From: Streptomyces sp. WMMC500
GTDB taxonomy: Bacteria > Actinomycetota > Actinomycetes > Streptomycetales > Streptomycetaceae
DNA length: 64,000 nt
Reading direction: 5' to 3'
NCBI RefSeq assembly: GCF_027497195.1
Contig: NZ_CP114905.1
Span: 7,141,001-7,205,000 of the forward strand
The position numbers and the translations under genes are program-made. Under the pieces are notes generated by a model. It searched no databases. It was not told the origin of the DNA and saw nothing but the letters and a program-made list of their open reading frames with translations. This document shows positions 1-64,000 of the stretch, piece by piece. Position 1 is the stretch's first letter. Each line of letters begins with the position of its first letter.

Positions 1-210
1 CGTTCCACGCCGGGGCAGCGCTGGGAGGCAGTGTGGGGCACGGCGCTGGGGCAGCGCCGGGGGCGGCCGTGCGGGCAATTGCCGCGGAGGGTGCGGTCGG
101 GGGCATCGTCGCAGGTAGCGGGGCAGTTCAGGTCGATTGTCAGTGGGGTGCGCCACGATGGGCACATACGAACGAACGACTGAAGGACTGACGCCGACAG
201 GAGGCAAGCC
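1..210. other. No gene recognised; start of window
   Basis: I see no convincing coding frame in this G+C-rich stretch. The decamer GGGGCAGCGC occurs twice near the left end. The last 20 bases carry an AGGAGG ribosome binding site for the next gene. Any promoter for that gene should lie here, but I cannot identify it with confidence. Confidence 0.5.
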
Positions 211-687
211 ATGGCGGCCGAGCCGGCTTACGCCCCACCGAGTGATGTCCACCCCGTCCTGCGCCCGGGCAGTGCGCCCAAGGCGGCGCTGGAGCTCCTC
301 GCGCAAGCCCACGCCAGTCTGGCGGAGGCGGCGGAGATGGAGACGGCGAACGAGCGCTACTCCCTGGCCCACCTCGCCGCCCTGCGCACCGCCGCGGCGG
401 TGCTCGCGGTGCGCGGGCGCCCAGAGCCGTCGCCGCGGCGCCGGCAGCGCATCCGCAGCGCGTGGGAGGTGCTGCCGGAGGTCGCGCCGGAACTCGCCGA
501 GTGGAGCGCGATGTTCGCGGTCGGCGCCCGGCTGCGGGCCCGCGCGGAGGCGGGCATCAGGGATGCCGTCGACGAGCAGGAGGCGGCCGATCTCCTGCGC
601 GCGGCGGGCATGTTCACGCGGATCGTCGAGCGGATGCTCGTCGTCCAGCCACTGATACGCCCCCAACCGGGCCCAGAGGCGCGCTGA
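211..687 (+). CDS. SAV_6107-family HEPN-domain protein
   Basis: A 158-residue, mostly alpha-helical, soluble protein. The ATG follows a near-ideal AGGAGG site. It has a long Ala/Glu-rich helix (about residues 25-65, containing NERYSLAHLAALR) and a second helical half with RARAEAGIRDAV. Length, helix pattern and position just outside the dcw cluster, before a methyltransferase and a DUF3040 gene, match the streptomycete SAV_6107 family, which is assigned to the HEPN-like superfamily. HEPN proteins are often RNases or RNA-binding, but I do not see the usual R-x4-6-H catalytic motif, so activity is unproven. There is no signal peptide or membrane segment. Confidence 0.7.
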   Translation: MAAEPAYAPPSDVHPVLRPGSAPKAALELLAQAHASLAEAAEMETANERYSLAHLAALRTAAAVLAVRGRPEPSPRRRQRIRSAWEVLPEVAPELAEWSAMFAVGARLRARAEAGIRDAVDEQEAADLLRAAGMFTRIVERMLVVQPLIRPQPGPEAR

Positions 688-1265
688 GCCCCGCGGGGGC
701 GCCGGCGACGGGCCGCGAGGGTCCGGCGGACACCCGCGCCTCCCGCGCGCCGGTGCCGCCGGTGCGCACGGGGCCGCCGCCGAAAGGCCGCGCGGGCGGG
801 GCGGCGGGTGCCGCGGCGGCGGGTGCCCGCGTGCCGCGCGCGGCGTGCCGGGCGCCGGTGGCGGTGGGGCGGCTTCGCCGTGCCCGCCGTGCCTCCGCGG
901 ATGTGTCCCCAACCGGCCCGGATGCGCGCCCGGGTGGGGTGGGCGCCGGTGGCTGTACGCCGGTCTGTCGTCGGGAGCGGCGCGGGCCGCGCGGCCGGCG
1001 GGCCGCACGCCGTCCGCGCGCTCGGCGTGCCCGGCGCCGGTGGCCGTGGGGCGGCTTCGCGGTGCCCGCCGTGCTTCCGCGGCGAGGTCCCCCAACCGGG
1101 GCCGGACGCGGGCCGGTCGGAGCGTGCTCCGGCGGGGCCGGGCCGGCCGCGGGCGGCGTGCCGGACGCCGGCGTCGGTGCGGCCGCTCCGCCGTGCCCGC
1201 GGCAGGCGTGGACGCGGATGCGCAGCCTCTAAGCTGGGCCACGCCCGATCTTCGAGGAGCGCTCC
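688..1265. other. Long gene-poor gap with degenerate repeats
   Basis: This 578-base gap is unusually long for the region. Open frames cross it on both strands, but they are low-complexity Arg/Ala/Pro/Gly translations typical of unselected high-GC DNA, and none has a credible start or family resemblance. It contains a 60-base direct repeat with a third, weaker copy. Near the right end, TAAGCT (1230-1235) could be the -10 element for the methyltransferase gene, and GAGGAG at 1253-1258 is its ribosome binding site. Confidence 0.55.
841..1210. repeat. Degenerate direct repeat (three copies)
   Basis: Bases 841-900 and 1023-1082 match at about 56 of 60 positions, with starts 182 bases apart. A shorter and more diverged third copy begins near 1154. 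Copies one and two contain a GGCTTCGC...GTGCCCGCCGTGC block. A 20-base stretch of copy one is also present at about 1487-1506, where it encodes the GGFAVPA part of the SAM-binding loop of the next gene. The copies may be decayed partial duplications of that gene. Confidence 0.6.
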
Positions 1266-2105
1266 ATGCCCCGTACGACACCGCACGACCCCCTGCCGCG
1301 CGCGTCGCTGCGCGCCGCCGTCGTCTGGGAGGCGCTGGAGGACGCCCTGGCCCGGCACGGAGCCGTCGGAAGGGCCGCCGGAAAGGCCGACGGGACGGCC
1401 GCCGGGGAAGCCGGTGCGGACGCCGCGGCCGGCGGCACGCCCGCCGGCCGGGCGCTCGACGTGCTGGACACCGGCGGCGGCACCGGCGGCTTCGCCGTGC
1501 CCGCGGCCCTCCTCGGGCACCGGGTGACGGTCGTCGACCCCAGCCCGAACGCGCTCTTCGGGCTGCAGCGCCGCGCCGCCGAGGCCGGCGTCGACGACCG
1601 GGTGCGCGGCGTGCAGGGCGACATCCACGCCCTCTTCGACGTCGCCGAGCCCGGTGCATATGACGCCGTCCTCTGCCACGGCGTCCTCGAGTACGTCGAC
1701 GACCCCGCCGCGGGCCTCGCCAACGCCGTCGCCGCGCTGCGGCCCGGCGGCCTCCTCAGCGTCCTGGCGGCGGGCCTCGGCGGCGCCGTGCTGGCCCGCG
1801 CGCTCGCCGGACACTTCGCCTCCGCCCACCGGGCGCTCACGGGCGGAGACGGCCGCTGGGGCGAGGCGGACCCCGTGCCGCGCCGGTTCACGCCGGAGGA
1901 GCTGACCCGGCTGGTCGCCGCCGCCGGCGTGGACGTGCGGGCCGTGCAGGGCGTACGGACCTTCTCCGACCTGGTCCCGGACGGCCTCGCCGAGTCCGAG
2001 CCCGGTGCCCTCGAAGCGCTGCTGGCGCTGGAACGGGCGGCGGCGGAGTCCCCGGCGTTCCAGCCCGTGGCGGCGCAGCTTCATGTTCTGGGCGGCCGGA
2101 AGTGA
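1266..2105 (+). CDS. Class I SAM-dependent methyltransferase
   Basis: A 279-residue cytoplasmic protein with a Rossmann-type methyltransferase core. Motif I, DTGGGTGGFAVPAA (about residues 66-79), binds S-adenosylmethionine. VVDPSPNAL follows as the acidic end of strand 2, then GDIHAL and YDAVLCHGVLEYVDDP as motifs II/III. The C-terminal half (RRFTPEELTRLVAAAGVDV) is a typical methyltransferase cap. The ATG has GAGGAG 8 bases upstream. The substrate is unknown. Position between the HEPN and DUF3040 genes is conserved in streptomycetes. Its motif I DNA resembles the repeats upstream. Confidence 0.85.
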   Translation: MPRTTPHDPLPRASLRAAVVWEALEDALARHGAVGRAAGKADGTAAGEAGADAAAGGTPAGRALDVLDTGGGTGGFAVPAALLGHRVTVVDPSPNALFGLQRRAAEAGVDDRVRGVQGDIHALFDVAEPGAYDAVLCHGVLEYVDDPAAGLANAVAALRPGGLLSVLAAGLGGAVLARALAGHFASAHRALTGGDGRWGEADPVPRRFTPEELTRLVAAAGVDVRAVQGVRTFSDLVPDGLAESEPGALEALLALERAAAESPAFQPVAAQLHVLGGRK

Positions 2106-2333
2106 TAACCGGTCCGCCCGCGGGCAAAGGTGCAGTAGGCCACAGGCCACCCGTTCGGCCCCGACGCGCCGTATGATCTGAGTCAAGGCCTGCTACGGCG
2201 GGCAGGCCCAGATCCGCGCCGCGGATCGGCGGATTTGGCGCAGAGGGGCGGGTTTCACGGGGGCGCATACCTGCCTATCCTGGAGGTGCCGCGTCCCGGT
2301 CGCCCCCAAGCGACCGACGAGTAGGAGGACTCC
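2106..2333 (+). promoter_or_regulatory. Leader/promoter region of the DUF3040 gene
   Basis: This gap holds TATGAT (2174-2179), a good -10 hexamer but without a clear -35. A perfect 7-bp hairpin (GATCCGC/GCGGATC, 2213-2219 with 2223-2229) follows. A further small stem (GGTCGC/GCGACC) lies just before the ribosome binding site TAGGAGGAC. A structured 5' leader is likely; its regulatory role is unknown. Confidence 0.35.
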
Positions 2334-2750
2334 GTGCCGCTCTCGGAGCACGAGCAGCGCATGCTCGAGCAGATGGAGCGAGCGCTGTACGCAGAAGATC
2401 CCAAGTTTGCGACAGCGCTTGAGGGAAGCAGGCTGCGCACGTACACCCGCCGTCGGGTGTACCAGGCGGTAGCCGGTTTCCTGGTGGGTATCGCGCTCCT
2501 GATGGCCGGTATGGTCGCGCAGCAGATCTGGGTCAGCGTGGTGGGCTTCCTCGTCATGCTGGGATGTGCGGTGCTCGCCGTCACCGGTTGGCGCAGGACT
2601 GCGAACCCGAGCGAACAGCAGCAACAGCAGCAGTCGGGCGAAGCCGCGGCCCCTTCGGGCGGTCAGCAGCGTCGCAGGAGCCGGCAGCGTCGTTCCATGA
2701 TGAACAAGATCGAAGAGCGGTGGCAGCGCCGCCGCGACGAGGGGCGCTAG
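2334..2750 (+). CDS. DUF3040-domain membrane protein
   Basis: A 138-residue protein starting at GTG with a strong AGGAGG site. The N-terminus PLSEHEQRMLEQMERALYAE is the hallmark of the actinobacterial DUF3040 family. Two closely spaced membrane segments follow (about residues 43-65 and 67-87), then a Gln-run and a basic Arg-rich C-terminal tail ending RRRDEGR. The family lies next to the dcw cluster in many actinobacteria, suggesting an envelope or division-related role, but its function is not known. A hairpin lies downstream, so it is probably monocistronic. Confidence 0.85.
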   Translation: MPLSEHEQRMLEQMERALYAEDPKFATALEGSRLRTYTRRRVYQAVAGFLVGIALLMAGMVAQQIWVSVVGFLVMLGCAVLAVTGWRRTANPSEQQQQQQSGEAAAPSGGQQRRRSRQRRSMMNKIEERWQRRRDEGR

Positions 2751-2772
2751 GCCACCAGGCCCCGCACCGTGC

Positions 2773-2804
2773 AGAGCTCCCCGGGCCCGGCCCGCGGGAG
2801 CTCT
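2773..2804 (+). terminator. Hairpin after the DUF3040 gene
   Basis: A perfect 9-bp inverted repeat (AGAGCTCCC at 2773-2781, GGGAGCTCT at 2796-2804) encloses a G+C-rich loop that can pair further. It lies 22 bases after the stop codon and has no T-tract, as is common for actinobacterial terminators. The next gene ends convergently about 230 bases away. Confidence 0.55.
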
Positions 2805-3032
2805 CAGCACGCGGTACCACCTTCGGCGCCATCGTGCGCCCACAGGCTCCGGCCCGGTTCCGGACGCATGCGGCCCGTCCCCCCTTCCTGCCCGTTTCCT
2901 GCCCGGCGTCCCGGTGGGGGCCTGCGGCCCAGGACGTCCCGCGGGGGGTGCGCGCACAGGGTAGGGCCCGTGCGCGCGCAGCGCGCTACGAGGGACCTGC
3001 CTCCCGCGCCGGTCGCCCCACCGCGGGAGGCG

Positions 3033-5423
3033 TCACGACTGCCGCGACGGCCGCAGCGCCGCGCCCGCGCGGCGTACCGCACCGCCCCAGCGCCCCGTCA
3101 CCGCCGCCCAGCGCTCCGACACCGCCCACAGCAGCCGCACCGACGAGCGCGGCGCCACCGCCGCGCGCAGCCGCGCTCCCGCGCCCGCACCGCGGGCCAG
3201 GGCCGCCCGCACCCTTCGTACGTCTCCCGCCAGCCCGTCGACCTGCCGCGGGCGCGGCGCGTAGAGCGTCTGCTCCACGGCTCCCGCCACCCGCAGCGCC
3301 GACTGGGCCGCCGCGCCGTCCAGGCCGCCGAAGCGGATGAGTGCTCCCACCGTCGTCCGCGGCGTCTGCGACTCGTCGGGTGGCAGCCCGAAGTCCCAGG
3401 CGCTATCGATCAGTTCACGCCAAGCTGCCAGCGGTCCCGCGCCCGGACGGAGCCGTCTGCTCCGTTCCCGTACGCGCCACGCGGCCGGCAGCGACGGCAG
3501 CAGCAGGAGCAGCAGCACCCCGGCCGCCCCGGCCGCGACGCCCGCCGCCGGCGGCCCGCTGTCGGTCGGCCCCGCGGCCCCGCCGCCCGCCGCCTCGTCG
3601 TCCGCGCAGCCGTCCACCCGCCGCAGCGACGCCGGGCACTCGTCCTCCGACGCCGAGGGGGACGGCGTCGGGACGGCGGAGCTGCCGGGGTCCGGCAGCT
3701 CGTTCGTGGGGTCGCCGCCGCCGCTCGGGGTGTCCTCCAGCGTGTAGTCGGGCAGCGTGCCGCGCGTCGGCGTCGGCTCGAAGCGCGTCCAGCCGGCGCC
3801 CTCGAAGTACAGCTCGGGCCAGGCGTGCGCGTCCTGCAGCCCCACCGACATCGACCCGTCGCTCTGCGCCGTGCCCGGCACGAAGCCGACCGCGACCCGC
3901 GCCGGGATGCCGAGCGTGCGCGCCATCGCCGCCATCGTGAAGGAGAAGTGGACGCAGAAGCCCTGCTTGTTCTCCAGGAACTTCAGGATCGCGTCGGGGT
4001 CGGAGGCGTCGAGGTCGGTCTCGGTGTCGTAGACGAAGTTGGTGGTGAAGTAGTCCTGCAGCGCGAGCGCGCGCTCGTAGTCGTTCGCCGCGTCCCGGGT
4101 GATCTCCCGCGCCTGCTGCCCGACTTCGTCCGGCAGCGAGTCCGGCACCTGCGTGTACTCCTCGCTGAGCGCGGGGTCGGGCGGGGGCGCGGTGGCCAAC
4201 TGGCGCGCGGTGGGCGCCATGATCAGGCTGGTGACCTGGTACTCGGCGCCGCCGGTGGTGGTGCCGCCGTTGCCGACGACGGACCGGCCCTCCGGCTCGT
4301 AGCGCCAGTCGTCGCCTATGCGCACCTGGTACGCGGGGTACGGCATCGGCAGCCACTGCTGCCGGAAGTCGTCGTCGGCCCGCACGTTCAGCGTGACGGG
4401 CGCGGACCTGATCTGGCTGTTGGAGTAGCCCTGCGGGGTGGGCAGCGGGTCCGGGATGTCCTCGATGCCGCGCCGCGAGGGCTGCCAGGAGGTGCCGTCG
4501 AACCGGTCGAGGGCGACGAAGCGCATGTACAGCGCCTGGTTCTGCGCCCCGTCCTCGGTGCGGTAGCGGAACACCTCGCGGTTCTCCGGCTGGTTCAGGC
4601 TCTGCTGCAGCCGCACCACGGGGTTGATCGCGGTGACCGTACCGCCGCCGGGGCCCTGGCCGGGTCCGGTGGTCCTGCCGTCCAGCAGCCCGCCGTCCAG
4701 CGACGGCAGCACCGCGGGCACGACGAGCGCGAAGCCCAGCGCCACGGCGCCGATCCGCCGGCCCGTACGCACCGGGGCCACCGGCCGGCCGCCGCCCGGG
4801 TCGGCCGCGCCGGGCGCGCCCACGGACCGGCCGCCGCCGAACATCCGGCCCCACTGCGCCAGCCGGTCCCGCCCCTCGGCGAGCAGCAGCAGCAGATACC
4901 CGGCGCCGGCGAGGAGGAACGTCAGCCAGCTCCCGCCCTGGTTCAGCCCGGCGGCGACGGAGTACAGCGCGAGCAGCGGCAGCCCCGCCGGCGCGGCGCT
5001 GCGGAACGTCACCGCCACCGCGTCCACCAGCAGCGCCACCCCGGCGATGCCGGAGAGCAGCATCAGCTCGATGCCGTCGGTGACGGGGGCCGGGATGGAG
5101 TAGCGGGAGACGTCGTCGCCGCCCTCCTGGAAGAGCTGCCGGAACTCCTCTATCGCCGAGGGCCCGGGCAGCACGCCGGCCGTCGCCTGGTCGGCGGTGA
5201 AGAGCATCGTCAGCAGCAGCACCGTGACCGCGGTCTGCGCGAGCACGGTCAGCGGGCGCGCCAGCGGGACGCGGCGGGCGATCATGCCGACGCCGCTGAT
5301 CACGACGACCACGAAGATCGCCTTGAAGAACCAGGTCATCCTGTCGGTCAGCGGCAGCAGCGCGGTGGCGGCCAGGAGGGAGGCCGCCGCCGCGGCAATC
5401 GCGAGCCGGGTCCGTCCGCTCAT
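3033..5423 (-). CDS. TgpA-type transglutaminase-like membrane protein
   Basis: A 796-residue protein. The N-terminal third has about six hydrophobic membrane segments. A large extracytoplasmic part then contains a transglutaminase/protease core: Cys at about residue 490 in NKQGFCVHFSF, followed by the His block DAHAWPELYF and FEPTPTRG. A single membrane helix (about residues 640-660, AAGVLLLLLLPSLPAAW) precedes a cytoplasmic DUF4129-like tail. It is the last gene of a MoxR-DUF58-transglutaminase operon, separated by one base from the DUF58 gene. Homologous trios are widespread in actinobacteria. The substrate is unknown; cell-envelope protein processing is a reasonable guess. Confidence 0.88.
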   Translation of the reverse strand: MSGRTRLAIAAAAASLLAATALLPLTDRMTWFFKAIFVVVVISGVGMIARRVPLARPLTVLAQTAVTVLLLTMLFTADQATAGVLPGPSAIEEFRQLFQEGGDDVSRYSIPAPVTDGIELMLLSGIAGVALLVDAVAVTFRSAAPAGLPLLALYSVAAGLNQGGSWLTFLLAGAGYLLLLLAEGRDRLAQWGRMFGGGRSVGAPGAADPGGGRPVAPVRTGRRIGAVALGFALVVPAVLPSLDGGLLDGRTTGPGQGPGGGTVTAINPVVRLQQSLNQPENREVFRYRTEDGAQNQALYMRFVALDRFDGTSWQPSRRGIEDIPDPLPTPQGYSNSQIRSAPVTLNVRADDDFRQQWLPMPYPAYQVRIGDDWRYEPEGRSVVGNGGTTTGGAEYQVTSLIMAPTARQLATAPPPDPALSEEYTQVPDSLPDEVGQQAREITRDAANDYERALALQDYFTTNFVYDTETDLDASDPDAILKFLENKQGFCVHFSFTMAAMARTLGIPARVAVGFVPGTAQSDGSMSVGLQDAHAWPELYFEGAGWTRFEPTPTRGTLPDYTLEDTPSGGGDPTNELPDPGSSAVPTPSPSASEDECPASLRRVDGCADDEAAGGGAAGPTDSGPPAAGVAAGAAGVLLLLLLPSLPAAWRVRERSRRLRPGAGPLAAWRELIDSAWDFGLPPDESQTPRTTVGALIRFGGLDGAAAQSALRVAGAVEQTLYAPRPRQVDGLAGDVRRVRAALARGAGAGARLRAAVAPRSSVRLLWAVSERWAAVTGRWGGAVRRAGAALRPSRQS

Positions 5424-5424
5424 G

Positions 5425-6834
5425 TCAGCTCTCGCCTCCGCGTGCCGCCGCGGCGAGCTGGCCGGCCTGGTTGCCGGCCTCCCGCCACAGGTCGCCCATC
5501 GCCATCCCGGGCCGTACGGACAGCACCGTCCAGCCCGCCTCGCGGAGCTGCCGCACCCGCTCGGCGCTCTCCCGGCCGCCCGCCGGGGCCGCGCCGTACG
5601 CTCCGGCCGCGCCGCCGTACGCCCCGGCCGCGCCCGGCCGCGACTCCCAGGCCGCGGACTCCGTCACGAAGGCCACCCCCGCCGCCGTCCGCTGCCGCAT
5701 CCGCGCGGCGAGCGCCGCCTGCTCCTCGTCGAGGTCGCCGAAGAACGCCACGAGCAGCCCCTCGTGCCCGCCGCGCAGCACGTCGTACGCGGCCGAGACC
5801 GTGTCCCGCTCGGAGTGGTCGATGACGGCGAGGGTGTCCAGGAGTATCCCCGCCGCGTCGGCCGACTCGCCGCCGCGGGAGCTCAGCGCCCCGTCGACGC
5901 CGGTCCCCAGCTCGCCGCCGTCGGTCAGCAGCCGCACGGTGTAGCCGCGCTCCAGCATGTGCAGCGCGACCGAGGCGGCCCCGGAGACGGCCCACTCGAA
6001 GGGCGAGTCGGGCCCGGAGCCGGTGTAGGCGTCGCGGCGGGTGTCCAGCAGTACGGTGCAGCCCGCCCGCTGCGGCTGCTCCTCGCGGCGGACCATCAGC
6101 TCGCCGTACTTCGCGGTGGAGCGCCAGTGCACCCGCCGCAGGTCGTCGCCGTGCCGGTAGCCCCGCGGGATGACGTCGTCCTCGCCGGCCAGCGCGAGGG
6201 TGCGGTGCCGGCCGTCGCCGTAGCCGGTGGCCTCGCCGGCCAGCCGGACGGGCGCCAGCGCCTCGGTGCGCGGCACGACGGTCAGGGTGTCGTACGCGCT
6301 GAAGGAGCGGGTCATCTCGCACATGCCGAACGGGTCCGAAAGCCGCAGTTGCAGCGGGCCCAGCGGGTAGCGCCCGCGCAGGTCGGAGCGGACCCGGTAG
6401 GTCACCTCGCGCCGGCCGCCCGGCTCCACCCGGTCCAGGACGAAGCGGGGCCGGGGGCCCAGCACGTACGGCAGCCGGTCCTGGAGCATCAGCAGCCCCG
6501 TCGGCAGCCGGGAGACGTTCTCCAGCCGCAGGTGCACGCGGGCCTCGGACCCCGCGGGCACCCGGGCGGGCGACAGCTTGCGGCTGCCGCCGACGCGGTA
6601 GCGGGTGCGGTGCAGCACGGCCGCGCACACCAGCGGCAGCGCGGCCAGCAGCAGCCCCACCCGCAGCAGGTCGGGCTGGCCCAGTATGTAGCTGCACGCG
6701 CCGGCGGCGAGCCCGGCCGCGAGGAACGACCGGCCGCGCGTGGTGGTGCCGGCCAGGGCCATACGCAGCCCGCCGGCCCGGGCGTCCGGGTCCGCGGGCG
6801 GCACGGCGGGGGCGGGCGGCGGCGGGCCGGCCAT
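5425..6834 (-). CDS. DUF58-domain membrane protein
   Basis: A 469-residue protein. Two membrane helices lie near the N-terminus (about residues 33-70). A beta-sandwich-like region follows, then the DUF58 signature YRHGDDLRRVHWRSTAKYGE (about residues 214-233), which leads into a von Willebrand-A-like fold. A late Gly/Ala/Tyr-rich insert (PGAAGAYGGAAGAYGAAPAG) is low complexity. The ATG overlaps the stop of the upstream MoxR gene as TGATG, so the two are translationally coupled. DUF58 proteins act with MoxR ATPases as chaperone-like or metal-dependent assembly modules; the client here may be the transglutaminase protein. Confidence 0.87.
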   Translation of the reverse strand: MAGPPPPAPAVPPADPDARAGGLRMALAGTTTRGRSFLAAGLAAGACSYILGQPDLLRVGLLLAALPLVCAAVLHRTRYRVGGSRKLSPARVPAGSEARVHLRLENVSRLPTGLLMLQDRLPYVLGPRPRFVLDRVEPGGRREVTYRVRSDLRGRYPLGPLQLRLSDPFGMCEMTRSFSAYDTLTVVPRTEALAPVRLAGEATGYGDGRHRTLALAGEDDVIPRGYRHGDDLRRVHWRSTAKYGELMVRREEQPQRAGCTVLLDTRRDAYTGSGPDSPFEWAVSGAASVALHMLERGYTVRLLTDGGELGTGVDGALSSRGGESADAAGILLDTLAVIDHSERDTVSAAYDVLRGGHEGLLVAFFGDLDEEQAALAARMRQRTAAGVAFVTESAAWESRPGAAGAYGGAAGAYGAAPAGGRESAERVRQLREAGWTVLSVRPGMAMGDLWREAGNQAGQLAAAARGGES

Positions 6835-7877
6835 CAGAACCGCCGGCCGTCCGGGCTGTGCGCGCCGCCGCCGTACGCGGGTGGCATCTGCGGCGGCGGC
6901 GGCCGGCGCGCGTCGGCGGCGGGCACCGGCACCTGCTGCAGGATCTCGGCGACGATCTGCTCGGCGGTCCGCCGGTTGAGCTGGGCCTGCGCCGTGGGCA
7001 GCAGCCGGTGCGCGAGCACGTGCACGGCCAGCGCCTGCACGTCGTCGGGCAGCGTGAACTCCCGGCCCGCCAGCGCCGCGGCGGCCTTCGCCGCCCGCAG
7101 CAGGTGCAGCGTGGCCCGCGGCGAGGCGCCGAGCCGCAGCTCCGGGTGCTGCCGGGTGGAGGTCACCAGGTCGACCGCGTAGCGCCGGACGGAGTCCGCG
7201 ACGTGCACCGTACGCACCGCGTCGATCAGCTTGACGATGTCGTGGGCGTGCGCGACCGGCTGCAGGTCGCCCAGCGGGGAGATCCCGCCGTGCACGTCCA
7301 GCATCTCCAGCTCCGCCTCCGGGCTGGGGTAGCCGATGGACAGCCGGGCCATGAAGCGGTCGCGCTGGGCCTCGGGCAGCGGGTACGTACCCTCCATCTC
7401 GATGGGGTTCTGGGTGGCGACCACCATGAACGGGACGGGCAGCTCGTACGTCTGCGTGTCGATGGTGACCTGCCGCTCCTCCATCGACTCCAGCAGCGCC
7501 GACTGGGTCTTGGGGGAGGCCCTGTTGATCTCGTCGCCGATGACGATCTGGGCGAAGATCGCGCCGGGCTTGAACTCGAAGTCCCGGCTCTGCTGGTCGT
7601 AGACGCTCACGCCGGTGATGTCGGAGGGCAGCAGGTCGGGTGTGAACTGGATGCGGCGCACGGAGCAGTCGATCGACTTCGCCAGCGCCTTGGCGAGCAT
7701 GGTCTTCCCGACGCCCGGCACGTCCTCGATCAAGAGGTGGCCCTCGGCGAGCAGGACGGTCAGCGACAGCCTGACCGCCTCGGGCTTGCCCTCGATCACG
7801 CTCTCCACCGACCGCCGGACATCGTCCGCGGTACTGGTCAGATCGCTGAGGCTCGCTCGCTCGTCATACGTCGTCAC
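6834..7877 (-). CDS. MoxR-family AAA+ ATPase
   Basis: A 347-residue cytoplasmic AAA+ protein. The P-loop is DVPGVGKTMLAKAL. Walker B/helix region is VIGDEINRASPKTQSALLESME. The sensor-1 stretch is VVATQNPIEMEGTYPLPEAQ. I chose the GTG at 7877 because GAGGAGGG lies just upstream and VTTYDERASLSDL begins a normal N-terminus; the frame continues further upstream but there becomes Arg/Gly-rich and unlike a protein. It heads the operon with DUF58 and transglutaminase genes. MoxR ATPases remodel or activate von Willebrand-A partners, which the DUF58 product would supply. Confidence 0.9.
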   Translation of the reverse strand: MTTYDERASLSDLTSTADDVRRSVESVIEGKPEAVRLSLTVLLAEGHLLIEDVPGVGKTMLAKALAKSIDCSVRRIQFTPDLLPSDITGVSVYDQQSRDFEFKPGAIFAQIVIGDEINRASPKTQSALLESMEERQVTIDTQTYELPVPFMVVATQNPIEMEGTYPLPEAQRDRFMARLSIGYPSPEAELEMLDVHGGISPLGDLQPVAHAHDIVKLIDAVRTVHVADSVRRYAVDLVTSTRQHPELRLGASPRATLHLLRAAKAAAALAGREFTLPDDVQALAVHVLAHRLLPTAQAQLNRRTAEQIVAEILQQVPVPAADARRPPPPQMPPAYGGGAHSPDGRRF

Positions 7878-8023
7878 CGGCCCTCCTCGGCCCGTCGCAC
7901 GGGCCGTGCGCCGCGGTCGCGGTCCGGCCCTCCCCGATACCGTGGTGCCCCGCGCGCGGCCGGCACGGCCGGCGCGCAACGGAGCCACCACACCCGCATT
8001 CTTGCTGCCGAATGCCGGTTTCG

Positions 8024-8581
8024 TCAGTCGCCCGCCGTGATTTGCTCCGCGGACACCTCGCGGAGCAGTCCCGTGCGCACGTCGAACACGAAGCCTCGCA
8101 CGTCGTCGGTGTGCAGCAGGAACGGGGAGGTCTCCACCCGGCGGATGGACTGGCGCACGTCCTGGTCCAGGTCGCGGAACGACTCCACCGACCACGCCGG
8201 CCGCTGGCCGACCTCGGCCTCCAGCTCGAAGCGGAACTCCTCGGTGATGCTGAGCAGGCCGCAGTCGGTGTGGTGGATCAGCACCACACTGCGGGTGCCC
8301 AGGGCGCGCTGGCTGATGGTCAGCGAGCGGATGGTGTCGTCGGTGACCACGCCGCCGGCGTTGCGGATGGTGTGGCAGTCGCCCAGCTCCAGGCCGAGCG
8401 CGGCGTGCAGGTCCAGGCGGGCGTCCATGCAGGCGACCACCGCCACCCGCAGCACGGGCCTGGCGTCCATGCCGGGGTCGGCGAAGCCGCCGGCGTACGC
8501 GCGGTTGGCGGTCACGAGCCGGTCGGTGACGGTGGCGGCGAGGGCGTTGTTTCCGGTCGACGTGCTCTCAGCGGGCGTCAT
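8024..8581 (-). CDS. Beta-class carbonic anhydrase
   Basis: A 185-residue protein interconverting CO2 and bicarbonate. The zinc-site motifs are present: Cys and Asp/Arg in VVACMDARLD and His/Cys in LIHHTDCGLL. IRNAGGVVTDD is also family-typical. Length matches the short actinobacterial beta-carbonic anhydrases of the Rv1284 type. The start is taken at ATG 8581 (MTPAESTS); the frame is open for 22 further codons to an upstream start, so this is a judgement. It is transcribed away from rsmH and towards the MoxR operon but has its own gap on both sides. Confidence 0.87.
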   Translation of the reverse strand: MTPAESTSTGNNALAATVTDRLVTANRAYAGGFADPGMDARPVLRVAVVACMDARLDLHAALGLELGDCHTIRNAGGVVTDDTIRSLTISQRALGTRSVVLIHHTDCGLLSITEEFRFELEAEVGQRPAWSVESFRDLDQDVRQSIRRVETSPFLLHTDDVRGFVFDVRTGLLREVSAEQITAGD

Positions 8582-8694
8582 GCCTACGACGGTATCCGGG
8601 CCGGGGCGCCGGTGCCCGCCCCGGGTGAGGTAGCCCACAGAGAGCAACGCGCGCGGCGCCCGCCCGCCACCGCGACGGGGCGCGCCTTCGGTGC

Positions 8695-8726
8695 TTGACC
8701 GACCGGGGGGTGCAGTGGGCTAAAGT
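8695..8726 (+). promoter_or_regulatory. Candidate promoter for the rsmH-ftsL-ftsI operon
   Basis: TTGACC (8695-8700) resembles the housekeeping -35 element. CTAAAGT (8720-8726) is a possible -10, with a spacer of 18-20 bases depending on alignment, which is slightly long. It would give a leader of about 145 bases before the rsmH GTG. Confidence 0.35.
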
Positions 8727-8875
8727 GACGCGAAGTGGGAGCCGTGGCGCCCCCTTTCCTGCGGTTCGCCCGCCGCACCCGCGGCCGGCGGCCCGCTCCG
8801 GGCCCGGCCGGCGCCGCCGCGCAGGGCGCAGCGGCCGCTCCCCTTCGGCGAACGGGCGGGACAGGAGGCGGCACC

Positions 8876-9838
8876 GTGAACGACGCACGCGCCGCTGTCC
8901 ACGTCCCCGTCATGCTGCGCCGCACCACGGAACTGCTGGCCCCGGCGCTGTCCTCGCCGGGCGCGGTGGCCGTCGACTGCACGCTGGGCCTCGGCGGCCA
9001 CAGCGAGGCCCTGCTCGCCGCCCACCCCGGGCTGCGGCTCGTCGCGCTGGACCGCGACCCCGCGGCCCTGGAGCTGGCCGGCCGGCGGCTGGCTCCGTAC
9101 ACCGGGCGGGTGACGCTGGTACACGCGGTCTACGACGAGCTGCCCGCCGTGCTGGAGAAGCTGGACGTCGGGCCGGTGCGGGGGGTCCTCTTCGACCTGG
9201 GCGTGTCGTCCATGCAACTGGACGAGGCCGGGCGCGGCTTCGCGTACGCGCAGGACGCGCCGCTGGACATGCGGATGGACCAGTCCCGGGGCGCGAGCGC
9301 CGCCGAGGTGCTGAACACGTACCCGCCCGGCGAGCTGGTGCGCATCCTGCGCGCGTACGGCGAGGAGAAGCAGGCGCGGCGCATCGTCGAGGCCGTGGTG
9401 CGGGAGCGGCAGAAGGAGCCGTTCGCGCGCAGCGCGCGGCTGGTCGAGGTGATCCGCGAGGCGCTGCCGCAGGCCGCGAAGCGCACCGGCGGCAACCCCG
9501 CGAAGCGTACGTTCCAGGCGCTGCGCATCGAGGTCAACGGCGAGCTCGCCGTGCTCGAACGGGCCGTGCCCGCGGCCGTCGGGGCGCTTGCCGTCGGCGG
9601 GCGGATCGCCGTGCTCGCGTACCAGTCGCTGGAGGACCGGCTCGTCAAGCGGGTGCTCGCGGCCGGTGCCGCGAGCACCGCGCCGCCCGGGCTGCCGGTG
9701 GTCCCGGAGCACCACCAGCCGCGGCTGCGGCTGCTCACCCGCGGTGCGGAGCTGCCCGGCGAGGAGGAGATCGCGGAGAACCGCAGGGCCGCCCCCGCGC
9801 GGCTGCGGGCGGCGGAGCGGATCCGGGAGGACGTGTGA
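8876..9838 (+). CDS. rsmH: 16S rRNA (cytosine(1402)-N4)-methyltransferase RsmH (MraW)
   Basis: A 320-residue SAM-dependent enzyme that methylates N4 of C1402 in the 16S rRNA P-site. [14 protein letters not shown] opens the protein, [14 protein letters not shown] is the SAM-binding loop, and [18 protein letters not shown] and [15 protein letters not shown] are RsmH signatures. [15 protein letters not shown] and [13 protein letters not shown] close it. I start at the GTG with GGAGG 8 bases upstream rather than at an upstream in-frame ATG whose extra 47 residues are Arg/Ala/Pro-rich. It opens the dcw cluster; I see no mraZ before it. Confidence 0.95.
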
Positions 9839-9860
9839 GCCGGAGCGGAGCGGGTGCGCC

Positions 9861-10514
9861 GTGAGGCGGCCGAGGATCGCGTTCCCGCGCGAGGGCGGCG
9901 CCCGGATGCTGGGCGGCAGCTCGGCGGCGCGCGCGCCGTTCGTGCTGCTCGTCGTGGTGCTGCTGGGCGCGGGGCTGCTCGCGCTGCTGCTGCTCAACGC
10001 GGCCGTCAACCAGGGTTCGTTCCGCGAGGGCAACCTGAAGAAGGAGACGACGCGGCTGACGGACGAGGAGCAGCGGCTGCGCCAGGAGGTGGAGGAGCAC
10101 GCGGCGCCGGACGCGCTGGAGGAACGGGCCCGGGAGCTGGGCATGGTGCCGGGCGGGCCGCCGGTCTTCCTGACGCCGGAGGGCGGCGTACGGGGCGAGC
10201 CGTGGACGGCGACCGGTCCGCCGCCGCCGGCGCCGAGCCCGGCGGACGCCGCGAACCCGAAGCCGCAGGCTGAGCGCGACGAGGCAGCAGCAGAGGCGGC
10301 AGCCGCAGCGGCAGAGGCAGAAGCGGCAGCAGAAGCAGAGGCAGCAGAAGAGGCAGCCGCGGCAGCAGGGGCGGGCGCGGCACACGGGGCGGAGGCGGCC
10401 GAGGACGCGGCGAGGGCGGCGGAAGCCGCCACCGCGGGGACGCCCGCGCCCCCCGCCCCCGGGGCGTCCGCGTCCCCCTCGCTCCCCCCGCCCGCCGCCG
10501 AGGAGGCACCGTGA
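9861..10514 (+). CDS. ftsL: Septum formation initiator FtsL-like protein
   Basis: A 217-residue bitopic membrane protein between rsmH and ftsI, the position of ftsL. It has a short basic cytoplasmic tail, one membrane helix (about residues 25-45, FVLLVVVLLGAGLLALLLLN) and an extracellular coiled coil (about 55-90, KKETTRLTDEEQRLRQEVEE). The conserved turn LGMVPGGPPVFL follows. The C-terminal part is unusual: an Ala/Glu tract (about residues 140-170) followed by an Ala/Pro-rich tail. FtsL is thought to bridge FtsQ/DivIC and FtsW-FtsI. ATG at 9906 is an alternative start. Confidence 0.85.
   Translation: MRRPRIAFPREGGARMLGGSSAARAPFVLLVVVLLGAGLLALLLLNAAVNQGSFREGNLKKETTRLTDEEQRLRQEVEEHAAPDALEERARELGMVPGGPPVFLTPEGGVRGEPWTATGPPPPAPSPADAANPKPQAERDEAAAEAAAAAAEAEAAAEAEAAEEAAAAAGAGAAHGAEAAEDAARAAEAATAGTPAPPAPGASASPSLPPPAAEEAP
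10281..10368 (+). repeat. GCA/GAG/GAA codon repeat in ftsL
   Basis: Imperfect repeats of GCAGCAGAGGCG-like units encode an Ala/Glu tract. The codons GCA and GAA, rare elsewhere in this G/C-ending gene set, dominate. This suggests local expansion by slippage rather than selection on codon choice. Confidence 0.65.
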
Positions 10515-12523
10515 CGACCCGCGGCTCCGGCAGCACCCCAGGCGACGGCGAAGGACCCCCGCGCCGCCGCGTGCCCCGCCCCGCGAGCGGCGCCGGCGCC
10601 CGGCCCCGTACCCGCGCGTCCTCCCGCCCCGCGCCGCAACGCCGCCCCGCCGCCGGCCGCGGCCCGCGCATCCGGCTCGCCTCGCCCCGCCCCCGGCTGC
10701 GCCTCGTCAGCGTCGGCCTGACCCTCCTGCTGCTGGTCTTCACCGCCAGGCTGCTGCAGGTCCAGGCCGTGGACGCCGGCGAGTACGCGGAGAAGGCCCA
10801 GGTCAACCGGTACGTGCCGATGACGCTCAGCGCCGAGCGGGGCGTCATCACCGACCGCAACGGCGTCGAGCTGGCCAGCACGGTCGACGCGTACGACGTC
10901 ACCGCCGACCCGTACCTCTTCACGCGCGAGCAGGCCGGCGTCAAGGACGCGCCCCGGCGGGCCGCCGAGGTGCTGGCGCCCGTGCTGCGGGCGGACGCGG
11001 ACGAGCTGGAGGCCAAGCTCGCCACGCCCGACTCGCGCTACGTGAAGCTCGCGTCGATGCAGACGCCGCAGGTCTGGGACGAGATCAAGAAGCTGAAGTC
11101 CGCGTCGGCCGAACGCGAGGCGGCGGGCGGCAGGCAGGACGTGCTCGGCGGGGTCTTCGCGGAGGAGCAGAAGAAGCGCGTCTATCCGAACGGCGACCTG
11201 GCCGCCGGGATACTGGGCTTCGTCAACGCCGAGGGCGAGGGCGGCGGGGGCGTCGAGCGGCAGCACGACAAGCTGCTCGCCGGCAAGGACGGCAGGCTGG
11301 TCTACGCCCAGTCCGCCGGCCGCCGCATCCCCACCGCGGACGCCGAGGAGAACCCCGCGGAGCCCGGCTCCGACATCGAGCTGACCCTCGACCGCGACAT
11401 CCAGTGGGCGGCGCAGAGCGCCATCGAGAAGCAGGTCGACGCCTCCGACGCCGACCGCGGCTACGTCATCGTGCAGGACACCGCGACCGGCGAGATCCTG
11501 GCCATGGCCAACGCCCCCGGCTTCGACCCCAACGACCTGTCAGGGGCCACCCCGGGCACCCTCGGCAACCCGGCCCTGGAGGACGCCTACGAGCCCGGCA
11601 GCGTCAACAAGGTCATCTCCATGGCCGCCGTGCTGGAGGAGGAGGCCGCCACCCCCGAGACCCGCGTCACCGTGCCGAACGTGCTGCCCCGCGGCGGCCA
11701 CGCCTTCCACGACGACGTCGAGCACCCGACCTGGTACCTCACGCTCAACGGCGTGCTCGCCAAGTCCAGCAACATCGGCACGATCCTCGCCGTCGAGCAG
11801 TTGGGGGAGAACCAGCGGGAGGCCAACAAGGTCCTCCACTCCTACCTCCGCGACTTCGGCCTCGGCCGGCCCAGCGGCCTCGGCTTCGCGGGCGAGACCC
11901 CGGGCCTGCTGAAGCCCGCGGCCGAGTGGGACCCGGCGCAGCAGTACACGATCCCGTTCGGCCAGGGCCTGTCCATCAACGCCATGCAGGCGGCCTCCGT
12001 GTACTCGACCGTCGCCAACGGCGGCGTACGGATCGAGCCCACCCTCGTGCGCGGCAGCCGCGGCCCCGACGGCCGCTTCGACCCGGCGCCCGAGCCGCGC
12101 AAGGACCGCGTCATCAGCGGCAAGACGGCCAGGACCCTCTCGCGCATGCTGGAGTCCGTCGTCGACGACGACCAGGGCACCGGCGTGAAGGCCCGTATCC
12201 CGGGCTACCGCGCGGCCGGCAAGACCGGCACCTCCAACAGGGTGGACCCGCAGACGGGGCGCTACAACGGCTACACCGCCTCGTTCGCGGGCTTCGCCCC
12301 CGCCGACGCGCCGCGCGTCACCGTGTACTGCGCGATCCAGAACCCCACCGAGGGCAGCTACTTCGGCGGCCAGATCTGCGGCCCGGTGTACAAGAAGGTG
12401 ATGGAGTTCGCGCTCAAGACGCTCCAGGTGCCGCCGACGGGGGTCGAGGCGCCGCCGATGCCGGTCACGTTCGGCGCGGGCACGGACGGCACGGACGGCG
12501 GCGGCGCGGCCGACGACGGATAA
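10511..12523 (+). CDS. ftsI: Septal peptidoglycan transpeptidase FtsI (class B PBP)
   Basis: A 670-residue penicillin-binding protein that cross-links septal peptidoglycan. A long basic Pro/Arg-rich cytoplasmic tail (about 65 residues) is followed by one membrane helix (about 68-88). The PBP dimerisation domain starts with SAERGVITDRNGVELA. Transpeptidase motifs are complete: SVNK with the catalytic Ser near residue 364, SSN at about 419-421, and KTGT at about 571. Its GTG overlaps the ftsL stop (GTGA) and has AGGAGG at 10501-10506, so it is coupled to ftsL. It should pair with FtsW, encoded further along the cluster. Confidence 0.96.
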   Translation: MTTRGSGSTPGDGEGPPRRRVPRPASGAGARPRTRASSRPAPQRRPAAGRGPRIRLASPRPRLRLVSVGLTLLLLVFTARLLQVQAVDAGEYAEKAQVNRYVPMTLSAERGVITDRNGVELASTVDAYDVTADPYLFTREQAGVKDAPRRAAEVLAPVLRADADELEAKLATPDSRYVKLASMQTPQVWDEIKKLKSASAEREAAGGRQDVLGGVFAEEQKKRVYPNGDLAAGILGFVNAEGEGGGGVERQHDKLLAGKDGRLVYAQSAGRRIPTADAEENPAEPGSDIELTLDRDIQWAAQSAIEKQVDASDADRGYVIVQDTATGEILAMANAPGFDPNDLSGATPGTLGNPALEDAYEPGSVNKVISMAAVLEEEAATPETRVTVPNVLPRGGHAFHDDVEHPTWYLTLNGVLAKSSNIGTILAVEQLGENQREANKVLHSYLRDFGLGRPSGLGFAGETPGLLKPAAEWDPAQQYTIPFGQGLSINAMQAASVYSTVANGGVRIEPTLVRGSRGPDGRFDPAPEPRKDRVISGKTARTLSRMLESVVDDDQGTGVKARIPGYRAAGKTGTSNRVDPQTGRYNGYTASFAGFAPADAPRVTVYCAIQNPTEGSYFGGQICGPVYKKVMEFALKTLQVPPTGVEAPPMPVTFGAGTDGTDGGGAADDG

Positions 12524-12547
12524 GCACTGAAAGATCGGACCTGCGCA

Positions 12548-14380
12548 GTGAGCACAATCACGGACGATCCGGGGAACCGCGAACCGCGGCCCCCCTCGCT
12601 TGGCAGGGCGGCAGGCGGGCCCGGTACGCTGCCCGCCGTGCCCCACCCCGATCAGTCCCACCAGGAAGCGTCGGGCGCCCCGGCGAACCATCCGGGGGCG
12701 CCCCGCCCCGCCGAGGTCGACCCCGTACCGCTCGCGGATCTGGCCGACCGGCTGGGCACCGGTGTCACCGGCGAGGCCGGGGGCGTCACGGTCACCGGCA
12801 TCACGCACGACTCCCGGGCCGTACGCCCGGGCGACGTCTACGCCGCGCTGCCCGGCGCCCGGCTGCACGGCGCCGACTTCGCCGCGCAGGCCGCCGACCT
12901 CGGCGCCGCCGCGGTGCTCACCGACCCGGCGGGCATGGAGCGGGCCGCGGGCACCGGGTTGCCGGTGCTGGTCGTCGGCGATCCGCGGGGCCGGATGGGG
13001 GAGCTGGCCGCGGCGGTCTACGGCGAGCCCGGGCGGGACCTGCTGCAGCTCGGGGTCACCGGCACGTCGGGCAAGACCACCACCGCGTACCTCGTCGAGG
13101 GCGGGCTGCGGGCCGCGGCCGAGAAGGCCGGCGCCGGGCTCACCGGCCTCATCGGCACCGTCGAGACGCGCATCGGCGACGAGCGGCTGAAGTCGGAGCG
13201 GACCACGCCGGAGGCGACGGACCTGCAGGCGCTGTTCGCCGTGATGCGGCAGCGCGGTGTGGCGTCGGTGGCGATGGAGGTCTCCAGCCACGCGCTGGTC
13301 CTCGGCCGGGTCGACGGCGTCCTCTTCGACGTCGCCGTCTTCACCAACCTCAGCCCGGAGCACCTGGACTTCCACACCGACATGGAGGACTACTTCCGGG
13401 CGAAGGCGCAGCTCTTCACCCCGGCCAGGTCGCGGGCGGGCGTCGTCAACATCGACGACGAGTACGGGGCCCGCCTGGCCGAGGAGGCCGCGGCCCCCGA
13501 CGGCGGCGGCGGTTACCCGGTCGTCACGTACTCCGCGGAGGGCCACCCGGACGCCGACTGGCGCGCCGAGGACGTGGAGATCGGCGTGCTCGGCTCCACC
13601 TTCACCGCGGTCGGCCCCGGCCGCGTCGCGGTCCCCGCCGAGGCCCCGCTGCCCGGCACGTTCAACGTCTCCAACACCCTCGCCGCCATCGCCGCGCTCG
13701 TCACCGCCGGCGTCGACCCGGTCACCGCCGCCGCCGGCGTGGCCGCCGTGCCGGGCGTGCCGGGCCGGCTGGAGCGGGTCGACGCGGGCCAGGGCTACCT
13801 CGCCGTCGTCGACTACGCGCACAAGCCCGACGCGCTGGAGTCCGTGCTGCGCGCGCTGCGCAAGGTCACCGACAACCGGCTGCACGTCGTCGTCGGCTGC
13901 GGCGGCGACCGCGACCCGCACAAGCGCGGCCCCATGGGCGCCGCCGCCGCCCGGCTCTCCGACACCGCGGTGCTCACCTCCGACAACCCCCGCTCCGAGG
14001 ACCCCCTCGCGATCCTCGCCGCGATGCTCGCGGGCGCCGCCGAGGTGCCGGTCTACGAGCGCGGCGACGTGCTGGTCGAGGCCGACCGGGCGGGCGCCAT
14101 CGCCATCGCGGTGGCCCGCGCCGGCGCCGGCGACACGGTGCTCGTCGCCGGCAAGGGCCACGAGCAGGGCCAGGACACGGCCGGTGTCGTACGCCCCTTC
14201 GACGACCGCGACGAGCTGCGCGAGGCGATCCGCGGGCGCCTCGCCGGCGGGGCCGCGGGCTGGGGGACCGCCGGCCCTGAACCCGGCTCCGAAGTCGCAC
14301 CGACGCGCGGTGGCCCGTCCGCCGGCCCGCCCGGCTCCGCAGGCCCCGCCGGAGGCGACCCCGCGGGAGGCGACCGGTGA
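12548..14380 (+). CDS. murE: UDP-MurNAc-tripeptide synthetase MurE
   Basis: A cytoplasmic ATP-dependent ligase that adds diaminopimelate to UDP-MurNAc-Ala-Glu. The P-loop is GVTGTSGKTTTAYL (Lys at about residue 176). DNPRSEDP (about 479-486) is the diaminopimelate-specific loop; streptomycetes use the LL form. The full frame from GTG 12548 gives 610 residues, long for MurE. An in-frame GTG at 12638, preceded at 7 bases by TACGCT, looks like a leaderless start and would give 580 residues. Codons between the two starts are less G/C-biased, so the shorter form is credible. The stop overlaps murF. Confidence 0.93.
   Translation: MSTITDDPGNREPRPPSLGRAAGGPGTLPAVPHPDQSHQEASGAPANHPGAPRPAEVDPVPLADLADRLGTGVTGEAGGVTVTGITHDSRAVRPGDVYAALPGARLHGADFAAQAADLGAAAVLTDPAGMERAAGTGLPVLVVGDPRGRMGELAAAVYGEPGRDLLQLGVTGTSGKTTTAYLVEGGLRAAAEKAGAGLTGLIGTVETRIGDERLKSERTTPEATDLQALFAVMRQRGVASVAMEVSSHALVLGRVDGVLFDVAVFTNLSPEHLDFHTDMEDYFRAKAQLFTPARSRAGVVNIDDEYGARLAEEAAAPDGGGGYPVVTYSAEGHPDADWRAEDVEIGVLGSTFTAVGPGRVAVPAEAPLPGTFNVSNTLAAIAALVTAGVDPVTAAAGVAAVPGVPGRLERVDAGQGYLAVVDYAHKPDALESVLRALRKVTDNRLHVVVGCGGDRDPHKRGPMGAAAARLSDTAVLTSDNPRSEDPLAILAAMLAGAAEVPVYERGDVLVEADRAGAIAIAVARAGAGDTVLVAGKGHEQGQDTAGVVRPFDDRDELREAIRGRLAGGAAGWGTAGPEPGSEVAPTRGGPSAGPPGSAGPAGGDPAGGDR
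12625..12630 (+). promoter_or_regulatory. Possible -10 element for leaderless murE
   Basis: TACGCT lies exactly 7 bases before an in-frame GTG at 12638. This arrangement matches other leaderless-type starts in this window. No clear -35 element is visible. Confidence 0.4.
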
Positions 14381-15804
14381 TTCCGCTCAGCCTCGCCGAG
14401 GTGGCCGACCTGACCGGAGGCGAGCTGCACGGCGTGGCCGACCCGCAGGCGCCGGTCACCCGCCCCGTGGTCATCGACTCGCGGCAGGCCGAACCGGGCA
14501 GCCTCTTCGCCGCGTTCACCGGCGAGCACGTCGACGGGCACGACTTCGCCGCCCGCGCCGTCGCCGCCGGCGCCACCGGCGTCCTGGGCACCCGCCCCGT
14601 CGAGGGCGTGCCGACCGTGGTGGTCCGGTCCGTACCCCCGGCGCTCAGCGCGCTGGCCAAGCACGTCGTCGCCCGCCTCGAAGGCTCGCTCACCGCGCTC
14701 ATCGCGCTCACCGGCTCCTCGGGCAAGACGTCCACCAAGGACCTGCTCGCCCAACTGCTCCAGCGCCTCGGCCCGACGGTCTTCACCCACGGGTCGTTCA
14801 ACAACGAGATCGGCCATCCCGTCACGGCCCTCCAGGCCGCCCCGGACACCCGCTACCTGCTGCTGGAGATGGGCGCCCGCGGGCTCGGCCACATCCGCGA
14901 GCTGGCCGAGGTGACGCCGCCGCGCATCGGGCTCGTCCTCAACGTCGGCACCGCGCACATCGGCGAGTTCGGCGGCCGGGAACAGATCGCCGCGGCCAAG
15001 GGCGAGCTGGTCGAGGCGCTGCCGCCGGGGGCCGACGGCGGGGTGGCGGTGCTCAACGCCGACGACCCCCTCGTCCGCGCGATGGCGTCCCGTACCCGGG
15101 CGCGCACCGTCTACTACGGCGAGGCGCCCGAGGCCGACGTACGGGCCGCGGACGTCCGTCTCACCGATGACGGGCGGCCGGAATTCACCCTGCACACACC
15201 CGCCGGCAGCGCCGGTGTGATCATGCGGCTGTACGGTGAGCACCACGTGTCGAACGCGCTTGCCGCCGCCGCCGTCGCGTACGAGCTGGGCATGCCCCCG
15301 GCGCGGATCGCCGAGGCGCTCTCCGTGGCCGAGGCGCTGTCCGGCCGGCGCATGGAGGTCAGGCGGCGGCCGGACGGCGTGACGGTCGTCAACGACGCGT
15401 ACAACGCCAACCCCGAGTCCACGCGGGCCGCGCTGCGCGCGCTCGCCGCCATGGGTCGGGGCAGCACGGCGCCGGGGGGACGGACGTTCGCCGTGCTGGG
15501 CGCGATGGCGGAGCTCGGCGACCACGCCATGGCCGAGCACGACGGCGTGGGCCGGCTGGCCGTCCGCCTGGGCATCAGCAAGCTCGTGGCAGTGGGCCGG
15601 CAGGAGGCCGCCTGGCTGGACATGGGCGCGAAGAACGAGGGTTCGTGGGGTGAGGAGTCGGTGCACGTGTCCGACGTCGACGCGGCGGTCGACCTGATGC
15701 GCGGCGAGCTGCGGCCGGGAGATGTCGTGCTCGTCAAGGCGTCCAGATCCGAGGCACTGTGGCGCGTGGCGGAAGCGCTGCTCGAGGAGGGCGCCGCCCG
15801 ATGA
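14377..15804 (+). CDS. murF: UDP-MurNAc-pentapeptide synthetase MurF
   Basis: A 475-residue ligase adding D-Ala-D-Ala to the UDP-MurNAc-tripeptide, the last cytoplasmic step on the nucleotide precursor. The N-terminal domain has [17 protein letters not shown]. The ATP loop is [16 protein letters not shown], followed by [13 protein letters not shown]. The C-terminal domain has [12 protein letters not shown] and [14 protein letters not shown] overlaps the murE stop and has GGGAGG upstream. Its stop overlaps mraY (ATGA), indicating translational coupling. Confidence 0.96.
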
Positions 15805-16868
15805 GGCAGATCCTCTTCTCCGGGGCACTCGGGCTGTTCTTCTCCCTCCTCGGCACCCCGCTGCTGATCAAGCTCCTGGCCCGCCGGGGCTACGGGCAGT
15901 TCATCCGCGACGACGGCCCCCAGGCGCACCACAGCAAGCGGGGCACGCCGACGATGGGCGGCGTCGCGTTCATCCTGGCCACGCTCATCGCGTACGCGAT
16001 CACCAAGATCGCCACCAGCAGCTCGCCCACGTACTCCGGGCTGCTGGTGCTCTTCCTCATGGCCGGCCTGGGCCTGGTCGGCTTCCTCGACGACTACATC
16101 AAGATCGTCAAGCAGCGGAGCCTGGGCCTGCGGGCCAAGGCGAAGATGCTCGGCCAGTTCACCGTGGGCATCGCCTTCGCGGTGCTCTCGCTGAACTTCG
16201 AGGACGCCCGCGAGCTGACCCCCGCGTCCACGAAGCTCTCCTTCACCCAGGACTTCGGCTGGTCGATCGGCCCGGTGCTCTTCGTCCTCTGGGCGCTGTT
16301 CATGATCCTGGCGATGTCGAACGGCGTGAACCTCACCGACGGGCTCGACGGCCTGGCCACCGGCGCCTCGGTGATGGTCTTCGGCGCGTACGTCTTCATC
16401 GGCGTCTGGCAGTACCAGGAGTCCTGCATCAACGCGGACGTCCTGACCAACCCCGGCGCCTGCTACGACGTACGCGACCCGCTCGACCTCGCGGTCGTCG
16501 CCTCCGCGCTGATGGGCGCCTGCTTCGGCTTCCTGTGGTGGAACACCTCGCCCGCGAAGATCTTCATGGGCGACACCGGCTCGCTGGCTCTCGGCGGCGC
16601 GCTCGCGGGCCTGGCCATCGCCTCCCGCACCGAGCTGCTCCTCGCCATCCTCGGCGGCCTGTTCGTCCTCATCACCCTCTCCGTGGTGATCCAGGTCGGG
16701 TCGTTCCGGATGACCGGTAAACGGGTCTTCAGAATGGCGCCACTCCAACACCATTTCGAGCTCAAAGGCTGGAGCGAAGTGCTCGTGGTGGTCAGATTCT
16801 GGATCATCCAGGGCATGTGTGTGATCGTCGGCCTGGGCATCTTCTACGCGGGCTGGGCGGCCCGGTGA
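15801..16868 (+). CDS. mraY: Phospho-MurNAc-pentapeptide translocase MraY
   Basis: A 355-residue polytopic membrane enzyme, about ten helices, that transfers phospho-MurNAc-pentapeptide to undecaprenyl phosphate to form lipid I. Signatures are [25 protein letters not shown] (catalytic-site Asp pair), [24 protein letters not shown] and [11 protein letters not shown]. The ATG at 15801 overlaps the murF stop. The frame is open upstream but that part is murF in another frame. It sits at the membrane step between MurF and MurG. Confidence 0.97.
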
Positions 16869-16896
16869 GCGGCCCGCGGGCGTACGGGGAGCCGGC

Positions 16897-18333
16897 GTGA
16901 GCGAGTTCGACGGCAGGGCCGTGACCGTCGCGGGGCTCGGGGTCAGCGGCGGCCCCGCCGCCCGCGCGCTGCACCGGCTCGGCGCGCGGGTGACCGTCGT
17001 CGACGGCGCCGACCACGAGCGGGCCCGGGCGCAGGCCGCGGAGCTGACACCGCTGGGCGTGACCGTACGCCTCGGTGACGGCGACACCCTGCCCGAGGGC
17101 ACCGACCTGGTGGTCACCACGCCCGGCTGGAAGCCCTCCGCCCCGCTGTTCGCCGCCGCGGCGGCGGCCGGCGTGCCCGTCTGGGGCGACGTGGAGCTGG
17201 CCTGGCGGCTGCGCGGCCCGTCGCCGGCGGGCCGGCCGCCCGCCGACTGGCTGGCGATCACCGGCACCAACGGCAAGACCACCGCGGTGAAAATGCTCGC
17301 CGCCATGCTCGAGGCCGCCGGGCTGCGCACCGCCGCCGTCGGCAACATCGGCGTCCCGCTGGTCGACGTCGTCACCGGCCACGGCCCGTACGCGGACCTC
17401 GACGTGCTCGCCGTCGAGCTGTCCAGCTACCAGCTTCACTGGGCGCCGTCGGTGCGCGCCCACTCCGCCGCCGTCCTCAACCTCGCGCCCGACCACCTCG
17501 ACTGGCACGGCTCCATGGAGGCGTACGCGGCCGACAAGGGCCGTGTGTACGCGGGCAACCGGGTGGCGTGCGTCTACAACGCCGCCGACCCGGTCACCGA
17601 GGAACTGGTGCGCGCGGCCGACGTCGAGGAGGGCTGCCGCGCGGTCGGGTTCACCCTCGGCGCCCCCGCCCCCGGGCAGCTAGGCGTCGTCGACGGGCTG
17701 CTGGTGGACCGGGCGTTCGTGCCGGACCCGCAGCGCGCGGCGCAGGAACTGGCCGCCGTCACCGACGTCCGGCCGCCCGCCCCGCACAACGTCGCCAACG
17801 CGCTTGCCGCCGCGGCCCTCGCGCGGGCGTACGGCGTCGAACCCGCGGCCGTACGCGAGGGGCTGCGCGCCTTCCGGCCCGAGCCGCACCGCATCGCACA
17901 CGTCGCCGATGTCGGCGGCGTGACCTACGTGGACGACTCCAAGGCCACCAACACCCACGCCGCCGAAGCCTCCCTGGCCGCGTACGACGGCATCGTGTGG
18001 ATCGCCGGCGGGCTGGCCAAGGGCGCCACCTTCGACGACCTCGTCGCGGGCGCGGCGAAGCGGCTGCGCGGCGCGGTACTGCTCGGCCGGGACCGGGCGC
18101 TGATCGCCGGTGCGCTGGCGAAGCACGCGCCGGAGGTGCCGGTGGTGGACCTCGACAGGACCGACTCCGGGGCGATGGCCGCGGCCGTCGCCGCGGCGGC
18201 GCGGCTGGCCCGGGAGGGCGACACCGTGCTGCTGGCGCCGGCCTGCGCGTCGATGGACATGTTCACGAACTACAACGTGCGCGGCGACGCCTTCGCCGCC
18301 GCGGTGAACGACCTGGCCTCCGGCCGGGCTTAG
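16897..18333 (+). CDS. murD: UDP-MurNAc-L-alanine:D-glutamate ligase MurD
   Basis: A 478-residue cytoplasmic ligase adding D-Glu to UDP-MurNAc-L-Ala. The N-terminal Rossmann domain has VAGLGVSGGPAARAL. The central ATP loop is AITGTNGKTTAVKML. VELSSYQLHW and NLAPDHLDWHGSMEAY are Mur-ligase signatures. The C-terminal domain has VDDSKATNTHAA and WIAGGLAKG. The start is GTG, 28 bases after mraY. Length is normal for the family. Confidence 0.96.
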   Translation: MSEFDGRAVTVAGLGVSGGPAARALHRLGARVTVVDGADHERARAQAAELTPLGVTVRLGDGDTLPEGTDLVVTTPGWKPSAPLFAAAAAAGVPVWGDVELAWRLRGPSPAGRPPADWLAITGTNGKTTAVKMLAAMLEAAGLRTAAVGNIGVPLVDVVTGHGPYADLDVLAVELSSYQLHWAPSVRAHSAAVLNLAPDHLDWHGSMEAYAADKGRVYAGNRVACVYNAADPVTEELVRAADVEEGCRAVGFTLGAPAPGQLGVVDGLLVDRAFVPDPQRAAQELAAVTDVRPPAPHNVANALAAAALARAYGVEPAAVREGLRAFRPEPHRIAHVADVGGVTYVDDSKATNTHAAEASLAAYDGIVWIAGGLAKGATFDDLVAGAAKRLRGAVLLGRDRALIAGALAKHAPEVPVVDLDRTDSGAMAAAVAAAARLAREGDTVLLAPACASMDMFTNYNVRGDAFAAAVNDLASGRA

Positions 18334-18507
18334 GGCCTGCCCCCGGACTCGGTCCTGCCGCCCGCGGGCGGGTGGCCGACGACGGGCCGGGGGCGCCCGG
18401 CGCCCCGATGTGACCGGCGCACCGTCGCGTCGTGCCCCCGGGCGGGGCGCCGGCGTGGCAACCTCGTTGCCCATGGGCGGAGTGCGGTGCCACCGAGGAG
18501 ACGGCGG

Positions 18508-19923
18508 ATGAGCAGAGCGGACCAGGAGCGGCGCGCGCGGCGACCGGCCGCCGCGCGCGGTACGGCGTCGAAGCCCCCGCCGCGGTCGGCCCGCGCCCGG
18601 TCCCGTACCGGCACCGCGGAACGTCCGGCCCGCCGCCCGGGCGCGGGCCCGGACGGAGTGCGCCGGCTCGCGCGCCGCGTACGCCGGGCTTGGGACCGGC
18701 CGCTGACCGCGTACTACCTGCTGCTCGGCGGCAGTCTGCTGATCACCGTGCTGGGCCTCGTGATGGTCTTCTCCGCCTCCCAGATCGAGGCGCTCAACAG
18801 CGGCCTGGCGTCCACGTACTACTTCCGCAAGCAACTCGTCGCCGCCGCCCTCGGCACCGTCCTGCTGCTCGCCGCCTCCCGGATGCCGATCCGGCTGCAC
18901 CGCGCGCTCGCGTACCCGATACTGGCGGTCTCGCTGTTCCTGATGGCCCTGGTGCAGGTGCCCGGGATAGGGCATTCGGTCAACGGCAACACCAACTGGC
19001 TGAACTTCGGCGGCCCGTTCCAGTTGCAGCCCAGCGAGTTCGGCAAGCTGGCGCTGGTGATGTGGGGTGCCGACCTGCTGGCGCGTAAACAGGACAAGAA
19101 GCTGCTCACCCAGTGGAAGCACATGCTGGTGCCGCTGGTGCCCGCCGCGCTGCTGCTGCTCGGCCTCATCATGCTCGGCGGCGACATGGGCACCGCGATG
19201 ATCCTCGGCGCGATCCTGCTGGGCCTGCTGTGGGTGGCCGGCGCCCCGACCCGGCTGTTCGCCACCGTCATCGCGGTCGCCGCGACGCTGACCGTCGTGC
19301 TGTTCACCTCCAGCCCGCACCGCATGGACCGGCTGCGCTGCATCGGCGCCACGGAACCGGGCCCCGGGGACGTCTGCTGGCAGGGCCTGCACGGCATCTA
19401 CGCCCTCGCCTCCGGCGGCTGGTTCGGCTCGGGGCTCGGTGCGAGTATGGAAAAATGGGGCGAACTCCCGGAACCGCACACCGACTTCATCTTCGCCGTG
19501 ACCGGGGAGGAACTCGGCCTGGCGGGGACGCTGTCGGTGCTGGCACTCTTCGCGGCTCTAGGCTATGCGGGTATCCGCGTGGCCGGACGTACGGAGGACG
19601 CCTTCGTAAGGTATGCCGCGGGGGGCGTGACCGCCTGGATCATGGCGCAGGTCGTGATCAACATCGGCGCGGTCCTGGGGTTGCTGCCCATCGCCGGCGT
19701 CCCGCTCCCGCTGTTCTCCTACGGAGGGTCCGCCCTGCTGCCGGCGATGTTCGCCGTGGGGTTGCTGATCGCGTTCGCGCGCGAGGAACCGGCGGCGCGG
19801 GCGGCGCTGGCCATGCGGCCCGCGGGGGTGCTGCAGTCTGCTAGAAGAGTGCTCGCCGGAAACAGGCCGGAGAGCACGGCCAACACGGCCAACAGAGCCA
19901 CGACAGCCAGGAAAACAAGGTGA
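18508..19923 (+). CDS. ftsW: Septal peptidoglycan glycosyltransferase FtsW (SEDS)
   Basis: A 471-residue SEDS-family membrane protein, about ten helices, that polymerises lipid II at the septum with FtsI. A basic Arg-rich cytoplasmic tail of about 70 residues precedes the first helix. Signatures include NFGGPFQLQPSEFGKLALV, GGDMGTAMILG, AVTGEELGLAG and PIAGVPLPLFSYGGSALLP. I use the ATG at 18508 because GAGGAG is 7 bases upstream; an in-frame GTG at 18487 is the alternative. It follows murD after 174 bases, the largest gap in this part of the cluster, so an extra promoter there is possible. Confidence 0.95.
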   Translation: MSRADQERRARRPAAARGTASKPPPRSARARSRTGTAERPARRPGAGPDGVRRLARRVRRAWDRPLTAYYLLLGGSLLITVLGLVMVFSASQIEALNSGLASTYYFRKQLVAAALGTVLLLAASRMPIRLHRALAYPILAVSLFLMALVQVPGIGHSVNGNTNWLNFGGPFQLQPSEFGKLALVMWGADLLARKQDKKLLTQWKHMLVPLVPAALLLLGLIMLGGDMGTAMILGAILLGLLWVAGAPTRLFATVIAVAATLTVVLFTSSPHRMDRLRCIGATEPGPGDVCWQGLHGIYALASGGWFGSGLGASMEKWGELPEPHTDFIFAVTGEELGLAGTLSVLALFAALGYAGIRVAGRTEDAFVRYAAGGVTAWIMAQVVINIGAVLGLLPIAGVPLPLFSYGGSALLPAMFAVGLLIAFAREEPAARAALAMRPAGVLQSARRVLAGNRPESTANTANRATTARKTR

Positions 19924-19966
19924 CGGACCGCCGGCGGGCGGCCGTCGCGGAGAGCGGTGAAATTCG

Positions 19967-21061
19967 GTGCATGTCGTACTCGCCGGTGGGGGGACCGCCG
20001 GCCACATCGAGCCCGCGCTCGCCCTCGCCGACGCCCTGCGCAGGCAGGACCCGACGGTGGGCATCACGGCGCTCGGTACCGAGCGCGGCCTGGAGACCAG
20101 GCTGGTCCCGGAGCGCGGCTACGAACTGGCGCTGATCCCCGCGGTCCCCCTGCCGCGCAAGCCCACGCCCGAGCTGATCACCGTCCCCGGACGGCTGCGC
20201 GGGACCATCAAGGCCGCCGAGGAGGTGCTGGAGCGTACGAAGGCCGACTGCGTGGTCGGCTTCGGCGGCTACGTCGCCCTGCCCGGATACCTCGCGGCCA
20301 AGCGCCGCGGCGTGCCGATCGTGGTGCACGAGGCCAACGCCCGCCCCGGGCTTGCCAACAAGATCGGCTCGCGCTACACGAAGTTCGTCGCCGTCTCCAC
20401 GCCCGACAGCAAGCTGCGGCACGCGAACTACATCGGCATCCCGCTGCGCCGCTCCATCGCCACCCTGGACCGCGGCGCGGCACACCCCGAGGCGTGCGCC
20501 GCGTTCGGGCTCAACCCCAACCTGCCGACGCTGCTGGTCTCCGGTGGCTCGCAGGGCGCCCGGCGGCTGAACGAGGTCGTCGAGTCGGTGGCGCCGCACC
20601 TGCAGCGCTCCGGCGTGCAGATCCTGCACGTCGTCGGGCCGAAGAACGAACTGCCGCAGGTCGACAATATGCCCGGCATGCCGGCGTACGTTCCGGTGCC
20701 GTACGTGGACCGCATGGATCTCGCCTACGCCGCCGCCGACATGATGCTCTGCCGCGCCGGCGCGATGACGGTCGCGGAACTGTCCGCGGTCGGGCTCCCG
20801 GCCGCGTACGTCCCGCTGCCCATCGGCAACGGCGAGCAGCGGCTCAACGCCCAGCCGGTCGTCAAGGCGGGCGGCGGGCTGCTCGTCGACGACGCGGAGC
20901 TGACGGCGGATTGGGTGCGCCGGGAGGTGCTGCCCGTCCTCACCAACCGCCAGCGGCTGCACGAGATGTCCTGGGCCGCCGCGGAGTTCGGCCGGAGGGA
21001 TGCCGACGAACTCCTCGTCGGCATGGTGTACCAGGCCGTGGAGGGCCGGCGGGGATCATAG
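19967..21061 (+). CDS. murG: Lipid II synthase MurG
   Basis: A 364-residue peripheral membrane glycosyltransferase (GT28) adding GlcNAc to lipid I. The N-terminal loop HVVLAGGGTAGHIEPALALA contacts the lipid diphosphate. VGFGGYVALPGYLAAKRRGV and VHEANARPGLANK complete the N-domain. The C-domain has LLVSGGSQGARRLNEVV, and RAGAMTVAELSAVGLPA binds UDP-GlcNAc. The GTG start has only a weak ribosome binding site. It lies 43 bases after ftsW. Confidence 0.96.
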   Translation: MHVVLAGGGTAGHIEPALALADALRRQDPTVGITALGTERGLETRLVPERGYELALIPAVPLPRKPTPELITVPGRLRGTIKAAEEVLERTKADCVVGFGGYVALPGYLAAKRRGVPIVVHEANARPGLANKIGSRYTKFVAVSTPDSKLRHANYIGIPLRRSIATLDRGAAHPEACAAFGLNPNLPTLLVSGGSQGARRLNEVVESVAPHLQRSGVQILHVVGPKNELPQVDNMPGMPAYVPVPYVDRMDLAYAAADMMLCRAGAMTVAELSAVGLPAAYVPLPIGNGEQRLNAQPVVKAGGGLLVDDAELTADWVRREVLPVLTNRQRLHEMSWAAAEFGRRDADELLVGMVYQAVEGRRGS

Positions 21062-21098
21062 GGCGGTCGGTCTCACCACACCAGGCAGGGGGTACGGG

Positions 21099-21923
21099 AT
21101 GGCCGGAGCGGTCCGCGAGAAGGCGGCGGCCGGCCGCGAGGAGCGCGGCGGCGGCGCCGGACCGGGCAGCCCGCCCGGCGGCCGGCGGCCGGGCGGGGAC
21201 CGGGGCCGGCGGCTGCGGCTGCCGGGCCGCCGGGTGCTGATCTCCGTGCTGCTCACGGTGGTCGTGCTCGGCGGGTTCTCCGGCTGGGCCCTGTACGGCT
21301 CGCACTGGCTGCGGGTGGAGCAGGTGACGGTCTCCGGCACGGACGTGCTCGGCGCCGAGGAGGTGCTGGACGCCGCCCGGATCTCCGAGGACGTGCCGAT
21401 GGCCACCGTCGACCCGGACGCCGTCGAGGCGCGGCTGGCGGCGGAGTTGCCGCGTATCGACACCGTCGACGTGGACCGCACCTGGCCGCACCGGATCGAG
21501 GTGCGGGTCACCGAGCGGCAGCCCGCGGTGCTGTTGCGCGAGGGGGAGTCGTTCGTGGAAGTGGACGACGGCGGCGTGCGGTTCGCCACGGTCCGCACGC
21601 CGCCCCGGAACGTGCCGATAGTGGAGATGCAGGTGGCGGAGTCACCGAGCCTGGACCGCTTCGGCCGGCAGCGGCTGCGGGAGAGCGCGGTACGGGTCGC
21701 GGGCGCGCTCTCCGAGAGCGTGCGCCGCGACACCCGTACCGTCCTTGTGCGTTCATATGACTCCGTCACCCTGGAGCTGACCGGCGGGCGTACGGTCCTG
21801 TGGGGCAGCGCGGAGCGCGGCGCGGCGAAGTCGAAGGCCCTCGCGGCGGTGATGAAAGCGGAGCGCGATGCGCGGTACTTCGACGTGAGCGTTCCCAGCG
21901 CCCCCGCGGTGTCGTCGAGTTGA
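21099..21923 (+). CDS. ftsQ: Cell-division protein FtsQ/DivIB
   Basis: A 274-residue bitopic membrane protein of the divisome. It has a Gly/Arg/Pro-rich cytoplasmic tail (about 45 residues), one helix (about 46-68, VLISVLLTVVVLGGFSGWAL), then the POTRA domain starting WLRVEQVTVSGTDVLGAEEV. FtsQ domain features follow (RTWPHRIEVRVTERQPAVLL and VEVDDGGVRFA). It links FtsZ-ring recruitment to the FtsL/FtsW/FtsI enzymes. The ATG is 37 bases after murG. A 241-base gap with ftsZ regulatory sequences follows. Confidence 0.93.
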   Translation: MAGAVREKAAAGREERGGGAGPGSPPGGRRPGGDRGRRLRLPGRRVLISVLLTVVVLGGFSGWALYGSHWLRVEQVTVSGTDVLGAEEVLDAARISEDVPMATVDPDAVEARLAAELPRIDTVDVDRTWPHRIEVRVTERQPAVLLREGESFVEVDDGGVRFATVRTPPRNVPIVEMQVAESPSLDRFGRQRLRESAVRVAGALSESVRRDTRTVLVRSYDSVTLELTGGRTVLWGSAERGAAKSKALAAVMKAERDARYFDVSVPSAPAVSSS

Positions 21924-22013
21924 CGCACATATGCGCAGTTCAGACCCCCCGTGCGGGGCCGCAACGCCTGATCACATAGGGTGAAAAGAAAAACGGGAGG
22001 TTCGGCGTGTTCA

Positions 22014-22043
22014 TTGAACGCGGAAGCCTTGTCGACTTAGTGT
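22014..22043 (+). promoter_or_regulatory. Candidate housekeeping promoter of ftsZ
   Basis: TTGAAC (22014-22019) and TAGTGT (22038-22043) are separated by 18 bases, a good match to a sigma-70/HrdB-type promoter. This AT-richer stretch stands out against its surroundings. Streptomyces ftsZ is known to have several promoters, one of them sporulation-linked; I cannot tell which this corresponds to. Confidence 0.5.
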
Positions 22044-22078
22044 CTCGTTCCAAGAGTCCAGGTACGGGATGCTGCGGG

Positions 22079-22103
22079 AACCCTAAACTTCACGCTTAGG
22101 GTT
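22079..22103. promoter_or_regulatory. Perfect 8-bp inverted repeat upstream of ftsZ
   Basis: AACCCTAA (22079-22086) and TTAGGGTT (22096-22103) are exact reverse complements around a 9-base spacer. The element lies 61 bases before the ftsZ start and about 35 bases after the candidate -10. It could be a regulator binding site or an RNA stem in the leader. Confidence 0.6.
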
Positions 22104-22164
22104 CGACCGGCGTTCGGGGACCCCCACAAACGGCAGACGTAACTCGAGGCGAGAGGCCTTCGAC

Positions 22165-23379
22165 GTGGCAGCACCACAGAACTACCTCGCGGTCATCAAG
22201 GTCGTCGGTATCGGCGGCGGTGGCGTCAACGCCATCAACAGGATGATCGAGGTCGGTCTCAAGGGCGTCGAGTTCATCGCGATCAACACCGACGCGCAGG
22301 CACTGCTGATGAGCGACGCGGACGTCAAGCTCGACGTCGGTCGCGAGCTGACCCGCGGACTCGGCGCGGGCGCCAACCCGGATGTCGGCCGCAAAGCCGC
22401 CGAGGACCACCGGGAGGAGATCGAGGAGGTGCTGAAGGGCGCCGACATGGTCTTCGTCACGGCCGGCGAGGGCGGCGGCACCGGCACCGGCGGCGCGCCC
22501 GTGGTGGCGAACATCGCCCGCTCGCTGGGCGCGCTCACCATCGGCGTCGTGACCCGCCCGTTCACCTTCGAGGGGCGGCGCCGCGCGAACCAGGCCGAGG
22601 ACGGCATCGCCGCGCTGCGCGACGAGGTCGACACCCTCATCGTGATCCCGAACGACCGGCTGCTCTCGATCTCCGACCGCCAGGTGAGCGTGCTCGACGC
22701 CTTCCGCTCCGCGGACCAGGTGCTGCTCTCCGGTGTCCAGGGCATCACCGACCTGATCACCACCCCGGGCCTGATCAACCTGGACTTCGCTGACGTCAAG
22801 TCCGTGATGTCGGAGGCGGGTTCCGCGCTCATGGGCATCGGCTCGGCGCGCGGGGACGACCGCGCGGTGGCCGCGGCCGAGATGGCGATCTCCTCGCCGC
22901 TGCTGGAGGCGTCCATCGACGGCGCCCGCGGCGTGCTGCTGTCCATCTCCGGCGGCTCGGACCTCGGCCTCTTCGAGATCAACGAGGCCGCCCAGCTCGT
23001 CAGCGAGGCGGCCCACCCGGAGGCGAACATCATCTTCGGCGCGGTGATCGACGACGCCCTCGGCGACGAGGTGCGCGTCACGGTCATCGCCGCCGGCTTC
23101 GACGGCGGCCAACTGCCCTCGAAGAACCGGGACAAGGTCCTCGGCTCGTACAGCGGGCGCGACGAGTCCCCGGCCGAGCCGGCCGTGGACACCGCGCTCT
23201 CCCGGTCCGCGGAGCCGGAGCGGCCCGCGTTCAGCGGCCTCGGCTCCCTCTCCGGCGACGGCGCGGACGACGGCACCCCGGCGCCCGTGCCGTCGCCCGC
23301 CACGCCGCAGGTGCCGGCGGCCCGGCCGTACCAGGACAGCGAGGCCGAGGAGCTGGACGTGCCGGACTTCCTCAAGTAG
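22165..23379 (+). CDS. ftsZ: Cell-division GTPase FtsZ
   Basis: A 404-residue tubulin-like GTPase that forms the Z-ring, or the Z-ladders of sporulating hyphae. [15 protein letters not shown] binds nucleotide; the tubulin signature GGGTGTG is at about residues 103-109. [17 protein letters not shown] is the T7 synergy loop. A low-complexity linker of about 60 residues leads to the C-terminal tail [10 protein letters not shown], the SepF-binding peptide typical of actinobacteria. The GTG start has GAGAGG upstream. Confidence 0.98.
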
Positions 23380-23396
23380 CCGACCGGCTGATCGCG

Positions 23397-23402
23397 TAGC
23401 GT
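23397..23402 (+). promoter_or_regulatory. Possible -10 element for leaderless pgeF
   Basis: TAGCGT lies 7 bases before the GTG of pgeF, which lacks a ribosome binding site. This fits a leaderless transcript that starts at the GTG itself. The gap after ftsZ is only 30 bases. Confidence 0.4.
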
Positions 23403-23409
23403 ACGACCC

Positions 23410-24147
23410 GTGATAGGGCAGACATATACGACAGGCGGCGCTCACTTCGCCTTCACCGACCGGTGGGGCGGCGTGAGCGCCGCTCCGTACGCGGAGCTGA
23501 ACCTCGGCGGCGCCGCGGGCGCGGACAAGGCAGAGGCGGTGGCGGTCAACCGCGAGCGCGCCGCCCGCTCGCTCGGCGTGGAGCCCGCGCGGGTCGTGTG
23601 GATGCACCAGGTGCACGGGCGCGACGTGGCGGTCGTGGACGGGCCCTGGGGCGACGCGCCCCCGCCCGCCGTGGACGCCGTCGTCACCCGCGCCCGCGGC
23701 GTGCCGCTCGCCGCCCGCGGCGCCGACTGCGTGCCGCTGCTCCTCGCCGACCCCGCCGCCGGGGTGGCGGGCGCCGCGCACGCCGGGCGGCCCGGGATGG
23801 TCGCCGGGGTGGCCGGGGCCGCGGTCGAGGCGATGGCCGGGCTGGGCGCCGACCCGGCGCGGATCGTCGCCCACCTCGGCCCGGCCGTCTGCGGCCGCTG
23901 CTACGAGGTCCCCGCGGCGCTGCGCGAGGAGGCCGCGGGGCAGGTGCCGGCGGCGCGGGCGACGACGAGTTGGGGGACGCCGGCACTGGACATCCGTGCG
24001 GGTGTGGTCGCGCAGTTGGAAGCGCTGGGTGTGGGAATGATCACAGTGTCGGAGGTGTGCACGCTGGAGTCCGGGGACCACTTCTCGTACCGGCGCGAGG
24101 GTGCCACGGGCCGGCACGCGGGATACGTCTGGCTGGACGGGGAATGA
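23410..24147 (+). CDS. pgeF: Peptidoglycan editing factor PgeF (YlmD, laccase-fold)
   Basis: A 245-residue protein of the DUF152/laccase-domain family. In other bacteria PgeF removes wrongly incorporated serine from UDP-MurNAc precursors. Metal and catalytic-site blocks are visible: VWMHQVHGRDVAVV, ARGADCVPLLLAD, AHAGRPGMVAGVAG and GPAVCGRCYEVP. The HAGRPG block replaces the commoner HAGWRG; this may be an actinobacterial variant. It directly follows ftsZ and its stop overlaps the yggS start. Confidence 0.88.
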   Translation: MIGQTYTTGGAHFAFTDRWGGVSAAPYAELNLGGAAGADKAEAVAVNRERAARSLGVEPARVVWMHQVHGRDVAVVDGPWGDAPPPAVDAVVTRARGVPLAARGADCVPLLLADPAAGVAGAAHAGRPGMVAGVAGAAVEAMAGLGADPARIVAHLGPAVCGRCYEVPAALREEAAGQVPAARATTSWGTPALDIRAGVVAQLEALGVGMITVSEVCTLESGDHFSYRREGATGRHAGYVWLDGE

Positions 24148-24968
24148 TGGCCGAGTTCGCGGGGGACGGCGGGGTGCCGGAGGCGGAGGACGGGGAGCGC
24201 CGGGGCGAGTTGGCGGCGAACCTGGCCCGCGTGGAGGAACGTATCGCCGGCGCGTGCGCCGCGGCGGGCCGCAAGCGCGAGGAGGTCACGCTCGTGGTCG
24301 TGACCAAGACCTATCCCGCGAGCGACGTGCTGCTGCTGGCGGACCTGGGCGTACGGCACGTGGCCGAGAACCGCGACCAGGAGGCGGCCGGCAAGGCCGC
24401 CCGGTGTGCGGAGCGGGGCGCTGATGCGCTGCTCACGTGGCACTTCGTCGGTCAGTTGCAGACCAACAAGGCGCGCTCCGTGGCGCGCTACGCGGACTAC
24501 GTGCACTCGGTCGACCGCCCGCGGCTGGTCACCGCGCTCGCCGCCGCGGCGGAGCGCGAGGGCTGCGAGCTGGGGTGTCTGCTGCAGGTGGCGCTCGACA
24601 GGGACCTCGACAGGGACCTCGACAAGGAAGCGGTGTCCGGCGAGGATTCCGGCAGCGGTGCGACGGCGGACCGCGGCGGCGTCGCGCCCGCTGACGTCCC
24701 GGCGCTGGCGGACGCGGTGGCGGCGGCCCAAGGGCTGCGGCTGAGCGGGGTGATGACGGTCGCGCCGCTGGCCGGGGCCTACGCGGGGCGGCAACGGGCG
24801 GCGTTCGAGCGGCTGATGGAAATCTCATCCCGCCTGCGCGTGGCGCATCCGGCTGCAACCATGGTCTCGGCAGGGATGAGCGGTGACCTGGAGGAGGCAA
24901 TTTCCGCAGGAGCGACACACGTACGCGTCGGCACCGCGGTACTCGGAGTCCGGCCTCAGCTCCGGTAA
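24144..24968 (+). CDS. PLP-homeostasis protein YggS/YlmE
   Basis: A 274-residue pyridoxal-phosphate-binding protein of the PLPBP family, a single TIM-barrel without known enzymatic activity, needed for PLP balance. VVVTKTYPASDV contains the Lys that binds PLP. HVAENRDQEAAGKA, WHFVGQLQTNKARS and VHSVDRPRL are typical. The C-terminus SAGMSGDLEEAISAGATHVR contacts the phosphate. ATG 24144 overlaps the pgeF stop; a second ATG follows at once. A 12-base repeat in the middle (24594-24624) encodes DRDLDRDLDKE, an unusual insertion. Confidence 0.9.
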   Translation: MMAEFAGDGGVPEAEDGERRGELAANLARVEERIAGACAAAGRKREEVTLVVVTKTYPASDVLLLADLGVRHVAENRDQEAAGKAARCAERGADALLTWHFVGQLQTNKARSVARYADYVHSVDRPRLVTALAAAAEREGCELGCLLQVALDRDLDRDLDKEAVSGEDSGSGATADRGGVAPADVPALADAVAAAQGLRLSGVMTVAPLAGAYAGRQRAAFERLMEISSRLRVAHPAATMVSAGMSGDLEEAISAGATHVRVGTAVLGVRPQLR

Positions 24969-25035
24969 CGTCGCCAAGCGAGTCGGACGACAGTAGAAAA
25001 TAAGCTTCATTCCCGGTCAATTCAGGCAGGGCAGT

Positions 25036-25067
25036 GTGGATCACGTCACCTGCGAGGGTCGATCCAC
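25036..25067 (+). promoter_or_regulatory. Inverted repeat in the sepF leader
   Basis: GTGGATC (25036-25042) and GATCCAC (25061-25067) form a 7-bp stem with an 18-base loop, ending 22 bases before the sepF ATG. The 121-base gap upstream of sepF is AT-richer than its flanks, so an internal promoter is plausible. Confidence 0.35.
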
Positions 25068-25089
25068 CGCAGAGCGGAGGGCGTAGAGC

Positions 25090-25725
25090 ATGGCCGGCGC
25101 AATGCGCAAGATGGCGGTCTACCTCGGCCTCGTGGAGGACGATGGGTACGACGGCCCGGGGTACGACCCCGACGACGAGTTCGAGCCGGAGCCCGAGCCC
25201 GAGCGACGCCACCGCAACCAGGTTCCGCAGCCGCCCCAGCAGGAGGAGCCGCCCCGGGCGATCGCTCAGCCGCCGGCGCAGCGGGATCGGCCCATGGACC
25301 GGGAGCCCGCGGGGCGTTCACCCGGACTCCTGCCCGAATCGGGGCGTTCGGGGCGAATCGCTCCCGTGTCTTCCATCACACCTGACCGTCCCAGCCTGGA
25401 GAAGAGCGCCCCGGTGATCATGCCCAAAGTCGTGTCCGAGCGGGAGCCTTACCGGATCACGACGCTCCACCCGCGTACGTACAACGAGGCACGTACCATC
25501 GGGGAACACTTCCGCGAGGGTACGCCTGTGATCATGAACTTGACCGAGATGGACGACACGGACGCGAAGCGACTTGTCGACTTTGCGGCTGGACTCGTCT
25601 TCGGCCTGCACGGCAGCATCGAGCGCGTGACCCAGAAGGTGTTCCTGTTGTCGCCTGCTAACGTCGATGTAACAGCGGAGGACAAGGCCCGCATCGCAGA
25701 GGGCGGGTTCTTCAACCAAAGCTGA
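25090..25725 (+). CDS. sepF: Cell-division protein SepF
   Basis: A 211-residue FtsZ-anchoring protein. The N-terminus [18 protein letters not shown] is an amphipathic membrane-binding helix. An acidic and Pro/Gln-rich linker (about residues 20-95) leads to the C-terminal DUF552 domain (about 115-205). This domain contains [20 protein letters not shown] and [20 protein letters not shown], the dimer and FtsZ-tail-binding surface. In actinobacteria, which lack FtsA and ZipA, SepF is the main membrane tether of FtsZ. The ATG has GGAGGGCG upstream. Confidence 0.95.
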
Positions 25726-25788
25726 GCCAAGCAACACTGTGCGAGCGGCCAAGGGGCCGGAACGCGAAGGGGAGAGGACCACAGCGAG

Positions 25789-26076
25789 ATGGACGTCGCG
25801 CTTCAAGTGATCTACATCGCGCTGTTCGTTTTCCTGATCGTGCTGATCTTCCGGTTGATCATGGACTACGTGTTCATGTTCGCCCGCTCCTGGGAGCCGG
25901 GCAAGCCCATGGTGGTGTTGCTTGAGGGCGCCTACACGGTCACGGATCCACCACTCAAGCTCCTGCGGCGGTTCATTCCGCCACTGCGTCTAGGGGGCGT
26001 GGCGCTGGACCTGTCCTTCTTCGTCCTGATGATCATCGTCTACATCCTGCTCACCGTGGTGGGCGGAGCGAGGTGA
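25789..26076 (+). CDS. YggT-family membrane protein (YlmG)
   Basis: A 95-residue integral membrane protein with two hydrophobic segments (about residues 5-28 and 72-93). They flank a conserved stretch, MFARSWEPGKPMVVLLEGAY followed by VTDPPLKLLRRFIPPLRLGG. This fits the YggT/YlmG family, nearly always found between sepF and divIVA. YlmG proteins affect division-site or nucleoid organisation in other bacteria, but the mechanism is unclear. It lies 63 bases after sepF with GGGGAGAGG upstream. Confidence 0.9.
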   Translation: MDVALQVIYIALFVFLIVLIFRLIMDYVFMFARSWEPGKPMVVLLEGAYTVTDPPLKLLRRFIPPLRLGGVALDLSFFVLMIIVYILLTVVGGAR

Positions 26077-26140
26077 CGATGAAGCAGGGCGGAGAGTGTC
26101 GATATGCCGATGTCGCCGATGACTACGTTGAGGTGAAGAA

Positions 26141-27370
26141 ATGCCGCTGACCCCCGAGGACGTGCGGAACAAGCAGTTCACGACCGTCCGACTCCGAGAG
26201 GGCTACGACGAGGACGAAGTCGACGCGTTCCTCGACGAGGTCGAGGCCGAACTGACCCGGCTGCTCCGCGAGAACGAGGACCTGCGGGCCAAGCTGGCCG
26301 CGGCGACCCGGGCTGCCGCGCAGAACCAGGGGATGCGCAAGGGCCCCGACCCGCAGGACCGCCCCGGTCCCCCCGGACACGGTGGTCCGGTGCCCGCCGC
26401 CATATCGGGCCCGCAGCCGGTGCCGCCGCAGCAGATGGGCCCGCCGCAGGGCGGTCCGCCTCAGTTGCCTTCCGGCGCACCCCAGCTGCCCGCAGGTCCC
26501 GGCGGCATGGGCCCCGGCGGTCCGGGTGGTCCCGGCGGCCCCGGTGGTCCCGGTCACGGCCCGCACGGCCCCGGCCCGATGGGTCCCGGCCCCGGCGGCC
26601 CCGGTCACGGCCCGCACGGCCCCGGCCCGCACGGCGGTCCCCCGCAGCAGCACCTGGGCGGCCCGCCGCAGCAGCACGTCGGCGGCCCCCCGCAGCAGCA
26701 CGGCGGCCCCGGCCCGCAGCAGGGCGGTCCCGTCGGCGGCGACAGCGCCGCCCGGGTGCTGTCGCTGGCCCAGCAGACCGCCGACCAGGCGATCGCCGAG
26801 GCCCGCGCCGAGGCCAACAAGATCGTCGGTGAGGCCCGCAGCCGCGCCGAGGGTCTGGAGCGCGACGCGCGTGCCAAGGCCGACGCCCTGGAGCGGGACG
26901 CGCAGGAGAAGCACCGCGTGGCGATGGGCTCCCTGGAGTCCGCGCGCGCCACGCTGGAGCGCAAGGTCGAGGACCTGCGCGGCTTCGAGCGCGAGTACCG
27001 CACGCGGCTGAAGTCGTACCTGGAGTCCCAGCTCCGCCAGTTGGAGAACCAGGCGGACGACTCGCTCGCCCCGCCCCGTACGCCCGCGGCGGCCTCGCTG
27101 CCCGCGGCGGCGCCCGCGCCGGCGCCCTCCATGGCCCCGGCCGGTGCCGGCGCCATGAGCGGCCCCCCGAGCATGGGCGGCGGCACGATGGGAGGCCAGC
27201 AGGGCATGCCGACCCGGCAGCCGCCGGCCGGTGGCCCGTCGTACGGCAGCCAGCAGCAGATGTCCCCGGCCATGACGCAGCCCATGGCGCCGGTGCGCCC
27301 CCAGGGCGGTCCGATGCAGCAGCCGCCGTCGCCGATGCGCGGCTTCCTCATCGACGAGGACGACAACTGA
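26141..27370 (+). CDS. divIVA: Polar growth determinant DivIVA (Wag31-like)
   Basis: A 409-residue coiled-coil scaffold that marks hyphal tips and directs polar wall growth; it is essential in streptomycetes. The N-terminal lipid-binding domain is PLTPEDVRNKQFTTVRLREG, with a first coiled coil to about residue 60. A long Gly/Pro/His/Gln linker (about 65-200) contains GGPGGP and QQH repeats. The second coiled coil (about 205-310) has LSLAQQTADQAIAEARAEAN. A Pro/Gln/Met-rich tail ends GFLIDEDDN. The ATG has GAGGTGA upstream. It is the last gene of the cluster. Confidence 0.96.
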   Translation: MPLTPEDVRNKQFTTVRLREGYDEDEVDAFLDEVEAELTRLLRENEDLRAKLAAATRAAAQNQGMRKGPDPQDRPGPPGHGGPVPAAISGPQPVPPQQMGPPQGGPPQLPSGAPQLPAGPGGMGPGGPGGPGGPGGPGHGPHGPGPMGPGPGGPGHGPHGPGPHGGPPQQHLGGPPQQHVGGPPQQHGGPGPQQGGPVGGDSAARVLSLAQQTADQAIAEARAEANKIVGEARSRAEGLERDARAKADALERDAQEKHRVAMGSLESARATLERKVEDLRGFEREYRTRLKSYLESQLRQLENQADDSLAPPRTPAAASLPAAAPAPAPSMAPAGAGAMSGPPSMGGGTMGGQQGMPTRQPPAGGPSYGSQQQMSPAMTQPMAPVRPQGGPMQQPPSPMRGFLIDEDDN

Positions 27371-27402
27371 GCACGGCCTGACGGCCGTCGGCATATCGCA
27401 CT

Positions 27403-27442
27403 GGGCCGGGTCCCGCGGAACGCTCGCCGCGGGACCCGGCCC
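27403..27442 (+). terminator. Strong hairpin ending the dcw cluster
   Basis: A perfect 16-bp inverted repeat (27403-27418 with 27427-27442) encloses an 8-base loop. It lies 33 bases after the divIVA stop. There is no T-tract, which is usual in this group. It faces the convergent ileS gene and may work in both directions. Confidence 0.8.
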
Positions 27443-27497
27443 TGTGCGTGCCCCCGCTACGGAGCCGGAGCCCCCGCGGCGCGGGTGCGGAACGGGA

Positions 27498-27534
27498 ACG
27501 GCGCCCGCCCCTGTCTCACGGGGGCGGGCGCCGT
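27498..27534 (-). terminator. Hairpin downstream of ileS
   Basis: A perfect 14-bp stem (ACGGCGCCCGCCCC at 27498-27511, complement at 27521-27534) with a 9-base loop lies 15 bases beyond the ileS stop. It is the second of two hairpins between convergent genes. Confidence 0.75.
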
Positions 27535-27549
27535 CTTTGCGGGGCGGGG

Positions 27550-30500
27550 TCAGGCCCGTACGAGCCGGAACGTCAGGGACAGCGGCTCGTCCGTGAACGG
27601 CTCGCCGTAGCCCTCGGCCTCGGCCGTCCCGCCCGCGGCGAAGTCCGTCGCGAGGACCTCCTCCGCGATCAGCCCGGCGTGGTCCGTGAGCGCCTGGCGG
27701 ACCTCGGCGTCGGTCGTGGACCAGCGCAGCCGGATCCGGTCCGCGACGTCCAGGCCGGAGTTCTTCCGCGCGTCCTGGACCAGCCGGATCACGTCCCGGG
27801 CCAGGCCCGCGCGGCGCAGCTCCGGCGTGATCTCCAGGTCCAGCGCCACCGTCGCGCCCGCGTCGGAGGCCACCGACCAGCCCTCCCGCGGGGTCTCCGT
27901 GATGATGACCTCCTCCGGGGAGAGCGCCAGGGTCTCCCCGCCGACCTCCACCGTCGCGCTGCCGCGGTCGCGCAGCGCGGCCGACAGGGCCGCCGCGTCC
28001 GCCGCCGCGACGGCCCTCGCCACGTCCTGCACCCGCTTGCCGAACCGCTTGCCCAGCGCGCGGAAGTTGGCCTTCGCGGTGGTGTCCACCAGCGAGCCGC
28101 CGGCCGTGCCGCCGGTGGCCTCGGAGAGGGTCGCCAGCGTCGTGACGTTCAGCTCCTCGGCGATCTGCGCGCGCAGTTCGTCCGGCAGCGTCGCGAAGCC
28201 CGCGGCGGCCACCAGCGCCCGCGACAGCGGCTGGCGGGTCTTCACGCCGGACTCCGCCCGCGAGGCCCGGCCGAGCTCCACCAGGCGCCGTACGAGCTGC
28301 ATCTGCCGCGACAGCTCCGGGTCGAACGCCGCCGGGCCCGACCCGGCCGGCTCCGGCCAGGCCGCCAGGTGCACCGAGGCCGGGGCGTCGGGCACGACGG
28401 GCACCACCAGGTCCTGCCAGACGCGCTCGGTGATGAACGGGACCACCGGGGCCAGCAGCCGCGTCACGGTCTCCAGCACGTCGTGGAGCGTGCGCAGCGC
28501 CGCCTTGTCGCCCTGCCAGAAGCGCCGCCGGGAGCGGCGCACGTACCAGTTCGACAGGTCGTCGACGAAGGCGGACAGCAGCTTGCCGGCGCGCTGGGTG
28601 TCGTAGCCGTCGAGGGCGTCCGTCACCCGGGTCGTCAGCGCGGCCAGCTCGCCGAGCAGCCAGCGGTCCAGCAGCGGCCGGTCCGCGGGCGCCGGGTCGG
28701 CCGCCGAGGGCGCCCAGCCGGCGGTGCGGGCGTACAGCGCCTGGAACGACACCGTGTTCCAGTACGTCAGCAGGGTCTTGCGCACGACCTCCTGGATCGT
28801 CCCGTGGCCGACCCGGCGGGCCGCCCATGGCGAGCCGCCGGCGGCCATGAACCACCGCACCGCGTCGGCGCCGTGCCGGTCCATGAGCGGGATGGGCTCC
28901 AGGATGTTGCCCAGGTGCTTGGACATCTTGCGGCCGTCCTCGGCGAGGATGTGCCCGAGGCAGACCACGTTCTCGTAGGAGGACTTGTCGAAGACGAGCG
29001 TGCCGACGGCCATCAGCGTGTAGAACCAGCCGCGGGTCTGGTCGATGGCCTCGCAGATGAACTGCGCGGGGTAGCGGGTCTCGAAGACGTCCTTGTTCTT
29101 GTACGGGTACCCCCACTGGGCGAAGGGCATCGAGCCGGAGTCGTACCAGGCGTCGATGACCTCGGGCACCCGCTCCGCGCGCAGCGCGCAGCCGTCGGCG
29201 GTGCAGGGGAAGGTGACCTCGTCGATGTACGGGCGGTGGGGGTCCAGGGACGACTGGTCGGTGCCGGTCAGCTCGGTCAGCTCGGCCAGCGACCCGACGC
29301 AGGTGAGGTGGTCCTCGGCGCAGCGCCAGACGGGCAGCGGGGTGCCCCAGTAGCGGTTGCGGGACAGGGCCCAGTCGATGTTGTTGTTCAGCCAGTCGCC
29401 GTAGCGGCCGTGCTTGACGGAGTCCGGGTGCCAGTTGGTCCGCTCGTTCTCGCTCAGCAGGGCGTCCTTGACGCGGGTGGTGCGGATGTACCAGGACGGC
29501 TGCGGGTAGTAGAGCAGCGGCGTGTGGCAGCGCCAGCAGTGCGGGTAGCTGTGCTCGTACGGCTCGTGGCGGAAGAGCAGGCCGCGCGCGTCGAGGTCGG
29601 CGACCAGCGTCTCGTCGGCCTTCTTGAAGAACTGGCCGCCGACGAGCGGCAGGCCCTCGCCGAAGGTGCCGTCCGCGCGTACCGGGACCTCGACCTCGAT
29701 GCCGTACTGCCGGGAGACCTTGAAGTCGTCCTCGCCGAACGGGGCCTGGTGGACCAGGCCGGTGCCGTCCTCGGTGGTGACGTAGTCGGCGTTGACGACG
29801 TAGTGCGCGTCGGAGAGGTCGACGAGGCCGAAGGGCGGCCGGTACGTCCAGCGCTCCATCTCGGCGCCGGTGAACGACTGCCCGGTGGTCTCCCAGCCCT
29901 CGCCCAGCGCCTTGCCGACCAGCGGCTCGGCGACGACGACCTTCTCGGTGCCGTCGGTGGCGACGACGTAGGTGACGTCCGGGTGGGCGGCGACGGCGAA
30001 GTTGGCGGTCAGCGAGAACGGCGTGGTGGTCCAGATGACCAGCGCCGCCTCGCCGGCCAGCGGGCCGGAGGTGAGGGGGAAGCGGACGTAGACCGAGGGG
30101 TCGACCACGGTCTCGTACCCCTGCGCCAGCTCGTGGTCGGACAGGCCGGTGCCGCAGCGCGGGCACCAGGGGGAGACGCGGTAGTCCTGGACGAGCAGGC
30201 CCTTGTCGTAGATCTGCTTCAGGGACCACCAGACGGACTCCACGTACTCGGAGTTCATCGTCCAGTACGCGTCGTCCAGGTCGACCCAGTAGCCCATCCG
30301 CTCGGTCAGCTCGGCGAAGGCGTCCGTGTGCCGCTGGACCGAGGCGCGGCACTTGTCGTTGAACGCGGCGATGCCGTACGCCTCGATGTCCTGCTTGCCG
30401 TTGAAGCCCAGCTCCTTCTCCACGGCCAGCTCCACCGGCAGCCCGTGGCAGTCCCAGCCGGCCTTGCGGGCCACGTGGTAGCCGCGCATGGTGCGAAAGC

Positions 30501-30720
30501 GCGGGAAGACGTCCTTGAAGACGCGCGCCTCGATGTGGTGCGCGCCCGGCATGCCGTTCGCGGTGGGCGGGCCCTCGTAGAAGACCCACTCGGGCCGGCC
30601 CTCGGACTGCTCCAGGGAGCGGGCGAAGACCTTCTGCTCGCGCCAGAAGTCGAGCACGGCGTGTTCGAGGGCGGGCAGGTCGACCTGGGCGGGTACCGGG
30701 CGGTACAGGGGCGTGGTCAT
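27550..30720 (-). CDS. ileS: Isoleucyl-tRNA synthetase IleS
   Basis: A 1056-residue class I aminoacyl-tRNA synthetase charging tRNA-Ile. The HIGH-like signature is GAHHIEARVFKDVF (HHIE at about 61-64). The KMSKS loop is DGRKMSKHLGN (Lys at about 598). The editing domain lies between them. Length and these variants fit the long, eukaryote-like IleRS type found in actinobacteria; some members of that type are less sensitive to mupirocin, but this is not shown here. The ATG has GGAGGAAGAG upstream, and that site can pair with a complementary CCTCCGG in the T-box leader. Confidence 0.96.
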   Translation of the reverse strand: MTTPLYRPVPAQVDLPALEHAVLDFWREQKVFARSLEQSEGRPEWVFYEGPPTANGMPGAHHIEARVFKDVFPRFRTMRGYHVARKAGWDCHGLPVELAVEKELGFNGKQDIEAYGIAAFNDKCRASVQRHTDAFAELTERMGYWVDLDDAYWTMNSEYVESVWWSLKQIYDKGLLVQDYRVSPWCPRCGTGLSDHELAQGYETVVDPSVYVRFPLTSGPLAGEAALVIWTTTPFSLTANFAVAAHPDVTYVVATDGTEKVVVAEPLVGKALGEGWETTGQSFTGAEMERWTYRPPFGLVDLSDAHYVVNADYVTTEDGTGLVHQAPFGEDDFKVSRQYGIEVEVPVRADGTFGEGLPLVGGQFFKKADETLVADLDARGLLFRHEPYEHSYPHCWRCHTPLLYYPQPSWYIRTTRVKDALLSENERTNWHPDSVKHGRYGDWLNNNIDWALSRNRYWGTPLPVWRCAEDHLTCVGSLAELTELTGTDQSSLDPHRPYIDEVTFPCTADGCALRAERVPEVIDAWYDSGSMPFAQWGYPYKNKDVFETRYPAQFICEAIDQTRGWFYTLMAVGTLVFDKSSYENVVCLGHILAEDGRKMSKHLGNILEPIPLMDRHGADAVRWFMAAGGSPWAARRVGHGTIQEVVRKTLLTYWNTVSFQALYARTAGWAPSAADPAPADRPLLDRWLLGELAALTTRVTDALDGYDTQRAGKLLSAFVDDLSNWYVRRSRRRFWQGDKAALRTLHDVLETVTRLLAPVVPFITERVWQDLVVPVVPDAPASVHLAAWPEPAGSGPAAFDPELSRQMQLVRRLVELGRASRAESGVKTRQPLSRALVAAAGFATLPDELRAQIAEELNVTTLATLSEATGGTAGGSLVDTTAKANFRALGKRFGKRVQDVARAVAAADAAALSAALRDRGSATVEVGGETLALSPEEVIITETPREGWSVASDAGATVALDLEITPELRRAGLARDVIRLVQDARKNSGLDVADRIRLRWSTTDAEVRQALTDHAGLIAEEVLATDFAAGGTAEAEGYGEPFTDEPLSLTFRLVRA

Positions 30721-30999
30721 CGGGGACTCTTCCTCCGGCTGGCGTGCTGACGGCCGAACCGGAGGGACGAGAGCCGGGGCTCCCGCGGTACCACCCTCCT
30801 TGGCGGCGGAGCGCGCGCCGCACGCCCACCGCCCCCTCATTGGGGCAGCGCTGCCGGTTCTACTCGCCCGGGGGCTTTCCTCCGGCGGCTCCGGGGTGAT
30901 CTTCGCTCCGCGCACGCCGCCCGGGCTCACACCGTCCCCGGGTCGCTCCTCGGCTGCGTACGGAGGTACTCGTCCCCATCCACGCCTGTCGCTGCCGAC
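30721..30999 (-). promoter_or_regulatory. Translational T-box riboswitch of ileS
   Basis: Reading the minus strand, the conserved T-box sequence AGGGTGGTACCGCG is at 30797-30784. Upstream, GGTG...GAAG-ATC-ACC forms a short Stem I with an isoleucine specifier codon ATC (30900-30898). Downstream, CCCTCCGG can pair with CCGGAGG, which contains the ileS ribosome binding site, so the switch should act on translation. Uncharged tRNA-Ile would bind and free the site. This matches the known ultrashort-Stem-I T-boxes of actinobacterial ileS. AGTGTA at 31000-31005 (TACACT on the minus strand) may be its -10. Confidence 0.88.
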
Positions 31000-31164
31000 A
31001 GTGTACGGCCACGGGCCGTGCGCCGCCGACAGGGTTTCCGCGGCGGCCGGCGCTGGGCCGTTCGGCCCAGCCCCGGCAAACCGCACGGGCGAGCGGAAGC
31101 CCGGGATTACCCGGCGCGGGGCTGGGCACAACGTTTTGAGACCGGTCAGCCATGGCGTGCCCTG

Positions 31165-31193
31165 TTGCCGCGGACCCAGTGTCGATTTATCGT
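31165..31193 (+). promoter_or_regulatory. Candidate promoter of the DksA/TraR-type gene
   Basis: TTGCCG (31165-31170) and TATCGT (31188-31193) are separated by 17 bases. Transcription would begin about 40 bases before the ATG. The gene is divergent from ileS. Confidence 0.45.
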
Positions 31194-31242
31194 TCCGGCA
31201 CCGTTCGCGAACAAGATCACAATATGTGAAGGGGTCCCGGCC

Positions 31243-32256
31243 ATGGTTGCGAAGAAGACCGCGCCGGCGGCGGAGAAGTCCACAGCGAAGAAGACCACGG
31301 CGAAGGCGGCGAAGAAGACGGCGAAGAAGGCGCCGGCGAAGAAGGCCGCCGCGGGCCGGGCCCCGGCGAAGGCCGCGGGGGAGCGGGCGGCGAAGAAGCA
31401 GGCCCCGCGGAAGCAGGCCACGAAGAAGGCCGCCAAGCAGGCCACGAAGGCGGCCACGAAGACGGCCGCGAAGGCCGCCACGAAGGCGGCCGCGAAGAAG
31501 GCCACGAAGAAGGCCACGAAGAAGCAGGCCACGAAGAAGACGGGGAAGAAGGCGGCGGGGAAGAAGACGGCGGCGACCGCGGGGGCGGCCGGTGGCGCCG
31601 CCCCCGCGAAGAAGTCGCCGCCCGCGAAGAAGGCCGCGGCCGGGAAGGCACCGGCCGCACGGACCGAGCCCGCGAGGAAAACCGCGGCACGGGCCGCCGC
31701 CCCGGCGCGGAAGCCGGTGCAGAAGGCGGCGGCCAAGAAGACGTCCGCCAGGACGTCTCCTGGGAAGAAGACGGGAGCCAAGACGGTGGTCGCAAAGAAG
31801 ACGCAGGTGGTGGAGGCCCCGGTGGCCGAGGCGGCGGGCGGGACGGCAGCTCCGGCCGAGCCGGGCGAGCTGGCCGTGCGTCCGGGGGAGGACCCCTGGA
31901 CTCCCGAGGAGGTCGCGGAGGCCCGGCAGGGCCTGCTGGACGAGGTCGCGAGCCTGCGCTCGGAGATCCGCGCCTCCGAGGAGGCCGTCAGCGGCCTGAT
32001 GCGCGACTCCGGCGGCGGCGCCGGGGACGACCAGGCCGACACGGGGACGAAGAACATCTCGCGCGAGCACGAGATGGCGCTCGCCGCGGGCGCCCGGGAG
32101 CGGCTGGTGCAGACCGAGCGCGCCCTCGTACGGCTCGACGACGGGACGTACGGGCGCTGCGAGTCCTGCGGCAAGCCGATCGGCAAGGCCCGCATGCAGG
32201 CGTTCCCGCGGGCCACCCTGTGCGTGGAGTGCAAGCAGCGGCAGGAGCGCCGCTGA
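31243..32256 (+). CDS. TraR/DksA-type zinc-finger protein with histone-H1-like N-terminus
   Basis: A 337-residue two-part protein. Residues about 1-200 are Lys/Ala/Thr-rich repeats (AKKTTAKAAKKTAKKAPAKK type), like the tails of histone H1 and bacterial HU-like DNA-compacting proteins. Residues about 215-337 form a DksA/TraR module: an acidic coiled-coil region, then a C4 zinc finger (CESCG...CVECK). DksA-type proteins bind the RNA polymerase secondary channel and tune rRNA and stress transcription. The Lys-rich tail probably holds the protein on DNA. The start is ATG 31243; the open frame upstream is not protein-like. Confidence 0.85.
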   Translation: MVAKKTAPAAEKSTAKKTTAKAAKKTAKKAPAKKAAAGRAPAKAAGERAAKKQAPRKQATKKAAKQATKAATKTAAKAATKAAAKKATKKATKKQATKKTGKKAAGKKTAATAGAAGGAAPAKKSPPAKKAAAGKAPAARTEPARKTAARAAAPARKPVQKAAAKKTSARTSPGKKTGAKTVVAKKTQVVEAPVAEAAGGTAAPAEPGELAVRPGEDPWTPEEVAEARQGLLDEVASLRSEIRASEEAVSGLMRDSGGGAGDDQADTGTKNISREHEMALAAGARERLVQTERALVRLDDGTYGRCESCGKPIGKARMQAFPRATLCVECKQRQERR

Positions 32257-32369
32257 GGGGTCGCCGGAGGCGCTGACGGGGCCGGTGGGCGGCGGTTACG
32301 GGCTGTGGTGCGACGGCTCGTACGGGTGTGTCGTACGCTCGACCCCAGTCAGCGCACCGGAGGGCACAC

Positions 32370-33077
32370 GTGACAGAGGCGGAGCGGATCAGCGGGGACG
32401 CCACGGAGCCCCGCGGGCAGGACGAGGGCGCCTCCGCGGCGGACGAGAAGGCCGTGGCCGACGGCCCCACCGACCCGGCTGACCCGGCCGACCGGGCCGC
32501 CCCGGCCGGCAGCGCCTCCCAGACCGACACGGACGGCAAGGCGAGGCCCGGAGAGGCCGAAGGCGGCGCGGCACAAGCGGCGCCGCGCGGCCCCCGGCGC
32601 ATCGGCGTGCTCCTCGGCGTCGCCGCCCTCGTCTACGCCCTCGACCTCGTCACGAAGCTGATCGTGGTCGCCGAACTGGAGCCGGACAACCGCTCCGTCG
32701 AGGTGGTCGGCGACCTGCTGCGCTTCCAGGTCGTCCGCAACGCGGGCGCGGCGTTCGGCATCGGCGAGTCGATGACCGTCATCTTCACGCTGATCGCCGT
32801 GATCGTCATCGGCGTGATCGCCCGGCTGGCGCGCAAGCTCTACAGCCTGCCCTGGGCCATCGCCCTCGGCCTGCTGCTCGGCGGCCCGCTCGGCAACCTC
32901 ACCGACCGCCTCTTCCGCTCCCCGGGCTTCTTCAAGGGCCACGTCGTGGACTTCATCGCCCCCGAGCACTTCGCGGTGTTCAACCTCGCGGACTCCGCGA
33001 TCGTCTGCGGCGGCATCCTCATCGTGGTCCTGTCCTTCCGCGGCCTCGACCCCGACGGCACCGTCCACCGCGGCTGA
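32370..33077 (+). CDS. lspA: Lipoprotein signal peptidase LspA
   Basis: A 235-residue membrane aspartyl protease that cleaves prolipoprotein signal peptides. Four membrane helices lie between about residues 83 and 225. Conserved blocks are [32 protein letters not shown] (first catalytic Asp), GHVVDFI and [13 protein letters not shown] (second catalytic Asp). An unusually long, acidic, disordered N-terminus of about 80 residues precedes the first helix. The GTG has GGAGGG 5 bases upstream. It probably shares an operon with the rluD-like gene, 35 bases downstream. Confidence 0.93.
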
Positions 33078-33100
33078 CCGGGGCGCCCGTACGCGCCTGC

Positions 33101-33106
33101 GATACT
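33101..33106 (+). promoter_or_regulatory. Possible -10 element for a leaderless pseudouridine synthase gene
   Basis: GATACT ends 6 bases before the GTG at 33113, and no ribosome binding site is visible between them. This fits initiation on a leaderless transcript. Confidence 0.4.
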
Positions 33107-33112
33107 TCCCGG

Positions 33113-34054
33113 GTGAGTACCGTGCCCGAGATCCGCACCCTGCCCGTACCCGACGGCCTCGAAGGCGAGCGGCTCGACGCCGCGCTCGCCCGGATGTTCG
33201 GGTTCTCCAGGACCAAGGCCGCCGAACTGGCCGGCGCCGGCAAGGTCCTCGTCGACGGGCGGGAGGCGGGGAAGTCGGACCGGGTGACGGCCGGGGCATG
33301 GCTGGAGGTCGAGATGCCGGCGCCCGCCGCACCGGTGCGGGTCGTCGCCGAGCCGGTGCCCGGGATGACCGTCGTCTACGACGACGAGCACGTGGTCGTC
33401 GTGGACAAGCCCGTCGGCGTCGCCGCCCACCCCAGCCCCGGCTGGAGCGGGCCCACGGTCGTCGGCGGCCTGGCCGCCTCGGGGTACGCCATCTCCACCT
33501 CCGGCGCCGCCGAGCGGCAGGGGGTGGTGCACCGGCTGGACGTCGGCACCTCGGGGCTGATGGCGGTGGCCAAGTCGGAGCGCGCGTACACGCTGCTGAA
33601 GCAGCAGTTCCGGGAGCGCACGGTCGACAAGCGCTACCACGCGCTGGTCCAGGGCCACCCCGACCCGCTGAGCGGCACCATCGACGCGCCCGTGGGCCGC
33701 CACCCCGTGCACGACTACAAGTGGGCCGTCGTCGCCGACGGCAAGCCCAGCGTCACGCACTACGACCTCGTGGAGGCGTTCCGCGCCGCCAGCCTGCTCG
33801 ACATCAAGCTGGAGACCGGCCGCACCCACCAGATCCGCGTGCACATGTCCGCCCACCGGCACCCGTGCGTCGGCGACCTCACCTACGGCGCCGACCCGGT
33901 GCTCGCCCGGCGGCTCGGCCTGGACCGGCAGTGGCTGCACGCCGTCAGGCTGGGCTTCGAGCACCCCGAGGACGGCCGGTGGGTGGAGTTCGCCTCGGAG
34001 TACCCCGAGGATCTGCGGCGGGCCCTGGACACCGTACGGGCGGAGAGCGCCTGA
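33113..34054 (+). CDS. RluA/RluD-family 23S rRNA pseudouridine synthase
   Basis: A 313-residue enzyme that isomerises uridines in 23S rRNA. An S4 RNA-binding domain covers about residues 15-75 ([20 protein letters not shown]). The catalytic block is [18 protein letters not shown], with the invariant Asp in [15 protein letters not shown] and [20 protein letters not shown] are family-typical. Placement just after lspA is common in bacteria, where the gene is usually called rluD. Confidence 0.92.
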
Positions 34055-34082
34055 CGGCCGCGGCGGCGCCGCTGTCCGCGCC

Positions 34083-35165
34083 CTACGGCAGCCCGACGCC
34101 CGGGGCCTGCGCGGTGGCCCCGCCCCGCGGCGCCTGCGCCGTCATCACCTTCGGCAGCGCGTACGGGTGCTTCTCCCGCAGCCAGCCGATCAGCTCCTCG
34201 CGCACCATGCAGCGCAGGTCCCACAGCGCGTCCGCGTCCCGCGCGGTGGCCAGCGCCCGCACCTCCATCGTGGTCGGCGTGGTGTCCGTGACCACCAGGC
34301 TCCAGCCGCGCCCGTCCCAGTGCGCGCACCCGAGCAGCACCTCGTGCAGCCGCTCGCGCAGCGCGCGCACCGGCGTGGAGTGGTCCAGGTGGAAGTAGAC
34401 CGTGCCGGTCAGCTCGGACCCGCCGCGCGACCAGTTCTCGAACGGCTGGCTGGTGAAGTACGACACGGGGATGGTGATGCGGCGCTCGTCCCAGGTCTTC
34501 ACGGTCAGGAACGTCAGCGTGATCTCCTCGACCGTCCCCCACTCGCCCTCGACGACGACCGTGTCGCCGATGCGCACCAGGTCGCCGAAGGCGATCTGCA
34601 GCCCCGCGAAGAGGTTGCCGAGCGTCGACTGCGCGGCGATGCCCGCGATGATCCCGATGACGCCCGCGGACGCGAGCATCGAGGTGCCCACCGTCCGCAT
34701 CTGCGGGAACGTCAGCAGCATCGAGGCCGCCGCGACCGTGCAGATGACGAACACCACCACGCGCTGGATCAGCGTGAGCTGCGTGCGCACCCGCCGGCGG
34801 CGGGCGGAGTCGCGGGCCTTGGCCTTGTAGCGGTGGTACGTCAACTCCACCGCGACCGCGACGACCTTCGTCAGCAGCCACGCCACCGACGCGATCAGCA
34901 GCAGCGCCAGCACCCGGGTGAGCACCGTGCGGCTGTCGTCGCCGTGGGTCAGCTCCGTCCGCTCGTACGTGCCCAGCAGGATCGACGTCAGGATGGCGAG
35001 CTGCAACGGCACCCGGCAGCTTCGCAGCAGGCCCCATATCGGGGTCTCGGGGTGCCGGGCGTCGGCGCGGCGCAGCAGCAGGTCGACCACGACCCCGGCG
35101 ATCGCGGTGACCGCCACGGCACCGCCGATGACCAGGACGGGCCGGAGCACATCCTCGGTGGACAC
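34083..35165 (-). CDS. MscS-family mechanosensitive channel
   Basis: A 360-residue membrane protein with four or five hydrophobic segments (about residues 8-30, 50-72, 85-108, 135-155 and 160-190). The MscS signature is present: a pore-lining Gly/Ala-rich helix (SAGVIGIIAGIAAQSTLGN) followed by LQIAFGDLVRIGDTVVVEGEWG and VEEITLTFLTVKTWDERRI. It should open under membrane tension to release solutes. The GTG has AAGGAGG upstream. It ends convergently with the pseudouridine synthase gene and is divergent from the hydrolase gene. Confidence 0.9.
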   Translation of the reverse strand: MSTEDVLRPVLVIGGAVAVTAIAGVVVDLLLRRADARHPETPIWGLLRSCRVPLQLAILTSILLGTYERTELTHGDDSRTVLTRVLALLLIASVAWLLTKVVAVAVELTYHRYKAKARDSARRRRVRTQLTLIQRVVVFVICTVAAASMLLTFPQMRTVGTSMLASAGVIGIIAGIAAQSTLGNLFAGLQIAFGDLVRIGDTVVVEGEWGTVEEITLTFLTVKTWDERRITIPVSYFTSQPFENWSRGGSELTGTVYFHLDHSTPVRALRERLHEVLLGCAHWDGRGWSLVVTDTTPTTMEVRALATARDADALWDLRCMVREELIGWLREKHPYALPKVMTAQAPRGGATAQAPGVGLP

Positions 35166-35218
35166 GTGAGCCTCCTTCGAACGCGGACCTTCCCGACCGT
35201 ATCTGCCACGATGGGCGC

Positions 35219-35812
35219 ATGACGATTCTGCTTTTCCACTCCGTTCACGGAGTGCGTCCGGCCGTGCACGCGACGGCGGAGCGCTGGCGCACCGCCGGGC
35301 ACGAGGTGGTCGTCCCCGACCTCTTCGACGGCCGCACGCCCGCGACGGCGGAGGAGGGCAGGGAGGTCAGGGACGCGATCGGCACGGACGAGCTGCTGGC
35401 GCGGGCCGTCAAGGCCGCGGCGCCGTACTCGGCGCGCGGGGTGCTGTACGCGGGGCTCTCGCTCGGCGGGGCACTGGCGCAGAACCTGGCGCTCGCCGAC
35501 GCGCACGCGCGGGGGCTGCTGCTGATGCACGGCACGTCCGACGTCGCGGACGGGGCCACGGCCGCCGCCGGGGAGCTGCCGGTGCAACTGCACGTGGCGG
35601 ACCCCGACCCGTACGAGACGCACGACTGGCAGACGGCCTGGTACCTGCGGATGGGCCGGGCCGGCGCCGACGTGGAGGTCTTCCGCTACCCGGGCGCGGG
35701 GCACCTGTTCACCGACCCCGACCTGGCGGACTACGACGCGGAGGCGACGCAGTCCGCCTGGCGGGTGGCGGATGCGTTCGTGGCGGAGCTGGACGAGCGC
35801 TCCGCCACGTGA
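35219..35812 (+). CDS. Dienelactone-hydrolase-family protein
   Basis: A 197-residue cytoplasmic alpha/beta hydrolase. The nucleophile elbow is YAGLSLGGALAQNLA, with Ser as the likely nucleophile rather than the Cys of classical dienelactone hydrolases. GAGHLFTDPDLADYD carries the catalytic His. The substrate is unknown. The ATG has no clear ribosome binding site. GTATCT at 35199-35204 could be a -10 giving a leader of only about 8 bases. The start is 53 bases from the divergent channel gene. Confidence 0.85.
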   Translation: MTILLFHSVHGVRPAVHATAERWRTAGHEVVVPDLFDGRTPATAEEGREVRDAIGTDELLARAVKAAAPYSARGVLYAGLSLGGALAQNLALADAHARGLLLMHGTSDVADGATAAAGELPVQLHVADPDPYETHDWQTAWYLRMGRAGADVEVFRYPGAGHLFTDPDLADYDAEATQSAWRVADAFVAELDERSAT

Positions 35813-35830
35813 CCCGGGGGGCGGGGGTTC

Positions 35831-36622
35831 CTACGCGCCCAGCTTGTCCAGCTCGGCCGGGAGCAGGTTGGTCTCGACGTTCTTACCGTCGATCTTGATC
35901 GTCGGCGTGCCCTCGATGCCGGCGTCGTCGAAGCTGGCGATCATCTGCAGGGCCCACTTGTCGAACGTGCCCTTGTTGACGTTCTTCTGGAACTCCTTGT
36001 TGCCCTTCAGCTCGTCGACGTTCTTGGCGACGTCCAGCAGGTACTCGTTGTCGGCGAACTTGTCCTCGGCCTCCGGCGGGTGGTGCTCGGCCGAGTAGAG
36101 CAGCCCGTGGTACTCCTTGAACGCCTCGGTGCTGACGTCGAGGGCCGCGCCCAGGGCGCTGGCGGCGTTCTTGGAACCGTCGCCGCCGAAGTTGCCGTCG
36201 ATGATCGCGCCGAGGTGGACGCGCAGTTGGTACTTGTCGTCCTCGGCGCCCTTCTTGATCCGCTCGCCCAACTGCTGCTCGAACTGCGCGCAGGCGGGGC
36301 AGCGCAGGTCCTCGTAGACGTCGATGGTCTTCTCGGCGTCCTTGCCGCCGAGTACGACGGTGGTGCCGTCGTCGCCCTCGGCGTTCGCCGGCTGGACCAG
36401 CTTGGCGTTCTTCGCGGCGCCCCAGTCCTTGTCGCTGCCGTCGTCGCCGCCGAGGGCGGAGACGGCGACGACGATGCCGCCGATGACGGCAAGCACGCCG
36501 ACGACGGCACCGCCGACGAAGAGCTGCCGGCGCACCTTCTCCTTCTTGGCCTGCTTCTCGCGCTCGACGCGCAGCCGCTCGCGCGCGGCCCGCTTGGCTT
36601 CCTGACTGTTTCGCTTGCTCAT
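35831..36622 (-). CDS. DsbA-like thioredoxin-domain protein, membrane anchored
   Basis: A 263-residue protein. A basic coiled N-terminus (SKRNSQEAKRAARERLRVER) is followed by one membrane helix (about residues 33-55), then an extracytoplasmic thioredoxin-fold domain. The redox motif is DLRCPACAQFEQQ (CPAC). Late in the domain, GIEGTPTIKIDGK gives the cis-Pro. The helical insertion fits the DsbA/Mdb-like family. It probably oxidises or isomerises disulfides outside the membrane. It follows a membrane-protein gene on the same strand after 62 bases and ends convergently with the hydrolase gene. Confidence 0.88.
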   Translation of the reverse strand: MSKRNSQEAKRAARERLRVEREKQAKKEKVRRQLFVGGAVVGVLAVIGGIVVAVSALGGDDGSDKDWGAAKNAKLVQPANAEGDDGTTVVLGGKDAEKTIDVYEDLRCPACAQFEQQLGERIKKGAEDDKYQLRVHLGAIIDGNFGGDGSKNAASALGAALDVSTEAFKEYHGLLYSAEHHPPEAEDKFADNEYLLDVAKNVDELKGNKEFQKNVNKGTFDKWALQMIASFDDAGIEGTPTIKIDGKNVETNLLPAELDKLGA

Positions 36623-36684
36623 GGTGGGAGGTCCTCGTCGGTTCGGGGTGGCTGTGTCCGTGCGTGTGCGGCGGAGCTGCCGGA

Positions 36685-37374
36685 TCAGGCAGCGGCCGGG
36701 CACGGCGGGCCACGCCGCAGGACCGAGTGCAGCAGGTGCGGCTGCGGGCGGACGGCTCGGGTACGGTCCGAGCGGCGGCCGGGGAGGCCGGTGCTCCGTA
36801 CCGGGGCGACGGTGACGATCGCGACGGCCAGCAGCAGCGGCCGGAAGGCGACGGCCGCGGCGGCGCGCAGCAGCCCGGCCAGGGCCACCTCACCGCGGCG
36901 CAGCCAGGCGGCGGCGGCCAGGCCGACGCCGACGTGGCCGGCGAGCAGCAGCCACGGGCTGGCGGCGGTGCCGGCCAGGGCCTCGCCGCGGGCGGTCATC
37001 CGGACCAGAGGGGTGCCGAACTCGCCGGAGCAGAGCAGATCGAGCCCCAGGGAGCGCATGGAGCCGGCGACCGGGCCGCCGGACTGCCCGTAGCAGGTGT
37101 GCTGGCCGGTGGTGAAGACCGTGTCCGCCGCCAGCTCCAGCGGCACGAGCAGGGCCGCGATGCTCCAGTAGCCGCGCTCGCGGCGGCCTGCGAGCAGGTA
37201 GGCGACGACGAAGACGCCGGCGGAGACCGCGGCCAGCATGCCGATCGGCAGGGGGTTGGCGGACAGCAGCACGTGGGCGCCCGCGGACAGGCTGATGCAC
37301 AGCGCGGTGAAGACCGCCGCGCGCATCACCCTGATCGTTACGGCCGCATGTTCCATCGGGCGCGATTCTGCCAT
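36685..37374 (-). CDS. Uncharacterised five-helix membrane protein
   Basis: About 229 residues with five hydrophobic segments (about 12-32, 40-60, 68-88, 139-158 and 165-190). A loop between helices three and four contains two Cys (TCYGQSGG and DLLCSGEFGTP). The basic C-terminus ends RRGPPCPAAA. I do not recognise the family. Being directly upstream of the DsbA-like gene, with Cys in a probably extracytoplasmic loop, a redox partner role is possible but speculative. A start at ATG 37356 (MEHAAVTIRV) is an alternative. Confidence 0.7.
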   Translation of the reverse strand: MAESRPMEHAAVTIRVMRAAVFTALCISLSAGAHVLLSANPLPIGMLAAVSAGVFVVAYLLAGRRERGYWSIAALLVPLELAADTVFTTGQHTCYGQSGGPVAGSMRSLGLDLLCSGEFGTPLVRMTARGEALAGTAASPWLLLAGHVGVGLAAAAWLRRGEVALAGLLRAAAAVAFRPLLLAVAIVTVAPVRSTGLPGRRSDRTRAVRPQPHLLHSVLRRGPPCPAAA

Positions 37375-37510
37375 GGCGGAGGGTAAACCGCGGCTAAAGG
37401 GGAGGCCCCGCTTCGCTCCGGCCGGGAGCCGCGGTGTCAGTGCCGCGTCCTAGACTTCCCAGCGTCCTGCCCGAGCCCTCGCGCCCGTCGCCTGCTGGAG
37501 GTCCTCCGCC

Positions 37511-40500
37511 GTGGCCAAGCCGCCTTTTACGCATCTGCATGTGCACACGCAGTATTCGCTGCTGGACGGGGCGGCGCGGTTGAAGGACATGTTCGCGGCG
37601 TGTCGTGAGATGGGGATGTCGCATATTGCGATGACGGATCACGGGAATCTGCACGGTGCGTATGACTTTTTCGCGCAGGCGACGGCGGCGGGGGTGACGC
37701 CGATCATCGGGATCGAGGCGTATGTGGCGCCGGAGTCGCGGCGGAACAAGCGGAAGGTGCAGTGGGGGCAGCCGCATCAGAAGCGTGATGACGTGTCGGG
37801 TTCTGGTGGGTATACGCACAAGACGATCTGGGCGTCGTCGCGTACGGGGCTGCACAATCTGTTCCGGTTGTCGTCGGATGCGTACAAGGAGGGGTGGCTG
37901 CAGAAGTGGCCGCGGATGGACAAGGAGGTGATCGCGGAGCATGCGGAGGGGTTGATCGCTTCTACGGGGTGTCCGTCGGGTGAGGTGCAGACGCGGTTGC
38001 GGCTGGGGCAGTTCGACGAGGCGCTGGCGGCGGCGGCGTGGTATCAGGAGGTGTTCGGGAAGCAGCGGTATTTCCTGGAGTTGATGGATCACGGGATCGA
38101 GATCGAGCGGCGGGTGCGGGACGGGCTGCTGGAGATCGGGCGGAAGCTGGGGATTCCGCCGCTGGTGACGAATGACTCGCATTACACGTATGCGCAGGAG
38201 GCGGGGGCGCATGATGCGTTGTTGTGTATTCAGACGGGGAAGAACCTGTCGGATCCGGATCGGTTCAGGTTCGACGGGACGGGTTATTACCTGAAGTCGA
38301 CCGAGGAGATGTATGCGGTCGATTCGTCGGATGCGTGGCAGGAGGGGTGTGCGAACACGCTGCTGGTGGCGGAGCAGATCGACACCGCGGGGTGGTTCGA
38401 GAAGCGGGACCTGATGCCCAGGTTCGAGGTCCCCGACGGCTACACCGAGGTCACCTGGTTCCAGGAGGAGGTCCGCCGCGGCATGGCCCGCCGCTACCCC
38501 GGCGGTGTCCCCGAGGACCGCCAGAAGCAGGCGGGGTACGAGATGGACGTCATCATCCAGATGGGGTTCCCGGGGTACTTCCTGGTGGTCGCGGACTTCA
38601 TCATGTGGGCGAAGAACAACGGGATCGCGGTGGGTCCGGGGCGTGGTTCGGCGGCGGGTTCGATCGTGTCGTACGCGATGGGGATCACGGACCTCGATCC
38701 GATCGAGCACGGGCTGATCTTCGAGCGGTTCCTGAATCCGGAGCGGGTGTCGATGCCGGATGTGGACATCGACTTCGACGAGCGCAGGCGGGCGGAGGTG
38801 ATCCGCTATGTGACGGAGAAGTACGGTGCCGACAAGGTCGCGATGATCGGTACGTACGGGACGATCAAGGCGAAGAACGCGATCAAGGACTCCGCGCGGG
38901 TGCTCGGCTATCCGTACGCGATGGGCGACCGCATCACCAAGGCCATGCCCGCCGACGTGCTCGGCAAGGGCATCCCGCTGTCCGGCATCACCGACCCCGA
39001 CCACCCCCGGTACTCCGAGGCCGGCGAGGTCCGCGGCCTGTACGAGAACGAGCCGGACGTGAAGAAGGTGATCGACACCGCGCGGGGCGTGGAGGGCCTG
39101 GTGCGGCAGATGGGGGTGCACGCGGCGGGTGTGATCATGTCCAGCGAGCCGATCGTGGACCACGTCCCGGTCTGGGTGCGGCACACCGACCAGGTGACGA
39201 TCACGCAGTGGGACTACCCGACGTGCGAGTCGCTCGGCCTGCTGAAGATGGACTTCCTGGGCCTGCGGAACCTGACCATCATGGACGACGCCGTCAAGAT
39301 GGTGAAGCAGAACAAGGGCCGGGAGATCGAGCTGCTCTCCCTGCCGCTCGACGACCCCACGACCTTCGAGTTGCTCGGCCGCGGCGACACCCTCGGCGTC
39401 TTCCAGTTCGACGGCGGGCCCATGCGCTCCCTGCTGCGCATGATGAAGCCCGACAACTTCGAGGACATCTCCGCGGTCTCGGCGCTGTACCGGCCGGGCC
39501 CCATGGGCATGAACTCGCACATCAACTACGCGCTGCGGAAGAACGGCCAGCAGGAGATCACCCCGATCCACCCGGAGCTGGAAGAACCGCTCAAGGAAGT
39601 CCTCGACATCACCTACGGCCTGATCGTGTATCAGGAGCAGGTGCAGAAAGCCGCGCAGGTGCTCGCCGGCTATTCGCTGGGACAGGCGGACCTGCTGCGG
39701 CGGGCGATGGGCAAGAAGAAGAAGGAAGTCCTCGACGCCGAGTTCGTCAACTTCCAGAAGGGTGCCCGCGAGAAAGGCTACAGCGACCAGGCGATCCAGG
39801 CCGTCTGGGACGTCCTGGTCCCGTTCGCGGGTTACGCGTTCAACAAGGCGCACTCCTCCGCGTACGGCCTCGTCTCCTACTGGACTGCGTATCTCAAGGC
39901 GAACTATCCGGCCGAGTACATGGCCGCGCTGCTGACGTCCGTGCGCGACGACAAGGACAAGTCGGCGATCTATCTCAACGAGTGCCGGAAGATGGGCATC
40001 AAGGTGCTCCCGCCGGACGTCAACGAGTCGGACGCGAACTTCACTCCCCGCGGTGATGACACGATCGTGTTCGGCCTGACCGCCGTGCGCAACGTCGGGC
40101 AGAACGTCGTGGATTCGATCGTTCGCAACCGCAAGGCCAAGGGGCGCTACGCGTCGTTCCCCGACTTCCTCGACAAGGTCGACGCCGTCGTGTGCAACAA
40201 GCGCACCGTCGAGTCGCTGATCAAGGCGGGCGCGTTCGACGCCCTCGGCCACACCCGCAAGGGCCTCACCGCGCAGTACGAGCCGATGATCGACAACGTC
40301 GTGTCGGTCAAGCGGAAGGAGGCCGAGGGGCAGTTCGACCTCTTCGGCGGCATGGGCGACGAGGCGGCGGCGGACGAGCCGGGCTTCGGGCTCGACGTGC
40401 AGTTCACGGACGAGGAGTGGGAGAAGTCGTATCTGCTCGCCCAGGAGCGGGAGATGCTCGGGCTCTACGTCTCCGACCACCCGCTGTTCGGCATCGAGCA

Positions 40501-41053
40501 CGTGCTGGGGGACAAGGCGGACGCCGCCATCGCCGCGCTCAACGGCGGTGAGCACGCGGACGGGGCGATCGTCACCATCGGCGGCATCATCTCGGGGCTG
40601 CAGCGGAAGATGACCAAGCAGGGCAACGCCTGGGCCATCGCCACCGTCGAGGACCTCGGCGGCTCCATCGACTGCATGTTCTTCCCGGCCACCTACCAGT
40701 TGGTCTCCACCCAGCTCGTCGAGGACGCGATCGTCTTCGTCAAGGGCCGGCTCGACAAGCGCGAGGACGTGCCCCGGCTGGTCGCCATGGAACTCGCCGT
40801 CCCCGACCTCTCCGAGGTCTCGGCGAACGCGCCGGTGACGATCACGATCCCCACGGTCAAGGTCACCCCGCCGCTGGTGGAGAAGCTGGGCGAGGTGCTG
40901 TCGCAGCACCGCGGCGGCACGGAGGTGCGCGTGAAGCTCCAGGGCTCCCGCACCACCACCGTGCTCCGCCTCGACCGCCACCGGGTGACGTCGGACCCGG
41001 CGCTCTTCGGCGATCTGAAGGCCCTGCTCGGCCCGTCCTGTCTGGCGGGCTGA
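37511..41053 (+). CDS. dnaE: DNA polymerase III alpha subunit DnaE
   Basis: An 1180-residue replicative DNA polymerase. The N-terminal PHP domain starts FTHLHVHTQYSLLDGAARLK. The palm and fingers contain GPGRGSAAGSIVSYAMGITD and the catalytic Asp pair in MPDVDIDFDERRR. GVHAAGVIMSS, YRPGPMGMNSHI and FNKAHSSAYGLVSYWTAYLK are further DnaE blocks. A helix-hairpin-helix and an OB-fold domain close the protein. Length is normal. Codon choice varies along the gene: the first about 900 bases favour G- and T-ending codons, then C-ending codons dominate. A hairpin terminates it. Confidence 0.97.
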   Translation: MAKPPFTHLHVHTQYSLLDGAARLKDMFAACREMGMSHIAMTDHGNLHGAYDFFAQATAAGVTPIIGIEAYVAPESRRNKRKVQWGQPHQKRDDVSGSGGYTHKTIWASSRTGLHNLFRLSSDAYKEGWLQKWPRMDKEVIAEHAEGLIASTGCPSGEVQTRLRLGQFDEALAAAAWYQEVFGKQRYFLELMDHGIEIERRVRDGLLEIGRKLGIPPLVTNDSHYTYAQEAGAHDALLCIQTGKNLSDPDRFRFDGTGYYLKSTEEMYAVDSSDAWQEGCANTLLVAEQIDTAGWFEKRDLMPRFEVPDGYTEVTWFQEEVRRGMARRYPGGVPEDRQKQAGYEMDVIIQMGFPGYFLVVADFIMWAKNNGIAVGPGRGSAAGSIVSYAMGITDLDPIEHGLIFERFLNPERVSMPDVDIDFDERRRAEVIRYVTEKYGADKVAMIGTYGTIKAKNAIKDSARVLGYPYAMGDRITKAMPADVLGKGIPLSGITDPDHPRYSEAGEVRGLYENEPDVKKVIDTARGVEGLVRQMGVHAAGVIMSSEPIVDHVPVWVRHTDQVTITQWDYPTCESLGLLKMDFLGLRNLTIMDDAVKMVKQNKGREIELLSLPLDDPTTFELLGRGDTLGVFQFDGGPMRSLLRMMKPDNFEDISAVSALYRPGPMGMNSHINYALRKNGQQEITPIHPELEEPLKEVLDITYGLIVYQEQVQKAAQVLAGYSLGQADLLRRAMGKKKKEVLDAEFVNFQKGAREKGYSDQAIQAVWDVLVPFAGYAFNKAHSSAYGLVSYWTAYLKANYPAEYMAALLTSVRDDKDKSAIYLNECRKMGIKVLPPDVNESDANFTPRGDDTIVFGLTAVRNVGQNVVDSIVRNRKAKGRYASFPDFLDKVDAVVCNKRTVESLIKAGAFDALGHTRKGLTAQYEPMIDNVVSVKRKEAEGQFDLFGGMGDEAAADEPGFGLDVQFTDEEWEKSYLLAQEREMLGLYVSDHPLFGIEHVLGDKADAAIAALNGGEHADGAIVTIGGIISGLQRKMTKQGNAWAIATVEDLGGSIDCMFFPATYQLVSTQLVEDAIVFVKGRLDKREDVPRLVAMELAVPDLSEVSANAPVTITIPTVKVTPPLVEKLGEVLSQHRGGTEVRVKLQGSRTTTVLRLDRHRVTSDPALFGDLKALLGPSCLAG

Positions 41054-41061
41054 CGGGCGTG

Positions 41062-41092
41062 GGCGGGCGCGCCCGCGAGGGGCGCGCCCGCC
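41062..41092. terminator. Hairpin between dnaE and a convergent small gene
   Basis: A perfect 13-bp stem (41062-41074 with 41080-41092) with a 5-base loop GCGAG lies 8 bases after the dnaE stop and 9 bases before the end of the convergent gene. It is probably bidirectional. Confidence 0.8.
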
Positions 41093-41101
41093 GGTCCGTG
41101 T

Positions 41102-41287
41102 TCAGTTGTGACCGAAGCGCTTCTCCCTGTGCTTCTGGGTCTTGTTGCTGCCGGAGCCGGGGTTCACCGCCTCGCTGACCTGGTCGGGCGGCGGCCCGCC
41201 CGCCGGAGTGGCGGAGTCGGCTCCCGCACGTTCCTCCGGCGGGGCGGCGGCGCGGTCGTTCTGGCGGTTCCTGTTCTTACGGCTCAT
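41102..41287 (-). CDS. Small basic disordered protein (61 residues)
   Basis: A short protein that begins MSRKNRNRQNDRAA and ends KTQKHREKRFGHN, with an acidic/Gly/Pro middle. It is predicted to be disordered, without membrane segment or signal. I start at ATG 41287 with GGGGAG 11 bases upstream; an in-frame GTG at 41296 would overlap the preceding gene's stop. It forms a tight pair with the next entry, whose product also starts with a KNR motif. The function is unknown; nucleic-acid binding is a guess from the charge. Confidence 0.6.
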   Translation of the reverse strand: MSRKNRNRQNDRAAAPPEERAGADSATPAGGPPPDQVSEAVNPGSGSNKTQKHREKRFGHN

Positions 41288-41292
41288 GGGGC

Positions 41293-41484
41293 TCACCGCT
41301 CCCCGAGCCGGGCACGCCGCTCGGCGTCGCCCGCGGGCGACTCGGCCCGGCGGTCGCCCTGCGGCGCGGTCTCGTCCGGGGACTGCGGCCGGCCGCGGTT
41401 CGGTATGCCCGCGGGCGACCCGGCGTACTTGTCCCGGTGGGAATGCTGTTGCTGCTGCTTCTCGCGGTTCTTGCGCTTACCCAT
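41293..41484 (-). CDS. Small basic Gln-rich disordered protein (63 residues)
   Basis: The first gene of the small pair. It starts MGKRKNREKQQQQHSHRDKY and continues with a Gly/Pro/Arg/Glu-rich low-complexity part. ATG 41484 has AAAGGA 7 bases upstream; GTG 41487 is also possible. Its stop lies 5 bases before the ATG of the second gene, so the two are likely co-translated. I do not recognise a characterised family. The gap of about 236 bases on its 5' side is shared with the divergent NYN-domain gene and is AT-richer. Confidence 0.6.
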   Translation of the reverse strand: MGKRKNREKQQQQHSHRDKYAGSPAGIPNRGRPQSPDETAPQGDRRAESPAGDAERRARLGER

Positions 41485-41720
41485 CACTGATCCTTTTCAG
41501 GCGCGGTCCCCCGCGGAGATCACCTTCGCACGGCCTGAGATGCCTCGCATGTCGGATAATTACCGTGCGTAGTACGCGCTGTTCACGACCGGCCATCCGG
41601 GTCCGCCACGCCGATGATCGATGCCCTGCTGTTAACCACCCCTCAGTGGGGCAGACTCGAAGGCAACCCGCCGTGAACTCCGCGGCACGGGCCCGGAACC
41701 GGCTGAGAAGAGGGTGAATC

Positions 41721-42986
41721 GTGGACCGCTGCGTCGTCCTGGTGGACGCCGGCTACCTGCTGGGCGCCGCCGCGAGCCTGCTCGCCGGAGAGCCCGCCCG
41801 TTCCCGGATCACCGTCGACCACCCCGAACTCATCCAGGGCCTGCGGGAACAGGCCGAGGCCGACACGGGGCAGCGGCTGCTGCGCATCTACTGGTTCGAC
41901 GGCGCCCCCGACCGCGTACCGCAGCCGGAACACCGGCGGCTGCGCGTGATGTCGCGCGTCACCGTCCGCCTCGGCGCGCTCACCCGCAGCGACGGTCGCT
42001 GGGCGCAGAAGGGCGTCGACGCCGCGATGCACGCGGAGCTGACCGAGCTGGCCCGGAACCGCGCCTGCGCCGACGTCGTGCTCGTCACCGGGGACGGCGA
42101 CCTGCTGCCGGGCATGATGTCCGCGAAGGAGCACGGCGTCGCCGTCCACCTGTGGGCGGTCCAGGCCGCCGACGGCGACTACAACCAGTCCGAGGACCTG
42201 GTCGCCGAGGCCGACGAGCGGCGCGTGCTCGACCGGGTCTGGATCACCCGCGCCATGCAGGCCAAGGACCTCACCGGGATCTGCGCCCCCAGCCCCGTGC
42301 CGCGGCCCGAGATCGCCGCGATCCTCTCCGCCCCGCCGTCGGAGAACTCCGTGGCCGGCAAGCAGACCGTCGCCAACGGCACCGCGCAGCCCACCGCCCC
42401 GGGCACCGTGCGCCGCCACGACGACGCGGACGCGGCGCCCGAGACCGTACCCGACGACGAGGAGGACCCCGGCGGCAAGGGCGGCGTGCCCACCCCGAAG
42501 GACCTGGCGAGCCTGGGCCGCCCCACCGTGCCCGAGGGCCGCCACGGGCCCCCCGTGGGCAGCGCCACGCTGCGCTGGTCGTCCGACCGCGGCTGGGTGG
42601 AGCGGCCGGGCGCGGAGCCGCCGGACATCGCCGGGCTGCCCACCCTCGCCCAGCTCACCACGGCGGAGCAGCGCTGGGGGGACCGCGAGGAGGACATCAC
42701 CGTCATCGGCGGCGACCCCTTCGAGGTGGGGCAGGTCTTCGCCCGGCGCTGGATGGAGCGGCTGGCGGACCAGGTGAAGCTGCGGCTGCTGGCCGGCCAG
42801 TACCCGCGTATCCCGCACCGCATCGACGGCGAGCTGCTCCGCTACGCCGCCCGCTTCGGGCTGCTGGCCCACAAGGACGACCAGATCGACGAGCGCGACC
42901 GGTATGCGATCCGGGCCGGGTTCTGGCGTGAGATCGACGTCAGCTCGAGCACCGAGCACGCGCAGACGGCGGAGCCGGAGGCGTAG
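41721..42986 (+). CDS. NYN-domain (PIN-like) protein
   Basis: A 421-residue cytoplasmic protein. The N-terminal NYN domain (about residues 1-185) has the acidic motifs of PIN-like nucleases: RCVVLVDAGYLLG, GVDAAMHAELTELA and VVLVTGDGDLLPGM. The domain is related to LabA and to RNA-cleaving NYN proteins. An acidic, disordered linker (about 190-290) joins a C-terminal part with VGQVFARRWMERLADQVKLR, which is of unknown fold. RNA processing is likely but unproven. The GTG has AGAGGG upstream. Confidence 0.85.
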   Translation: MDRCVVLVDAGYLLGAAASLLAGEPARSRITVDHPELIQGLREQAEADTGQRLLRIYWFDGAPDRVPQPEHRRLRVMSRVTVRLGALTRSDGRWAQKGVDAAMHAELTELARNRACADVVLVTGDGDLLPGMMSAKEHGVAVHLWAVQAADGDYNQSEDLVAEADERRVLDRVWITRAMQAKDLTGICAPSPVPRPEIAAILSAPPSENSVAGKQTVANGTAQPTAPGTVRRHDDADAAPETVPDDEEDPGGKGGVPTPKDLASLGRPTVPEGRHGPPVGSATLRWSSDRGWVERPGAEPPDIAGLPTLAQLTTAEQRWGDREEDITVIGGDPFEVGQVFARRWMERLADQVKLRLLAGQYPRIPHRIDGELLRYAARFGLLAHKDDQIDERDRYAIRAGFWREIDVSSSTEHAQTAEPEA

Positions 42987-43030
42987 CAGCCGCCCGCACG
43001 CCGGCGGCGGACCTCGTCGTACGGCACCGT

Positions 43031-43056
43031 GCGGGCCCCGGACAGCCCGGGCCCGC
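43031..43056. terminator. Hairpin between convergent genes
   Basis: GCGGGCCC (43031-43038) and GGGCCCGC (43049-43056) form an 8-bp stem between the NYN gene and the convergent membrane-protein gene, 4 bases before the latter's stop codon end. Confidence 0.6.
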
Positions 43057-43060
43057 CTCC

Positions 43061-43747
43061 TCAGCGCGTGGGCGGGCTCCAGCCCTGCCAGCCGCCGGTC
43101 GGCGGCGGTGGCACCTCCGGCTCGGAGTCGCGCGGCCCGAACAGCCCGGTCAGCACCAGGTGCACGGCCATCGCCGCCCCCGGCCAGGCCAGCAGGGCGC
43201 CCTTGGCCTTCAGCTCCAGCGGCGCGTCGAACCCGGCACCGTCGCGCAACTCCTTCGCCCGCTGCGCCACGTTCCCCGGCGGGCCCAGCCAGATGCCGAA
43301 CCGCCAGGCCACCACCGCCCCGATCAGCGAGCCCAGCGCCAGCCCCAGCACCAGCGGCAGCCCGCCGCGCCGCCGCCACAGGAACACCGCCAGCGCCGTC
43401 ACCGCGCCGAAGGCAAGACCCAGCAGCGCGAACGTGCCGTCGATGGAGATCGCGTCCTCGCTCTCGCTCTGCCCCAGCCAGGCTTCGCCCCCGCGTACCA
43501 CCAGCGGCACGCGCGGTGCGAGCCGCTCCCACAGGAAGCCGAGCAGCAGGCCCAGCGCCGCCACGCCCACCAGTACCAGGAAGGCCTGCCACAGCTCCCC
43601 GGCGAGATCGTCGTCGCCCTTGGCCCTCCTCCTGCGCTTCCCGCCCGTCGTCCCGTCGGCGGCGCCGGACGAGGAGGGGTAGTGCCACGGGTTCTGGCCC
43701 GGCTGTCCGTGCGGCGGCTGCTCGTGCGGTGTCAGGGGAGCGGTCAC
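43061..43747 (-). CDS. Four-helix membrane protein (possibly DUF2567)
   Basis: A 228-residue protein. A disordered Pro/Gly/Gln N-terminus and a basic GGKRRRRAKGDDD stretch precede four hydrophobic segments (about residues 55-75, 105-125, 130-150 and 190-208). Between helices one and two lies PRVPLVVRGGEAWLG, resembling the DUF2567 family of actinobacterial membrane proteins. The function is unknown. I use GTG 43747, since the upstream part of the open frame is Arg/Gly-rich and not protein-like. It is downstream of an ABC transporter pair on the same strand. Confidence 0.72.
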   Translation of the reverse strand: MTAPLTPHEQPPHGQPGQNPWHYPSSSGAADGTTGGKRRRRAKGDDDLAGELWQAFLVLVGVAALGLLLGFLWERLAPRVPLVVRGGEAWLGQSESEDAISIDGTFALLGLAFGAVTALAVFLWRRRGGLPLVLGLALGSLIGAVVAWRFGIWLGPPGNVAQRAKELRDGAGFDAPLELKAKGALLAWPGAAMAVHLVLTGLFGPRDSEPEVPPPPTGGWQGWSPPTR

Positions 43748-43824
43748 CCCGTCATCGTGCCAGGGCCGGGGCCGCCCGCCGTAGCCAGGACGGTCGTTCG
43801 GAATGTCGCCGTGACCGACCGCCC

Positions 43825-44781
43825 TCACGAGCGCAGCGCCGCCCTGCGGTACGCCCACGTCGCCGCAGCCAGCGCGGGCACCCCGACACCGGCGCAAACC
43901 CCCAGGTCGGCGACGACCGCCGCCCAGTCGGGACCGGGCGCGAACGTCTCCATCAGCGCCTCCACGCCGTACGTGGACGGCAGCAGGTCGCGGGCGAAGG
44001 ACACCGGTCCCGGCATCCGTTCCGCGGGCAGCACCCCCAGCAGGAGCGCCGCCGACATGCCGAGCTGGCCGCAGAGCGTCGCCAGCTCCGGCCGCGGCGC
44101 CAGCAGCCCGAGCACCGCCCCGAGCCCGGCCAGCGCGGCGCCGGACAGCGGCACGACGGCCACCAGGATCCACAGGTGCGTCAGCGGCAGCTCGAAGAGG
44201 AGGCTGCCCGTCACGGCCGTGACGACCGTGCCCGGCACGGTGAACGAGGCGTACGCGCCCGCAGCGCCGAGCACCACCGCGGCCGGCGGCACCGGGAGCG
44301 TCGCGTAGTGGTCGAGGCCGCCGGTCGCGCGCAACTGGCCGAAGTACTGGGCGAGCAGGTTCAGTGCCACGAACGCCACGATCAGCACCGTCGACCCGGC
44401 GACCACCGCGTGGGCCTCGGAGCTGCCCGCCTCGGCGTCGACCACCCCGCGCATCAGGACCATGATCCCGACGGACTGGAAGGTGGCGACGAACAGCAGC
44501 GGGAGCCGGGCCACCTTCGCGCGGGAGAGCTGGGCGCGGTAGACGGCGGCGAGGGCGGGGAAGAGCGGTACGCGCGGCGCGAGGGGCACGGCGGCGGGGG
44601 CGGGAGCGGGGCCGGCGGAGTCCTCGCCGGCGCCGTCGGCGGCCCCGTTCGGCATGACAGTCCCCCTTGCCGTCCCGTTCGCGGGAGCGGACCCGGGCGC
44701 CGCCGGTCCATCCGCCGGTCCCGCCGGCGGCCCGGCGGCGCCGGGCGGGGCCTGCGCGAGGCCGAGCTGTCCGTCCGTCAT
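43825..44781 (-). CDS. ABC transporter permease (ABC-2 type)
   Basis: A 318-residue membrane protein with about six helices after a disordered Ala/Pro/Gly N-terminus of about 70 residues. The fold and partner resemble ABC-2 type exporters. NLLAQYFGQLRATGGLDHYA and PSTYGVEALMETF are recognisable permease-like segments. The ATG overlaps the stop of the ATPase gene (ATGA), so the two are translationally coupled. The transported substrate is unknown; drug or lipid export is common for this type. Confidence 0.87.
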   Translation of the reverse strand: MTDGQLGLAQAPPGAAGPPAGPADGPAAPGSAPANGTARGTVMPNGAADGAGEDSAGPAPAPAAVPLAPRVPLFPALAAVYRAQLSRAKVARLPLLFVATFQSVGIMVLMRGVVDAEAGSSEAHAVVAGSTVLIVAFVALNLLAQYFGQLRATGGLDHYATLPVPPAAVVLGAAGAYASFTVPGTVVTAVTGSLLFELPLTHLWILVAVVPLSGAALAGLGAVLGLLAPRPELATLCGQLGMSAALLLGVLPAERMPGPVSFARDLLPSTYGVEALMETFAPGPDWAAVVADLGVCAGVGVPALAAATWAYRRAALRS

Positions 44782-45848
44782 GCCTTCACCAGTCCCTCGT
44801 CCCGCCCGCCGAGGGCCAGGTACACGTCCTCCAGGCTCGGCGTCGTCAGCGTGAAGTCGTCCAGCGCGGCGAACGCCGGCCCGCCCGTGACCGCCGCGAC
44901 CGCGGCGCGCGCCGCGTCCTGCGGGAGCCGCAGCGTCCAGCGCCGGCCCGTGCGGCGGGCGGTGCGGGCCAGCTCCGCGATCTGCGGCACGTCGAGCGGC
45001 GGCTCGTCGCGCCAGACGAGGTCGAGCCGCACCTCCCCGCCCACCAGGGCCTTCAGCCCGGTGGGGGAGTCGCAGGCGATGACCCGGCCGCGGTCGAGCA
45101 CCGCGATCCGGTCGAGCACGGTCTCGGCCTCGATGACGTTGTGCGTGACGAGCAGCACCGTCGCGCCGCGCTCGGTCCTGCGCCGGTCGATCGCCGTCCA
45201 GACGGCGCGGCGGGCCACCGGGTCCATGGCGGTGGTCGGCTCGTCCAGCACCAGCAGCGGGCGCGTGCCGACCAGCGCCGCGGCCACGCACGCCAGCCGC
45301 CGCTCGCCGCCGGAGAGCCGGCGCAGCGGGCGGTCGGCGAGGTGGGTGAGGCCCAGCTCATCGAGGACCGTGTCGCGCTCGGCGCGGGCCGCGGGCGCGG
45401 GCAGGCCGCGCAGCCGCGCGGTGGTCTCGGCGGCCAGCGCCACCGTCAGGTCGTCCAGCGCCGTCGACTCCTGGCCGAGGTACGCCAGCAGCCGCGCGGC
45501 CAGTTCCGGGCGGCGTACGAGGTCGTGGCCGAAGAGCTCGATGGTGCCCGAATCGGGCCGCAGCAGGCCCGTGAGCTGGCGTACGAGGGTGGACTTGCCG
45601 GCGCCGTTGGGGCCGAGGAGGCCGAAGATCTCTCCCTCGTGGATGTCGAGGCCGACGCCCGCGCAGGCCCGTACGGGACCGGCGGGTGCGGGCGTCCGCG
45701 TGCCCCGGCGGCCCGCCCAGCGCCGCATCCGCTGCTCGCGGGGCGGGGGATAGGTCTTCACGAGATCGCGCACGGCACACACCACCGCGCCCGGCGGGGT
45801 GGCGGTCCCGGCCGCGGCAGGACCCGCCGCTTCGCTGCGCGTACTCAC
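44778..45848 (-). CDS. ABC transporter ATP-binding protein
   Basis: A 356-residue ATPase of the ABC-2 exporter type. Walker A is LLGPNGAGKSTLVRQL. The ABC signature is RLSGGERRLACVAAAL, and Walker B is LLVLDEPTTAMDPVARR. The switch His is in LLVTHNVIEAE. The C-terminal regulatory part ends SLEDVYLALGGRDEG. The GTG has no ribosome binding site, but TACCCT (plus-strand 45857-45862, reverse complement) lies 8 bases upstream, suggesting a leaderless transcript. It partners with the permease just downstream. Confidence 0.92.
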   Translation of the reverse strand: MSTRSEAAGPAAAGTATPPGAVVCAVRDLVKTYPPPREQRMRRWAGRRGTRTPAPAGPVRACAGVGLDIHEGEIFGLLGPNGAGKSTLVRQLTGLLRPDSGTIELFGHDLVRRPELAARLLAYLGQESTALDDLTVALAAETTARLRGLPAPAARAERDTVLDELGLTHLADRPLRRLSGGERRLACVAAALVGTRPLLVLDEPTTAMDPVARRAVWTAIDRRRTERGATVLLVTHNVIEAETVLDRIAVLDRGRVIACDSPTGLKALVGGEVRLDLVWRDEPPLDVPQIAELARTARRTGRRWTLRLPQDAARAAVAAVTGGPAFAALDDFTLTTPSLEDVYLALGGRDEGLVKA

Positions 45849-45944
45849 GAACTACGAGGGTACGCGGTGCCGAACGGCCCGGGCGTGGGGGGGAGGTCTG
45901 CGCGGAGCCTGGACGGATTCCGTGCACTCCGGTATGACCTGGAC

Positions 45945-46019
45945 ATGTCGAAGAAAACGCGCAAGCGCAAGTGGCGTACCCGCAAGGGCAAGGCCAACCA
46001 CGGGCGCCGCCCGGCCTAG
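45945..46019 (+). CDS. Ribosomal protein bL37 (24 residues)
   Basis: A tiny, highly basic protein, MSKKTRKRKWRTRKGKANHG followed by RRPA. The KANHG-(R/K)-RP ending and length match bL37, a 24-residue large-subunit ribosomal protein found in actinobacteria. TATGAC at 45933-45938 and the lack of a ribosome binding site suggest a leaderless transcript. It is divergent from the ABC exporter, 96 bases away. Confidence 0.82.
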   Translation: MSKKTRKRKWRTRKGKANHGRRPA

Positions 46020-46200
46020 CCCGGACCGACCGGACGGGCTGGACGGGCTGGACCAGCATCGTCCCGGCCCTGGCCAGGGCCGCCGGGGGCGGGGTGCGGT
46101 CTCCGGTGGAGGGGCTGCCTTGGCGGAGGGGCGTTGTCGGAGGGGCGGCCTACCCTGGGGTGGGTGTGCGGGGAAGTGCGGGACGGCTCGGCCGCCCGGC

Positions 46201-46230
46201 CCCGGCCAGGCCCGGCCAGGCCCGGCCAGG
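46201..46230. repeat. Tandem 10-base repeat
   Basis: CCCGGCCAGG occurs three times in a row, starting 18 bases before the end of the YbaK-family gene. Just after bL37, near 46030-46052, a second short 10-base repeat (GGACGGGCT-type) is also present. The 228-base gap holds no gene that I can see. Confidence 0.7.
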
Positions 46231-46247
46231 TCCGCCCGGCGCCCGGG

Positions 46248-46745
46248 TCAGCGGCCGTCGCGCGCGATCGGCGCCACCACGGCGCCCGTCAGCTCCGCCA
46301 GCACCGTCGGCGACAGCTCCACCTCGAGGCCGCGCCGGCCCGCGGAGACGCAGACCGTCGCCCGCCCGCCCGCCGAGGAGTCCAGCACCGTCGGCAGCCG
46401 CTTGCGCTGGCCAAGCGGGGAGATCCCGCCGCGGACGTAGCCTGTGGTGCGCTCGACGTGCGCCGGGTCCGCCATCACGGCCTTCTTGCCGCCGGCCGCC
46501 GCGGCCAGCGCCTTGAGGTCCAGGGAGCCGGAGACGGGCACGATCGCGACGGTCAGTGCGCCGTCGACCTCGGCGACCAGGGTCTTGAAGACCTGTCCCG
46601 GATCGACGCCGAGCGCCTGTGCCGCCTCCTCGCCGTACGACGCGGCGGCCGGGTCGTGGGCGTAGGCGTGGACGGTGAACTCGGCGCCGGCCTTGGTCAG
46701 CGCCACCGTGGCCGGGGTGGATCCGGTCTGCTTCTTCTTGGCCAT
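46248..46745 (-). CDS. ybaK: YbaK/EbsC-family Cys-tRNA(Pro) deacylase
   Basis: A 165-residue editing enzyme that hydrolyses mischarged Cys-tRNA-Pro. The fold markers are AQALGVDPGQVFKTLVAEVD (with the catalytic-site Lys in FKTL), VAIVPVSGSLDLKALA and TGYVRGGISPLGQRKRLPTV. It starts at ATG with KKKQTGSTPATVALTKAG, a typical beginning for the family. It is 17 bases downstream of the LON-domain gene on the same strand and may share its transcript. Confidence 0.9.
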   Translation of the reverse strand: MAKKKQTGSTPATVALTKAGAEFTVHAYAHDPAAASYGEEAAQALGVDPGQVFKTLVAEVDGALTVAIVPVSGSLDLKALAAAAGGKKAVMADPAHVERTTGYVRGGISPLGQRKRLPTVLDSSAGGRATVCVSAGRRGLEVELSPTVLAELTGAVVAPIARDGR

Positions 46746-46762
46746 GTCGTCAGGGGCGGGGC

Positions 46763-47500
46763 TCAGTTGGGGCTCGTCGGGGTCCGCGTCAGGTCGACCG
46801 CGGGCAGCGACGGGAGCTTACCCAGCACCGCGCTCTCGCGCCGCAGGATTTTCAGCTCGGCCGACAGCCGCGCCGCCGTGTCCCGCGCCTGGAGGAGCTG
46901 CTGCTTCGACGGGGTGTCCAGCACGGCCGCCGCGGCGACGAGATAGGACAGCACCGACGGCTCGTCCGGCAGCTCCGTGGCCGCGCCCAGCGACCGCTCG
47001 CGGGCGCCTGCCAGCCTCTTCTGGTACGTCCTGAAGGCCCGTACGACCGCCGCGGACAGCACGCCCGCGCCCTCGCCCGACCGCTCGGGCAGCGCCTCGA
47101 CCTCACCGGTCAGGTACTCGCCCGAGGCGTCCACCGACAGCAGCCGGAACCGCCGGGTGCCGGTGACCAGCACCTCGTACCCGCCGTTGTCCTTCTCCCG
47201 GATCGTCGCCGCGTCCGCGACACAGCCCACGCCGTAGAACGCCTGCATCGGGTCGGCGCCGAAGCCGGCCGCCGGGCCGCGCTCGGGCAGCGTGGTCGGG
47301 TCCGGCAGGCCGGGGCCCGTGGGCGCGACCTCGCGGCCGTCCCGGATCGCCACCACGCCGAACCGCCGCTCCGACTCGGGCAGCTTGCGCAGGTCCCGCA
47401 TCATCGCCCGGTACCGCTCCTCGAAGACGTTCAAGGGCATGACGAGGCCCGGGAACAACACCGCGTTCAGCGGGAAGAGGGGCAGGCGTGCGGTGGTCAC
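46763..47500 (-). CDS. LON-substrate-binding-domain protein
   Basis: A 245-residue cytoplasmic protein with a Lon N-terminal (PUA-like) domain but no AAA or protease domain. It opens ARLPLFPLNAVLFPGLVMPL, the classic Lon-N start, followed by VFEERYRAMMRDL. GYEVLVTGTRRFRLLSV is another Lon-N block. The C-terminal half is helical with PDEPSVLSYLVAAAAVLDTP. Such stand-alone domains may recognise misfolded proteins or adapt substrates; the role is unproven. Confidence 0.9.
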   Translation of the reverse strand: MTTARLPLFPLNAVLFPGLVMPLNVFEERYRAMMRDLRKLPESERRFGVVAIRDGREVAPTGPGLPDPTTLPERGPAAGFGADPMQAFYGVGCVADAATIREKDNGGYEVLVTGTRRFRLLSVDASGEYLTGEVEALPERSGEGAGVLSAAVVRAFRTYQKRLAGARERSLGAATELPDEPSVLSYLVAAAAVLDTPSKQQLLQARDTAARLSAELKILRRESAVLGKLPSLPAVDLTRTPTSPN

Positions 47501-47530
47501 AGGCGGATCCTAACGGTCCCGGCCGGTACC

Positions 47531-49138
47531 TCACTGGCGGCGCAGCGCACGGGAGACGCCGGCCGCCACCGTGGTGGCGAGCACCCAGCCGGCGAGCACC
47601 ATCACCGTCGCCGTCCACTGGTAATGCCCCGCCTGATGCCAGGCGTTGTCCTGGCCCAGGTCGATGACGGGCAGCAGCAGATCGAGCACGTAGAGCGGCG
47701 GGTTCCACTCGGGCCCCTCGCCGGGGCGTAAGGCGCGCGGCTCGTGGCGGGCGAAGTACAGCGAGCCCACCGCCCACAGCACCGCCATCCACACCACCGC
47801 GCGGGTGGGCCGGTAGCCGTACGCCACCGTCCAGTCCTGCAGCAGGCCCCACGCCTTGCCGGCCAGCGGCAGCGTCTCGCGGTGCCTGCGGTGCTTGGCG
47901 AGCATGACCTCGCGGGCGTCGTGGTCCTCGCCGCTGTTGCGCAGGACGGCGGCCAGCAGCTCGTACGGCTCGGGGGAGAACTCCGGTGTGGCGGCCTCCA
48001 CCCACTCCAGCCGGTGCACCAGCGGGAAGGCGCCGACGGGTATGAGGTGCTCGTAGAAGAAGCCGGCCATCGCCAGCCGGCCGGGGCCCGGCCAGCTCGT
48101 GTACTTGTCGCGGAGGTTGACGACCCGGGCGCCGGACAGCACGACCTTGCCGCCCTCCGGCTCACGCCCCATGAAGCGCAGCTCGGGCGTCTGTATCCGG
48201 CGCATGGACATCTCCTGCTCCGGATCCATCACGAACCGCGCGCCGTCGAGGTCGACCGAGTCGCCGAAGCGGCCGTCGTCCAGCCGCAGCCCGCCGTGGC
48301 ACTCGAAGCGCTGCATCCGCGTGCCGCGCGGCGGGGTGTGGCCGCTGATGCCGTACGGGGGCGTGGCCATGCCCGTCGCGGCCTCGGGGACCGCCGCCGG
48401 GCCCATGTGCAGCGAGCGCTCGACGGTGAGCTGCGGCGCGTTGAGCGCGCGCTTGCCGTACGGGTTGCGCAGGACGCTGCCGTTCAGGTTCAGCGAGACG
48501 CCGACCGTGGCGCCGCGCATCCGCAGCTCGCCGTGCGCCTGGAGCAGGTCGGCCTGGAGGTCCTGGCCGACGGTGATGCCGTCGGCGGCGACGGCCACGC
48601 CGCGCCGGTCCCGGCCGACGGTGAGCTGGCTGAGCAGCAGGTCCGTGCCTATCTGGGCGTCGGTCAGCCGGATGCCGCCGTCCACGGTGCAGCGGGGCAT
48701 GTGCAGGTCGCCGCTGGTGGTCAGCCGGGCGGCCTCCAGCCGCGGGACCGAGCACTCCACCAGGCGCAGCGTGACGAAGGAGCACTCGGGCAGCAGCATC
48801 TCGTTCTCGAAGCGGCAGTTGCGCAGCTCCACGTACGGATCGACGCGGCCGCCGGAGAGGTCGAGCGTGCCCGTGACGAACGCGCCGGCCAGCTTCAGCG
48901 ACGACACCCGGCCGGGCCGGGCCGGCGGGCCGTGCAGCAGGAGCCGGGCGAGCAGCGAGGCGCGCACGCTGCGGTCCGGTCCCCAGACATGCAGCCCCGC
49001 CGGGTCGTTCTGCCCGGGATCGCGCGAGCGCAGATCGTAGGTCGCTCCTTCCTGGAAGGCCTCCCACAGCCCCCGCTCGGTCACCGAAAGGTCCTCGGGC
49101 GCCTCCGCCCGGTCGTGCTGTACAGCGGTCAACGACAC
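47531..49138 (-). CDS. Large repeat-rich membrane protein (often named oxidoreductase)
   Basis: A 535-residue protein. Residues about 70-360 form an irregular series of short beta-type repeats (for example LKLAGAFVTGTLDLSGG, LRNCRFENEMLLPECSF and LHMPRCTVDGGIRLTDAQIG), like a right-handed beta-helix or pentapeptide-related fold. Two or three membrane helices are near the C-terminus (about 440-460 and 505-530). Homologues in Streptomyces are often labelled membrane-associated oxidoreductase, but I see no cofactor motif. I start at GTG 49138 with AGGGGAGC just upstream; the frame is open for 20 codons further. Confidence 0.75.
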   Translation of the reverse strand: MSLTAVQHDRAEAPEDLSVTERGLWEAFQEGATYDLRSRDPGQNDPAGLHVWGPDRSVRASLLARLLLHGPPARPGRVSSLKLAGAFVTGTLDLSGGRVDPYVELRNCRFENEMLLPECSFVTLRLVECSVPRLEAARLTTSGDLHMPRCTVDGGIRLTDAQIGTDLLLSQLTVGRDRRGVAVAADGITVGQDLQADLLQAHGELRMRGATVGVSLNLNGSVLRNPYGKRALNAPQLTVERSLHMGPAAVPEAATGMATPPYGISGHTPPRGTRMQRFECHGGLRLDDGRFGDSVDLDGARFVMDPEQEMSMRRIQTPELRFMGREPEGGKVVLSGARVVNLRDKYTSWPGPGRLAMAGFFYEHLIPVGAFPLVHRLEWVEAATPEFSPEPYELLAAVLRNSGEDHDAREVMLAKHRRHRETLPLAGKAWGLLQDWTVAYGYRPTRAVVWMAVLWAVGSLYFARHEPRALRPGEGPEWNPPLYVLDLLLPVIDLGQDNAWHQAGHYQWTATVMVLAGWVLATTVAAGVSRALRRQ

Positions 49139-49206
49139 GCTCCCCTGCTCTTCCCGCGTCCGTCCCGTACGGCTCTGATTCCCCTTGGGGCGGCACACTG
49201 AACGCT

Positions 49207-49219
49207 AGTACCAGGTACT
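49207..49219. promoter_or_regulatory. Short palindrome between divergent genes
   Basis: AGTACC-A-GGTACT is a perfect 6-bp inverted repeat with a single central base. It lies between the repeat-rich membrane protein gene and hisD, and next to TAGCGT read on the minus strand, so it may be an operator. Confidence 0.4.
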
Positions 49220-49293
49220 GACAGTGACGAGTTTGCGGTCCAGCCTGTGGACAACCGGGCCGGGCGCCCGGGCCGTCTGAGAGACTTGGACAC

Positions 49294-50676
49294 GTGATCT
49301 CCCGAATCGATCTGCGCGGCTCCGCCGCCGCTTCCGACGCAGGCGGCGGCATTGACCGCGACCTGCTGCCCCGTGCCGAGATGGACGTCGAGGCCGCCCT
49401 GGAGAAGGTGCGGCCGCTGTGCGAGGACGTCCGGCATCGCGGCACGGCGGCGGTGATCGAGATCACAGAGCGTTTCGACGGCGTGACCCTGGAGCGGCTG
49501 CGGGTGCCCGCGGAGGCGCTCTCGCGCGCGCTGGCCGAGCTGGACCCGAAGGTGCGCGCCGCGCTGGAGGAGTCCGTCCGCCGCGCCCGCATCGTCCACC
49601 GCGAGCAGCGCAGGAGCGACACCGCGGTGCGGGTCGTCCCCGGGGGGACGGTCACGGAGCGCTGGCTGCCCGTCGCCCGCGTCGGGCTGTACGTGCCGGG
49701 TGGCCAGGCCGTGTATCCGTCGTCCGTGGTGATGAACGTGGTCCCCGCCCAGGAGGCGGGCGTGCCGTCGCTGGCCGTCTCGTCGCCCCCGCAGAAGGAC
49801 GTGCCGAACTCGTGGGGCGCGGGTCTGCCGCACCCGACGATCCTCGCCGCCTGCGCGCTGCTCGGCGTGGACGAGGTGTATGCCGCGGGCGGCGCCCAGG
49901 CCGTCGCCATGTTCGCGTACGGGACGGAGGAGTGCGCCCCCGCCGACCTCGTCACCGGCCCGGGGAACGTGTACGTGGCCGCCGCCAAGCGCCTGTTGAA
50001 GGGCCGCATCGGCATCGACGCCGAGGCCGGTCCCACCGAGATCGCCGTCCTCGCCGACGACACCGCGGACGCCGCGCACGTGGCCGCGGACCTCATCAGC
50101 CAGGCCGAGCACGACGAGCTGGCCGCGGCCGTCCTCGTCACGCCCTCCGAGCGGCTCGCCGAGGCCGTCGAGGCCGAGCTGAAGACGCAGGTGGCCGCCA
50201 CCCGGCACGTCGAGCGGGTCAGCGCCGCCCTGGGCGGCAGGCAGTCCGGCATCGTGCTCGTGGACGATCTGGAGGCCGGCCTGCGCGTCGTCGACGCCTA
50301 CGCCGCCGAGCACTTGGAGATCCAGACCGCCGACGCCGCCGCGCTCGCCGCCCGGGTGCGCAACGCCGGCGCGATCTTCGTCGGCCCGTACGCCCCGGTC
50401 TCCCTCGGGGACTACTGTGCGGGCTCCAACCACGTGCTGCCCACCGGCGGTTGCGCCTGCCACTCCTCGGGCCTGTCCGTGCAGTCGTTCCTCAAGGGCG
50501 TCCACGTCGTGGAGTACACGCGCGACGCCCTCGCCGACATCGCCCCGCACGTGGTCACCCTCGCCGAGGCCGAGGACCTGCCCGCCCACGGGGCCGCGGT
50601 GAAGGCGCGTTTCCGTGGCGAACCGGAGGAGCACACCGCCGGAGGAGACAGTGACGGGAAGGGGCCGCGGCCGTGA
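49294..50676 (+). CDS. hisD: Histidinol dehydrogenase HisD
   Basis: A 460-residue zinc and NAD-dependent enzyme catalysing the last two oxidations of histidine biosynthesis. Conserved blocks are [72 protein letters not shown] and [15 protein letters not shown]. The GTG start has GAGACT 7 bases upstream and no obvious ribosome binding site, again a leaderless-type context. It heads the his operon and overlaps hisC by GTGA. Confidence 0.96.
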
Positions 50677-51779
50677 CCACGATCGACGACCTGCCGGTCC
50701 GCGCCGAGCTGCGCGGCACGTCCCCGTACGGCGCCCCCCAGCTCGACGTGCCCGTCCGGCTGAACACCAACGAGAACCCCTACCCCCTGCCCGAGCCCCT
50801 GGTCCGGCGCATCGCCGAGCGCGTCACCGAGACCGCCCGCCACCTCAACCGCTACCCCGACCGGGACGCGGTCGAGCTCCGCACCGAGCTGGCGCGCTAC
50901 CTGTCGCGCACCGCCGGGCACGAGGTGACCACCGCCCACGTCTGGGCGGCCAACGGGTCCAACGAGGTCATCCAGCAACTGCTGCAGACCTTCGGCGGCC
51001 CCGGCCGCACGGCCATCGGCTTCGAGCCGTCGTACTCGATGCACGGCCTCATCTCCCGCGGCACCGGCACCGGCTGGCTCTCCGGCCCGCGGCGCGAGGA
51101 CTTCACCATCGACGTCGACGCGGCCGAGCGCGCCATCGCCGAGCACCGCCCCGCCGTGGTGTTCGTCTGCTCGCCGAACAACCCCACCGGCACCGCCGTC
51201 GAGCGCGAGACCGTCCTCAGGCTGTACGAGGCCGCCCAGGCCGCGGGTCCCTCGATGCTCGTGGTGGACGAGGCGTACGGCGAGTTCAGCCACCGCCCGT
51301 CGCTGCTGCCGCTGATCGAGGGCCGCCCGCGGCTCGTCCTCACGCGCACGATGTCCAAGGCGTTCGGCGCCGCCGGCCTGCGGCTCGGCTATCTCGCCGC
51401 CGACCCCGCCGTGGTCGACGCGGTCCAGCTCGTCCGCCTGCCGTACCACCTGTCGGCCGTCACCCAGGCCACCGCGCTCGCAGCCCTGGAGCACACCGAT
51501 ACCCTGCTCCAGTACGTCGAACAGCTCAAGCAGGAGCGGGACCGGCTGGTGTCGGAGCTGACCGCGCTCGGCTGCGAGGTCACCGAGTCCGACGCCAACT
51601 TCGTGCAGTTCGGCCGTTTCCCCGACGCGCACGCCGCGTGGGAGCGGCTGCTGGACCACGGGGTGCTGGTCCGGGACAACGGCGTGCCCGGCTTCCTGCG
51701 CGTCAGCGCGGGCATCCCGGCGGAGAACGACGCGTTCCTCGATGCGGTGGGCGCGCTGAAGAAGGAGAGCAACTCATGA
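50673..51779 (+). CDS. hisC: Histidinol-phosphate aminotransferase HisC
   Basis: A 368-residue PLP-dependent aminotransferase converting imidazole-acetol phosphate to histidinol phosphate. [18 protein letters not shown] is the typical start. [25 protein letters not shown] and [10 protein letters not shown] (PLP contacts) follow. [18 protein letters not shown] contains the Schiff-base Lys. GTG overlaps the hisD stop. Confidence 0.96.
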
Positions 51780-52369
51780 CTCGCGTGGGCCGCGTCGAGC
51801 GCACCACGAAGGAGACCTCGGTCGTCGTCGAGCTGGACCTCGACGGCCGCGGCGAGGTCTCAGTGTCGACGGGCGTCGGCTTCTTCGACCACATGCTCGA
51901 CCAGTTGGGCCGCCACGGCCTCTTCGACCTCACCGTCAAGACCGACGGCGACCTGCACATCGACAGCCACCACACCATGGAGGACACCGCCCTGGCCCTG
52001 GGCGCCGCCTTCCGCCAGGCCCTCGGCGACAAGCGCGGCATCGTGCGGTTCGCCGACGCCTCCGTTCCGCTGGACGAGTCGCTGGCCCAGGTCACCGTGG
52101 ACCTCTCCGGCCGCCCGTACCTGGTGCACTCCGAGCCCGAGGGCATGGCCCCGATGATCGGCGCGGACTACGACACGACGATGACCCGGCACATCCTGGA
52201 GTCGTTCGTCGCCCAGGCGCAGATCGCGCTGCACGTCCACGTGCCGTACGGGCGCAACGCGCACCACATCGTGGAGTGCCAGTTCAAGGCGCTGGCCCGC
52301 GCGCTGCGCTACGCGTCGGAGATCGACCCGCGGCAGACCGGCATCCCCTCGACCAAGGGCGCTCTCTGA
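51776..52369 (+). CDS. hisB: Imidazoleglycerol-phosphate dehydratase HisB
   Basis: A 197-residue monofunctional dehydratase (no phosphatase domain). The Mn-binding His motifs are [31 protein letters not shown] and [23 protein letters not shown] overlaps the hisC stop (ATGA). Its own stop overlaps the ATG of a small membrane peptide gene (TGATG). Confidence 0.96.
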
Positions 52370-52533
52370 TGAACGGCCTGTCGATACTGCTGATCTTCGT
52401 GGGGCTCTTCCTGCTCGGCGGCGTCATCTCCTTCGCCAAGCAGGGCCAGTCGAAGAACGTGATCGCCGTGCTCGCCGTCGGCTCCGCGATGGCGCTCGCC
52501 GCCGGCATCCTCCGGCTGGGGGTGTGGGGTTGA
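52369..52533 (+). CDS. Small two-helix membrane peptide in the his operon (54 residues)
   Basis: A 54-residue peptide, [20 protein letters not shown] followed by a polar loop [10 protein letters not shown] and a second hydrophobic stretch [20 protein letters not shown]. It starts within the hisB stop and its end overlaps the hisH start. Codons are G/C-ending like those of its neighbours, so it is very likely real. I know of no function; nothing in the sequence links it to histidine biosynthesis other than its place. Confidence 0.78.
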
Positions 52534-53270
52534 GCGACAGCGCCGTGCCCACCGCCTCCGCCACGTCCGGAGCCGCAGCCGCCACGGCGGCGCCGGCCGC
52601 CGTGCCCGCCGCCCGCAGCGGCGGGGGGCGGGGCGGGCGCAAGAGCGTCGTCGTCTTCGACTACGGCTTCGGCAACGTCCGCTCCGCCGAGCGCGCCGTC
52701 GCCCGCGCCGGCGCCGCGGTGGAGATCACCGGCGACTACGACCGGGCGATGGCCGCCGACGGCCTGCTGGTGCCCGGCGTCGGCGCCTTCGCCGCCTGCA
52801 TGGGCGGGCTGAAGGAGGCCCGCGGCGACTGGGTCGTCGAGCGTAGGCTCGCCGGCGGCCGGCCCGTGCTGGGCATCTGCGTCGGGATGCAGATCCTCTT
52901 CGAGCAGGGCGTCGAGCACGGCGTACGGACCGACGGCATGGGGGAGTGGCCCGGCACGGTCGAGGCGCTCAAGGCCGACGTCGTGCCGCACATGGGCTGG
53001 AACACCGTCGAGATCGCGGCCGGCTCCCGGATGTTCGCGGGCGTCGACCCCGGGGAGCGCTTCTACTTCGTCCACTCCTACGCCGCCCGCCGCTGGGAGC
53101 TGGAGGTGCACAACCCGCGCATCGCCCCGCCCGCCGTCACCTGGAGCACCCACGGCGAGCCGTTCGTCGCAGCCGTCGAGAACGGACCCCTGTGGGCCGC
53201 CCAGTTCCACCCCGAGAAGTCCGGCGACGCCGGTGCCCTGCTCCTCAAGAACTGGATCGAGACCCTCTGA
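52524..53270 (+). CDS. hisH: Imidazoleglycerol-phosphate synthase, glutaminase subunit HisH
   Basis: A glutamine amidotransferase (up to 248 residues) that feeds ammonia to HisF. The core begins [20 protein letters not shown]. The nucleophile Cys is in [16 protein letters not shown], and His/Glu in [13 protein letters not shown]. About 38 N-terminal residues are an Ala/Ser/Gly-rich extension not found in most HisH. The start may be GTG 52524 or TTG 52530, which overlaps the upstream stop; a start nearer the core cannot be excluded. Confidence 0.93.
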
Positions 53271-54010
53271 TGACGCCCCGCGAGACGACCACCGTCCTGG
53301 AGCTGCTGCCCGCCGTCGACGTCCGCGACGGCCAGGCCGTCCGCCTCGTGCACGGCGAGTCCGGCACCGAGACCGGCTACGGCGACCCGCTGGAGGCCGC
53401 GCTCACCTGGCAGCGCGCCGGCGCCGAGTGGCTGCACCTCGTCGACCTCGACGCCGCCTTCGGCACCGGGGACAACCGCGCCCGTATCGGCGAGGTCGTC
53501 CGGTCGATGGACATCAAGGTCGAGCTGTCCGGCGGCATCCGCGACGACGCGTCCCTCGCCGCCGCCCTCGCCACCGGCTGCACCCGCGTCAACCTCGGCA
53601 CCGCCGCCCTGGAGTCCCCCGAGTGGGTCGCCGGGATCATCGCCGAGCACGGCGACCGCATCGCGGTCGGCCTCGACGTCCGCGGCACCACGCTGCGCGG
53701 CCGCGGCTGGACCCGCGACGGCGGCGACCTGTACGAGACCCTGGCGCGGCTCGACGCCGAGGGCTGCGCGCGCTACGTGGTCACCGACATCGACAAGGAC
53801 GGCACCCTCCGGGGGCCCAACCTGCAACTGCTGCGCAACGTCTGCGCCGCCACCGACCGGCCGGTCGTCGCGTCCGGCGGCGTCTCCTCCCTTGACGACC
53901 TGCGGGCCATCGCCACGCTGGTCCCCGAGGGTGTCGAGGGCGCGATCGTGGGCAAGGCCCTCTACGCGAAGGCGTTCACCATGGAAGAGGCTTTGGAGGC
54001 GGTGTCCTGA
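53270..54010 (+). CDS. priA: HisA / PriA-type phosphoribosyl isomerase
   Basis: A 246-residue TIM-barrel isomerase. [19 protein letters not shown] has the first catalytic Asp and [15 protein letters not shown] the second. [19 protein letters not shown] and [12 protein letters not shown] bind phosphates. In Streptomyces and mycobacteria this enzyme (PriA) isomerises both ProFAR in histidine synthesis and PRA in tryptophan synthesis, because trpF is absent; I cannot verify the dual activity from this window alone. ATG overlaps the hisH stop (TGATG). Confidence 0.93.
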
Positions 54011-54432
54011 TGGCCGGTGGCGGCGTACGTCGCATCTCGTCCGGTGCCCCCTGGGAGGAGGAGTTCGGCTACTCGCGCGCGGTGGAGCTGCCCAACGGCC
54101 TCGTGCTGGTGGCCGGCTGCACGTCCGTCGTCGACGGTGTGATCGTCGGCGAGGGCGATCCGCACACCCAGGCCATGACCGCCTTCGGCGTCGCGTTCGA
54201 GGCGCTGAAGAAGATCGGCCTGGAGCGCGAGGACGTCGTGCGGACCCGGATGTTCCTCACCCACGCGCGGGACGTGGAGGCCGTCGGCGGCGCGCACAAG
54301 GAGCTGTTCGGCGCCATCCGCCCCGTCTCGTCGCTGATCATCGTCTCCGGCTTCGTCGACCCTCGGCTGGTCGTCGAGATCGAGGTCGAGGCGTACCGCC
54401 CCGGCGGCCCCCGGGAAGCGGCCGGCGCATGA
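54010..54432 (+). CDS. RidA/YjgF-family protein in the his operon
   Basis: A 140-residue member of the RidA/YjgF/Rid family. [20 protein letters not shown] and [20 protein letters not shown] match the family; the latter contains the Arg that classical RidA uses for imine/enamine hydrolysis. [19 protein letters not shown] is the C-terminal signature. It is fused into the operon by TGATG with hisA and ATGA with hisF. A role in clearing reactive intermediates near histidine synthesis is possible. Confidence 0.9.
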
Positions 54433-55220
54433 CCCTGGCGGTGCGGGTCATCCCCTGCCTCGACGTGGACGGCGGGCGGGTCGTCAAGGGCGTCAACTTC
54501 CGTAACCTGCGCGACGCCGGCGACCCCGTCGAGATGGCCCGGGTGTACGACGCGGAGGGCGCCGACGAGCTGACGTTCCTCGACATCACCGCGTCCTCCG
54601 GCGACCGCGAGACGACGTACGAGATGGTGCGCCGTACCGCGGAGCAGGTCTTCATCCCGCTCACCGTCGGCGGCGGCGTGCGTACGGTGACGGACGTGGA
54701 CCGGCTGCTGCGCGCGGGCGCGGACAAGGTCGGCGTCAACACCGCGGCGATCGCCCGGCCTGAGCTGATCCGCGAGATCGCCGAGCGCTTCGGCAGCCAG
54801 GTGCTGGTGCTCTCGGCGGACGCGCGGCGCTGCGCCGACGGTGCGGCGGCCACGCCCTCGGGCTTCGAGGTGACGACCCACGGCGGGCGGCGCGGCACGG
54901 GCATCGACGCCGTCGAGTGGGCCGCGCAGGCCGCGGAGCTGGGCGCGGGAGAGATCCTGCTCAACTCGATGGACGCCGACGGTACCAAGGACGGCTACGA
55001 CACGGAGATGATCGCCGCGGTGCGCAGGCGCGTGACGATCCCCGTCGTCGCCAGCGGCGGCGCGGGCCGGCTCGACCACTTCCCGCCGGCGATCGACGCG
55101 GGCGCGGACGCGGTGCTGGCGGCCTCGGTGTTCCACTTCGGGGACCTGCGGATCGGCGAGGTGAAGGAGACGCTGCGCACCGCGGGCCGTGCCGTACGGG
55201 GCACGCCGGCGCGGGGCTGA
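54429..55220 (+). CDS. hisF: Imidazoleglycerol-phosphate synthase, cyclase subunit HisF
   Basis: A 263-residue TIM-barrel enzyme, partner of HisH, forming IGP and [23 protein letters not shown] contains the first catalytic Asp; [14 protein letters not shown] contains the second. [20 protein letters not shown] and [13 protein letters not shown] are phosphate sites. The ATG overlaps the RidA-family stop. It is the last gene of the his block here and ends 19 bases before a convergent gene. Confidence 0.96.
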
Positions 55221-55239
55221 GCCGGCGCCCCCGGACCGC

Positions 55240-56349
55240 TCAGCCGGTGTGCAGGACCCGGAAGCGGCCGGGGTCCGCCGGGTCCCGGTCCACGACCTGC
55301 ACCGGCGGCCAGGCCCACTGCCACACGCCGGTCTCCGGCACGCGCGAGAACCGGATCGGCCCGCGGGTCCCGTCGACCGCGACGTCCGCCCAGGCCCCGG
55401 CCGTACGCGCCCCGGCCGTACCGCCGCGACGCAGCACGTCGGCGAGGACGGCGACCGTGTCGTAGCCCTCGAAGGCGACGAAGGAGGGTGCTCCGCCGAG
55501 TCGTTCGCGCAGCGCCGCCTCGACGCGCACGCCGAGCGGCGGGAGGCGGTCGGGCAGGTAGCGCAGGAACGGGACCGCCGCGCCCTCGCCACCCGGCAGC
55601 GCCGCCCACTCGGCGAACTCCGGCTGTCCGGCCGGGGCACCGACGAGCAGCCCGGCCAGGCGCGGGTCGCGGCGTACGGACCTGACGAGCGGCAGCGCGG
55701 GCTCCGGGTGGCCGACGAGCAGCAGGAGCGCGGTGGCGCCGCTGCCGGCGAGGGCGTCGCACAGGGCCTCGGGGGTGAGCGCGCCCGCGTCCAGCTCGGT
55801 CACGGTGCCGCCGTGCGGGGCGAGCCGGTCGCGCAGGATGCGGGTCCCGGACGTCCAGTACACGCTGGGCTGGGTCGCCACGGCGAGGCGGCGGTGGCCC
55901 GCGCCGAGGAGGAAGTCCGCGTAGAGCCGCCAGCCGTGGGACTGCGCCGGGGCGATCCGCGCGACGCCGTCTGCCTGACGCTCGGTCAGCGCGTCGAGGA
56001 CCGCCGACGAGCACAGGAACGGCACCCCGAGGTCGTCGGCGCGCGTGGCGGCGGTGCGGGCGACGACGCTGTGGTACTCGCCAGCCAGCGCGGCGACGCC
56101 GAGTCCTGCCAGCTCGTCGACGGCCGCCGCGGCGCGCCGCGGATCGGCGGCGGTGTCGCGCACCACCAGCTCCAGGGGCCTGCCGGCGATCCCGCCCGCG
56201 TCGTTGACCTCGCGGGCGGCCAGGTCGAGCCCGGCGACCAGGTGCCGGCCCGCCTCGGCCCAGCCGGGCGGGGTGAGCGGGGCGAGGGCGCCGATCCGTA
56301 CCGGCTCGTCGGGCCGTGAGGGGCGCGCCTGGGTGACCATGGCGGCCAT
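55240..56349 (-). CDS. Periplasmic-binding-type (Peripla_BP_6) protein
   Basis: About 369 residues with the fold of branched-chain amino-acid/amide-binding proteins. PVRIGALAPLTPPGWAEAG and AAREVNDAGGIAGRPLELVV are characteristic. GVAALAGEYHSVVARTAAT and FEGYDTVAVLADVLRR also fit. There is no signal peptide or lipobox, so it may be a cytoplasmic sensor rather than a transport component, and no permease gene is nearby. The start is uncertain: ATG 56349 or 56340, neither with a clear ribosome binding site. GATAAT on the minus strand (plus 56380-56385) is a good -10. Confidence 0.78.
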   Translation of the reverse strand: MAAMVTQARPSRPDEPVRIGALAPLTPPGWAEAGRHLVAGLDLAAREVNDAGGIAGRPLELVVRDTAADPRRAAAAVDELAGLGVAALAGEYHSVVARTAATRADDLGVPFLCSSAVLDALTERQADGVARIAPAQSHGWRLYADFLLGAGHRRLAVATQPSVYWTSGTRILRDRLAPHGGTVTELDAGALTPEALCDALAGSGATALLLLVGHPEPALPLVRSVRRDPRLAGLLVGAPAGQPEFAEWAALPGGEGAAVPFLRYLPDRLPPLGVRVEAALRERLGGAPSFVAFEGYDTVAVLADVLRRGGTAGARTAGAWADVAVDGTRGPIRFSRVPETGVWQWAWPPVQVVDRDPADPGRFRVLHTG

Positions 56350-56413
56350 TGCACAGGCCGACGGGGCGGGCGGCAACCGATTATCGGGCTACGGGCCCGC
56401 TCATCCGGCCTGT

Positions 56414-57034
56414 TCATCCGGCCCGGGCCGCCGTCGCGCCCGGCACCGCCCCCACCAGCAGGTCCATCTGCCGCAGCGACGCCGCCAGCACCGCGTCCGG
56501 GTCCTGCGCGTGCGCCACCGCCATCGCGCACTCGCACAGCGCCCCGAAAACCACCGAGGCCATCGCGTCCAGCTCCACCGCCGGCACGGTGTCCGCACCG
56601 CCGGCGTGAACGGCCTGCTCCAGCCCGCGCCGCGTCATCGCCCGGCAGTCCGCCTGCACCTCGCGCATCACGGCCCAGCCCAGCGCCCCCGGGGCGTCGA
56701 GCAGCGTGATCCGCTGGGTGCCGGGCTCGATGGAGCCGGTGAGGAACGCGCGCTGGCCCGCCCGCAGCCCGTCCCACGGGTCCGCGCACGCGCGGAAGGC
56801 GTCGGCGATGGCGTCGCGCAGCCGGTGCTGCTCCGCCTCGTAGACGGCGCGGAAGAGGGTCTGCTTGTTGCGGAAGTGGTGGTAGAGGGCGCCCTTCGAG
56901 ATGCCCGCCTGCGCGCAGATCGCGTCCAGGGAGGCGGCGGCGTAGCCGACCCGGGCGAAGTGCGCGCGGGCGGCGCCGACCAGGTCCTTCGTCGTGGCCG
57001 CCGTGCGCTCCTGCTGCGTTCTGCGGGTCTTCAT
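56414..57034 (-). CDS. TetR-family transcriptional regulator
   Basis: A 206-residue repressor-type protein. The N-terminal helix-turn-helix is HFARVGYAAASLDAICAQAG followed by ISKGALYHHFRNKQTLF (about residues 26-62). The C-terminal ligand domain is all-helical and has a single family-typical core. It is divergent from a thiolase gene, with a palindrome between the two. The likely target is its own promoter and the thiolase gene. The inducer is unknown; an acyl-CoA or fatty-acid-related ligand is a reasonable guess from the neighbour. Confidence 0.92.
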   Translation of the reverse strand: MKTRRTQQERTAATTKDLVGAARAHFARVGYAAASLDAICAQAGISKGALYHHFRNKQTLFRAVYEAEQHRLRDAIADAFRACADPWDGLRAGQRAFLTGSIEPGTQRITLLDAPGALGWAVMREVQADCRAMTRRGLEQAVHAGGADTVPAVELDAMASVVFGALCECAMAVAHAQDPDAVLAASLRQMDLLVGAVPGATAARAG

Positions 57035-57061
57035 GCGCGCATTCTAGGCGGGGTTACCCTG

Positions 57062-57084
57062 TACATACGTACTCCCGGTATGTA
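57062..57084. promoter_or_regulatory. Candidate TetR operator
   Basis: TACATAC (57062-57068) and GTATGTA (57078-57084) are perfect reverse complements with a 9-base spacer. GTTAC and GTAAC extend the symmetry on the outside. The element lies between the divergent TetR and thiolase genes, 27 bases before the TetR start. Confidence 0.65.
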
Positions 57085-57127
57085 ACTCTTCGGTAGGCCG
57101 AGAGAAGCGAGAGAGGGGTGTACGCCC

Positions 57128-58300
57128 ATGACCACCACCGCAGTCATCGTCGACGCCGTGCGCACGGCCTCCGGCAAGGGCAAGCCCGGTGGCGCCCTGT
57201 CCGGCGTCCACTCCGTCGACCTCCTGGCCGAGGTGCTGCGCTCGGTCGCCGACCGCAGCGGTCTCGACCCCGTGCGGCTCGACGACGTGATCGCCGGCTG
57301 CGTCACCCAGGCCGCCGACCAGTCGTTCAACGTCGCCCGCAACGCCGTGCTGGCCGCCGGCTTCCCCGAGTCCGTGCCGGGCACCACCGTCGACCGGCAG
57401 TGCGGCTCGTCGCAGCAGGCCGCCCACTTCGCGGCGCAGGGGGTGATGGCCGGTGCGTACGACATCGCCGTGGCCGCCGGTGTCGAGTCGATGAGCCGGG
57501 TGCCGATGGGCACGGCCGCCGTGGGCCGGGACCCGTTCGGCGACCGCCTCGCGGCCCGCTACCCCGGCGGGCTGATCGCCCAGGGCCACTCCGCGGAGCT
57601 GATCGCGGCCCGGTGGGGGCTCGGGCGCACGGAGCTGGACGCGTTCTCGGAGCGCTCGCACCGGCTGGCGGTGCGGGCGTGGGAGCGGGGCGTCTTCGAC
57701 GGGGACGTGGTGCCCGTGGGGGAGCACCGCAGGGACGAGACCGTACGGCCGTCGACCTCCCTGGACGGGCTCGCTGCGCTCAAGCCGTCCTTCTACGACC
57801 CCGCCGTCGCCGCACGCTTCCCCGAGATCGGCTGGCACATCACGCCCGGCAACTCCTCGCCGCTCACGGACGGCGCCTCCGCCGTGCTGATCATGAGCGA
57901 GCAGCGCGCCGCGGAGCTGGGCCTCACGCCGCGGGCGCGGTTCCACTCCTTCGCGGTGACGGGGGACGACCCGGTGCTGATGCTGATGGGCGTCGTACCG
58001 GCGACGCGGAAGGTGCTGGCCAAGGCGGGGCTCACGATCGCCGACATCGACGCCTTCGAGGTGAACGAGGCGTTCGCGCCGGTGCCGCTGGCGTGGCAGC
58101 GCGAGGTGGGCGCCGACCCGGAGCGGGTCAACGTCCACGGCGGAGCGATCGCCCTGGGCCACGCGCTGGGTGCCTCGGGCACGCGGCTGCTGGGCACGCT
58201 GCTCGGCGCGCTGGACGCGGTGGACGGCCGATACGGGCTCCAGGTGATGTGCGAGGCGGGCGGCCTGGCGAACGCGACGATCGTGGAACGGCTGAGCTGA
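57128..58300 (+). CDS. Thiolase (acetyl-CoA C-acyltransferase family)
   Basis: A 390-residue cytoplasmic thiolase that joins or cleaves acyl-CoA units. The nucleophile Cys lies in DRQCGSSQQAAHFAAQG. VNEAFAPVPLAWQREVG and NVHGGAIALGHALGASG (with the active-site His) follow, and the second active-site Cys is in QVMCEAGGLANAT. Length is normal. The sequence does not decide between a degradative (FadA-type) and biosynthetic role. It is probably controlled by the adjacent TetR regulator. Confidence 0.93.
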   Translation: MTTTAVIVDAVRTASGKGKPGGALSGVHSVDLLAEVLRSVADRSGLDPVRLDDVIAGCVTQAADQSFNVARNAVLAAGFPESVPGTTVDRQCGSSQQAAHFAAQGVMAGAYDIAVAAGVESMSRVPMGTAAVGRDPFGDRLAARYPGGLIAQGHSAELIAARWGLGRTELDAFSERSHRLAVRAWERGVFDGDVVPVGEHRRDETVRPSTSLDGLAALKPSFYDPAVAARFPEIGWHITPGNSSPLTDGASAVLIMSEQRAAELGLTPRARFHSFAVTGDDPVLMLMGVVPATRKVLAKAGLTIADIDAFEVNEAFAPVPLAWQREVGADPERVNVHGGAIALGHALGASGTRLLGTLLGALDAVDGRYGLQVMCEAGGLANATIVERLS

Positions 58301-58364
58301 GCGGCGTCCCCTGCGCGGGGCACGGCGGGGTGGGCGGCCCGCAGACCACCCACCCAACCCTCTG

Positions 58365-58775
58365 TTACCCGCCCAGCGCTGCGGCCGTGCGCAGGGCGCC
58401 CGCCGCTTCCTCGTCGCGGCCCTGGCGCTGGAGCGTGCGGCCCAGCATCAGGTGGGCGTACTCCTCGACCGGGTCGCGGTCGAGGACCGCGCGCAGCTCC
58501 GTCTCGGCGCGGCCCAACTGCGCGGAGTGGTAGTACGCCCGTGCCAGCAGCAGCCGGGGCGCGACCTGCTCGGGGTACTCCTCGACCACGCGGGCCAGCA
58601 GCTTCGCCGCCCCCGCGTAGTCCTTCCCGTCGAAGAGCACGCCGGCCCGCTCCCAGCGGGACGCCGCGTCCGCGGCCTCCGGCGCCGCGAAGATGGTCAG
58701 CGCGTCGCTCCACCGGCTCGCGGCGGGCTCGCCGTCCGGACCGTGGGCGTTGAAGCCCCGGAACTCCTCGGACAT
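58365..58775 (-). CDS. Tetratricopeptide-repeat protein
   Basis: A 136-residue helical protein with about two to three TPR units (about residues 45-130). Examples are AGVLFDGKDYAGAAKLLARV, PRLLLARAYYHSAQLGRAET and YAHLMLGRTLQRQGRDEEAA. It starts at ATG 58775 with GGAAGGAG upstream. It is one base from the end of the FMN-reductase gene, so it is the third gene of that operon. A scaffold role for its neighbours is possible. Confidence 0.87.
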   Translation of the reverse strand: MSEEFRGFNAHGPDGEPAASRWSDALTIFAAPEAADAASRWERAGVLFDGKDYAGAAKLLARVVEEYPEQVAPRLLLARAYYHSAQLGRAETELRAVLDRDPVEEYAHLMLGRTLQRQGRDEEAAGALRTAAALGG

Positions 58776-58776
58776 G

Positions 58777-59427
58777 TCACTCCTTCCGGGTGTCCGGCCG
58801 CAGCGCGGCCAGTTGCTGCTCGAACGGGACGACCTGCTCGGCACCGCCGGCCGCCGGGCGCGGCTGCCGGCCGTGCATCAGCTCGGCCAGCTCGCCCGCC
58901 GCCCGGGCGATGCGGGTGGGCAGGGTGTCGGTCAGCGGGTCGCCGCTGCCGCCCCAGTCGTCGGCCGCCGCGTACACCGCGGTCGGCACGACGACGGACC
59001 GCAGGTAGGAGAAGAGCGGGCGCATCGCGTGCTCCAGCACCAGTGAGTGCCGCGCCGTCCCGCCGGTCGCCGCGACCAGCACCGGCTTCCCGGCCAGCGC
59101 ACCGTCGTCCGCCGCCCCGATCACGTCGAAGAACGACTTGAACAGTCCGCTGTACGAACCGGAGAAGACCGGCGTCACGGCGATCAGCCCGTCGGCGCCC
59201 GTGACCGCGTCGATCGCCTCGGCGAGGGCGGGCGACGGGAAGCCGGTGACCGTGTTGTGGGCGATGTCCGCCGCCAGGTCGCGCAGCTCGACCACCCGCA
59301 CCTCGACCCGCCTGTCGTCGTCGGCCGGCTGGCGGCGTACCGCCTCCGCCAGCCGGTCGGCCAGCAGCCGGGTGGACGAGGGCACGCTCAGCCCGGCCGA
59401 CACCACGGTCAGCTTCAGCGCGGTCAC
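58777..59427 (-). CDS. NAD(P)H-dependent FMN reductase (CE1759-like)
   Basis: A 216-residue flavodoxin-fold reductase. LKLTVVSAGLSVPSSTRLLA gives the FMN-phosphate loop. VTPVFSGSYSGLFKSFFDVI is the conserved FMN/active-site block, and VLVAATGGTARHSLVLEHAM follows. The family is usually paired with a luciferase-like monooxygenase, as here: its GTG overlaps the stop of that gene (GTGA). It would supply reduced FMN. The natural substrate of the pair is unknown. Confidence 0.9.
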   Translation of the reverse strand: MTALKLTVVSAGLSVPSSTRLLADRLAEAVRRQPADDDRRVEVRVVELRDLAADIAHNTVTGFPSPALAEAIDAVTGADGLIAVTPVFSGSYSGLFKSFFDVIGAADDGALAGKPVLVAATGGTARHSLVLEHAMRPLFSYLRSVVVPTAVYAAADDWGGSGDPLTDTLPTRIARAAGELAELMHGRQPRPAAGGAEQVVPFEQQLAALRPDTRKE

Positions 59428-60539
59428 TTCGCCACCTCCGCCTTCTCGCCCTGCTCGGCTGCCGCCGCCGCCACGCGGGCCGCGTGGGTCGGCGCCTCCG
59501 GCACGTCCGCCGGCCGGTTCTTCGCGAACTCCTCGCGAAGCACCGGCACGACCTCCTCGCCGAGCATGTCCATCTGCTCCAGCACCGTCTTCAGCGGCAG
59601 GCCCGCGTGGTCGACCAGGAAGAGCTGCCGCTGGTAGTCCCCGAAGGACTCGCGGAACGTCAGCGTCTTGTCGATGACCTCCTGCGGGCTGCCGACGGTC
59701 AGCGGCGTCTGCTCGGTGAAGTCCTCCAGCGAGGGCCCGTGCCCGTACACCGGCGCGTTGTCGAAGTACGGCCGGAACTCGCGGACCGCGTCCTGCGAGT
59801 TCTTCCGCATGAACACCTGCCCGCCCAGGCCGACGACCGCCTGCTCGGGGGTGCCGTACCCGTAGTGGGCGTAGCGCGTGCGGTACAGCTCGATGAGCCG
59901 CTGGAAGTGCTCCTTCGGCCAGAAGATGTTGTTGGCGAAGAAGCCGTCCCCGTAGTACGCGGCCTGCTCGGCGATCTCCGGCGAGCGGATGGAGCCGTGC
60001 CAGACGAACGGCGGCACGCCGTCCAGCGGGCGCGGCGTGGACGTGAAGCCCTGGAGCGGGGTGCGGAAGCGCCCCTCCCAGTCGACGACGTCCTCGCGCC
60101 ACAGCCGGTACAGCAGCGCGTAGTTCTCCACGGCCAGCGGGATGCCCTGCCGGATGTCCTGGCCGAACCAGGGGTAGACGGGACCGGTGTTGCCCCGGCC
60201 CATCATCACGTCCACCCGGCCGTCCGCCAGGTGCTGGAGCATCGCGAAGTCCTCGGCGATCTTCACCGGGTCGTTCGTGGTGATCAGCGTGGTGGACGTG
60301 GACAGGATCAGCCGCTCCGTGCGCGCCGCGATCCAGCCCAGCATGGTGGTCGGGGAGGAGGGGACGAACGGCGGGTTGTGGTGCTCGCCGGTGGCGAAGA
60401 CGTCGAGACCGACCTCCTCGGCCTTGAGCGCGAGGGCCGTCATCGCCTTGATCCGCTCGTGCTCGCTCGGCACCCGACCCGTGGTGGGGTCCTGGGTCAC
60501 GTCGCCCACACTGAAGATCCCGAACTGCACCGGACTCAC
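59424..60539 (-). CDS. Luciferase-like (LLM) flavin-dependent monooxygenase (CE1758-like)
   Basis: A 371-residue oxidoreductase of the bacterial luciferase superfamily. VQFGIFSVGDVTQDPTTGRV opens the protein. VFATGEHHNPPFVPSSPTTM, DVMMGRGNTGPVYPWFGQD and PPFVWHGSIRSPEIAEQAAY are typical TIM-barrel blocks. GTG 60539 has GGAGAGG just before it; the frame is open for 17 more codons. It forms an operon with the FMN reductase and TPR genes. The target is unknown. Confidence 0.9.
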   Translation of the reverse strand: MSPVQFGIFSVGDVTQDPTTGRVPSEHERIKAMTALALKAEEVGLDVFATGEHHNPPFVPSSPTTMLGWIAARTERLILSTSTTLITTNDPVKIAEDFAMLQHLADGRVDVMMGRGNTGPVYPWFGQDIRQGIPLAVENYALLYRLWREDVVDWEGRFRTPLQGFTSTPRPLDGVPPFVWHGSIRSPEIAEQAAYYGDGFFANNIFWPKEHFQRLIELYRTRYAHYGYGTPEQAVVGLGGQVFMRKNSQDAVREFRPYFDNAPVYGHGPSLEDFTEQTPLTVGSPQEVIDKTLTFRESFGDYQRQLFLVDHAGLPLKTVLEQMDMLGEEVVPVLREEFAKNRPADVPEAPTHAARVAAAAAEQGEKAEVAK

Positions 60540-60831
60540 CCTCTCCGTGGTTGAATGCTCAATCACAGCGGAGAACGTGTGTCCGCGCAACCCTATTCCC
60601 CGCCGCGTCCGGGCAGGTGGAAGCCCCGGTACGGGTCCGCGCGGGGGTCAGGGACGAAGGACCCGTACCGGGGGAGCGAGGGGCGGCCGGGCCCGGCCTC
60701 CCGCACCGGGCCCGGCCGGCGCGGGGGCCGCTCCCGGGGCCGCCGGGGAGCGGCGCGGGGTAGCGGCTCGGCTACCCCGCGTGGGCGGAGCGGGCCGCCG
60801 GTCCCGTGCGGCGGCCCGCTCCGCCGCCGCC
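60540..60831. terminator. Gap with a cluster of strong hairpins
   Basis: This 292-base gap between the monooxygenase operon and the GH48 gene holds three adjacent stem-loops. The best is 17 bp with an 8-base loop (60784-60800 with 60809-60825), just past the GH48 stop. A 10-bp stem (60755-60764 with 60771-60780) and a 9-bp stem (60727-60735 with 60746-60754) are immediately beside it. Together they probably stop transcription of the GH48 gene. Promoter sequences for the monooxygenase operon must lie at the left end but are not obvious. Confidence 0.7.
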
Positions 60832-62868
60832 TCAGGCCGACGGGAACAGCTCGGCGTACACCGCGAAGGCGATCGCCAGCCCCGCCTGCGCCCAGAAGCG
60901 GTGGTACGTGAACTCCGGCGCCGGTCCGCCGTCCAGGTGGTCCTGCACCTTCTGCCACTCCGGGTCGTCGCGGTACCACGAACGCAGCTCGATGAAGGTG
61001 ACGCCCGGCTCGATGGTGTCGCCGTTCGGCATCGTGCCCGACCAGCCGTCCGGGATGTACACCTCGTCACCGAAGCGCCCGTAGTCGGCCCGCGTCTCCG
61101 GCACCGCGATGCCGAGGTCGTCGGCGTTCGCGGCCAGCGCGTCCAGCAGCCGCTTGGCCAGGTCGGCCGTCGCGGTGTCGCCGGCCTTGGCCGCGTAGTA
61201 CGTCAGCGTCTTGGCCAGCGCCGAGGCGACGCCCACGTCCGTGCCGTACTCCGCGACCGAGACGTGCAGCCCGGCGTTGGCGCCGGGGCTCGCCGGGTCC
61301 CAGGTGTCCGGCTCGCCGTCCCAGGACAGCGTCGACGGGATCCGGAACGTGCCGTCGGCCTCCGCGGTGATCTCCGGGGTGACCCAGGCCACCCACTTCT
61401 CCAGCAGCGCCTGCGCGGTCGCGTTGCCCGAGGCGTAGTACAGCTCCGCGACCCGTTCCATGCCCCAGCACTGCATGCCGAACCAGTTGTTGCTGGGCGG
61501 GTCGTGGTAGACGGGCTGCCAGTCGTAGGCCATGCCGTAGAAGGTGGGCGTGCCGGGGGGCGGGGTGCCGTACTGCCCCTCCCAACTGTTGGTGCAGCCG
61601 CCCGCGATCCCGCCCTCGGCCGACTGCAGCCAGCGCAGGAACTCCAGTTGCCGGGTCAGGCTCGTGGACCAGTCGTTCTTCGCGGTGGGGGACCTGGGCG
61701 TCAGCTCGGGGACGGTGGACAGCGCCCAGGCGGCGAAGGGGTTCTGGTAGCCCTGGTGGGCGGCGCCGTCGCCGATGCGCCAGGCCCAGCCGCCGCCACC
61801 GCCCGCGGCCCCGCCCCAGGCGTAGTACCAGGACAGCAGGTAGTGCTGGGAGTTGCGGCCGCTGCCCGCGGCGCAGCCCGTGGGGCTGGTGCAGTCACCG
61901 ATCTTCTTGAAGTACTTGTCGAACATCGCGTACCGCAGGTAGTCGCCCATCTTCGCGGCCCGCTGCACCGAGGCGGAGATCTGGCCCGCGTTGCCCTGCT
62001 CGGTGGCCCAGGTCAGTGCCCAGTACGCGGCCTGCACGGCGCGCGCGTCGGCGTCGGGCGCGTTGGTGTACTTCCACTGTTGCGCGTAGGAGGCGTCGCC
62101 CACGAACAGGTCGAGGTACCCGTTGGGGCCGCCGAACTCGAACAGGTCGGTCGTCGGCTGGGGAACGGTCTCCCACACCGACTCCTCCGAGCCGCGCTGG
62201 TAGCTGTTGATGTACGAAGGGCCCGGGCCCGGGCCGTTCTGGCCGCCGGTGCCGGGGGTGTTGCCGTAGCCGTAGGTGTTGTCGACGTCGAGCAGCCAGT
62301 GCATCCCGTAGATGTCCATCGTCCCGTACGCGGACGCCAGTTCGGCCGCAAGCGGGTCCTGGCCGACGGGCACCGCGGGGTCGAGCTGCGCGGGGTACTG
62401 CGTGACGTCGGGGTGCTCGGGCGCGTAGGTCGCGGGCGAGCCCGGGTTGTACGAGCTGTTGGTGGGCTGGTCGGCCTGGGTCGGGATGATGTACTGCTCG
62501 GTCACCTCCCAGGCGGTGTTGAACGGGCCCCAGTCGCCGGTGACCCTGCCGTACGCGGCCTCCAGCCACATCCAGTAGCTGAACGCCTCGGACGTCGTCT
62601 CGTGCCCGTGGTCGGGCGCCTCGACGAGCAGCGTCTCGACGCTGTGGTAGGGGATGCCGTCCGGGCTGAAGTACCCGTTGGCCGGGTCCTTGATCTTCTC
62701 GTACTGGGCGAGGAAGAGGTCGTCGTACGGACCCTGCGGGGCCGCCGCCGTCGCCTTCGTCGTCTCGGGTGCCGTGCCGGCGCGGGCGGCGGCCGTTCCG
62801 GCGGCCGTCGCGAGTGCGGCGCCGCCGGCCGCGGCGGTGAAGCGCCTGCGGCTCAGGGAGCTGGACAT
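60832..62868 (-). CDS. GH48 cellulase (reducing-end exocellulase), Tat-exported
   Basis: A 678-residue secreted cellulase. The N-terminus SSSLSRRRFTAAAGGAALAT is a twin-arginine signal, with cleavage likely near residue 30. The rest is the GH48 catalytic domain. It contains the acid Glu block DHGHETTSEAFSYWMWLEAA (equivalent to Glu55 of Cel48F), GMHWLLDVDNTYGYG, WKYTNAPDADARAVQAAYWA and WEGQYGTPPPGTPTFYGMAY. No cellulose-binding or FN3 domain is attached, unlike many streptomycete GH48 enzymes. ATG 62868 has GAGGAG upstream. It lies after the GH6 gene on the same strand. Confidence 0.95.
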   Translation of the reverse strand: MSSSLSRRRFTAAAGGAALATAAGTAAARAGTAPETTKATAAAPQGPYDDLFLAQYEKIKDPANGYFSPDGIPYHSVETLLVEAPDHGHETTSEAFSYWMWLEAAYGRVTGDWGPFNTAWEVTEQYIIPTQADQPTNSSYNPGSPATYAPEHPDVTQYPAQLDPAVPVGQDPLAAELASAYGTMDIYGMHWLLDVDNTYGYGNTPGTGGQNGPGPGPSYINSYQRGSEESVWETVPQPTTDLFEFGGPNGYLDLFVGDASYAQQWKYTNAPDADARAVQAAYWALTWATEQGNAGQISASVQRAAKMGDYLRYAMFDKYFKKIGDCTSPTGCAAGSGRNSQHYLLSWYYAWGGAAGGGGGWAWRIGDGAAHQGYQNPFAAWALSTVPELTPRSPTAKNDWSTSLTRQLEFLRWLQSAEGGIAGGCTNSWEGQYGTPPPGTPTFYGMAYDWQPVYHDPPSNNWFGMQCWGMERVAELYYASGNATAQALLEKWVAWVTPEITAEADGTFRIPSTLSWDGEPDTWDPASPGANAGLHVSVAEYGTDVGVASALAKTLTYYAAKAGDTATADLAKRLLDALAANADDLGIAVPETRADYGRFGDEVYIPDGWSGTMPNGDTIEPGVTFIELRSWYRDDPEWQKVQDHLDGGPAPEFTYHRFWAQAGLAIAFAVYAELFPSA

Positions 62869-63053
62869 GGGGGATCTCCTCGGGGAGCCCGCGGGGCGGG
62901 TGGCCCTGCGGGAGGGGTGGAGGTGGGGTGCGCGGCTGTGCGGGGGTCGCCGCCCGGCGGGCCGGTGGTTCCGAAGGGCCGGCCGGCTCGGGGGGCCGGC
63001 GGGCTCGGGTGGGCGGGACCCGGTGGGTGACCGGTCGGATGCCCCGGTTGGAT

Positions 63054-63089
63054 GCCCGGTGGCGGCCGTCCCGGGGGCCGCCACCGGGC
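63054..63089 (-). terminator. Hairpin between the GH6 and GH48 genes
   Basis: A perfect 14-bp stem (63054-63067 with 63076-63089) with an 8-base loop lies 57 bases past the GH6 stop. It separates the two cellulase genes, so they may be independent transcripts or attenuated. The 278-base gap shows no TGGGAGCGCTCCCA-type CebR box that I can find. Confidence 0.7.
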
Positions 63090-63146
63090 CGCTCCGCCGC
63101 CGGGATCCGGCGGCCGGCGGCGGAGGGTGGGGGGAACTCGCGTGCG

Positions 63147-64000
63147 CTAGCTCACCGGCGGGTTGGCGTTGGCGATCAGCTCCTCGAACTGCGCCTGGAA
63201 CCAGTGGCCGGAGGTCGGCGCGCCGTCGAGGGCGCCCGACATGTTGTACTGGTTGCGTGCGTTGCCCTCGTACGTCGGGTCGCACATCCGGTCGAAGCCC
63301 TTGTCGTCGTCCGGGATCTCCTCGCTGGCGCCGTCCGACTCACCCGGAGGCTTGATCCAGGCGTAGGCGTGGATGTTGGGCGCGGGCGAGGCGGTCGGCC
63401 GCTCGCCGAGGCCGGCACCGGACTGGTTGCACCAGTTGCCGAGGTGGATCCGGCGGTCGGTACGGCTGTCGTTGACGTAGTCCTCACCGGGCCCGGAGAT
63501 GTCGCCGGGGCCGGACGGCCGGTCCGCGCCGCCCCAGCCGTTGCGCGAGGTGTCGATGATCGCGCCCATGCCGGACGGGAACCCGGCGCTGGTGGCAGCC
63601 TCGGTCACGAACGCCTGCGCGAAGGACTGCTCGTCGACGTAGCGGTTCCAGTCCACCCACGAGCTGTGTCCCTCCCGGATGGGACCGTCGCCGGCGACGT
63701 CGTCGATGGAGAAGTACGGCTCCTCGGTCGCGCCGTAGTTCGCGGTGTTGGCGGCGAAGCCGGTCACGTCCTCGGGCGAGGCGCCCTCGGCGTTGGCGGC
63801 TTCGTAGAGCAGGTCGGCGGTCGCCTGGAAGTTGTCGTCCCAGCCGATCCAGCCGTGGTGGCCGATGTCGATGTAGTTGTAGACGTTGCCGTTGTCGCCC
63901 AGGGTGCCGAGGTTGTAGCCGACGCCCTTGACGTAGTTGCCGTTGGCCTTCATCACGTCGCACTCGGGCGTCGCGGTCTCGCGCCCGCCGACGTTGGTGA
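63147..64000 (-). CDS. GH6 cellulase, partial (C-terminal part)
   Basis: The 3' part (about 284 residues) of a glycoside hydrolase family 6 enzyme, cut by the window end; its start lies beyond 64000. The fragment contains VYNYIDIGHHGWIGWDDNFQ, SFAQAFVTEAATSAGFP, GAIIDTSRNGWGG, LGNWCNQSGAGLGERPTASP and AYAWIKPPGESDG. In the last block, the Lys/Glu/Asp spacing matches Lys259, Glu263 and Asp265 of Thermobifida Cel6A, so the catalytic base Asp is present. No binding module follows the catalytic domain at the C-terminus; an N-terminal one cannot be excluded. Size and loops fit an exocellulase of the Cel6B/CbhA type. Confidence 0.93.
   Translation of the reverse strand, partial: TNVGGRETATPECDVMKANGNYVKGVGYNLGTLGDNGNVYNYIDIGHHGWIGWDDNFQATADLLYEAANAEGASPEDVTGFAANTANYGATEEPYFSIDDVAGDGPIREGHSSWVDWNRYVDEQSFAQAFVTEAATSAGFPSGMGAIIDTSRNGWGGADRPSGPGDISGPGEDYVNDSRTDRRIHLGNWCNQSGAGLGERPTASPAPNIHAYAWIKPPGESDGASEEIPDDDKGFDRMCDPTYEGNARNQYNMSGALDGAPTSGHWFQAQFEELIANANPPVS

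Follow-up and report, generated by a model that had tools for sequence, protein, structure and literature searches.

A translational T-box riboswitch with a long Stem I upstream of ileS in Streptomyces sp. WMMC500

The leader of ileS in Streptomyces sp. WMMC500 is a real translational T-box riboswitch, located on the minus strand at about positions 30999 to 30721 of the window (the whole stretch of 64,000 nucleotides that we analysed). We give the full reading, in which the ileS leader is a translational T-box riboswitch and its Stem I has the canonical long form, a probability of about 94%. An initial annotation of this DNA had proposed a translational T-box with an ultrashort Stem I. The translational T-box was supported: the leader has a specifier, a T-box bulge and a sequestrator, the genome encodes a tRNA-Ile(GAU) with an ACCA end, a search for terminator-like sites found none, and the elements stood in the order that had been claimed. 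The ultrashort arm was contradicted by a Stem I of 85 nt with an AGUA motif, both T-loop motifs and covariation over 32 sequences. Neither the type of element nor its location is new, and it is genus-wide and ordinary for the genus.

The regulated gene (27550-30720, minus strand) encodes an isoleucine--tRNA ligase of 1056 aa. The open reading frame starting at the ATG at 30720 matched TIGR00392 with 863 bits against a cut-off of 621 in an NCBIfam scan, and a genome search found this as the only full-length ileS match. A second genome locus matched IleRS in three pieces with 29-32% identity and presumably encodes another class I synthetase. Among the matches listed, the closest named relative was Streptomyces aculeolatus, 95% identical, in a collection that possibly lacks the window's own record; a plasmid search with the leader as query gave no match. 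We took the whole leader RNA as 30721-30999, with its 5' end placed by a -10-like hexamer, TACACT (31000-31005, minus strand), immediately upstream. A scan of the locus with the sigma-70 consensus found no promoter. TACACT or TAGACT was present 5' of the leader in all 34 genus leaders, and this conservation suggests that the hexamer is a promoter element and makes an own transcript start for the ileS leader probable.

RF00230 (T-box) matched positions 30991-30760 of the minus strand over its full length (model positions 1-219 of 219) with 50 bits (E 5.4e-10 for 601 bases). In the 8.6-Mb genome this was the sole match at E up to 10, with an E-value of 1.9e-9. At that threshold the control gave matches in 10 of 14 control genomes, archaea included, so that the E-value alone counts for the genome-wide match. 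The covariance search that had been proposed as a check returned a full-length hit, but one of 50 bits, far under the 93-bit gathering score of the family. A default Rfam scan of the window listed nothing because the match lies below that score. We found the same throughout the group: a match at E up to 0.01 was present in 135 of 246 class genomes and in 392 of 392 genus genomes (two sets that overlap; the control for these scans gave matches in 5 of 14 control genomes), and none of the 246 or of the 392 reached 93 bits. No genus genome exceeds the cut-off, so the low score reflects how the model performs on this group rather than a feature of this locus. Default Rfam annotation would miss T-boxes throughout the class and the genus, because no match there reaches the gathering score.

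Stem I (30893-30977, minus strand) is the long form and not ultrashort, as judged from the Rfam alignment and from comparison of leaders. Its arm runs from GGGGAC, which starts at 30977, to CACCCC, which ends at 30893. Along it the Rfam alignment placed, in order, AGUA (30970-30967), AGCGA, GGUGUGA and GAA, followed by AUC. AGCGA (30943-30947) is the AG-bulge T-loop motif and GGUGUGA (30927-30933) the distal-loop T-loop motif; their joint presence at the tip is what defines a long Stem I. The two have been termed an interdigitated double T-loop motif in a review of T-boxes, from which we also took the role of the AGCGA-type motif as first half of the elbow-binding module (PMC7583486); GGUGUGA is its second half. 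In an alignment of 34 genus leaders, AGCGA and the GGUG of the distal loop were invariant and both T-loop motifs were found in 34 of 34. They were also present in all 80 named loci taken as the best 80 of 587 relatives, 79 of which were titled Streptomyces and one 'Actinobacteria bacterium'.

The RNAalifold consensus of the 34 leaders contained the long Stem I. We moved its 21 pairs to a second alignment, in which 9 Stem I regions of the genus stood beside 23 from outside the genus; these 32 were obtained from 36 loci tried (L049, L068 and L069 could not be parsed, and L067 was omitted for its short Stem I). There 88.0% of 668 cells were paired, and 12 of the 21 pairs showed changes on both sides. 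The covariation score was 0.250, compared with at most 0.072 for slid structures, and none of 500 shuffles reached it, controls that do not fully remove relatedness. Support varied along the arm: pairing fell to 67% of cells in the weak lowest helix and to 76% in the helix at columns 39-45/80-86.

The specifier is AUC (30898-30900, minus strand), identical in 34 of 34 genus leaders and able to pair with the anticodon GAU; an isoleucine codon precedes the isoleucine--tRNA ligase gene. The ATC specifier had been placed in a short stem. Its identity and position (30900-30898) stood, but it sits on the 3' side of the 85-nt Stem I. In several genus leaders (L005, L009, L015, L020, L030, L062 and others) one additional base stands between GAAG and the specifier (GAAGCAUCA), and the spacing from the GAA motif to the codon is therefore not fixed. 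The genome gave 58 tRNA matches, and among the 30 run through ARAGORN there was one tRNA-Ile with anticodon GAU, whose 3' end has a discriminator A and an encoded CCA. Further tRNA-Ile genes may lie among the remaining matches. The UGGU of the T-box bulge is complementary to this ACCA, so that specifier and bulge both match a tRNA encoded in this genome.

Downstream of the specifier lies Stem II (30853-30889, minus strand), with five consensus pairs, GCCGG/CCGGC, in the 34 leaders, one of which showed a both-sided change. Its strands AGGAA and GAGUAGAA are S-turn-like, a name we apply by resemblance to T-boxes described in the review (PMC7583486). The following stretch (30802-30852, minus strand) probably comprises Stem IIA/B and Stem III, with tentative borders; it holds a conserved CCCAAUGAGGGGG motif and RNAalifold pairs, some of which (alignment columns 190-195/212-217) showed compensatory changes. 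A pseudoknot here is a candidate.

The switch itself consists of two helices that share a strand. In the antisequestrator (30761-30799, minus strand), GGAGGG (30799-30794) pairs with CCCUCC (30766-30761) below an upper hairpin, and the T-box bulge UGGU lies at 30793-30790. The sequence AGGGTGGTACCGCG, reported earlier for the minus strand, indeed occurs once in the window, at 30797-30784, and in none of 100 shuffles. In the sequestrator (30732-30765, minus strand), CCUCCGG (30765-30759) pairs with CCGGAGG (30738-30732). Their complementarity had been noted in the initial annotation together with the hiding of the ileS ribosome binding site, and both points agree with our results: the CCGGAGG arm covers the Shine-Dalgarno GGAGG (30736-30732), 11 bases 5' of the ileS ATG. 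The CCCUCC strand is common to both helices and the two folds are mutually exclusive. Computing them, as had been suggested, gave -35.4 kcal/mol for the sequestrator and -31.0 kcal/mol for the antisequestrator. Each of the 34 genus leaders had the off fold as the lower one, with differences of 0.9 to 4.8 kcal/mol and a mean of 3.8. The computed energies would fit a switch that is off by default and whose on state is paid for by the tRNA. CCGGAGG is paired in the off fold, and positions 30650-31300 contained no terminator-like site, with 0.3 expected by chance.

Within the genus, all six lower antisequestrator pairs were invariant in the 34 leaders, five of six sequestrator pairs never varied, and the antisequestrator covariation score was reached by 37 of 500 shuffles. 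Neither helix shows clear covariation at this level because both hardly vary. Across families, in 36 leaders, the sequestrator arms changed with compensation: CCUCCGUCG with CGACGGAGG, CCUUCACGC with GCGUGGAGG and UCCGUCAGG with CCUGAUGGA. Arms from the same leader paired with -18.1 kcal/mol on average versus -14.5 kcal/mol for crossed arms, and none of 10000 permutations was as good, relatedness among the 36 leaders not being removed in this test. Speaking against this, only five of the 36 had no better foreign partner, and ten had ten or more better foreign arms. All leaders were counted, including L033 and L059, in which the best duplex lay off the Shine-Dalgarno, and L049, L059, L068 and L069, which pair weakly. 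Among the best 80 of 587 relatives, a strict sequestrator pattern was passed by 64 of the 80 named loci, and the other 16 had CCUCCGRCGG...CCGUUGGAGG, pairing with wobbles.

From the T-box family we infer how the leader would work. The AUC codon would pair with the anticodon GAU of tRNA-Ile, the double T-loop module of Stem I would stack on the tRNA elbow, and Stem II would brace the codon-anticodon duplex. With uncharged tRNA-Ile, the ACCA end would pair with UGGU and hold the antisequestrator, which would take up CCCUCC, free the Shine-Dalgarno and allow IleRS to be made. With charged tRNA-Ile the contact with the acceptor end would be impossible, and CCUCCGG would pair with CCGGAGG and hide the Shine-Dalgarno. 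By analogy with the family, it is very likely that the leader senses uncharged tRNA-Ile and exposes the ribosome-binding site; how it binds tRNA, senses charging and affects translation would all follow the family pattern.

Folding of the whole leader by energy gave a different picture of Stem I. The unconstrained minimum-energy fold of the 311-nt leader was not unusual, with a z of -1.57 and 6 of 100 shuffles as good. In it the sequestrator was complete, with its seven pairs, and the antisequestrator region formed its upper hairpin. The canonical Stem I was absent from it: GGGGAC paired instead with GUCCCC (30727-30722) beside the start codon, and AUC was found in a tiny local hairpin, which may be the source of the short-stem idea. 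We set whole-leader minimum-energy folding aside as evidence on Stem I, since it misses that stem, and used comparative evidence; the T-box aptamer is recovered by comparison and not by energy alone.

This local hairpin would suit a translational T-box with an ultrashort Stem I, like those before ileS in mycobacteria and nocardiae, in which the specifier sits in a tiny hairpin loop and binding leans on Stem II. Such translational T-boxes, with a short Stem I and without T-loop motifs, do occur in the class (L141, L142, L148, L158, L159 and L067). In the window, however, AGUA, AGCGA and GGUGUGA follow one another in canonical order within a match to the full Rfam model, and covariation of the long pairs was seen over 32 sequences, 23 of them from outside the genus. 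We consider an ultrashort arm here very improbable. A T-box that acts on transcription through a terminator rather than on translation has an even slimmer chance. Most annotated T-boxes do act on transcription according to the review (PMC7583486), but the absence of a terminator-like site from 30650-31300, against 0.3 expected by chance, and a competing helix that lies on the Shine-Dalgarno and whose arms covary both speak against it.

The slimmest chance of all is that of a decayed relic that has lost its switching. The score well under the Rfam cut-off could be read in this way, and so could the greater stability of the off fold in 34 of 34 leaders, which means that switching needs energy from the tRNA, a term that the computed folds do not contain. 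Against this, 34 species show no variation in the motifs but compensated changes at other positions, and with 0 of 392 genus genomes above the cut-off the low score is not peculiar to this locus.

A census of 82 loci in 27 families placed this arm in a wider context. Both T-loop motifs were present in 70 loci and absent in 6, and 6 were unparsed; AUC was found in all 76 parsable loci. Of the 70 long forms, 34 came from the genus, and 20 of the 27 families had at least one. Because the searches behind the census used a long-form model or query, long forms are over-represented; judged from the motifs in this biased sample (70 of 82 loci), long-Stem-I forms are not rare in the class. Short forms differed in size. 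In L159 the sequence CCGG-CCAUCA-CCGG makes up the entire Stem I (14 nt), and 28 nt lie between the Stem I strands of L067, versus 85 in the window. L067 (893-1029), an ileS T-box with this 28-nt Stem I, belongs to family f19, in which ten other loci are long, and likely represents a recent loss of the elbow-binding arm.

Among other T-boxes of the genus, outside the window, we parsed 29 loci from the best genus RF00230 matches (L106-L134). Twenty-two lie before AspRS-like genes, five before SerRS-like genes (specifier UCC) and one before ileS, and one had no core; in another set, 2 of 61 loci lacked a T-box core in the span searched. The specifier was GAC in 20 of the 22 AspRS-like loci, the pattern having fallen elsewhere in L106 and L126. 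The AspRS type, with GAC and a bulge UGGC (UGGU in 7 of the 22), was also seen in L035, L051, L054, L064, L065 and L066, from other Streptomyces and some other families. The SerRS type, with UCC and UGGC, occurred in L043/L139, L113, L115, L117, L118, L128, L136:6791 and L140:4294. An NCBIfam scan identified the one AspRS scanned as aspartate--tRNA(Asn) ligase and recognised two SerRS; the AspRS and SerRS genes behind these T-boxes are presumably extra copies. A search by title or abstract, mostly outside subscription literature, found no published account of AspRS or SerRS T-boxes.

L136 and L140 carry Asp-type and Ser-type T-boxes in tandem, near radical SAM genes. Family scans of L136 and L140 recognised radical SAM and cupin-like genes, which lie next to the AspRS T-box on the opposite strand (L136:11263-13024 and L140:14423-15454), and L137 and L138 have start sequences similar to those of these radical SAM/cupin-like genes. 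Speculatively, this neighbourhood is possibly a specialised-metabolite locus that uses aminoacyl-tRNA.

We tentatively propose, at somewhat less than even odds, that in this class the translational ileS T-box originally had the long elbow-binding Stem I, which is still its commoner form and no exception, that repeated loss gave rise to ultrashort forms (L067 is an example), and that the same long-arm design is also found upstream of extra AspRS and SerRS genes in Streptomyces. Elbow recognition is usually argued to be tied to a race against a transcription terminator. If the long form is ancestral, it would not be tied to that race.

T-boxes before ileS that hide the Shine-Dalgarno were predicted in several Actinobacteria in 2005, in a survey that included two Streptomyces genomes (PMC1262725), and a 2020 review credits Sherwood et al. 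2015 with the biochemical demonstration of an actinobacterial translational ileS T-box (PMC7583486). Citing the same 2015 work, that review states that the canonical long Stem I is found in a few translational T-boxes and that most have an intermediate or ultrashort one (PMC7583486); in TBDB, translational T-boxes are covered by a second covariance model (PMC7778990). The present leader is otherwise the expected regulator of an essential housekeeping gene. What changes is the ultrashort label, now corrected, and the genus (a T-box match in all 392 genomes scanned) becomes an example of apparently translational T-boxes that keep the elbow-binding arm. Because the translational T-box structures named in two of the sources (PMC7583486, PMC10651847) are short-arm ones from Mycobacterium and Nocardia, a long-arm ileS T-box offers a natural test of what the arm contributes when there is no terminator to beat.

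With the actinobacterial translational ileS T-box as predicted (PMC1262725), the window shares the gene, the isoleucine specifier, the T-box bulge and the hairpin that hides the Shine-Dalgarno; unlike the well-studied actinobacterial ileS T-boxes, which have short arms, it has a long one. With the ultrashort ileS T-boxes of Mycobacterium and Nocardia (PMC7583486, PMC10651847) it shares the S-turn Stem II, the IIA/B region, the T-box bulge and the translational output, but those T-boxes have no elbow-binding module, whereas the window has the module and its stem covaries. The long Stem I, AGUA, AG bulge, GGUGNRA loop and T-box sequence are those of the Firmicutes transcriptional T-boxes (the RF00230 core members), from which the window differs in having no terminator and a switch on the ribosome-binding site. 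Its closest counterparts are the long-Stem-I translational T-boxes of the review (PMC7583486), which likewise combine the elbow-binding module with Shine-Dalgarno sequestration, and no difference was found from what is described for them there.
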